Below, piece after piece: positions 1 to 32,600 of a stretch of DNA of 32,600 bases (its first letter is position 1; each line of letters begins with the position of its first letter). The notes below the pieces were generated by a model that did not search any database, was not told the DNA's origin, and saw nothing but the letters and a program-made list of their open reading frames with translations. The stretch comes from Halanaerobium salsuginis (lineage in GTDB: Bacteria; Bacillota; Halanaerobiia; Halanaerobiales; Halanaerobiaceae), in contig NZ_FOTI01000033.1 in the NCBI RefSeq assembly GCF_900114545.1, positions 1-32,600 of the forward strand, in the 5' to 3' direction. Position numbers and translations under genes: made by a program.

Positions 1-38
1 AGCGTTCGTCCTGAGCCAGGATCAAACTCTCCGTATAA
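1..38 (-). rRNA. rrs: 16S ribosomal RNA, 5' end only (partial)
   Basis: Read on the minus strand, this is the universal 16S 5' segment, containing GAGTTTGATCCTGGCTCAG followed by GACGAACGCT. The gene runs off the left edge of the window. The mature 5' end is placed near base 38 by analogy with Bacillus 16S, which starts about six bases before the GGAGAG. That exact end is inferred. Confidence 0.97.
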
Positions 39-180
39 AGAATTTGATTTGGCTTCTATTTACAATAAAAGCTTTGAAACTATTGTTTTGAGTTAGACTC
101 AAAATAATTAACGTTGGCTTGCTGTTTAATTTTCAAGGTTCATATTTCTTCAATATTTATCCGCCAGTTTTTCTCAGCGA
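39..180 (-). other. rRNA leader (pre-16S) with hairpin and boxA-like motif
   Basis: This is the transcribed leader between the most proximal rRNA promoter and 16S. It holds a perfect 8-bp inverted repeat with a 3-nt loop at 86-104 (TTTTGAGT/ACTCAAAA). A motif at 124-141, reading ccttgaaaatt on the minus strand, resembles the boxA antitermination or leader elements of Firmicutes rRNA operons. The processing stem cannot be confirmed because the 3' side of 16S lies outside the window. No protein gene is believable here. Confidence 0.5.
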
Positions 181-188
181 CAATTAAT

Positions 189-217
189 ATCTTATCAATT
201 CCGCTTTGCTTTGTCAA
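189..217 (-). promoter_or_regulatory. rRNA promoter P3 (proximal)
   Basis: On the minus strand: -35 TTGACA at 212-217, a 17-bp spacer, and -10 TAAGAT at 189-194. An A-rich stretch upstream (near 218-246) could serve as an UP element. The predicted +1 is a G at 181, inside GTCGCT. Confidence 0.85.
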
Positions 218-308
218 GAACTTTTTTCGTTTTTTTATCAAAAAGTTCTTTCCGATATCTGCTGATTATTTTGCTTTAAATCAGCTTACTATCTTGGCGA
301 CGTTTATT

Positions 309-337
309 ATCTTATCAAGCATCTCTCTCTTTGTCAA
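309..337 (-). promoter_or_regulatory. rRNA promoter P2 (middle)
   Basis: On the minus strand: -35 TTGACA at 332-337, a 17-bp spacer, and -10 TAAGAT at 309-314. It looks like a duplicate of P3: both carry AAAGTTCTTGACAAAG around the -35 and TTGATAAGATA at the -10. The predicted +1 is a G at 301, inside GTCGCC. Confidence 0.85.
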
Positions 338-402
338 GAACTTTTTAAGATAATTTATTGCGGCCGAAAAATTCATTCTTCTGCTTTTCAGCGGCATATA
401 TT

Positions 403-431
403 ATATTACCACTTTTACCCTCTCTTGTCAA
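403..431 (-). promoter_or_regulatory. rRNA promoter P1 (distal)
   Basis: On the minus strand: -35 TTGACA at 426-431, a 17-bp spacer, and -10 TAATAT at 403-408. A TATAAT is also present 3 bp further down. The predicted +1 is a G at 395, inside GCCGCT. The -35 lies only about 12 bases past the stop of the YjbQ gene, so any A-rich UP element must sit in the 3' end of that gene, which is indeed A-rich. Confidence 0.8.
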
Positions 432-443
432 GATGTTTTTACT

Positions 444-842
444 TTAATCTTTTTTAAATTTAATATAAATATTTCTAGTTCTAGGGCCATCAAATTCACA
501 AAAGTAAACTGCCTGCCAGGTACCTAAAACTAATTCATTATTATCAATTAGTAGATTTTGGTCAACTCCAAATAAACTTGATTTTAAATGAGCTGCTGAA
601 TTACCTTCGCGATGAGAATAATTATCTGAGAATGGAATTATTTTATTAATCTCTTTAATTATATCTTCTTTAACAGCCGGATCTGCATTTTCATTAATAG
701 TTACCGCTGCTGTTGTATGTGGCACATGAATTTGAATACTACCATTACCTATTTTTTCAGATTTAAGCAATTCTCTTATTCGACTGGTAATATCGATTAA
801 CTCAACTTTACTATGGGTTTTAATATTTAGCTTATGCAGCAT
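444..842 (-). CDS. YjbQ family (UPF0047) protein
   Basis: A 132-residue protein of the YjbQ/UPF0047 family. Members are small beta-rich proteins with conserved histidines, sometimes named secondary thiamine-phosphate synthase; the physiological role is not settled. Family motifs are clear: PHTTAAVTINENADP near residues 41-55, SHREGNSAAHLK near 76-87 (H42, H77 and H85 are the likely metal or active-site histidines), and GTWQAVYFCEFDGPR near 107-121. The ATG at 842 is preferred over an upstream in-frame start at 881, because AAGGAGG lies 5 bases before it and the length then matches the family. It follows lysS after a terminator and is the last gene before the rRNA promoters. Confidence 0.9.
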   Translation of the reverse strand: MLHKLNIKTHSKVELIDITSRIRELLKSEKIGNGSIQIHVPHTTAAVTINENADPAVKEDIIKEINKIIPFSDNYSHREGNSAAHLKSSLFGVDQNLLIDNNELVLGTWQAVYFCEFDGPRTRNIYIKFKKD

Positions 843-940
843 AAAAACCTCCTTATAATATACTTGAAATTTAATAATCAACTAATTAAACTTTAAATTA
901 GTTCAGTATAGACTGAATATTTCTATAATTATTTTTATAT

Positions 941-966
941 TAAAAAGCCAGGCTAACCTGGCTTTA
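941..966 (-). terminator. Intrinsic terminator after lysS
   Basis: A 9-bp stem (AAAGCCAGG/CCTGGCTTT at 944-952 and 957-965) with a 4-nt loop. On the minus strand a short U run follows the stem. It starts 7 bases past the lysS stop. Confidence 0.85.
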
Positions 967-972
967 ATATTT

Positions 973-2454
<1,482 letters not shown>

Positions 2455-2482
2455 TTAAACATCCATCTCCTTATTAAATTAT

Positions 2483-2500
2483 AATAGGCTAAAGCCTATT
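2483..2500 (-). repeat. Inverted repeat in the greA-lysS gap
   Basis: AATAGGCT and AGCCTATT form an 8-bp perfect inverted repeat with a 2-nt centre, about 30 bases before the lysS start. It has no U run, so it is not a good terminator. It may be a leader hairpin affecting lysS translation or mRNA stability. Confidence 0.35.
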
Positions 2501-2541
2501 TCTTAACTAAATAAACAATCATATTTTCAAAATTTTTTTTG

Positions 2542-3024
2542 CTAATTCTTTACCTTTTTGATAGAAATAATTTTATAAGTAACCTGTCCACCAGGAGTTT
2601 CTACTTTTACTTTATCTCCAATTGCATGACCCAGGATGGCCTTACCAATTGGTGATTCATTAGAAATTTTGTAGTTTAATGGATCTGCTTCTGCTGAACC
2701 AACTAAAGTATAGCTTATTTCATCTTCATTATCAAGGTCATGTAGAACAACTGTTGTCCCCAAATTAACCTTTTTATCTGTAACCTCATCATCTTTTACT
2801 ACATGAGCATTATTCAGCATATTTTTAATTTCTTGAATTCTGCCTTCAACAAAAGCCTGTTCATTCTTGGCATCATCATATTCTGAGTTTTCACTAATGT
2901 CGCCAAACTCTCGAGCAACTTTTATTCTTTTAGCAACTTCTCGTCTTTTTTCATTTTCTAAATAATCAAGTTCTTTTTCTAACTTCTCAAAACCTTCTTC
3001 TGTAAGCATTACTTGTTCTGGCAT
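2542..3024 (-). CDS. greA: Transcription elongation factor GreA
   Basis: A 160-residue protein, close to the usual 158 aa. GreA enters the secondary channel of RNA polymerase and stimulates cleavage of backtracked RNA. The N-terminal coiled-coil (about 1-75) has the family signature EKELDYLENEKRREVAKRI and GDISENSEYDDAKNEQ; the acidic residues of the latter form the active tip. The C-terminal FKBP-like domain includes GTTVVLHDLDNEDEISYTL, SPIGKAILGH and GDKVKVETPGG. The ATG at 3024 follows a GGGAG ribosome binding site. It sits between dusB and lysS, a common Firmicutes order. Confidence 0.98.
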   Translation of the reverse strand: MPEQVMLTEEGFEKLEKELDYLENEKRREVAKRIKVAREFGDISENSEYDDAKNEQAFVEGRIQEIKNMLNNAHVVKDDEVTDKKVNLGTTVVLHDLDNEDEISYTLVGSAEADPLNYKISNESPIGKAILGHAIGDKVKVETPGGQVTYKIISIKKVKN

Positions 3025-3099
3025 AAAAATCTCCCTCTACTTTCTAAGTTGTATTTAAAGTTAAATTATCAAAATTATCTAATATATATGCAAAATAGT

Positions 3100-3120
3100 A
3101 AAAAAGGCCTCTATTTCAGC
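3100..3120 (-). terminator. Possible weak terminator upstream of greA
   Basis: On the minus strand a short GGCU...GGCC stem (with one G-U pair) is followed by six U residues (complement of 3100-3105). The stem is only about 4 bp, so it may end some dusB transcripts but is not a strong terminator. Confidence 0.3.
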
Positions 3121-3131
3121 CCAACGAATAA

Positions 3132-3159
3132 TTATGTCAGGTTAGCTAACCTGACATAA
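3132..3159. repeat. Perfect 28-bp palindrome between dusB and greA
   Basis: The sequence from 3132 to 3159 equals its own reverse complement over all 28 bases, with arms TTATGTCAGGTTAG and CTAACCTGACATAA. As RNA it can form a 12-bp stem with an AGCU loop. No U run follows directly. It could be an operator, part of a terminator or processing site for dusB, or an mRNA-stability hairpin. Confidence 0.8.
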
Positions 3160-3232
3160 ACTATATCTACAATTATTAATTATTATAAATAAATTTACTT
3201 TTATTGTCAAGAAACAATTTCTGACATTATTA

Positions 3233-4210
3233 TTAATCATTATCCAAATCATTTTTATAATTATTTAACAGCTTTATTAATTTAAAGTAATCTGTTAGCT
3301 GATTTATTTTATTTCTCATCTCACTGGCATTAGGCATACCTTTTAAATACCAGGCTAAATGTTTTCTCATTATGGGAATTCCATAATCTTCGCCATAGTA
3401 ATCAACACTTAATTTTAAGTGTCTCAGCGCAAAATTAATTTTTTCTATATTATTGATTTTTTTTAATCTATTACCTGTTTTTAAATAATAAATAATTTCT
3501 TTAAAAATCCAGGGGTTCCCTTGAGCTGCCCTCCCAATCATAATTCCATCACAATTAGTAGATGCCAGAATAGCCTCAGCATCTAAATCCGAAAAAATAT
3601 CTCCATTACCAATGACAGGAATATTTACAGCTGCCTTAACATTTTTTATTATTTGCCAGTCTGCCTGTCCTTTATAAAATTGCTGACGTGTTCTGCCATG
3701 AACAGCTACTGCTGCTGCACCTGAATTTTCAGCCAATTTAGCTATTTGAATTGCATTAAGATTATTATCATCCCAACCACTTCTCATTTTTACTGTAACC
3801 GGTATTTGGACAGCTTTTACAGTTTCAGAAATAACTTTAGCAGCTAACTGAGGTGTTTTCATTAAAGCTGATCCAGCACCAGTTTTAACAATTTTAGCTG
3901 CAGGACAGCCTAAATTTATATCAATTAAATCAACCTCATATTCTTGGGTAATACCAGCTGCTGCCCGGGCCATAAATTCTGAATCTTCGCCAAATAATTG
4001 GACAGCAATTGCTCCTTGCTTACCTTTATCAAATTTGAGCAGTTCTGATGTGCGTCGATTCCCATAAACATACCCTTTAGCACTTATCATTTCTGTATAA
4101 AGTAATTTAACTCCCATCTCTCTGACTAACTGACGATAGGGATAATCACTAACTCCTGCCATCGGGGCTAAGAAAACTGCTGGCTCAATATTCAAATCAT
4201 AAAAGTTCAT
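3233..4210 (-). CDS. dusB: tRNA-dihydrouridine synthase (DusB type)
   Basis: A 325-residue FMN-dependent enzyme that reduces uridines in the tRNA D-loop to dihydrouridine. The TIM-barrel domain shows the family motifs LAPMAGVSDYPYR (about 14-26), TEMISAKGY (39-47), and DINLGCPAAKIVKTGAGSAL (about 97-116), with catalytic C102. Further motifs are KMRSGWDD, VHGRTRQQFYKG and GNGDIFS. The C-terminal helical tRNA-binding region contains MRKHLAWYLKG. The ATG at 4210 lies one base from the coaX stop, so the two genes are probably translationally coupled. Confidence 0.96.
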   Translation of the reverse strand: MNFYDLNIEPAVFLAPMAGVSDYPYRQLVREMGVKLLYTEMISAKGYVYGNRRTSELLKFDKGKQGAIAVQLFGEDSEFMARAAAGITQEYEVDLIDINLGCPAAKIVKTGAGSALMKTPQLAAKVISETVKAVQIPVTVKMRSGWDDNNLNAIQIAKLAENSGAAAVAVHGRTRQQFYKGQADWQIIKNVKAAVNIPVIGNGDIFSDLDAEAILASTNCDGIMIGRAAQGNPWIFKEIIYYLKTGNRLKKINNIEKINFALRHLKLSVDYYGEDYGIPIMRKHLAWYLKGMPNASEMRNKINQLTDYFKLIKLLNNYKNDLDND

Positions 4211-4211
4211 T

Positions 4212-4985
4212 TTAAGATTTCACTCCATTTAAATCAGCTATATATTTAAGCCCCTTTAAAGTCAAAAATGGTTCAACATGATCAATTGCATCAGTTTCAG
4301 CTGCAATCAAACTTACCAGACCACCAGTAGCAATTACTGAAGCAGTATCAGATAGTTCTTTTTTTATTCTAGCAACTAAATATTCTACCTGACCTACAAA
4401 GCCATAAACTATTCCAGCTTTCATACCATCAATTGTATTTTTCCCAATTGCCTGACCAGGCTCTACTAATTCAATACGTGGTAATTTAGCAGATTGATTA
4501 AATAAAGCTTCAGCGGAAATTCCAATCCCTGGCGCAATTGCGCCTCCCAGATATTCGCCAGTTTCAGAAACCGCACAAAAAGTAGTTGCTGTTCCAAAAT
4601 CGACAATTATTAAGGGTCCAGAATAAATTCTACTAGCAGCAACTGCATTAACAATCCGATCTGCTCCGACTTCTTTGGGATTATCTGTTTTAATATTCAT
4701 CCCAGTTTTAACTCCAGGACCTATCACTAGAGGATTTACATTAAAATATCGATAAGCAGTTTTCTTTAAAACTCTTAAAATTGGTGGTACTACACTGGAA
4801 ATTATAATAGAATCAACAACTTTATTACTAATCTCCGCTGAATCAAATAAATTTTTAAAAAGCATTCCATATTCATCTGGAGTTTTATTACGATCAGTTG
4901 CAATTCGCCAATGAGTTTTTAGTAAATCACCATCATAAAGACCTAAAACTGTATTTGTATTACCAATATCCATAGTTAAAATCAT
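4212..4985 (-). CDS. coaX: Type III pantothenate kinase
   Basis: A 257-residue ASKHA-fold kinase for the first step of coenzyme A synthesis (pantothenate to 4'-phosphopantothenate). This type needs a monovalent cation and is not feedback-inhibited by CoA. Motifs are the phosphate-binding [15 protein letters not shown] (about 5-19), GADRIVNA (107-114) and [14 protein letters not shown] (about 126-139), plus GGAIAPGI. The ATG at 4985 has AAGGAG about 10 bases upstream. It is the first gene of a coaX-dusB pair, followed by greA and lysS. Confidence 0.97.
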
Positions 4986-5074
4986 TTAATTTACTCCTTA
5001 TCAAATTTTAAAAGCTAAAAGCAGAAAAAAATTCTTAAAATAATACTATAACAAAACTTTAAACTTAACAATTT

Positions 5075-5100
5075 AAAGCTGCAGAACATTCTGCAGCTTT
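5075..5100 (-). terminator. Hairpin terminator between the nitronate monooxygenase gene and coaX
   Basis: Perfect arms AAAGCTGCAGAA and TTCTGCAGCTTT with a 2-nt centre, 12 bases past the stop at 5113. The better T run follows on the plus strand; on the minus strand the hairpin ends in CUUU then AAAUUG. It is a plausible but imperfect terminator for the minus-strand gene. Confidence 0.6.
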
Positions 5101-5112
5101 TTTAATAAAAGT

Positions 5113-6054
5113 TTATTCTTTAAAGTAATTTTTTATTTGCTGAAAAATTTCCTTAGTTGTTAAAATTTCTTTTATTTTACCAACTCCAGCTCCAGTAAAG
5201 AAAACTCCTTTATCAAGATCTCCACATTTTCCAGCTAATAAAGCATCTTTAATGCAGAATTTTTTTGTACAGTGCTTTAAACAATTTGTGCACTTTGCTG
5301 GCGCAGGCGCTTCCCCTGCTTTAATTAAACGGGCAAATTTAGTCTTTAATGCATTAGCCTTATAACCAACTGAACTCATAATTTTAATTACATCTTCTGG
5401 AGCTGCCTTGACACATAGCTCTTTAAACTTTTCAGCAACTGCGGCTTCCTTACTAGCTAAAAAACGTGTTCCCATTTGAACCCCATCTGCTCCCAGTTCA
5501 AGCATATGCTCTATATCAGCTGGCTCAACTATTTCTCCCGCTGCTATCACTGGAATTTTAACTTTGCCAGCAATTTTTTTTACTAATTCAAAACTTTCTT
5601 TTTCACTTCCTAGATGGCCGCCTGCATTTCCACCTTCAACTACTACAGCAGCAGCACCAAGGCGTTCTGATATTCTAGCTAGCTTAAGAGAAGATACAAT
5701 TGGAATAACAGGGGTATTACTTTCCTGACCAAGCCCAAACATATCCCTAGAAAAACCTGCTCCTGATATAATAACATCAACCCCAGCTTCAATTGAAGCC
5801 TTAATAGCTTCTTTGAAATCACGAGCTGCAAACATAATATTAACTCCAACTATACCGTCAGTTAAAGATTTTGCCCTTTTTATTTCTGATTTTAATTCAC
5901 CAGTACTCAAAGCTGTACCGCCAATCACTCCAATTCCACCTTCATTAGCAACAGCTGCTGCTAATTCAGACATTGATACTTTTATTGCCATTCCACCCTG
6001 AACAACTGGAAATTTTGCTTTTAAGTCAGCAATTCTAAGTTCCGGTAATTTCAA
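5113..6054 (-). CDS. FMN-dependent nitronate monooxygenase / FabK-like enzyme with C-terminal Cys cluster
   Basis: A 313-residue TIM-barrel flavoprotein of the nitronate monooxygenase/FabK superfamily. The N-terminus shows the family opening FPVVQGGMAIKVS; EGGNAGGHLG at 140-149 and GADGVQMGTRFLAS near 188-202 are the FMN-binding and active-site segments. Substrate specificity is not readable: members oxidise nitronates, reduce enoyl-ACP, or are unassigned. The C-terminus carries a Cys cluster (C255, C258, C262, C267 and C277) that could bind a metal or Fe-S centre; I recall similar tails in clostridial relatives. The start is TTG at 6054, supported by AGGAG 7 bases upstream. No fatty-acid genes adjoin, so a FabK role is not supported by context. 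Confidence 0.85.
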   Translation of the reverse strand: MKLPELRIADLKAKFPVVQGGMAIKVSMSELAAAVANEGGIGVIGGTALSTGELKSEIKRAKSLTDGIVGVNIMFAARDFKEAIKASIEAGVDVIISGAGFSRDMFGLGQESNTPVIPIVSSLKLARISERLGAAAVVVEGGNAGGHLGSEKESFELVKKIAGKVKIPVIAAGEIVEPADIEHMLELGADGVQMGTRFLASKEAAVAEKFKELCVKAAPEDVIKIMSSVGYKANALKTKFARLIKAGEAPAPAKCTNCLKHCTKKFCIKDALLAGKCGDLDKGVFFTGAGVGKIKEILTTKEIFQQIKNYFKE

Positions 6055-6090
6055 TATATCACTCCTAAAACTGAATTCTTTACTTTCTTT

Positions 6091-6119
6091 ATCTTATCAC
6101 ATAATTCAAGAGATTTAAA
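6091..6119 (-). promoter_or_regulatory. Candidate promoter of the nitronate monooxygenase gene
   Basis: On the minus strand: -35 TTTAAA at 6114-6119, a 17-bp spacer, and -10 TAAGAT at 6091-6096. The -35 is a weak match. Confidence 0.4.
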
Positions 6120-6124
6120 TATTT

Positions 6125-6143
6125 TTTTGACTTAAAGTCAAAA
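6125..6143. repeat. Inverted repeat after the BMP-family gene
   Basis: TTTTGACTT and AAGTCAAAA flank a single A, 4 bases past the stop at 6148. No clear U run follows on the minus strand, so it is either a weak terminator or an operator-like site upstream of the next gene. Confidence 0.4.
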
Positions 6144-6147
6144 TTTA

Positions 6148-7113
6148 TTATTCAGCGAAAATAGATATTTCATCATTACTTATTTCTGCTCTATATTGAT
6201 CAATAGTCTGCTGCTCAGTTTCGGTTAAAAACTTAGCTAATTGTTTTTGGTCAAGACCTACTCCATTTTCAGCCAGACCGTATTTTTTAATACCTGATCG
6301 ATATTTACCAGTAACTAAATTATTGTTTTCTTGCTCAACAACATATGTTATATTTTGTCTCAAAGAAGTTAAAGTATTTTGAGGGGCCAGCTCTATTTCA
6401 GCTGGATCTGCAGCAATTAGATAAATTTTATTTTTTAAAGCAAAATTAATTATCGCCTGTGAATTAGCTCCTGCTGCATGAAAAATAATATCTGCACCAT
6501 CATTTTTAACTTCCTGGCAAATATCTGCAGTCTGAAGACTAAAGTTAAAACTATCAATATATTTATTAATAACTTTTATATCTGAGCGATATACTTTTGC
6601 CCCAGCATTGAATCCCTGCTGATAAGCTAAAACTTTATCAGTTTTACGCCCCCCAATAAAAGCAATAACCCCTGTCTTCGAATAAATAGCAGCTGTAATG
6701 CCAGCTAGATAAGCACTTTCCTGATCAGCAAATTGAATCGATAAGACATTTTCTAAATTAACGGTTGCATCAAGTAAAGCAAATTGACGCTCAGGATTCA
6801 TTTGAGCAGCTTCTTCAACCGCCTCTTGCATTGTGTAGCCAGCAGCCCAGATCAAATTAAATCCTTCTTCCGCAAGTTCATTTAAACTGGCAAGATAATT
6901 ACTCATTAAATTTACCTCTTTAATTTTAGTAGTAAGCTCAAGATTTTGATTGTTGTTTAATAAACCAGCTCTTATCTGATCATTAACTGAATTATCATCC
7001 AGACCTCCAATATCAGTTACAAAGCCAATCTTAAAGTTTTGAGCTAAAACTGGAAAGCTTAAAACTAAAATAAGGGTAACAATTATAACAAGAAAGCAAA
7101 TATTTTTACCCAT
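6148..7113 (-). CDS. BMP family ABC-type substrate-binding protein
   Basis: A 321-residue exported binding protein of the BMP (basic membrane protein/Med) family, whose studied members bind nucleosides or serve as regulators. The N-terminus is a classical signal peptide (hydrophobic about 5-24, ending VLAQ). There is no lipobox cysteine, unlike most Gram-positive BMP lipoproteins. The mature part opens with KIGFVTDIGGLDDNSVNDQI, the family's ligand-binding start; IWAAGYTMQEAVEEAA and IAFIGGRKTDKVLAYQQGF are also typical. No permease or ATPase genes adjoin, so its transporter is elsewhere or it acts alone. The ATG at 7113 has AAGGAGG 7 bases upstream. It lies 26 bases downstream of birA. Confidence 0.88.
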   Translation of the reverse strand: MGKNICFLVIIVTLILVLSFPVLAQNFKIGFVTDIGGLDDNSVNDQIRAGLLNNNQNLELTTKIKEVNLMSNYLASLNELAEEGFNLIWAAGYTMQEAVEEAAQMNPERQFALLDATVNLENVLSIQFADQESAYLAGITAAIYSKTGVIAFIGGRKTDKVLAYQQGFNAGAKVYRSDIKVINKYIDSFNFSLQTADICQEVKNDGADIIFHAAGANSQAIINFALKNKIYLIAADPAEIELAPQNTLTSLRQNITYVVEQENNNLVTGKYRSGIKKYGLAENGVGLDQKQLAKFLTETEQQTIDQYRAEISNDEISIFAE

Positions 7114-7139
7114 TAAATTTCCTCCTTAAATTATAAAAA

Positions 7140-7988
7140 TTAATTAAACTCTACCAGACTGCTGTAATCAAGCGAGGTATTAGCTGTTTTTAAAATTTTT
7201 TCCTGACCATGCTTAAATCTTACCCAGAGATCGCCATTATCAAGAACTTTTTTTATTATAACAAGATAATTATCATTTTTATAGTTTATTCTAACTTTTT
7301 TATCGGTTAAATTTAATTCTTTTTTCCAGACTTTAATTAAGCTCTCTCTTTGATGAGAAAAATATTTTTTAATATATAAATTCATTTTTATTAATAAACG
7401 TGCCAAAAAAATACTTTTAGAAATTGCTTTATTTTTTTCTTGATAAAAAGAAGTAGCCGTTCGACTGACTTCAGCGTTAAAATTTTTGTTATTCAAATTA
7501 ACTCCACAACCAATAATAACATATGCTTCCTGTTGATCATTAAACACAAGTTCTGTTAAAATTCCACTTATTTTACGCTGATTAACTATCAAATCATTCG
7601 GCCATTTTATTTGAGCTGGCAAAGAAATTTCTTTTAATAATTCTTGAACTGCCAGACCAGCTGCAGCGGTTATTTGGGGAAGCCTGGCAAGATCAATCTC
7701 TACTTTATATAAAAAAGAAACTGCCAGGCCAGCAGAATTATTTGAAAACCAGGTATGGCCCCTTCTTCCTCTCCCTTTTAACTGCTTTTCAGCTGCAAAA
7801 ACAAAAGGAGATTGCTGCAGCTCCGCTTCTGAAAAAGAGTTTAATTTGGATTCAATAAATTCCTTGGCACAATCATTAGTAGAATCTACTTCAGAAAATA
7901 TATTTAATTTAAATTGTTTCAAGTCATAATCTTGCTTCTTTAAATAATTTTTAATCTCAGCTACATTAAATTGATTTTCTTTATTCAT
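7140..7988 (-). CDS. birA: Biotin--[acetyl-CoA-carboxylase] ligase, monofunctional (no HTH)
   Basis: A 282-residue protein ligase that makes biotinyl-AMP and transfers biotin to the lysine of biotin carrier proteins. The catalytic domain starts near residue 28 (NIFSEVDSTNDCAKEF). It contains GRGRRGHTWFS (72-82), the biotinyl-AMP loop, and KWPNDLIVNQRKISGIL (128-144). A small C-terminal SH3-like domain follows. Only about 28 residues precede the catalytic domain, so the N-terminal helix-turn-helix of bifunctional BirA is absent; this form cannot be the usual biotin repressor. The ATG at 7988 is preceded by AGGAG at 7996-8000, which almost touches the U run of an intrinsic terminator. Confidence 0.95.
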   Translation of the reverse strand: MNKENQFNVAEIKNYLKKQDYDLKQFKLNIFSEVDSTNDCAKEFIESKLNSFSEAELQQSPFVFAAEKQLKGRGRRGHTWFSNNSAGLAVSFLYKVEIDLARLPQITAAAGLAVQELLKEISLPAQIKWPNDLIVNQRKISGILTELVFNDQQEAYVIIGCGVNLNNKNFNAEVSRTATSFYQEKNKAISKSIFLARLLIKMNLYIKKYFSHQRESLIKVWKKELNLTDKKVRINYKNDNYLVIIKKVLDNGDLWVRFKHGQEKILKTANTSLDYSSLVEFN

Positions 7989-8002
7989 TTAAATTCTCCT
8001 AG

Positions 8003-8029
8003 AAAAAGGCCCGCATATTGCGGACCTTT
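8003..8029 (-). terminator. Intrinsic terminator between folT and birA (possible birA attenuator)
   Basis: A 10-bp stem (AAAGGTCCGC/GCGGGCCTTT on the minus strand, one U-G pair) with a 5-nt loop and a 5-U run at 8003-8007. The birA ribosome binding site begins 2 bases later, so no promoter fits between them. Confidence 0.85.
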
Positions 8030-8045
8030 AAGTTTTTGAATATTT

Positions 8046-8588
8046 TTAACAGCTTGTTCTAGCCGATATTTTTTTCACCTTAACAGCATCTTTATTTAAT
8101 AGTAATTTAATGAAATAAACATATAAAGGTATATTTATTAATTGCCCAATTAAACGGGGTGGAACTATTACTTGATAAGGAACTCCAAAAAGAAGATTAA
8201 TAAAATAGGGCACCATAATCAAAGCAGTTATTAATTGTCCCACCGAAATAGCAATAAAAATAACCGGTAAAGTTCGACAACGTCTGAGCACATAAAAGAC
8301 TATTAAACCTGGAATAAATCCTGTTAAAAATGATGTCAAAGTAAAATGAGGCATGTATGCTCCCATAGGATTAATAAAATAACCAATTAAATCACCAAGT
8401 GCTCCAACAATTCCTCCAGCAAGTGGTCCAAAAGCAACTCCAGCAAAAATTATTGGTAAAGCACCAAAACCTATTCTGACTCCTTCTACCCCAGCTATAG
8501 GAATCCTGATACTCAAAATTCTAGTTAAAATAATAGTTAGAGCAGTTAAAAAAGACAGATAAGCAGTTAAACGAGTATTAATTTTCAT
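8046..8588 (-). CDS. folT: Folate ECF transporter S component
   Basis: A 180-residue, highly hydrophobic membrane protein with about six predicted transmembrane segments. It matches the FolT subfamily of energy-coupling-factor transporter substrate-binding subunits: an N-terminal amphipathic start, RIGFGALPIIFAGVAFGPLAGGIVGALGDLIGYFINP, and a GAYMPHFTLTSFLTGFIPGL segment. It should capture folate and work with a shared EcfAAT module encoded elsewhere. The ATG at 8588 is chosen because a GGGAGGGAGGTGG ribosome binding site lies just before it. The longer open frame (to 8723) would run through the riboswitch and is not coding. A tetrahydrofolate riboswitch in the leader and fhs immediately upstream support folate as substrate. 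Confidence 0.93.
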   Translation of the reverse strand: MKINTRLTAYLSFLTALTIILTRILSIRIPIAGVEGVRIGFGALPIIFAGVAFGPLAGGIVGALGDLIGYFINPMGAYMPHFTLTSFLTGFIPGLIVFYVLRRCRTLPVIFIAISVGQLITALIMVPYFINLLFGVPYQVIVPPRLIGQLINIPLYVYFIKLLLNKDAVKVKKISARTSC

Positions 8589-8659
8589 TATTTCCACCTC
8601 CCTCCCTCTCTGGTTAGGATGATAGTTAATAATCTGCACCAAAGAAAGAGGACACTTTG
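8589..8659 (-). promoter_or_regulatory. Putative expression platform of the THF riboswitch
   Basis: Between aptamer and folT, CCUCUUU (minus strand, near 8645-8651) can pair with AGAGAGG just 5' of the purine-rich ribosome binding site. A competing hairpin CCAAAG/CUUUGG begins right after P1. No terminator with a U run is present, so translational control is the likelier mode. Confidence 0.45.
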
Positions 8660-8759
8660 GTGACAGCGGACGCGACAGAAAGACCGCAGCTAAAAAAGCT
8701 TTCGTTTCAGAGCAACGTCCCATCTCTGAACACTCTACGCCTTCTGCCTACTCTATCAC
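8660..8759 (-). ncRNA. Tetrahydrofolate (THF) riboswitch in the folT leader
   Basis: On the minus strand the conserved blocks of the folT-type THF aptamer appear in order. P1 is GUGAUAG (8753-8759) with CUGUCAC (8660-8666). P2 is GGCAGAAGG with CUUUCUGUC, nine pairs including G-U. P3 is UUCAGAG/CUCUGAA. The P4 arm is AGC/GCU. Conserved stretches include UGGGACGUUG, ACGAAAGC, GCGGU and GCGUCCGC. The pseudoknot pairs GGACG with CGUCC, a compensated version of the GGAUG/CAUCC pair I recall from the Streptococcus mutans example. The downstream gene is folT, the classical target. The call rests on pattern matching and hand folding. Confidence 0.9.
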
Positions 8760-8776
8760 TTAATTTTCTTTTACTC

Positions 8777-8805
8777 ATTATAACTTATTTAACCGTAATT
8801 TTAAA
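8777..8805 (-). promoter_or_regulatory. Candidate folT promoter
   Basis: On the minus strand: -10 TATAAT at 8777-8782, a 17-bp spacer, and a weak -35 TTTAAA at 8800-8805. Transcription would start about 10 bases before the riboswitch P1 stem, which is well placed. Confidence 0.6.
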
Positions 8806-8810
8806 GTTAA

Positions 8811-10481
8811 TTAGAACAATCCCGAAATTTTGCCATTTTCATCAATATCAATTGCTTCAGCAGCTGGAGTTTTAGGTAAACCAGGCATTGTGAGAACTGG
8901 TCCTGTCATCACAACTAAAAATCCTGCACCTGCTGATAAATTAATTGATTTTACACTAATCTTAAATCCAGAAGGTCTTCCTTTTAGAGCTGGATTATCT
9001 GAAATTGAACTTTGAGTTTTAGCCATACAAATTGGCAAATTATTATAACCTTGTTTTTGATATTGCTTTATTTGTTGCAAAGCTTTTTCACTATAATTAA
9101 CACCTACTGCCCCATAAATTTCTCGGGCAATTTTAGAAATTTTATCTTTAATTGGCTGTTCTACATTATATAAAAATTTAAATTTGCTTTTTTTGTTTTC
9201 TAAAAGTTTAATTACTGCTTTAGCAAGCTCTTCTCCACCTTGACCGCCATGTTCCCAGACTTCAGAGAGAGCTACCTCAACTCCTATTTTTTCACATTTC
9301 TTCCGAACTAAATTAATTTCAGCTTCACTATCAGTAGGAAATTTATTAATTGCTACTACTACTGGAACACCAAATTTAGCCATGTTTTCTAAATGCTTTT
9401 CTAAATTAGAAATTCCTTTTTCCAGAGCAGCAAGATTTTCTTGCTCTAATTCGGCAAGCTCAACCCCTCCATGCATTTTTAAAGCTCTAATTGTAGCAAC
9501 TAGAACTGCTGCATCAGGATTTAAATTAGCAAATCTCGACTTAATATTATAAAATTTCTCCGCACCAAGATCAGCTCCAAAACCTGCTTCAGTAACTGCT
9601 ATTTCTCCCAGTCCCAGAGCTAATTTAGTAGCCATTATACTATTACAACCATGAGCTATATTTGCAAAAGGTCCTCCATGAATAAAGGCAGGAGTATTTT
9701 CCAGAGTCTGAACAAGATTAGGTTTAATAGCATCCTTGAGCAGAGCTGTCATTGCACCAGCAACATTTAAATCAGCAGCAGTAACACTCTCTCCGTTATA
9801 ATTATAGCCAATCACTATTTTACCCAATTTTTCTTTTAACTCCATTAAATCATTAGCAAGACAAAGGATAGCCATGACTTCAGAAGCAACAGTAATTTGA
9901 AAGCCATCTTCACGCGGCTGCCCATTTTTGCTTCCGCCAAGCCCGATCACTGTTTCTCTCAAAGCTCGATCATTCATATCAACTACTCTTTTAAAAGTGA
10001 TTTTAGTTGGATCTATTCTAAGTTCATTGCCTTGCTTGATATGATTATCTATAGCTGCTGCTAAAAGATTATGAGCTACTCCAATTGCATGAATATCACC
10101 TGTAAAATGTAAATTAATATCTTCCATAGGAACCACCTGGGCATAACCACCACCAGCTGCACCACCTTTGATTCCCATAGTTGGCCCTAAAGAAGGTTCG
10201 CGAATAGCAATTACTGCTTTTTTGCCAAGTCTATTTAAAGCCTGGCCGAGACCGACAGTAGTAGTAGTTTTACCTTCACCAGCTGGTGTCGGAGTAATTG
10301 CAGTAACCAAAACTAATTTACCTGCTGATTTTTTATATTCTCTTTTTAAAGCAGTTAGTTTAATTTTAGCCTTATATTTACCATACAGTTCTAAATCAGA
10401 CTCATCTAATCCTAAATCTGCTGCAATTTCTCTAATTTCCTTCATTTCTGCAGCTTGAGCAATTTGAATATCACTTTTCAA
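8811..10481 (-). CDS. fhs: Formate--tetrahydrofolate ligase
   Basis: A 556-residue (family length) cytoplasmic enzyme that forms 10-formyl-THF from formate, THF and ATP, feeding one-carbon metabolism and purine synthesis. The P-loop [13 protein letters not shown] is at 63-75, followed by [24 protein letters not shown] and FTGDIHAIG. The C-terminal hallmark [19 protein letters not shown] is intact. The start is TTG at 10481, with AGGGGGG about 7 bases upstream; the next ATG (residue 13) lacks a ribosome binding site. It is followed by the riboswitch-controlled folT, so synthesis and uptake of folate cofactors sit together. Confidence 0.98.
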
Positions 10482-10532
10482 ATTATTTCCCCCCTGAAAT
10501 ATTATCTTCTAATTTTATTAATTATGTATTTA

Positions 10533-10560
10533 AATTTAACTATTACAGTTAAATAGTAAA
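10533..10560 (-). promoter_or_regulatory. Candidate fhs promoter with an inverted repeat over spacer and -10
   Basis: On the minus strand: -35 TTTACT at 10555-10560, a 16-bp spacer, and -10 TAAATT at 10533-10538. A perfect 8-5-8 inverted repeat (ATTTAACT/AGTTAAAT) at 10534-10554 covers the spacer and -10, as an operator would. Both the promoter and the operator role are inferred. Confidence 0.4.
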
Positions 10561-10587
10561 CTTAGTAACTTGATATTTAATAACTAA

Positions 10588-11370
10588 TTATAACTTAAGT
10601 TGTTTTTCTGAGTTAAAAAATGTTTTTGCCCCATACTTAATCAAAAAAAATACAGTTAAAGTAACACTACCCAAAATTCCTAACATAATTGCTATCTGAT
10701 ATTTAATAGCTATTAATGGTGAAGCCCCAGCTAAAATTTGACCAGTCATCATACCTGGCAAAAAAACGATTCCCATTCCTAACATAGAGTTAATAGTAGG
10801 TAAAATAGCATTATAAAATGCCTGCTGTGTAATTTCAGCTATTGATTTTTCTGGTTCAACTCCCAACATCAAGTAATTTTCAATTAGCTGCTGTTTATCA
10901 CTAATTCCTGTTAGTAAATGATTTATTCCTAAAGAGATTCCAGTCATCGAATTACCAATAAGCATACCTGCTAAAGGAATAAAATAATCTGCTCTAAACC
11001 ATGGCTTTAGCTGAACAACTATAAAAATAAAGTAGGCAAGGCTAAGCAAAGTTCCTAAAAACATCGAAACTGCTATAATTTTACGCATATCATGCTGCAA
11101 TTCGACTTCTGTTCTACTATAGATATTATGTACTGCAAAAATTTCCATCAAGATTAAGATGGCTAAACTAAACAAGGGATTTTGATTATTAAAAACATAC
11201 TCTAAAATAAATCCAATAATGATTAGCTGTAAAGTCATTCTTAAGGAGGCAATAATAATCTGTTTTTCCTGACCTATTTGTTTTTTCTTCACAATTACTA
11301 ATAAAATAAAAACAAATAAGTATGCAAATATAAGCTGTGTCAGCTGAAGATTTATTATTTGACGCTCCAT
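10588..11370 (-). CDS. fetB: ABC transporter permease, FetB (UPF0014) family
   Basis: A 260-residue integral membrane protein with about six to seven hydrophobic segments. It matches the UPF0014/FetB family; the E. coli homologue is the permease of an iron-exporting ABC system. Typical stretches are SLRMTLQLIIIGFILEYVF, the central PLAGMLIGNSMTG and the C-terminal FLPGMMTGQILAGASP, close to family consensus. The ATPase partner lies directly upstream (gap about 42 bases), making a two-gene operon. The transported ion is inferred from the family. The ATG at 11370 follows a GGGGGAG site. Confidence 0.92.
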   Translation of the reverse strand: MERQIINLQLTQLIFAYLFVFILLVIVKKKQIGQEKQIIIASLRMTLQLIIIGFILEYVFNNQNPLFSLAILILMEIFAVHNIYSRTEVELQHDMRKIIAVSMFLGTLLSLAYFIFIVVQLKPWFRADYFIPLAGMLIGNSMTGISLGINHLLTGISDKQQLIENYLMLGVEPEKSIAEITQQAFYNAILPTINSMLGMGIVFLPGMMTGQILAGASPLIAIKYQIAIMLGILGSVTLTVFFLIKYGAKTFFNSEKQLKL

Positions 11371-11412
11371 TATCTGCTCCCCCTTTTAAGAATAAGCTTA
11401 AAAATTATTTAA

Positions 11413-12048
11413 CTATTTGTTTTCTTTAATTTTACCATCTTCAATTGTAATGATTTGATCTGCATAATCATTTGCTAATCTGGTACTATGGGTAACCATT
11501 AATAGAGTTTTGGCTTTGTTTTTTACATAATTAACAACCACTTCGATGATTTTTTGCTCAGTTAAACTATCTAAAGCAGAAGATGGTTCATCCAGAAGCA
11601 AAACTTCAGGATCAAGCAGCATTACTCTAGCCAGAGCTAAACGCTGCTTTTCTCCTCCAGAAAGATCAGCAGCTGCTCTATCCAATTTATAATTCAGATC
11701 AACCTTACTCAATAATTTTTTATATTTAGTAAAAGAGCTTAATTTATGATCAGTTAACTTTTCAATTAAACTAAAATTATCAGCCAGACTACCAGGAAAA
11801 ACAACTGGATTTTGTGGCAGCATAGTAACTTCTCGTCTTAATTTGACTGGATCATAATAATTAATTTTTCTATTCTTATAAAAAACATCTCCCTGATCAG
11901 CAGAATTCATATTATTAAATAGTTTTAAAAAAGTAGTTTTGCCACCCCCACTACTACCAACTACAGCTGTAATACTTTGCGCTTCAATAGTTAAATAATC
12001 AATCAATAAAATATCTTTGAATTTTACTGCTGATAGTTCAAACATCAT
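11413..12048 (-). CDS. fetA: ABC transporter ATP-binding protein, FetA-like
   Basis: A 211-residue ATPase that should energise the FetB-like permease. Walker A GSSGGGKTT is near residues 31-39. The Q-loop is in MLPQNPVVF. The signature LSGGEKQRLALAR and Walker B VLLLDEPSSALD follow, then the H-loop in VTHSTRL. I start it at the first of two tandem ATGs (12048), because GGGGG at 12058-12062 is 9 bases upstream; the in-frame TTG at 12054 is too close to that site. Confidence 0.92.
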   Translation of the reverse strand: MMFELSAVKFKDILLIDYLTIEAQSITAVVGSSGGGKTTFLKLFNNMNSADQGDVFYKNRKINYYDPVKLRREVTMLPQNPVVFPGSLADNFSLIEKLTDHKLSSFTKYKKLLSKVDLNYKLDRAAADLSGGEKQRLALARVMLLDPEVLLLDEPSSALDSLTEQKIIEVVVNYVKNKAKTLLMVTHSTRLANDYADQIITIEDGKIKENK

Positions 12049-12162
12049 ATTCAACTACCCCCAAGCATAAAATTTGTCAATTGAGTAATCTTAACAAAAC
12101 CATGATTAAAATTAATTATAAAATATTAATTTTAAAAAGTAAAGGAAGCTCTAAAATTACAA

Positions 12163-12198
12163 TAAAAAAAAGAGACCAGTTTTTAAACTGATCTCTTT
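12163..12198 (-). terminator. Intrinsic terminator after ftsH
   Basis: A stem of about 14 bp (AAAGAGATCAGTTT/AAACTGGTCTCTTT on the minus strand, one U-G pair) with a 2-nt loop and a strong U run. It begins about 22 bases past the ftsH stop. Confidence 0.92.
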
Positions 12199-12219
12199 AA
12201 TTACGATTAATATTTTATT

Positions 12220-14121
12220 TTAACTTTGAGGCTCTGGTTTAAAGACAGTAACCCCTTCTGGTAAATTAGTATTGTTATCTGAATCATTTTCAGAAAAAAT
12301 ATCTTTATCTGGATCACCAGTTATTGACTCACCTTTAATCAACAATCTGATTTGATCAGCATTTAAAGTCTCATGTTCTTTTAAAGCTAAAACAATTCGT
12401 TCGACTATTGCTGAGTTTTCTTTTAATAATCTTTCAGCTTTACTATAACATTCTTCAACCATTTTACTAATTTCTTTATCAATCCGGGCTGCCACTTCTT
12501 CACTATAGTTACGCTGGCGAGAAATATCTCTTCCCAGGAATACCTGCTGATCATGTTTTTGCCCCAGAGTTAAAGGACCTAGATTTTCACTCATACCATA
12601 TTCGGTTACCATTGCTCTAATGATTTGGGTTGCCCGCTCTATATCATTCTGAGCACCAGTACTAATATCATCAAGGAAAATAGCCTCAGCAGCCCTACCT
12701 CCCATTAGACTGGTAACTTTATCAAGCAGCTGTCCCTTAGTCATAAAGTTCTGATCATCTTCAGGTAGCGGAATAGTAAACCCACCTGCTCTACCACGCG
12801 GAATAATTGTTACTTTATGAGTTCTATCAGCATGTTCTAATAATTCACCTAATAAAGCATGCCCAGTTTCATGATAAGAAACAAGATTTTTTTCCTTTTC
12901 GGTAACTATTCTACTTTTCTTAGCTGGACCAGCTATTACCCGATCAATAGCATCATCAAACTCTTTCATTGAGATAATTTTTTTACCTCTTCTAGCAGCT
13001 AAAATAGCAGCTTCATTAGCCAAATTTTCCATATCAGCACCGGTAAATCCAGGTGTACGTTTTGCCAATACTTCAAGTTCTATATCATCAGCTAAAGGTT
13101 TATCTTTAACATGAATTTCTAATATTTTTTGTCTTCCCAGTCTATCTGGTTTATCTACAATAATCTGCCTATCAAAACGTCCAGGTCTCAATAGTGCAGG
13201 ATCAAGTACATCAGGTCTATTAGTTGCAGCCATCAGAATTATTCCTTCATTGGCTTCAAAACCATCCATTTCAACCAATAATTGGTTTAAGGTTTGTTCT
13301 CGTTCATCATGTCCACCACCTAAACCAGCACCCCGTTGTCTACCAACAGCATCTAATTCATCAATAAAAATTATACAGGGTGAATTCTTCTTGCCTTTTT
13401 CAAACAAATCTCTCACCCGAGAAGCTCCAACTCCAACAAACATCTCTACAAAATCAGATCCACTAATAAAGAAGAAAGGAGCTCCTGCTTCACCTGCTAC
13501 TGCTCTAGCCATTAAAGTTTTACCTGTTCCTGGAGGTCCCACTAATAAGACTCCCTTCGGAACCTGAGCACCTAATTCAGTGAATTTATCAGGCTTTTTG
13601 AGAAATTCTACAACTTCTCTAAGTTCCTCTTTTACTTCTTCGTAATTAGCAACATCTTCAAAAGTCATTTTCTTTTTACTTTCATCTAATTTAGCTTTAC
13701 TTTTACCAAAAGACATCATTTTACCGCCGCCACCCTGCATCTTCTGCATAATGAAAACCCAGGCTACAATTAAAATTACAACTGGCAGTATATAACTAAG
13801 GATATTAATCCACCACGGTGTGGTTGGCTGAGGTTCTGTTTTGATATTAACATCACCAGCTCTTAGCTCCTGCATTAAAGACGGAATAGCTTCTGGTGGA
13901 ACTGGGACTTTGAAATTCCGGTTATTGATAGTTCCGGTAACTTCCTGATTACCAACAATGGTCACTTTATTTATATTATCAGCTTCAACTTCCTGCAAAA
14001 GATTTGTATATGTAAAATCTTCTACAGTCGCTGGACCTTGCTGCATAAAAAATTGAGCAACCAGAATAGATATAGCGATCAATATTAAATAAAAACCTAT
14101 ATTCTTAACAAACTTATTCAA
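12220..14121 (-). CDS. ftsH: ATP-dependent zinc metalloprotease FtsH
   Basis: A 633-residue membrane-anchored AAA+ protease for membrane protein quality control and turnover of regulatory proteins. TM1 is at about 8-26 and TM2 at about 103-126, with an extracytoplasmic domain between. The AAA domain has Walker A GPPGTGKT (195-202), Walker B IIFIDE (250-255) and the second region of homology [20 protein letters not shown]. The M41 peptidase zinc motif HETGH is at 417-421. The start is TTG at 14121, with GGGGGAGG 7-8 bases upstream. It ends a tilS-hpt-ftsH series seen in many Firmicutes, but has its own good promoter. Confidence 0.98.
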
Positions 14122-14164
14122 ATTCTTTACCTCCCCCTACGACTTAAATCATATACAGTAAAAT

Positions 14165-14193
14165 ATTATAACACACTATTTATATTTTGTAAA
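14165..14193 (-). promoter_or_regulatory. ftsH promoter
   Basis: On the minus strand: -35 TTTACA at 14188-14193, a 17-bp spacer, and -10 TATAAT at 14165-14170, about 45 bases upstream of the ftsH start. The rest of the 14122-14355 gap is AT-rich, with an inverted repeat TATAGA-N5-TCTATA at 14257-14273 of unknown meaning. Confidence 0.8.
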
Positions 14194-14355
14194 TAAACTA
14201 AATAAATAGCTTATTTAAATAGTTAAAATCAGCTTAAAAAGTTAGAATTATATCTGTATAGAAGCTATCTATAAGCAAAATAATTATATAATATAATTAT
14301 TAGATTTCAATTAAAAAGTTAACATTTACTAATAAATATTTAAGCCGCTGAGCTA

Positions 14356-14916
14356 TTATGAATACATTTTCTCCTTTAAAACTCCAATAAATGATAAGTT
14401 GCGATATTTTTCAGCAAAATCTAGACCATATCCAACTACAAATTTATCTGGAATTTCAAACCCATTAAAGTCTGCTTCAAGTTCTTTTTGAACTCTTCTT
14501 TCCGGCTTATCTAATAGAGTCACTATTTTAATGCTTTTTGGGCTCCTAGTGTGGAGCATATCTACTACGTGTTTTAAAGTACGTCCAGTATCAATAATAT
14601 CTTCAACAATTAAAAGATGTCTATCTTCAATGTTTTCTTCCATATCTTTAATGATTCTTACAACACCAGATGATTCTGTAGAAGCACCATAACTAGAAAC
14701 ATCCATAAAATCAAAAACTACCGGCAAATCAATTTCACGAGCCAGATCAGCCATAAATAAAACTGCTCCTCTTAAAATGCAGAGCATCACTATATCATCA
14801 TCTTCATTATAAGCAGCTGTAATTTCTTCACCTAATTCTCTAATTCTTGTTTTTAATTTTTCTTCTGAAATTATTATTTCTTCGATATCATCAGCAAACA
14901 CTGTATTTTTTCCCAT
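14356..14916 (-). CDS. hpt: Hypoxanthine(-guanine) phosphoribosyltransferase
   Basis: A 186-residue purine salvage enzyme that joins hypoxanthine or guanine to PRPP. The PRPP-binding motif LLIVEDIIDTGRTL spans about 101-114. CILRGAVLFMADL (46-58) and DFMDVSSYGAST (69-80) are typical of the family. The ATG at 14916 has GGGAGG 6 bases upstream. It lies 14 bases after the tilS stop, consistent with an operon. Confidence 0.97.
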   Translation of the reverse strand: MGKNTVFADDIEEIIISEEKLKTRIRELGEEITAAYNEDDDIVMLCILRGAVLFMADLAREIDLPVVFDFMDVSSYGASTESSGVVRIIKDMEENIEDRHLLIVEDIIDTGRTLKHVVDMLHTRSPKSIKIVTLLDKPERRVQKELEADFNGFEIPDKFVVGYGLDFAEKYRNLSFIGVLKEKMYS

Positions 14917-14930
14917 CTTGATCCTCCCTA

Positions 14931-16340
14931 TTATTTCTGATTAAAGATTAAATTTAGTACTAAAATTTTTGTCGTAGCTTTAGTAATCTTATAGTTATTA
15001 GCCATTTTATATCCAGCAACCCAGATAATATTGTCAGCTGAATCAACAATAATTGGCAGCTGATCACGTTTATACAAAGGCACTTTGGCATCAATTAAAA
15101 TATCTTTAACTTTTTTTTCACCCTTCATACCGAGCGGCTGTAACCTGTCTCCTGATTTGCGACTACGGATAAAAAGGGGTAATTCCAATTTATTTAAATC
15201 AAAAGCTGCCTGCAGTTTAGTGTTAGTTATTTCAAAATCTTCACTACTAACTATCGCAGCCTGCAGACTAAAATTTTGGTTCCAGTTAACTATTTTAGCT
15301 AAGCTAAGTTTTTGATAGGTCAGATTATTTGAAACTAAATTTTGAGCTACTTTTATAAAAACTAAACGATCATAACTTATTTCAACTCTTATTCGACCTG
15401 GCAAGTCAATCCCCCGGCCAGTTTGCTCAGAAAGCAATAATTTTTCTATTTCCAAAATATGTTCTAAATAAAGATCTTCTAAATTATTATTTAATTTTTG
15501 ATAAGCTAAACGCAAAACTCTTCGTTGCAAAACCTGCTCCTGTTTTTTAAAATCAGTTAAATCTAGAGCAATTTCCAGCTTGCTTTCCGAAAGCATCAAC
15601 TGTTGATAACTAGTCAGAGCTAATTTATTTAAAAAATTATCTTCTGCTGTTAAGATTTCTGCATTTCTGGCTATTACTTCTTTTACCTGTGGATTTAATT
15701 TCTTTTCAACTAAAGGTAATATCTGATTTCGAATAATATTTCTACTATAAATACTTTCTTGATTGCTGCTATCAAAACAAGGCTGCAAATTATTTGTTCG
15801 GCAATAATTAAGAATTTCCTCTTTGCTAAAATATAATAAAGGGTGAATAATTTCAATTCCTTTAAAATTCAATTTAAGATCTATACCACCTAATCCCTGT
15901 AAACCACTTCCCCGAAAAAGATTTAATAAAACAGTTTCGGCCTGATCATCTTGATGATGAGCTAAAGCAAGTAAATCGAATTGTTTTTCAATCATTAGTT
16001 TACGAAAAAACTTAAACCTTGCTTCCCTGGCTGCAGTTTCAGCTGATAAATTATTCTGCTTAATTAAAGCTGGCAAATCGACAGTTTTAAGATAGAATTC
16101 AACTCCTAATTGAGCAGCTTTATTTTTGACAAATTCTGCTTCAGCTGCCGATTCCTCTCGAAATTGATGGTCAAAATGAGCTACTGCTATTTCAATTGCA
16201 AACTCACTACTTATTTGGCAAAACAGTTCTAACATCGCAAGTGAATCTGGCCCTCCAGAAACAGCAAGTAATACTTTATTACCTGCTGCAACTAAATCAT
16301 TTTGCTTAATTATTTTCTTTAAGCTTTTTTTCAACTGCAA
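14931..16340 (-). CDS. tilS: tRNA(Ile)-lysidine synthase
   Basis: A protein of about 469 residues that converts C34 of tRNA-Ile(CAU) to lysidine, allowing AUA to be read as isoleucine. The N-type ATP pyrophosphatase P-loop SGGPDS is at about 28-33. DHQFREESAAEAEFV and ALAHHQDDQAETVLLNLFRGSGLQGLGG are TilS hallmarks. The C-terminal TilS domain includes RSRKSGDRLQPLGMKGEKKVKDILIDAKVP (written here as key segments). The longer frame opens with TTG at 16361. I prefer TTG at 16340, because GGAGAGG lies 6 bases before it; the upstream TTG lacks such a site. Confidence 0.95.
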   Translation of the reverse strand: MQLKKSLKKIIKQNDLVAAGNKVLLAVSGGPDSLAMLELFCQISSEFAIEIAVAHFDHQFREESAAEAEFVKNKAAQLGVEFYLKTVDLPALIKQNNLSAETAAREARFKFFRKLMIEKQFDLLALAHHQDDQAETVLLNLFRGSGLQGLGGIDLKLNFKGIEIIHPLLYFSKEEILNYCRTNNLQPCFDSSNQESIYSRNIIRNQILPLVEKKLNPQVKEVIARNAEILTAEDNFLNKLALTSYQQLMLSESKLEIALDLTDFKKQEQVLQRRVLRLAYQKLNNNLEDLYLEHILEIEKLLLSEQTGRGIDLPGRIRVEISYDRLVFIKVAQNLVSNNLTYQKLSLAKIVNWNQNFSLQAAIVSSEDFEITNTKLQAAFDLNKLELPLFIRSRKSGDRLQPLGMKGEKKVKDILIDAKVPLYKRDQLPIIVDSADNIIWVAGYKMANNYKITKATTKILVLNLIFNQK

Positions 16341-16424
16341 AATTATCCTCTCCAGTAGCAAGAACTTTTAGCTCTCTCACATATATTTCTAGATAAAAGC
16401 AGATAAACCTGCCCCTCTTTAAAT

Positions 16425-17324
16425 TTATTCTAGTAATTCTGTTTGTAAAATACCATATAATAAATCATGATCACTTACAGTCAATTTATTATCATCTATA
16501 AATTTAAGTATATTTAATAAGATAATTATACCAGCTATTATAATATCAGCTCTTTTAGGCTGCAATCCAGCTATCTGCTGACGATAGCTAAGCTCTACAC
16601 TCCCTAATTTAATTAGCATTTTTTTTAGTTCAGACAGTTCAAGAACTGTATTTTCAATTTCTTCACTTCTATAGTTATTTAATTGATTTTTGATGGCAGC
16701 TAGAGTAGTAATTGTTCCACCAACTCCTTTGATGGCGAAATTACCCTTGAGTTCTAATTCAGCTTTAAGCAAATTAAAAACATAATTATTAATTGCATTA
16801 AGTTCAGCCTGTTTAATTGGAACTGCTGGATCATCAATAAATTTTTCTGTTAATCTGACACACCCAATATCCAGACTTTCAAATTTTAATTTACCAGCTG
16901 CTGACCAGATAAATTCTGTACTGCCTCCACCAATATCAAGTAGCAAAAAATCATCTTTCAAATTACCAGCTGCACCAAGATAGTTAAGTTCAGCCTCCTG
17001 ATTCCCACTAATAATATTTAACTGCCAGCCCAGTCCAGCAATTTTTTCACTAAGCAGAGCTGAATTATTAACGTCTCTTAAAGCACTTGTTCCAACTACC
17101 TTTACCTGTTCAACTTCAAATTGGTCAATAATTTTCTTATATTCAGTTAAAGCCATCATTACTCTGTTGACAGCTGATGAATTTAAAGTTTTAGCTGCGT
17201 CAACACCTTCCCCCAGACGAGTAATTCGTAATTCACGCTTTAAAATTTCAATTTCAGAATTAACTTTAGAACCGATTAATAACCGACAGGAATTAGTTCC
17301 TAAATCAATTGCTGCTGCTTTCAA
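16425..17324 (-). CDS. Ppx/GppA family exopolyphosphatase/pppGpp phosphohydrolase
   Basis: A 299-residue ASKHA-fold phosphatase. The first phosphate loop AAIDLGTNSCRLLIG is at about 4-18, the VVGTSALRD segment near 76-84, and the second loop LLLDIGGGSTEFIWS near 126-140. The length matches the short single-domain form, so whether it acts on polyphosphate or pppGpp cannot be told. The start is TTG at 17324, with AGAGGA 9 bases upstream. It overlaps the 3' end of the DUF501 gene by 20 bases, indicating translational coupling. Confidence 0.93.
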   Translation of the reverse strand: MKAAAIDLGTNSCRLLIGSKVNSEIEILKRELRITRLGEGVDAAKTLNSSAVNRVMMALTEYKKIIDQFEVEQVKVVGTSALRDVNNSALLSEKIAGLGWQLNIISGNQEAELNYLGAAGNLKDDFLLLDIGGGSTEFIWSAAGKLKFESLDIGCVRLTEKFIDDPAVPIKQAELNAINNYVFNLLKAELELKGNFAIKGVGGTITTLAAIKNQLNNYRSEEIENTVLELSELKKMLIKLGSVELSYRQQIAGLQPKRADIIIAGIIILLNILKFIDDNKLTVSDHDLLYGILQTELLE

Positions 17325-17856
17325 GCTTATCAGTCCTCTCCTGACAAATTAGACACTCTTCTGGCCAGCTAACTTTAGCAAAAACAATTTTGCCAACTGG
17401 ATTACTGCCTGTTACTAAAAAATGAGCCAAATGTGTATGCAAACATTTTATTCCTAACTGCTCCTTAATTCCACCAACTCCAGAATATAGCAAAGTATTT
17501 AATAAATCAACTGAAATTTTTTGAGCCTGCTCTTCAGCCTTTGCTGTTAAAAGTTGCCGTCTTTGCCGAGCATAATCTTGATGAGCCTTAGCTAACTGCT
17601 GCTTAAACTGTAAATCATTTTTCAATTTTTGACCTAACTCATCTATTAAATTACTTTCTGACTCTAGTCGATCTACCTGATAATTTAGTGCAGGACAGCT
17701 AAGCCAATAAATAGTTGGCGCTGGAATTCCTGCTGTAAAAGGATTAACTTCAACTACCGCTGGATACTTAAAAGGACAATAGTGAGCAATCTGACTAAAG
17801 TTATCAATCTTTCTTTTAAGCTGTAATTCAACTATTTTGTGATCAGTAGATTTCAT
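17305..17856 (-). CDS. DUF501 family protein
   Basis: A 183-residue conserved protein of unknown function that matches DUF501. Visible features: C27 in HYCPFKYPAVVEVNPF (about 25-40), the segment PTIYWLSCPALNYQVDRLES (about 47-66), and SGVGGIKEQLGIKCLHTHLAHFL near 129-151, with conserved Cys and His residues that could bind metal. The C-terminus adds CLIC. It is directly upstream of, and overlapping, the Ppx/GppA gene. That DUF501-Ppx pairing recurs widely and suggests a link to phosphate or (p)ppGpp metabolism. ATG at 17856 with AAAGGA 8 bases upstream. Confidence 0.85.
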   Translation of the reverse strand: MKSTDHKIVELQLKRKIDNFSQIAHYCPFKYPAVVEVNPFTAGIPAPTIYWLSCPALNYQVDRLESESNLIDELGQKLKNDLQFKQQLAKAHQDYARQRRQLLTAKAEEQAQKISVDLLNTLLYSGVGGIKEQLGIKCLHTHLAHFLVTGSNPVGKIVFAKVSWPEECLICQERTDKLESSSN

Positions 17857-17913
17857 CTATTGAATCCTTTCCTTAATAGTTAGTTAACTTCTTTTATTGA
17901 GTCTAAAAAGAGA

Positions 17914-17944
17914 AAACACCCCTTAAAAGGATTAAAGGATGTTT
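17914..17944 (-). terminator. Hairpin terminator after the S1-domain gene
   Basis: On the minus strand AAACATCCTTTA pairs with TAAGGGGTGTTT (two to three G-U pairs), followed by a UUUU...CUUUUU tail. It lies between the S1 gene and DUF501, so it may be partly leaky or attenuating for the downstream genes. Confidence 0.6.
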
Positions 17945-17971
17945 AAAAAGTTGATAAAATTTGCCAAATAT

Positions 17972-18337
17972 TTATTTGGAGTTTCCACCTTTTTTAGCTT
18001 CTCTACTTTTGAGGTCCTGCTGACGTTCACTGCTTTGTTTTAAAAAGCGGTCCATTTTTTCTTCGAAAGACATCTCTGGAGCATGGTCAATTCTGTCATC
18101 TGGATCTTCAAGCTGCTTGATTGAAAGTCCAATTTTGCCATCATCATCAATATTAATAACTTTAACCTTAACTTCATCATCTTCTTTAAGGAAATTATTA
18201 ATATCTTTTACATAAGTATTAGCAACCTCGGAAATATGAACAAGACCAGTTTCCCCATCTTCCAACTCAACGAAAGCACCAAAATTTGTTATCCCCGTAA
18301 CTTTACCTACAACTATACTTCCAACTTCAATGGACAT
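17972..18337 (-). CDS. S1 RNA-binding domain protein (YabR/GSP13-like)
   Basis: A 121-residue protein with one S1 OB-fold at about 3-75: GSIVVGKVTGITNFGAFVELEDGETGLVHISEVA, then VKVKVINIDDDGKIGLSIKQ. A charged, low-complexity tail follows (FEEKMDRFLKQSSERQQDLKSREAKKGGNSK). Relatives bind RNA or the ribosome; the exact role is not known. The ATG at 18337 has GGGAGG about 13 bases upstream, a long spacing. It is transcribed from its own strong promoter downstream of tex. Confidence 0.92.
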   Translation of the reverse strand: MSIEVGSIVVGKVTGITNFGAFVELEDGETGLVHISEVANTYVKDINNFLKEDDEVKVKVINIDDDGKIGLSIKQLEDPDDRIDHAPEMSFEEKMDRFLKQSSERQQDLKSREAKKGGNSK

Positions 18338-18375
18338 GCTTAAAAAATTCCTCCCTAGATATTTATATTGTACTT

Positions 18376-18405
18376 ATTATAACTTAATTACGCCAGAACT
18401 GTCAA
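18376..18405 (-). promoter_or_regulatory. Promoter of the S1-domain gene
   Basis: On the minus strand: consensus -35 TTGACA at 18400-18405, an 18-bp spacer, and consensus -10 TATAAT at 18376-18381. It may drive the S1 gene and, by read-through, DUF501-ppx-tilS-hpt. Confidence 0.85.
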
Positions 18406-18424
18406 ATTTATCGCTTAAAATTTC

Positions 18425-20590
18425 CTAAAATTTTAAAGTTAAAGAAATTCTTCCTCTTTTTTTATCTACAGATAACACTTTAACTTCTATATTCTGACCT
18501 ATTTCGACTATAGTAAAAGGGTCACTTACATAAAGCTCACTCATTTCTGAAATATGCAGTAAACCATCCTGTTTTAAGCCAATATCTATAAAAGCACCAA
18601 AGTCAACAATATTACGAACCTTACCTCTAAAGATCATACCAGGTTCTATATCATCTATTTTTAAAATATCTTTTCTAAAAATTGGGGCAGGCATTGATTC
18701 TCTTGGGTCTCGCCCTGGCTGCTGGAGAGCCTGAATAATATCTTTAATTGTTGGTTTTCCTAATTCAAGTTCAGCTGCTGTTGAAAAAAGATCCAGCTGA
18801 GCTAATTTATCTTTGATATCAGCTAATTTAAAGTCATCTTGCAAGTCAGCCGGCTGATAACCAATACTGGCTAATATTTTTTCGGCTGCATTATATGATT
18901 CTGGGTGAATAGGAGTAGCAGCTAGAGGATCAGCTGTAGAGTCAAGTCTGATAAATCCAGCTGACTGCTCAAAGCTTTTTGGTCCAAATCGATAAACCTC
19001 AAGTAGTTCATCTCTTTTTTTGAAATCTCCATTTTTTTCTCGATATTCAATTATTTTTTCAGCATTACTGGAACTAATACCAGCTACATAAGTCAACAAA
19101 GCTGCTGAAGCTGTATTAACTTCAACTCCAACCTGATTAACAGTATCCACAACTACATCATTTAAAGTTTTTTCTAACTTACTTTGAGAAACATCATGCT
19201 GATACATTCCAACTCCAAGTGACTGTGGATCAATCTTAACTAATTCTGCGAGAGGATCCTGAATTCTTCTGCCAATTGAAATAGCTCCTCTAATTGAAAC
19301 ATCAAGTTCCGGAAATTCTTTCCGGGCCAGAGTAGAAGCTGAATAAACAGAAGCTCCTGCTTCACTTACTATCGTGTATTCTACTGAAAGACCAGCTTTA
19401 ATTAATTCAGCTATAAAAAATTCTGTTTCGCGGCTGGCTGTTCCATTTCCAATCACAATCAAATCTATTTTATATTTTTCAACAAACAATTTTATAGTTT
19501 CTGCCGCCGCCTTTTTTTTATTGACAGGTTGATGGGGATAGATAGTTCCTGTTTCTAAAAGCTCACCATTAGCAGCCAGAGCAGCTAATTTGCAACCTGT
19601 TCTAAAAGCTGGATCTACTGCCAGCACTTTCTTACCCGGTAAAGGTGGCTGCATTAAAAGAGCTCGTAGATTAATCGCAAAATTATCTACAGCCCTACTT
19701 TCTGCTTTTTCAGTTAGATTATTCCTAATTTCTCTTTCTAGAGCAGGAAATATTAATCTTTTATAAGCATAGTCAACAGCATTCTCTAGATAAGAAAAAC
19801 TAGCTCCAGCTTTAAACTGACAAAATTTATAGATTAAATTAATTGCTTTTTCATTATCAACTTCTGCTTTAACTCTTAATATTTCTTCGCTTTCACCGCG
19901 ATTAAGAGCTAAAATACGATGAGGAGGTATTTTATTAATTGACTCTCTAAACTCATAATAATCTTGATATTTACCAGACTGATCTTCATTTTTTTGATCC
20001 GAAACTATTTTGGCTGTATTAAAACAATAATCACGCAGCTTTTTTCTTAAAGCCGCATTATCTGAAAGATCACCAGCTATAATATCTTCTGCCCCACTTA
20101 TTACATCATCTATTGTAGATAATTCTTTTTCTGAATCAATAAATTTTTGGGCCATTTTTTCAATTATCTTTTGTTTATATTGCTGACTAATTATTTTATC
20201 AGCTAAAGGTTTTAATCCTCTAGCCAATGCTTTGGCTGCCTTAGTCTGCTTTTTTTCTTTAAAAGGCCGGTAGAGATCTTCTACTTCTTGTAAAGTATCA
20301 GCAGCTGTTAATTTAGCCAGTAAATCACTATCTAATTTATCTTTATTATCTGCAGCTGCTGCAACTTCATTTTTTCTTTCATAAAGCCTACGCAAATAAT
20401 CCATTTTTTCTGCTACAGATCTAATCTGTTCTTCATCAAGACTTCCAGTCATTTCTTTCCTATAACGGGCAATAAATGGTACTGTATTACCCTGGTCAAG
20501 CAGCTCAATAGTTGCTGCAACATTTTTTCTAACTAGATCTAATTCAGCTGCGGCTAGCTCAACTAGATCTACCTCAATATATTCCTCCAT
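18425..20590 (-). CDS. tex: Tex family RNA-binding transcription accessory protein
   Basis: A 721-residue protein with the full Tex architecture. The N-terminal helical region includes NTVPFIARYRKEMTGSLDEEQI. A YqgF/RNase H-like domain follows (KVLAVDPAFRTGCKLAALAANG, then VIGNGTASRETEFFIAEL). The tandem helix-hairpin-helix region has LLTYVAGISSSNAEKIIEYRE. The C-terminal S1 domain (about 645-718) has GMIFRGKVRNIVDFGAFIDIG and DGLLHISEMSELYV. Tex binds nucleic acid and affects transcription; its exact role is not fixed. The ATG at 20590 follows a GGGGGA site. It lies 45 bases downstream of divIC and is probably co-transcribed with it. Confidence 0.97.
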   Translation of the reverse strand: MEEYIEVDLVELAAAELDLVRKNVAATIELLDQGNTVPFIARYRKEMTGSLDEEQIRSVAEKMDYLRRLYERKNEVAAAADNKDKLDSDLLAKLTAADTLQEVEDLYRPFKEKKQTKAAKALARGLKPLADKIISQQYKQKIIEKMAQKFIDSEKELSTIDDVISGAEDIIAGDLSDNAALRKKLRDYCFNTAKIVSDQKNEDQSGKYQDYYEFRESINKIPPHRILALNRGESEEILRVKAEVDNEKAINLIYKFCQFKAGASFSYLENAVDYAYKRLIFPALEREIRNNLTEKAESRAVDNFAINLRALLMQPPLPGKKVLAVDPAFRTGCKLAALAANGELLETGTIYPHQPVNKKKAAAETIKLFVEKYKIDLIVIGNGTASRETEFFIAELIKAGLSVEYTIVSEAGASVYSASTLARKEFPELDVSIRGAISIGRRIQDPLAELVKIDPQSLGVGMYQHDVSQSKLEKTLNDVVVDTVNQVGVEVNTASAALLTYVAGISSSNAEKIIEYREKNGDFKKRDELLEVYRFGPKSFEQSAGFIRLDSTADPLAATPIHPESYNAAEKILASIGYQPADLQDDFKLADIKDKLAQLDLFSTAAELELGKPTIKDIIQALQQPGRDPRESMPAPIFRKDILKIDDIEPGMIFRGKVRNIVDFGAFIDIGLKQDGLLHISEMSELYVSDPFTIVEIGQNIEVKVLSVDKKRGRISLTLKF

Positions 20591-20635
20591 TAAAAAGATT
20601 CCCCCATTGATATATATTTAAAAATTAATTTCCAT

Positions 20636-20959
20636 TTAATTATTTGAGTTATTTTTTTGATCAGACTCTGTTTCCGGAACTGGAATTAAAACTTTTTCTC
20701 CAGGTTTAACTAGTCCCAATTTTTCCCGGGCAACTTCTTCTATATACTTATAATTATCACTATTTTCAATTCTATATTTTAGCATTTCTCTATGCTGTTT
20801 AGCACTGCTAATTTCTGACTTTAATTTTTCAACTTTAGTTTCTAATTTATTTATTTTTTCTATATTTTGATAGAAATTAAAAACAGCAACTATAATTATA
20901 ACTGCAACTATTATAATCACCATTGGATTAAGCAAAAAATCTTTACGCTGCCTGGGCAT
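20636..20959 (-). CDS. divIC: Septum formation initiator DivIC/FtsB-like
   Basis: A 107-residue bitopic membrane protein: a short basic cytoplasmic N-terminus, one TM segment at about 12-28 (PMVIIIVAVIIIVAVF), and a coiled coil at about 31-65 (IEKINKLETKVEKLKSEI). The C-terminal motif YIEEVAREKLGLVKPGEKVL is typical of DivIC/FtsB, which join the FtsL-FtsQ/DivIB division complex. The ATG at 20959 has AAGGAGG about 6 bases upstream. Confidence 0.93.
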   Translation of the reverse strand: MPRQRKDFLLNPMVIIIVAVIIIVAVFNFYQNIEKINKLETKVEKLKSEISSAKQHREMLKYRIENSDNYKYIEEVAREKLGLVKPGEKVLIPVPETESDQKNNSNN

Positions 20960-21018
20960 TTTTTACCTCCTTACTGATTTTATTCTGCATATTCATACAA
21001 ATATTTAGTCTACTATTA

Positions 21019-21047
21019 ATTATACTTCAAATAACTGAATTAATCAA
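21019..21047 (-). promoter_or_regulatory. divIC promoter
   Basis: On the minus strand: -35 TTGATT at 21042-21047, a 17-bp spacer, and -10 TATAAT at 21019-21024. The -35 abuts and slightly overlaps the U run of the preceding terminator. Confidence 0.8.
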
Positions 21048-21077
21048 AAAAAGCAGCTGAATTAAATTCAGCTGCTT
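21046..21077 (-). terminator. Intrinsic terminator after the sugar-ABC ATPase gene
   Basis: A 13-bp perfect stem (AAGCAGCTGAATT/AATTCAGCTGCTT) with a 1-nt centre, followed on the minus strand by a run of seven U. Confidence 0.93.
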
Positions 21078-21147
21078 GAAAAACACATAGATTTAAGTTT
21101 ATTTAGCTTTTTATTAACAGGTTAAATACCTGAAAAAACTTAGTTAC

Positions 21148-22257
21148 TTAAAATATAGATTCTTCATTTTCTGCATCAAAGAGATGGATTTTTCTTAAAT
21201 CTACTCCAAGCTCAATTGTATCGCCAACTTTAGCTGTACTTTCAGCTTCGACTCTAGCAATTAAAGAATGGCCATTTTCAGCCAGATAGAGATAAATTTC
21301 AGAACCCATTGGTTCTACTACTTCTACTTCAGCTTTAAATGAATTATCAGCTTTAACTTCAAAATCATGAGTAATTTCTGTATCAATGATATCCTCAGGT
21401 CGAACACCAAATACTACTTCTTTACCGTCATAATCAGTAATGAATTTTTCTTTATCTTCAGGAACTCTAATTTTGAAAGTACCATTACCATCAATGTAAT
21501 AGATATCCCCTTCTTTTTTAATAGTTGCATCCATAAAGTTCATTGCAGGTGATCCAATAAAACCAGCAACAAACATATTTTCTGGTTTATTATAAAGAGT
21601 CAATGGATCATCTACTTGCTGAATAACACCATCTTTAAGCACAACAATTCGGTCTCCCATAGTCATAGCTTCTGTTTGATCATGAGTTACATAAATCATA
21701 GTAGTTTGCAAGCGATCATGTAATTTAGATAATTCAGTTCTCATCTGAACTCTTAATTTAGCATCAAGATTAGAAAGAGGTTCATCCATTAAGAATACTT
21801 TTGGCTCACGAACGATAGCTCTTCCTAAAGCAACCCGCTGTCTTTGACCACCAGATAATTGTTTTGGCTTACGATCTAATAATTGCTCAATACCTAAAAT
21901 TTCTGCTGCTTCATTAACTCTTTTATCTATTTGATCTTTAGGAAACTTACGTAATTTTAATCCAAAAGCCATGTTATCATAAACATTCATGTGAGGATAA
22001 AGAGCATAGTTCTGGAAAACCATTGCAATATCTCTATCTTTTGGTGCAACATCATTTACTACTTTATCGCCAATTTTTAAAGTACCTTCACTAATTTCTT
22101 CCAGACCAGCAATCATCCGCAAAGTTGTAGATTTACCACAACCGGATGGACCAACTAAAACAATAAATTCTTTATCCCTAATTTCGAGATTTTGATCTTT
22201 AACAGCTGTAAAGTCACCAAAATGTTTGTAAATATGTTCTAAAGTTACACTTGCCAT
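21148..22257 (-). CDS. Sugar ABC transporter ATP-binding protein (UgpC/MsmX type)
   Basis: A 369-residue ATPase of the CUT1 carbohydrate ABC family. Walker [10 protein letters not shown] is at 36-44. The Q-loop is in [17 protein letters not shown]; the signature is [16 protein letters not shown] and Walker [13 protein letters not shown]. The C-terminal TOBE/MalK-like domain (about 235-365) includes [10 protein letters not shown]. No permease or binding-protein genes are nearby, so it is probably a shared ATPase serving several sugar transporters, as MsmX does in Bacillus. It lies 24 bases downstream of a LacI-type regulator gene and should be co-transcribed with it. Confidence 0.95.
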
Positions 22258-22281
22258 TTAAAAATTCCTCCTCAAAGTAGT

Positions 22282-23292
22282 TTAATTATATTTTGCTATT
22301 GAAGACTCCCTAACAATAAGTTCAGGAGTTAAAACCTTAATTTGTTGTCCTTCTAATTTATCTTTAATTAATTTCAGTAAAAAGTCAAATGATAGTTTAG
22401 CTAACTCTGCGGCAGGCTCATTTAAAACTGTTAAAGGTGGATCAATAACTGAAGTTAAAATATTATCACCATAACCAACTACAGCAAAATCATCAGGAAT
22501 AAAATATCCCCCAAATTTAATTGCCTCTACCAGACCAATAGTAGTTAATTCTCTTGTCGAAATGAAAGCATCAGGTATAATATCACGATTCATAATTTCT
22601 AAAAAAGCATTATAACCGGACGTTCTGTCAGCTCCAGTAGAAAAAATCAAATCCTCATTTACTGAAAAACCAGCTTCAGTATAAGCCTGATAATAACCAT
22701 TTATTTTCTCACTTTCAGTTAAATTATCTTTGTCTCCACAAATTAGAGCTATTTTTCTAAATCCCTGCTCAAATAAATGCTCAACCGCTTTATAAATTCC
22801 CTGACTATAATTAGTCAAAACTGAAGTGAAAAAATTTTCTTCTGCCAGACGATTAACTAGAACCATTGGATTTTTTTCTTCAAAACTTAATCTTAAGAGC
22901 TGGCTGCTAACTAACTTACCGCCAATAAAAATTGCTCCATCAACTTGATTTGCTTCTAGTAAAGAAAGATAAGATTTTTCTTTTTTCAGATCATTATTTG
23001 TATTACATAAAATAATCTGATAGTCCACTTCTTCAGCTGCTTTTTCAATATTTTTGACAATCTCTATATTTCCCGGACTATCCATTTCAGCAAGAATAAC
23101 AGCAATCATATTAGTCTTATTAACCGCTAATCCCCGGGCCAGCTGATTCGGACGATAATTATATTTCTGGGCCAACTTCAAGATTTTAGCCTTTGTTTCC
23201 TGGCCAACACCTGGCTTATCATTTAACGCTCTAGATACAGTTGATTCAGCCACACCCGCCATTCGAGCAATATCTTTTAGTGTAATCTGCAT
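22282..23292 (-). CDS. LacI family transcriptional regulator
   Basis: A 336-residue repressor. The N-terminal helix-turn-helix ITLKDIARMAGVAESTVSRALN is followed by the hinge region with YRPNQLARGLA (about 47-57). The periplasmic-binding-like effector domain fills the rest (NMIAVILAEMDSPG onward). A TTG at 23304 is also in frame but overlaps the ribosome binding site. The ATG at 23292 has GGAGG 5 bases upstream and gives the standard LacI start. A palindromic operator sits in its own promoter, so autoregulation is likely. The linked sugar-ATPase suggests a sugar or sugar-phosphate effector. Confidence 0.95.
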   Translation of the reverse strand: MQITLKDIARMAGVAESTVSRALNDKPGVGQETKAKILKLAQKYNYRPNQLARGLAVNKTNMIAVILAEMDSPGNIEIVKNIEKAAEEVDYQIILCNTNNDLKKEKSYLSLLEANQVDGAIFIGGKLVSSQLLRLSFEEKNPMVLVNRLAEENFFTSVLTNYSQGIYKAVEHLFEQGFRKIALICGDKDNLTESEKINGYYQAYTEAGFSVNEDLIFSTGADRTSGYNAFLEIMNRDIIPDAFISTRELTTIGLVEAIKFGGYFIPDDFAVVGYGDNILTSVIDPPLTVLNEPAAELAKLSFDFLLKLIKDKLEGQQIKVLTPELIVRESSIAKYN

Positions 23293-23310
23293 CCTATCCT
23301 CCAATTACGC

Positions 23311-23339
23311 AATTTACGCAAGCGCTTGCGAAAACTCAA
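23311..23339 (-). promoter_or_regulatory. Promoter of lacI-type gene with LacI operator in the spacer
   Basis: On the minus strand: -35 TTGAGT at 23334-23339, a 17-bp spacer, and -10 TAAATT at 23311-23316. The 14-bp perfect palindrome CGCAAGCGCTTGCG at 23317-23330, with the central CG typical of LacI-family operators, fills the spacer. A further half-site-like TACGCAA lies just downstream near 23306. Confidence 0.75.
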
Positions 23340-23341
23340 GT

Positions 23342-23393
23342 AAAAAAAGAGTCTGTAAAATAACTCTTAAATATATTATTCGCTACAGACTCT
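23342..23393 (-). terminator. Intrinsic terminator after the pgmB-like gene
   Basis: A 10-bp perfect stem (AGAGTCTGTA/TACAGACTCT at 23348-23357 and 23384-23393) with a long AT-rich loop of 26 nt and a 7-U run at 23342-23348 on the minus strand. It separates the five-gene operon from the LacI-type gene. Confidence 0.85.
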
Positions 23394-23421
23394 GTATTTC
23401 CTGCTTAAATTTCAAAAAAAT

Positions 23422-24072
23422 TTAAATTTTTGTTAAAACTTCTTCAAAATCAATATCACTCACACTTGTGTAAACTAGATGTGCCTTCCCAACCCGCTCA
23501 GCAGGACCAATTCCTACCGCAATCATTCCAGCAGCTAGAGCAGCCTCAACACCAGACTCAGCATCCTCAAGCACAACACATTCAGCTGGCTCTAAACCAA
23601 TTACCTCAGCAGTGTGAAGAAATAAATCAGGTGCAGGTTTAGCACGTTCTACGCTGTTTCCATCTGATATTGTATCAAATAAGTCTGAAATTTGCAAGTT
23701 TTTCAAAACTTTTTTAGCATTACGGCTGGAAGACCCAACAGCAAGCTTATAACCAGCCTTTTTTAGTTGGTGTAATTTAGCTTCCATATCATCTAAAATA
23801 TTTTTTTTAGTTAGCTCAGCTAAGTATTCTTGATAATATTCATTTTTACGATCTGTCCACTCTTTTTTTTGAGCAGTTGGTACTTCTTGACCAGCTAGAA
23901 TAATTTCTAAAGACTGCATACGAGAAACACCACGTAGCTGTTCATTAATTTGACGATTAAAATTAAGATTTTCTTCATCAGCTAACTTTTGCCAGCTTCT
24001 GTAATGAAATTCTGCAGTATCTGTCAATACACCATCAAGATCAAAAATAAACCCTTTTATGTTTTTAGTCAC
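23422..24072 (-). CDS. Beta-phosphoglucomutase-like HAD hydrolase
   Basis: A protein of about 216 residues in the HAD superfamily, closest to beta-phosphoglucomutase. Motif I FDLDGVLTDT (nucleophile D11, acid/base D13) is followed by EFHYRSWQKLADE and LRGVSRMQSLEIIL, which are hallmarks of beta-PGM. Motif II is VGSSS, and motifs III/IV include KPAPDLFLH and VLEDAESGVEAALAAGM. A GTG at 24081 overlaps the AAGGAG ribosome binding site; the GTG at 24072 lies 8 bases past it and is preferred. No maltose or trehalose phosphorylase is adjacent, so its substrate is not proven. It is last in a five-gene operon. Confidence 0.9.
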   Translation of the reverse strand: MTKNIKGFIFDLDGVLTDTAEFHYRSWQKLADEENLNFNRQINEQLRGVSRMQSLEIILAGQEVPTAQKKEWTDRKNEYYQEYLAELTKKNILDDMEAKLHQLKKAGYKLAVGSSSRNAKKVLKNLQISDLFDTISDGNSVERAKPAPDLFLHTAEVIGLEPAECVVLEDAESGVEAALAAGMIAVGIGPAERVGKAHLVYTSVSDIDFEEVLTKI

Positions 24073-24096
24073 TATATCCACTCCTTTTCTAACAAC

Positions 24097-24678
24097 TTAA
24101 TCTTTCAGCAAATCAAAGCTTGCAATAACTTTTTCGACTGGGTCAAGTGTTGGTCGCCAAATTTCTAATTGCTCTGCATTAGCAGTAAGAGGTCTGGACA
24201 TGCCTTCCATAAAGAGACAAATCTCAGTTAATTCATCCATTGGAATTGGATTTTTAGCAAAGATATTACTAATTATTGTAATATGAAACATCCATTCATC
24301 ATAATTTTCAATTGTAGAAATACCTGCTTCTGCCAGGGATGTGTGGACTGCTTCTGAAAATCTCTTTAAAGATGGTGTTTCATTTACTTCCAGAACAAGC
24401 TGATGCTGGTCAGAAAATCTTATACAGCTAAACCGATCAACTTCAATTTCAATTTGTTTAAATTCTTTCAATTTTTCAGTTAAAATAGTTTCAGCTTGAA
24501 CAGCTTTATTTTTATCGATTCGGTCAATAGTAATATGCAGCTGCGGATGTATTTGGTCAGGATAAAGATTATAATGCTCTGCAACAATTTTTTGTACCTG
24601 AGCAGCTGTTTCAATTAATTCCTGATCAGGAATTAATACAATAAAATACTCTTTATCTAATTCAGCAGCTTTTATCAT
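24097..24678 (-). CDS. 2H phosphoesterase (LigT/2'-5' RNA ligase superfamily)
   Basis: A 193-residue protein with both catalytic HxT motifs of the 2H phosphoesterase fold: LHITIDRI (H48, T50) and FHITIISN (H132, T134). The superfamily includes 2',3'-cyclic phosphodiesterases and the so-called 2'-5' RNA ligases; the actual substrate cannot be read from sequence. The ATG at 24678 follows AGAGGTAATT and is two bases from the stop of the upstream ATPase gene, so it is translationally coupled. Its place between a transporter ATPase and a HAD enzyme gives no clear function. Confidence 0.88.
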   Translation of the reverse strand: MIKAAELDKEYFIVLIPDQELIETAAQVQKIVAEHYNLYPDQIHPQLHITIDRIDKNKAVQAETILTEKLKEFKQIEIEVDRFSCIRFSDQHQLVLEVNETPSLKRFSEAVHTSLAEAGISTIENYDEWMFHITIISNIFAKNPIPMDELTEICLFMEGMSRPLTANAEQLEIWRPTLDPVEKVIASFDLLKD

Positions 24679-24680
24679 AA

Positions 24681-25955
24681 TTACCTCTCCATCTTTAATC
24701 TTTCAAATTTTTTTATTTCTTTTAACACTTGGCTTTGATCAGTGATTAATCTTAAATTGTCCCCATCTATTAATTTATTCCAGATAGACTCAGCTTTTCC
24801 TTTAACATAATCTCTTTTTTTAATATTCTGACCTGCTAAAAATATTTTATTTTTAGTAGGAAAATCTTGCAAGATTGTTAAATTAGCCAAATTCCCATAA
24901 CCAAAAGGGACTTCAGTTAAAATTATTAAATCTGACTGGTTAATTAGTTTTTTATGGGCTATAACTTCTTCAGCTTTAATTGCAGCAAAGGGATCAGCTG
25001 TCACTACCTCTATACCTAGTTCAACAGCAATCTGCCAATCTGCATCTCCACTGTTTAAAACTCCAGCACTTAAATTATAATTTAAACTAGACAGCTGCTG
25101 CAGCATATCAACTGCTGTCCCACCTCCAGCTATTACATGAATTTTAAAGTCTTTAGATTTTGCATTAACATTATCCACCAATTTATTCTGCGGCAATAAA
25201 GTTATAATGGGTTTTTGGGTAAGTTTATTTTTTTTCACCTGTACTTCAGCCTGATAGACTTGAGCAATATTTTTAGCAGTTAATACTTCAACAGCAGTAC
25301 CTTCTGCATAAATTTGACCAGAATTAATTAAAAATATTTTTTGACAATACTGAGCAGTTAAATTCAAATTATGAGAGACAGTAATAATAGTTAGGCCCAA
25401 TTTCAAATTCAAATACTCCAAAATATCATATATTTCAGCTTGATAATTTATATCAAGACTGGCAGTTGGTTCATCAAGAATAAGTATTTCTGGCTGCTGG
25501 GCCAGAGCACGAGCAATAATTACCCTTTGTTTTTCTCCTCCTGAAAGCTGATTAATTATTTTATCTTTTAATTTATAAGTATCAGTTAATTCCATTACCT
25601 GCTTGACAATCTTGCGATCAGATTGTTTAAGCTTTGACCAGCGTTTTTGATATGGTGTTCGCCCCATCATAATAATATCATAAACATTAAAACTAAAGTC
25701 AATATTCGTATTTTGTGGTACAACCGCCATTTTTTTAGCTAATTCTTGAGCTGAATATTTATTAAGCAGCTGATTAGATAAATAAACTACACCTTTTATT
25801 GGCTGTAATGTCCGGGCCAAATTTTTAATTAAAGTTGATTTTCCTGATGCATTAGGGCCAATTACTCCCACAAAATCACCTTTATCAACTGACATTGTAA
25901 TTTCTTTTATAACTTTATTTTGATTATAACTAAAAGTAATTTTGTCTACCTGCAT
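24681..25955 (-). CDS. BtuD/FhuC-type ABC ATPase with an extra C-terminal domain
   Basis: About 424 residues, against about 255 for a usual BtuD/FhuC ATPase. Residues 1-250 are a complete ATPase: Walker A GPNASGKST (33-41), Q-loop VPQNTNIDFSF, signature LSGGEKQRVIIARAL (about 137-151), Walker B ILILDEPTASLD, and H-loop VSH. From about 270 a separate domain follows: KIHVIAGGGTAVDML (271-285), GVLNSGDADW (298-307), a TADPF segment, ILTEVPFGYGNLANL (about 345-359) and an RD pair at 381-382. I recall similar tails in Firmicutes cobalamin/heme-type ATPases but know no function. It overlaps the permease stop. The second of two ATGs (25955) has the best spacing from GGTGAGG. Confidence 0.88.
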   Translation of the reverse strand: MQVDKITFSYNQNKVIKEITMSVDKGDFVGVIGPNASGKSTLIKNLARTLQPIKGVVYLSNQLLNKYSAQELAKKMAVVPQNTNIDFSFNVYDIIMMGRTPYQKRWSKLKQSDRKIVKQVMELTDTYKLKDKIINQLSGGEKQRVIIARALAQQPEILILDEPTASLDINYQAEIYDILEYLNLKLGLTIITVSHNLNLTAQYCQKIFLINSGQIYAEGTAVEVLTAKNIAQVYQAEVQVKKNKLTQKPIITLLPQNKLVDNVNAKSKDFKIHVIAGGGTAVDMLQQLSSLNYNLSAGVLNSGDADWQIAVELGIEVVTADPFAAIKAEEVIAHKKLINQSDLIILTEVPFGYGNLANLTILQDFPTKNKIFLAGQNIKKRDYVKGKAESIWNKLIDGDNLRLITDQSQVLKEIKKFERLKMER

Positions 25956-25963
25956 CATTTTCC

Positions 25964-26977
25964 TCACCAAATATTTTTTGATTTTTTTCGTAATAAATAA
26001 ATAAAATAAGGTCCCCCAGCTAGAGCAGTTATTATTCCAACTGGTAATTCAAGAGGAGCCATAAGTGTTCTAGCTATAGTATCAGCAAAGAGCAAAAAAG
26101 CAGCTCCCAGTAAAGCAGACAATGGTAATAGTTTTCGATGGTCAGGACCAATCATTAAACGGGCAATATGGGGTACAACCAGACCAATAAATCCAATACT
26201 ACCACTAACTGATACAACAGAGGCTGTTAGCAAAGAAGCTGCTGTTAAAAAAATGAGCTTACTCTTCTCAACTTCAAGTCCAAGGTGAGCAGCATTTTCT
26301 TCCCCTAATAAAATTAAATTTAGATCTTTCCCATAATAAAATATCAGCAAGCTAGCAAGCATAAAGTAAGGTAAAATCATTTTCACTTCAGACCAGGAAG
26401 AAGCAGCCAGACTCCCCATTAACCAGAAAACCAGTTGCTGTAAATTTTCTGTTCTTAAAACCATTAAAAATGACATAATTGAATTCAAAATAAAGCTTAA
26501 TGCAACTCCCGATAGTAAAAAAGTTAAAACAGGCAGTTTATTACCAACAAGTGCCAGCTGATAAACTATAAAAACTGTCAGCAGTGCACCAGCAAAAGCA
26601 AAAATAGGAAGTAGATTTAAATGAGAAAAAACCAGTGGAATTCCCAGAAAAAGAGCTAACATAACACCAGTTCCAGCACCAGCAGATATACCAACAATAT
26701 AGGGATCAACCATTGGGTTAGCAATTACTCCCTGAAAAACTGTCCCTGCTAAAGCTAAACCAGCTCCCACCATTATCGCCAATAAAATTCTGGGTAACCT
26801 AATTTCTGTTAAAATAATTAAATTTGCTTTCGGCAATTGTTTATTAAATAATAAATATTGTACAATTTTTAAAGGATTAATATAGCTCGAACCAATAAAT
26901 AAAGCTGTAAAAAATAATAGTAATAATATAATAATTATCATTAGATAAACAAAATAGATATTTTTATTTCTCTGCAT
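25964..26977 (-). CDS. FecCD/BtuC family ABC transporter permease
   Basis: A 337-residue membrane protein with about ten hydrophobic segments, matching the FecCD/BtuC family for vitamin B12, heme or siderophore uptake. Signatures include RLPRILLAIMVGAGLALAG (about 61-79), NPMVDPYIVGISAGAGTG (about 87-104), and the C-terminal GSIGFIGLVVPHIARLMIG and LPVGIITALAGGPYFIYLL. No binding-protein gene is present, so the ligand cannot be named and the binding protein must lie elsewhere. It overlaps the downstream ATPase gene by a few bases. The ATG at 26977 has an unusual leader: the ribosome binding site is far upstream with a hairpin between. Confidence 0.93.
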   Translation of the reverse strand: MQRNKNIYFVYLMIIIILLLLFFTALFIGSSYINPLKIVQYLLFNKQLPKANLIILTEIRLPRILLAIMVGAGLALAGTVFQGVIANPMVDPYIVGISAGAGTGVMLALFLGIPLVFSHLNLLPIFAFAGALLTVFIVYQLALVGNKLPVLTFLLSGVALSFILNSIMSFLMVLRTENLQQLVFWLMGSLAASSWSEVKMILPYFMLASLLIFYYGKDLNLILLGEENAAHLGLEVEKSKLIFLTAASLLTASVVSVSGSIGFIGLVVPHIARLMIGPDHRKLLPLSALLGAAFLLFADTIARTLMAPLELPVGIITALAGGPYFIYLLRKKSKNIW

Positions 26978-26985
26978 TTCTAATC

Positions 26986-27007
26986 AGCCAGTCTGGCTAG
27001 CTCCTTT
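26986..27007 (-). promoter_or_regulatory. Distant ribosome binding site with intervening hairpin before the permease gene
   Basis: AAAGGAG (minus strand, 27001-27007) lies 23 bases before the ATG at 26977. Between them AGCCA/TGGCT (within 26986-26998) can form a 5-bp hairpin with a 3-nt loop. Folding would shorten the effective spacing to about 10 bases. No closer Shine-Dalgarno sequence is visible. Confidence 0.45.
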
Positions 27008-27013
27008 AAATTT

Positions 27014-28297
27014 TTATTTTTGGATAGTTAATTTATTTAAAATTAAACCTGTTAATAATTTCGGATAAAAGTCAGTTGATTTTTGGGGCATCTTCTCCCC
27101 CTGATCAGCTATATTCTGTACTTCAGCTACAGTAGTTGGATTCAAAATAAAAGCAGCCTGATAGCTCTGCTGATCTAATTTAGCAAGTGCCTGATCACGA
27201 TAGCGAATATAATCGAGATTAGTTTTTTCTGCTAAAGCTCTTTCATCAATACCTAAATATCCTTCCAGAATAATTTTATGTAAAATAGTTACTGCAAGTT
27301 CTTTATATTCCGTTGAAAAACAATCTGGAATTTCATTTAATATTTCTTTATTCTTTAATTTGAGAACTCTATATAAATTATCTTGTTTAGTTTTAAATCC
27401 AAAAACCTTATCTGCTCTATTAGAATCAAGATATTGGTACATTTTTTCTTTTTGATTAAATTCTAAAATACTAAAATCCTCTGCTGCTTTATTTAAAAAA
27501 TCAGCTAAATTAAAATTTTTAATACCATATAGTAAACGATGAGTTGCTAAAACTTGTAAACCAGGATCATCCATATTAATAAAAGTCATTAAACGGTGGT
27601 TAAAACCAGCTGTTCCAACTGACTTCCATCCTTTATCCTCACATTCTTTTTTAAAATTAAGCGCAGTTTGGTAACGGTGATGACCATCTGCAATATAGAG
27701 AGTCTTTTCTTTCATTTTAGCTTGAATTTTATCTATTATATTTTTATCAACAATCTGCCAGACTTTATGCAAATTATTATCATCATCTTTAACTTCAAAA
27801 AGAGCTGGTTTATTCAAATAATCATTCAGTAAATTATTTATTTCGGATTTTTGATCAGAATACAGCATAAATATATGGCCAAAATTTGCTTCTGTTGCTC
27901 TAATTAAATTTAAACGATCAGCTTTTGGGCCTGCCATAGTATTTTCATGAGCTTTAACACCCGAACCGGCATCTAATTTCCCCAATCCAACAAATCCCTT
28001 ACGAATAAATTTATTTTCCCCAACAAAATATTCTTGCGTATAAAAATAAAAAGCTGCTTCTTGATCACGAATAATAATTTCATTCTCTATCCAGGTCTGT
28101 AACTTTTCTGCTGCATTTTGATAACGATTATCTTCTTTCCCCAGAATTAGTCTAACAATATTATAGGGGCTTTTTTGATAATAATTTTTCTGTAACTCTT
28201 GATCAATTTTATCATATGGTTGAGTTACCACTTCATTTAAATCCTTAACTTTGGCCAGATTATAATGATAGCCATGAAAAGGAAAAACTTCTGCCAT
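27014..28297 (-). CDS. DUF1015 family protein
   Basis: A 427-residue protein of the DUF1015 family (COG4198), of unknown function. Conserved stretches are the N-terminal QPYDKI with NIVRLILGKE (about 26-55), GVKAHENTMAGPKADRL (about 113-129) and IADGHHRYQTAL (202-213), whose acidic and His/Arg residues look like an active or ligand site. The ATG at 28297 has AAGGAG 8 bases upstream; a GTG at 28306 is in frame but overlaps that site. It is divergent from serA. A DUF1015-serA-aminotransferase neighbourhood recurs in anaerobic Firmicutes and Thermotogales as I recall, which hints at a role in serine metabolism. It is the first gene of an operon continuing into the BtuC-like permease. Confidence 0.9.
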   Translation of the reverse strand: MAEVFPFHGYHYNLAKVKDLNEVVTQPYDKIDQELQKNYYQKSPYNIVRLILGKEDNRYQNAAEKLQTWIENEIIIRDQEAAFYFYTQEYFVGENKFIRKGFVGLGKLDAGSGVKAHENTMAGPKADRLNLIRATEANFGHIFMLYSDQKSEINNLLNDYLNKPALFEVKDDDNNLHKVWQIVDKNIIDKIQAKMKEKTLYIADGHHRYQTALNFKKECEDKGWKSVGTAGFNHRLMTFINMDDPGLQVLATHRLLYGIKNFNLADFLNKAAEDFSILEFNQKEKMYQYLDSNRADKVFGFKTKQDNLYRVLKLKNKEILNEIPDCFSTEYKELAVTILHKIILEGYLGIDERALAEKTNLDYIRYRDQALAKLDQQSYQAAFILNPTTVAEVQNIADQGEKMPQKSTDFYPKLLTGLILNKLTIQK

Positions 28298-28317
28298 AAT
28301 TATCACTCCTTTTATTT

Positions 28318-28346
28318 ATTATATAGTTTAATTAAGTTAACAGCAA
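28318..28346 (-). promoter_or_regulatory. Candidate promoter of the DUF1015 operon
   Basis: On the minus strand: -10 TATAAT at 28318-28323, a 17-bp spacer, and a weak -35 TTGCTG at 28341-28346 that overlaps one arm of an inverted repeat shared with the serA promoter. Confidence 0.6.
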
Positions 28347-28372
28347 GTTGAATAATAATTTTATAAACTTGC
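28343..28372. repeat. Inverted repeat between the divergent DUF1015 and serA promoters
   Basis: GCAAGTT at 28343-28349 and AACTTGC at 28366-28372 are perfect inverted 7-mers, 16 bases apart. Each arm overlaps the -35 region of one of the two divergent promoters. Likely a shared control site, but unproven. Confidence 0.5.
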
Positions 28373-28397
28373 TTTCTGAACAGCAATTAGATATAAT
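28369..28397 (+). promoter_or_regulatory. Candidate serA promoter
   Basis: -35 TTGCTT at 28369-28374, a 17-bp spacer, and -10 TATAAT at 28392-28397, about 44 bases before the serA start. The -35 is weak and overlaps an inverted-repeat arm, suggesting activator or repressor control. Confidence 0.6.
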
Positions 28398-28440
28398 TAA
28401 TAAAAAAATCAGGAGCAAGAAGAGAGAAGGAGTGAGTCAA

Positions 28441-30045
28441 TTGTACAAAGTTTTGGTAAGTGATAATATTGCTCAAAAGGGAATTGATATTTTAGAAGCA
28501 GCTGGTATTGAAGTTGATTTCAAACCAGGTCAAAATCGAGAGGAATTATTAAATTCAATTGGAAATTATGATGGAATAATTGTTCGCAGTATGACCATTC
28601 TTAATGCAGAAGCTCTTAATAAAGCTAAAAACTTAAAAGTCATTGGCCGGGCAGGAACTGGTTATGATAATATTGATCTTGATACAGCAACTAAAAATGG
28701 TATTTTTGTATTTAATACGCCAACTGGCAATACAATTTCTGCAGTTGAACATACTTTAGGAATGATACTTTCTTTATCAAGGAATATTGCCCAGGCCAAT
28801 CAGGCTTTACATAATGACATCTGGGATAGGAAAAAATATATGGGAGTTGAGGTTAAAGGAAAAACACTCGGGATTATTGGACTAGGTAGAATTGGTAGCC
28901 GTGTTGCCAAAAGAGCCCAAGCTTTTGGTATGAAAGTAATTGCTAATGATCCTTATCTTGCACCTAAAAATGCTGAAAAAATTAATGTCCCATTACTCCC
29001 TTTTAAAGAAGTACTAGAAAAATCTGATTATATCAGTTTGCATACCCCACTCACTGATGAAACATATCATATTTTAAGTCATAAAGAATTTGCAATTATG
29101 AAGGAAACCGCTCGTGTAATTAACTGTGCCCGTGGACAGAACATCGACACTGAAGCATTAGCAGCTGCTTTAGAAAAAAATAAAATTGCAGGTGCAGCTA
29201 TTGATGTTCATGAAGAGGAACCAGTTAAAGCAACTAATAATCCGCTATTAAGTTTTGAAGACCGGGTAATTATGACCTGTCACCTGGGAGGAACTACAAC
29301 TGAAGCAATGGATAATGTTTCAATTACAGCAGCTGAAGAAGTAGTTTCTGTTTTACACAGCAATTTACCTGAATCTCCTCTCAATATTCCCGCTATGGAT
29401 CCCAATGAATTTAATCGAGCTAAACCATACATTAATCTTGTTACTAAATTGGGTAATTTTATGGCTAAATGGAAAGGTAATGAAAGAATTGTTAATCTTG
29501 AAGTTGAGTATGGTGGTGAGGTAAACCAATACAATCTTAAACCAATGACTTTAAGCTTTGTTAAATCTATTTTAGAACCAATTTTAGATGATCGAATTAA
29601 TCTTGTTAATGCAATGCATGTAGCAAATGAAAGAGGAATTAGTTTAAAAGAAAGTCAAATTCAAAATGAAGGTGAATTAAAAAATATTATCAAAGTAGTT
29701 TTAAAAACCGAGCAAGGAGAATACAGCCTAGCAGGAACTTATCTTCCAATCGGCTTCAGAGTAATTGAAATTAATGGTCTCAGAATTGACCTCGAATTAT
29801 CTGGAGAATTTATCATTGTCAGCTATCAGGATAAACCGGGTGTAATTGGTAAAATAGGCTCTATCTTGGGAGAAGCTGAAATAAATATAGCTATTATGCA
29901 GGTTGGTAGAAAATCTTTTGGAGGAGATGCTATTATGACTATGCAAATTGATTCCAAACCTTCTGCAGAAATAATGACAAAAATCAAGCAAAACCTTGAT
30001 GACTTAGATACTAATGTAAAAGATTTAACTTATTTAAAAATTTAA
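28441..30045 (+). CDS. serA: D-3-phosphoglycerate dehydrogenase with C-terminal ACT domain
   Basis: A 534-residue enzyme that oxidises 3-phosphoglycerate to 3-phosphohydroxypyruvate, the first step of serine synthesis. The NAD-binding motif GLGRIG is at about 147-152. Catalytic residues lie in INCARGQNIDTEAL, AIDVHEEEP and CHLGG (H281). An intervening domain follows, then an ACT domain from about 458 (SYQDKPGVIGKIGSIL), typical of the long, serine-regulated form. The open frame continues upstream to 28348. I start at TTG 28441 because AAGGAG lies 8 bases before it and the product then begins YKVLVSDNIA, as the family does, at family length. It is the only plus-strand gene. Confidence 0.96.
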   Translation: MYKVLVSDNIAQKGIDILEAAGIEVDFKPGQNREELLNSIGNYDGIIVRSMTILNAEALNKAKNLKVIGRAGTGYDNIDLDTATKNGIFVFNTPTGNTISAVEHTLGMILSLSRNIAQANQALHNDIWDRKKYMGVEVKGKTLGIIGLGRIGSRVAKRAQAFGMKVIANDPYLAPKNAEKINVPLLPFKEVLEKSDYISLHTPLTDETYHILSHKEFAIMKETARVINCARGQNIDTEALAAALEKNKIAGAAIDVHEEEPVKATNNPLLSFEDRVIMTCHLGGTTTEAMDNVSITAAEEVVSVLHSNLPESPLNIPAMDPNEFNRAKPYINLVTKLGNFMAKWKGNERIVNLEVEYGGEVNQYNLKPMTLSFVKSILEPILDDRINLVNAMHVANERGISLKESQIQNEGELKNIIKVVLKTEQGEYSLAGTYLPIGFRVIEINGLRIDLELSGEFIIVSYQDKPGVIGKIGSILGEAEINIAIMQVGRKSFGGDAIMTMQIDSKPSAEIMTKIKQNLDDLDTNVKDLTYLKI

Positions 30046-30053
30046 TAAATCAA

Positions 30054-30097
30054 TAACAAAAGAGGAGGACATTCTAGAATGTCCTCCTCTTTTGTTA
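30054..30097. terminator. Bidirectional terminator (44-bp perfect palindrome) between serA and the aminotransferase gene
   Basis: Bases 30054-30097 equal their own reverse complement: each 22-bp arm runs TAACAAAAGAGG then AGGACATTCT. The A/T ends give U-rich 3' sides on both strands. It sits between two convergent genes, 8 bases past the serA stop and 37 bases from the aminotransferase stop. Confidence 0.92.
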
Positions 30098-30134
30098 CTT
30101 AAATAAAACTAAATATGTATTTATAATTACTAAT

Positions 30135-31205
30135 TTAAAGATTTAAGATATCCTCAATAATTTTTAATAATCCAGTAATATCTGCTAAAGTTAAATCTCC
30201 CATATGACCAATTCTAAATGCTTTATTTTTTAAATCACCATATCCATTAGCAATTCTAATTCCATATTCACTAACTAAAGTATCAATTAAATTAGCAACA
30301 TCTACTCCTCTTGTATTTTCTATACAAGTAACAGTATTTGACCAGTAACCTGGCTCAGCATAAATAGAGAAATATTTCAGAGCCCAGTTTTGAACATAAT
30401 TTGCTAATTTTCGGTGTCTTTCAAAACGATTTTCGATCCCCTCTATTTCAACAATATAATTAAGCTGTTTTTGTAAAGCAAATATTTGAGGAATAGCTGG
30501 AGTAGTTCTAGTTTGAGAACGCAAATGATATTTATACATTAATGGAAGATTAAAGTAATAACTTTTACTTTCTACTTCTTCTGCTCTTTTTAAAAGTTTT
30601 TCACTAACACTAGCAACTGTTAAACCAGCCGGGAGGGCAAATGCTTTTTGTACTCCTGCCAGACACATATCAATTCCCCAGTTATCAACTTCAATTTTTG
30701 TACCAGCCATCCCAGATACAGCATCAACTAAAAATACTACATCTTCATAATCAGCAATTACTTCTGCAATTTCTGCAATTGGATTCATTAAACCAGTTGA
30801 AGTTTCGTTTAATACTATTGTAACTGCATCAAATTTACCAGAAGCAAGTTTATCTGCTACTAATTCAGGAGTTATCGCTTTATTCCAATCAATAGCAACT
30901 TTCTCACAGGAAATTCCATTTTTAACCGTGATTTGATGCCATCTATCTGAGAAAGCACCATTAACTAAATTTAAACATGATTTTTTAACAGAATTTGTAA
31001 CAGCTGCCTCCATTGCTCCAGTAGACGAAGCTGAAAAAAGAAAAACAGGATTTTTAGTAAATAATAATTTTTGTAAATTAATCTGGATATCATCATATAA
31101 ATCAGAAAATCTAGCTGTCCGGTGATGTATTTGACTTTTAGACAATTCTCTTAAAATTTCTGCATCAACTTCAGTTGGACCAGGAGTAAATAATCTTTCG
31201 TGCAT
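30135..31205 (-). CDS. Class V aminotransferase (alanine/serine-glyoxylate or phosphoserine type)
   Basis: A 356-residue PLP enzyme of the class V fold. It has the RLFTPGPTEVDAEIL start, FSASSTGAMEAAV, LNETSTGLMNPI, FLVDAVSGMAGTKIEVD, and the PLP lysine in AGVQKAFALPAGL (K187). The family covers alanine-glyoxylate, serine-glyoxylate and some phosphoserine aminotransferases. Its position beside serA makes phosphoserine transamination the most likely role, though specificity is not visible in the sequence. A GTG at 31217 is in frame but forms part of the GGGGTG ribosome binding site. The ATG at 31205 is 9 bases past that site and is preferred. Confidence 0.93.
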   Translation of the reverse strand: MHERLFTPGPTEVDAEILRELSKSQIHHRTARFSDLYDDIQINLQKLLFTKNPVFLFSASSTGAMEAAVTNSVKKSCLNLVNGAFSDRWHQITVKNGISCEKVAIDWNKAITPELVADKLASGKFDAVTIVLNETSTGLMNPIAEIAEVIADYEDVVFLVDAVSGMAGTKIEVDNWGIDMCLAGVQKAFALPAGLTVASVSEKLLKRAEEVESKSYYFNLPLMYKYHLRSQTRTTPAIPQIFALQKQLNYIVEIEGIENRFERHRKLANYVQNWALKYFSIYAEPGYWSNTVTCIENTRGVDVANLIDTLVSEYGIRIANGYGDLKNKAFRIGHMGDLTLADITGLLKIIEDILNL

Positions 31206-31255
31206 TTTTATAAACACCCCATCATAAAAATTTGAAAAATAATTAATTACTTAAT

Positions 31256-31284
31256 ATTATAGCAGTAAAATTATAAATTATAAA
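31256..31284 (-). promoter_or_regulatory. Candidate promoter of the aminotransferase gene
   Basis: On the minus strand: -35 TTTATA at 31279-31284, a 17-bp spacer, and -10 TATAAT at 31256-31261, about 50 bases before the ATG. Confidence 0.55.
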
Positions 31285-31345
31285 GCTTAAATTTGTGGAT
31301 CAAAGTAGTAAATCAAGTTATCAGAATATTAAATTAATATATAAA

Positions 31346-31368
31346 ATAAAAAAAGCACCTCTAGGTGC
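31346..31368 (-). terminator. Intrinsic terminator of the tRNA cluster
   Basis: GCACC/GGTGC stem (31355-31359 and 31364-31368) with a 4-nt loop, followed on the minus strand by a run of seven U (31348-31354). It lies 9 bases past the last tRNA. Confidence 0.9.
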
Positions 31369-31377
31369 ACATAAAAA

Positions 31378-31452
31378 TGGAGCGGGAAACGAGATTTGAA
31401 CTCGCGACCCTCACGTTGGCAACGTGATGCTCTACCACTGAGCTATTCCCGC
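31378..31452 (-). tRNA. tRNA-Gly (anticodon GCC)
   Basis: 75-nt cloverleaf with encoded CCA. The anticodon is at 31418-31420, in loop TTGCCAA. Last gene of the cluster. Confidence 0.97.
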
Positions 31453-31463
31453 ATATTTAAAAA

Positions 31464-31548
31464 TGGTGGAGGGGAAAGGATTTGAACCTTTGTAGGCATC
31501 GCCGGCAGATTTACAGTCTGCTCCCTTTAACCACTCGGGCACCCCTCC
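31464..31548 (-). tRNA. tRNA-Tyr (anticodon GTA)
   Basis: 85-nt class II tRNA with a long variable arm and encoded CCA. The anticodon is at 31512-31514. Confidence 0.97.
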
Positions 31549-31591
31549 AGATTTAATTTTAATCTCCTAACCAGAAAATATAAATACTTTT

Positions 31592-31667
31592 TGGTGGAGA
31601 TAAGGGGATTCGAACCCCTGGCCTCTACACTGCCAGTGTAGCGCTCTCCCAGCTGAGCTATATCCCC
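31592..31667 (-). tRNA. tRNA-Ala (anticodon GGC)
   Basis: 76-nt cloverleaf with encoded CCA. The anticodon is at 31632-31634 (loop CTGGCAG). Confidence 0.97.
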
Positions 31668-31685
31668 ATGGCTGCTAGAAGTTAA

Positions 31686-31762
31686 TGGAGCCGATGACCG
31701 GATTTGAACCGGTGACCTCTTCCTTACCATGGAAGCGCTGCTACCAGCTGAGCTACATCGGC
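31686..31762 (-). tRNA. tRNA-Thr (anticodon GGT)
   Basis: 77-nt cloverleaf with a perfect acceptor stem GCCGATG/CATCGGC and encoded CCA. The anticodon loop is ATGGTAA. Confidence 0.97.
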
Positions 31763-31769
31763 AAAAAAA

Positions 31770-31846
31770 TGGCGGAGGAGACGGGATTTGAACCCGCGAT
31801 CTCCGGCTTGACAGGCCGGCGCGTTAAACCGCTACGCTACACCTCC
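31770..31846 (-). tRNA. tRNA-Asp (anticodon GTC)
   Basis: 77-nt cloverleaf with a G discriminator and encoded CCA. The anticodon loop is CTGTCAA. The acceptor stem GGAGGTG/CTCCTCC contains a U-U mismatch at 6-67. Confidence 0.96.
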
Positions 31847-31903
31847 GTATTAGATGTAGAAAGTAAATAACAGCTAAGCTGTATTACTTAAAAATATATT
31901 AAA

Positions 31904-31979
31904 TGGTGGGCGAAACAGGGCTCGAACCTGTGACCCCCTGCTTGTAAGGCAGGTGCTCTCCCAACTGAGCTATTCGCCC
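31904..31979 (-). tRNA. tRNA-Val (anticodon TAC)
   Basis: 76-nt cloverleaf with acceptor GGGCGAA/TTCGCCC and encoded CCA. The anticodon is at 31944-31946. Confidence 0.97.
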
Positions 31980-31986
31980 CTAATAA

Positions 31987-32062
31987 TGGCACCCTCAAGG
32001 GGATTCGAACCCCTGCCGCCAGGATGAAAACCTGGTGTCCTAGACCCCTAGACGATGAGGGC
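31987..32062 (-). tRNA. tRNA-Glu (anticodon TTC)
   Basis: 76-nt cloverleaf with encoded CCA and anticodon loop TTTTCAT. The first acceptor pair is G1-U72. Confidence 0.97.
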
Positions 32063-32072
32063 GCAAATAAAA

Positions 32073-32165
32073 TGGCGGAGAGAGAGGGATTCGAACCCTC
32101 GCCAGGGTAAATACCCTGCTACAGGTTTAGCAAACCCGCCCCTTCAGCCACTTGGGTACCTCTCC
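32073..32165 (-). tRNA. tRNA-Ser (anticodon GCT)
   Basis: 93-nt class II tRNA with a long variable arm and encoded CCA. The anticodon is at 32129-32131. Confidence 0.97.
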
Positions 32166-32218
32166 ATGCTCGAAGTTTAAATAACTATATAATTATAGTT
32201 TAAACTAAAGTAAATTAA

Positions 32219-32295
32219 TGGTGGGTCTAAGAGGACTTGAACCTCTGACACTGTGGGTATGAACCACATGCTCTAGCCAACTGAGCTATAGACCC
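32219..32295 (-). tRNA. tRNA-Met, elongator (anticodon CAT)
   Basis: 77-nt cloverleaf with a fully paired acceptor GGGTCTA/TAGACCC. The loop TTCATAC is that of elongator Met rather than the lysidine-modified Ile tRNA. The anticodon is at 32259-32261. Confidence 0.93.
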
Positions 32296-32302
32296 ATGTA
32301 TA

Positions 32303-32379
<77 letters not shown>

Positions 32380-32440
32380 TTACCCAACCATGTTATTTTG
32401 CCAGATCTAGATATATATATTATAAACAAATATATTCAAA

Positions 32441-32517
32441 TGGTTGCGGGGACCGGATTCGAACCGATGACCTCCAGGTTATGAGCCTGACGAGCTACCG
32501 GACTGCTCTACCCCGCG
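32441..32517 (-). tRNA. Initiator tRNA-fMet (anticodon CAT)
   Basis: 77-nt cloverleaf with the initiator hallmark of an unpaired 1-72 position (C1, A72), loop CTCATAA and encoded CCA. The anticodon stem TCAGG/CCTGG has A29-U41 instead of the usual first of three G-C pairs. Confidence 0.96.
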
Positions 32518-32523
32518 TTAAAA

Positions 32524-32599
32524 TGGTGAGCCATGGAGGATTCGAACCTCCGACAACCTGATTAAAAGTCAGGTGCTCTACCACCTGAGCTAATGGCCC
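32524..32599 (-). tRNA. tRNA-Lys (anticodon TTT)
   Basis: 76-nt complete cloverleaf ending one base before the window edge. Loop CTTTTAA and encoded CCA. First visible gene of the cluster; its promoter lies outside the window. Confidence 0.96.
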
Positions 32600-32600
32600 A

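Follow-up and report, generated by a model that had tools for sequence, protein, structure and literature searches.

CbiZ, an enzyme, occurs in archaea as a fusion to BtuD, and the NCBIfam model NF007082 (PRK09536) describes a corrinoid ABC transporter ATPase that we take to be of haloarchaeal origin. To our knowledge, the passage of imported B12 from its importer to the salvage or remodelling enzymes is poorly described. Regulatory C-terminal domains are found on the ATPases MetN and ModC, and their ligands and dimer contacts are known from structures, according to PMC10710835. The ligands of SLOG proteins are nucleotides and further small molecules (PMC6459960), and the molybdenum-cofactor carriers are described as holding a nucleotide-like cofactor in a Rossmann-like fold of this kind (PMC7470044).

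Here we describe the C-terminal domain (hereafter the tail) of an importer ATPase encoded in the window, that is, the whole 32,600-nucleotide stretch of Halanaerobium salsuginis DNA that was analysed. The tail is confirmed as a real, folded and conserved domain. We tentatively propose that it is a cytosolic Rossmann-like domain whose ligand is either the corrinoid entering the cell or a nucleotide signalling its arrival, and that it hands the corrinoid on. This is the best reading of the predicted fold, the conservation and the B12 gene context in relatives, all of them computed.

Architecture of the ATPase and its partner permease

The ATPase open reading frame lies on the minus strand at positions 24681–25970 and encodes 429 amino acids. 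Residues 1–258 (25197–25970, minus strand) form an ABC ATPase domain of the BtuD/FepC type, which PF00005 matches over residues 22–170 (E = 4.9e-31). The P-loop (GPNxxGK), Q86, the signature SGGE, the DE of Walker B and the switch histidine H200 are invariant among 35 full-length sequences. The permease gene, of the BtuC/FecCD type (25964–26977, minus strand; PF01032, E = 8.4e-99), overlaps the start of the ATPase gene by 7 bases, which is the pairing expected of a BtuD/FepC-type importer ATPase. Its closest NCBIfam model is that of the vitamin B12 permease BtuC (E = 2.1e-97, under the cut-off of that model).

The ATPase domain is followed by a linker (residues 259–275; 25146–25196, minus strand), which has low confidence in the full-length model, and by the tail (residues 276–429; 24684–25145, minus strand), which is delimited by AlphaFold2 and conservation. 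The initial annotation had described about 150 residues beyond a BtuD/FhuC-type ATPase, at positions 24681–25151. The 429-residue frame agrees with this, and the span is only a few codons off, since the part that folds comprises residues 276–429.

Predicted fold of the tail

Modelled alone with AlphaFold2 (residues 270–429, with 58 homologues), the tail has a mean pLDDT of 94.7 and a pTM of 0.90, with six strands alternating with helices in a Rossmann-like fold. The full-length monomer model, built with 35 sequences, has a pLDDT of 92.0 and a pTM of 0.62. In it the ATPase domain and the tail are each confident and their mutual placement is not. The mean pLDDT falls to 50 over the block 261–270 and to below 50 at residues 262–264, and in the homologue alignment the linker varies in both sequence and length. 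Because both domains are confident and their relative placement is not, the linker is probably a flexible tether, a reading that draws on a single stretch of low confidence and on the pTM of a monomer model, which may differ in a dimer. The separate Rossmann-like unit proposed initially is thus borne out by the model scores, the alternation of strands and helices, and the fold matches described below.

Foldseek gave as its best PDB match an NAD(P)-binding ketol-acid reductoisomerase (E = 7.2e-4), with the DNA-processing protein DprA at E = 1.6e-3, and it also matched the RCK domains of MthK and KtrA, which belong to potassium channel systems. With a second structural aligner a TIR domain came top (Z = 11.4), the molybdenum-cofactor carriers 6y01 (Z = 11.2; 137 aligned positions, 3.9 Å) and 2iz7 (Z = 10.2) were also matched, and many Rossmann folds, dehydrogenases among them, stood at Z = 9–11, which is a near tie. 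With Rossmann-like matches so nearly tied, no ligand can be read from the fold, and the absence of a clear winner should not be taken as a sign that the fold is new. Proteins with SLOG domains and nucleoside deoxyribosyltransferases were among the first matches listed from a viral structure library. The initial annotation had named two outcomes that would count against it: a match to a known domain of defined role, of which structure prediction and fold search found none, and a tail that is disordered and not conserved, which does not describe a domain with a confident fold and 16 invariant columns among 59 sequences.

A conserved putative ligand site

In an alignment of 59 sequences, the most distant of which is 26% identical to the window's tail, the 16 invariant columns are H278, G282–G284, G303, L305, N306, G308, D309, D311, W312, F328, P355, N360, D387 and G391; G357, G359 and N363 are conserved at 90% or more. 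The motifs that these residues mark all lie on the minus strand: the GGG loop after strand 1 (residues 282–284; 25119–25127), invariant throughout; the GVLNxGDxDW block from the end of strand 2 onward (residues 303–312; 25035–25064), with its G, L, N, G, D, D and W invariant; DPF, with the consensus PPF, after strand 3 (residues 326–328; 24987–24995), with F invariant; the PFGxGNLxN loop after strand 4 (residues 355–363; 24882–24908), with P355 and N360 invariant; and RDYxxG (residues 386–391; 24798–24815), with D387 and G391 invariant. Each motif named at the outset was recovered, namely VIAGGG (279–284), GVLNSGDADW (303–312), TEVPFGYGN (352–360) and RD (386–387), and the claim of strong polar motifs holds across the 59 sequences.

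According to the predicted secondary structure, GGG, N306–W312, F328 and P355–N360 lie at, or within a few residues past, the ends of strands 1–4, and this strand-end side is the usual ligand side of a Rossmann-like fold. D387 and G391 lie 9 and 13 residues past strand 5, beyond a short helix, and H278, G303 and L305 lie inside strands.

A second tail subfamily, shorter and divergent, was matched at E = 1.9e-9 to 3.5e-19 in the profile search of 398 genomes and by eye is likewise carried on ABC ATPases. Among the 13 sequences examined, which are not all independent, D309, D311, F328 and the last glycine of GGG are each kept in all 13, G357 and N360 in 12, N363 in 11 and P355 in 10. N306 is replaced by His in 10 of the 13 and W312 by Tyr in 10. 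D387 is kept in none, and the RDYxxG segment is not retained.

Comparison with nucleotide-binding signatures

The classical NAD(P)-binding Rossmann fold has GxGxxG after strand 1 and an acidic residue at the end of strand 2. The tail has GGGTAV in the window and GGGxG in relatives, and its strand 2 ends at Asn306. The LOG branch of the SLOG superfamily carries PGGxGTxxE after strand 4, the glutamate of which has a catalytic role; in PFGxGNLxN the first glycine is replaced by Phe, the threonine by Asn and the glutamate by Asn.

Profile alignment with hhalign gave a weak 19% for the tail against SLOG cluster 4 (LDcluster4, nine sequences from relatives), with N..lI..AD..FGxGNLxN of the tail set against RN..v..AD..GGxGTLSE. 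Against DprA (13 sequences) it gave 34%, but in a register that misses the loop alignment, and a SerA control gave 0.6%, with only nine very similar sequences. From sequence and model, SLOG-like cofactor binding would be the best lead for the tail, as a direction to follow and not as membership of that superfamily.

Distribution of the tail

Of 61 genomes (that of H. salsuginis and those of relatives), 43 have the tail. A search with the tail alignment located it at 58 loci of public genomes, and a profile search across 398 genomes of the phylum, again including its own, recovered it in 130. With the single window tail as query the genome scan returned no relative; the alignment query succeeded. 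Pfam gave no match to the tail at E ≤ 1, a PDB sequence search with the single tail gave none, and a plasmid tblastn gave none. The tail profile had one weak match in the PDB at E ≤ 10, a ketol-acid reductoisomerase (E = 0.011), over the half from GGG to GDSDW. Among the best matches listed in the open-access literature (titles and abstract beginnings), no description of the tail was found.

No stand-alone tail was established among the opened matches of the 398-genome search. Contig ends truncate the short tail frames at loci L029, L073, L075 and L121, whereas that of L122 (197 amino acids) lies about 1 kb from a contig end and that of L118 is broken across frames, so that a stand-alone copy may yet exist.

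Gene context in relatives

By its gene context in relatives, the tail ATPase is probably the BtuD of a vitamin B12 or corrinoid importer. A BtuC-type permease lies directly upstream in 49 of the 52 loci with more than 1.1 kb upstream (exceptions L047, L062 and L079; L046, L073 and L075 lack upstream room). L086 is absent from the neighbour tables because the filter on reading frames kept no tail frame there, and gene labels for neighbours denote similarity to genes of the H. salsuginis genome unless confirmed by Pfam. A BtuF-type binding protein precedes the permease in 31 of the 50 loci with more than 2.3 kb upstream; outside Halanaerobiales this is 31 of 34 (exceptions L062, L079 and L081), and among the 16 Halanaerobiales loci, L077 counted among them, no binding protein lies beside the pair.

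The scan for RNA families covered 26 of the 58 loci, 21 outside Halanaerobiales and 5 within. Of the 21, 15 have a cobalamin riboswitch upstream (it was not found in L050, L057, L060, L062, L072 and L079); of the 5, none has. A further 16 stretches were shorter (3 to 5.5 kb), and 13 of these carry the divergent subfamily; such a riboswitch lies upstream in a single one, L112. CobU and CobS, both confirmed by Pfam, adjoin the tail ATPase in L050; in 12 of 57 loci one of the two genes that follow is CbiP/CobQ-like; a CobO-like gene comes next in L077; and CobC-like genes are also among the neighbours. The relatives thus supply both B12-linked regulation (the riboswitch) and Pfam-confirmed B12 neighbours (CobU, CobS and CbiZ), and the suggested link of the tail to corrinoid handling is well matched by this context of BtuC, riboswitch and salvage genes.

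The locus in its own genome

The window itself has no cobalamin riboswitch, and its contig has no PF01497 binding protein; an importer's own riboswitch and an adjoining BtuF are contextual and not essential to B12 importers. The genome encodes four FecCD permeases, namely the window's, two on contig C69 and one on C56, and three PF01497 binding proteins, two of which accompany the permeases of C56 and C69. The remaining one is on C84, a contig with no FecCD gene, and no permease was seen in 10 kb of reading frames around it. Wherever a binding-protein neighbour of the relatives was labelled, this protein scored highest among the three. Since it has no permease of its own and scores best against those neighbours, the C84 protein probably serves the window's permease, as judged from sequence.

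The tail profile matches once in this genome. The two other FecCD-linked ATPases have 280 and 255 amino acids, too short for a tail; of their systems, one adjoins genes that by eye resemble NikR and Lar genes, and the other has two permeases. A heme or siderophore importer, the other kind of substrate considered for the window's system, is not favoured, given the B12 context in relatives and the shortness of these other FecCD ATPases.

Three cobalamin riboswitches lie elsewhere in the genome. By position, that of L098 is ahead of a cob cluster with CobO and that of L096 ahead of an anaerobic ribonucleotide reductase. The third, in L095 on contig C40, precedes the gene of a TonB-dependent receptor, which is accompanied by genes that by eye are ExbB/ExbD-like; this receptor is a candidate outer-membrane B12 receptor.

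Two bases past the ATPase stop begins a gene for a LigT-like 2H phosphoesterase (24097–24678, minus strand; PF13563, E = 7.5e-7). Such a gene directly follows the ATPase in 15 of 19 Halanaerobiales loci, and two HxT/S motifs are present in all 15. Elsewhere in the window are a tetrahydrofolate riboswitch (8662–8757, minus strand; 76 bits) and, at the contig end, a dense array of 12 tRNA genes (31381–32599, minus strand).

CbiZ accompanies the tail

The initial annotation had compared the tail to CbiZ fusions while noting that its sequence is not CbiZ-like. The latter holds: the tail has no Pfam match, CbiZ (PF01955) included, at E ≤ 1, and no CbiZ was found in the H. salsuginis genome. CbiZ is likewise absent from all 8 genomes sampled of the window's order, Halanaerobiales. 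Among the 398 genomes, CbiZ is matched in 49 (48 over the cut-off), the tail in 130 and both in 25, which is more than expected (odds ratio 2.4; Fisher P = 0.005, uncorrected for kinship). In 19 of these 25 genomes a CbiZ gene is found on the same strand no more than 12 kb away, and in 12 it is directly downstream of the tail ATPase, at most 300 bases on; one of these 12, G275, has a CbiZ match that is short and below the cut-off. This co-occurrence and adjacency indicate that the tail shares a pathway with CbiZ and is not a stand-in for it, and we reject the idea of the tail as a CbiZ replacement. The CbiZ analogy therefore survives as an association, through the adjoining gene in 12 of 25 genomes, and fails as a substitution.

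The CbiZ proteins beside the tail ATPases of L157, L158, L160, L162 and L165 have 129–164 extra C-terminal residues without a Pfam match; the extensions of these five scanned proteins share a segment resembling LYVHLxDQ. They look different from the tail by eye, and the tail profile labels none of them. At the divergent-subfamily locus L162 (1–3294), a CobN/magnesium chelatase gene (PF02514) directly follows CbiZ, and long genes that by eye resemble it are near CbiZ in L163 and L168.

Discussion

On its probably flexible linker, the tail would bind the arriving corrinoid, perhaps through the nucleotide part; alternatively, it would bind a nucleotide that reports on the corrinoid. Four motifs, GGG, GDxDW, PPF and PFGxGNLxN, would make up the putative site, perhaps together with RDYxxG. 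The tail may retain the cofactor at the permease exit and pass it to the salvage enzymes encoded nearby in relatives (CbiZ, CobU, CobO and CbiP). We infer that the site binds a corrinoid or a nucleotide; that its purpose is capture and hand-off we suggest less firmly than the ligand. A narrower version has an outside chance: as a SLOG-like cobamide domain, the tail would read the nucleotide loop of the corrinoid as a nucleotide, keep the corrinoid at the permease exit and so couple import directly to remodelling of the lower ligand, and in the window's order, where the 8 genomes sampled lack CbiZ, the neighbouring 2H phosphoesterase would open the loop.

Other roles can be drawn from the same site. 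Possible, though unlikely, is a sensor for trans-inhibition, in which the two tails of a BtuCD dimer would bind built-up corrinoid, part the ATPases and shut uptake. The tail sits C-terminal of the ATPase, as do the regulatory C2 domain of MetN and that of ModC (PMC10710835); its conserved site has no recognised catalytic set; and RCK domains, those of MthK and KtrA, are among its structural matches. The linker, however, is of low confidence in the monomer model and variable among homologues, unlike a rigid mount. Distinctly less likely is an enzyme that would process the incoming corrinoid, for example by cleaving or modifying the nucleotide loop or by reduction before adenosylation. Such an enzyme would account for the invariant polar residues N306, D309, D311, N360 and D387 in a Rossmann-like domain and would be at home among the salvage and remodelling enzymes of relatives; the archaeal BtuD fusions do carry an enzyme, and frames of 486–497 amino acids with a CbiZ match fit a BtuD–CbiZ-type fusion by length alone. 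Yet the catalytic glutamate of the LOG motif is Asn in the aligned register of the tail, the divergent subfamily keeps D309, D311 and N360 but not N306 or D387, and CbiZ accompanies the tail and is not replaced by it.

The slimmest chance falls to an energy or redox sensor, with the tail tuning import to the state of the cell, and not to corrinoid, by binding a general nucleotide such as NAD(P) or ATP. Ketol-acid reductoisomerases, which bind NAD(P), do head the Foldseek matches and supply the one PDB profile match. Against this, the strict GxGxxG is absent and strand 2 ends in Asn rather than an acidic residue, and in the loci read the tail is on B12-type ATPases, once only in its own genome. 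Corrinoid or nucleotide binding, leading to hand-off, thus stays our tentative preference. As a conserved, unnamed domain on an importer ATPase, present in 130 of the 398 genomes sampled from the phylum, the tail is a candidate for corrinoid hand-off or for feedback on uptake, and it offers clear residues to mutate. Naming it would aid annotation, in that ATPases with the tail could be called corrinoid-type and not generic iron-siderophore ATPases.

Among known systems, the SLOG superfamily (LOG, DprA, the molybdenum-cofactor carriers and YpsA) has a Rossmann-like fold, as is predicted for the tail; unlike SLOG domains, the tail has no Pfam match and has the extra GDxDW and RDYxxG motifs. MetN and ModC have a regulatory domain fused after the importer ATPase, as the window's protein has its tail, which is known here from monomer models. 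The nearest fusion is that of NF007082, which likewise joins an ABC ATPase to a homologous tail. It is the best NCBIfam model for the whole ATPase (E = 3.6e-91; 306.2 bits, below the cut-off of 537 bits) and also matches the tail alone (E = 8.5e-10, model positions 271–353), with the differences that only the first 83 tail residues align and that the window's ATPase is not called a member. As NF007082 holds a homologous tail, the ATPase–tail fusion itself is, judging from these alignments, not new; the domain is unnamed and has no Pfam family. CbiZ, to which the tail itself has no match, is in relatives a corrinoid-linked protein of the same operon. In genome G234 (locus L165) the order is binding protein, CbiZ, BtuC, tail ATPase, CbiZ and then a gene resembling a second binding protein. 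This arrangement resembles operon-2 of Dehalobacter restrictus, the proteins of which rose on average 46-fold under corrinoid starvation, according to PMC4285132.
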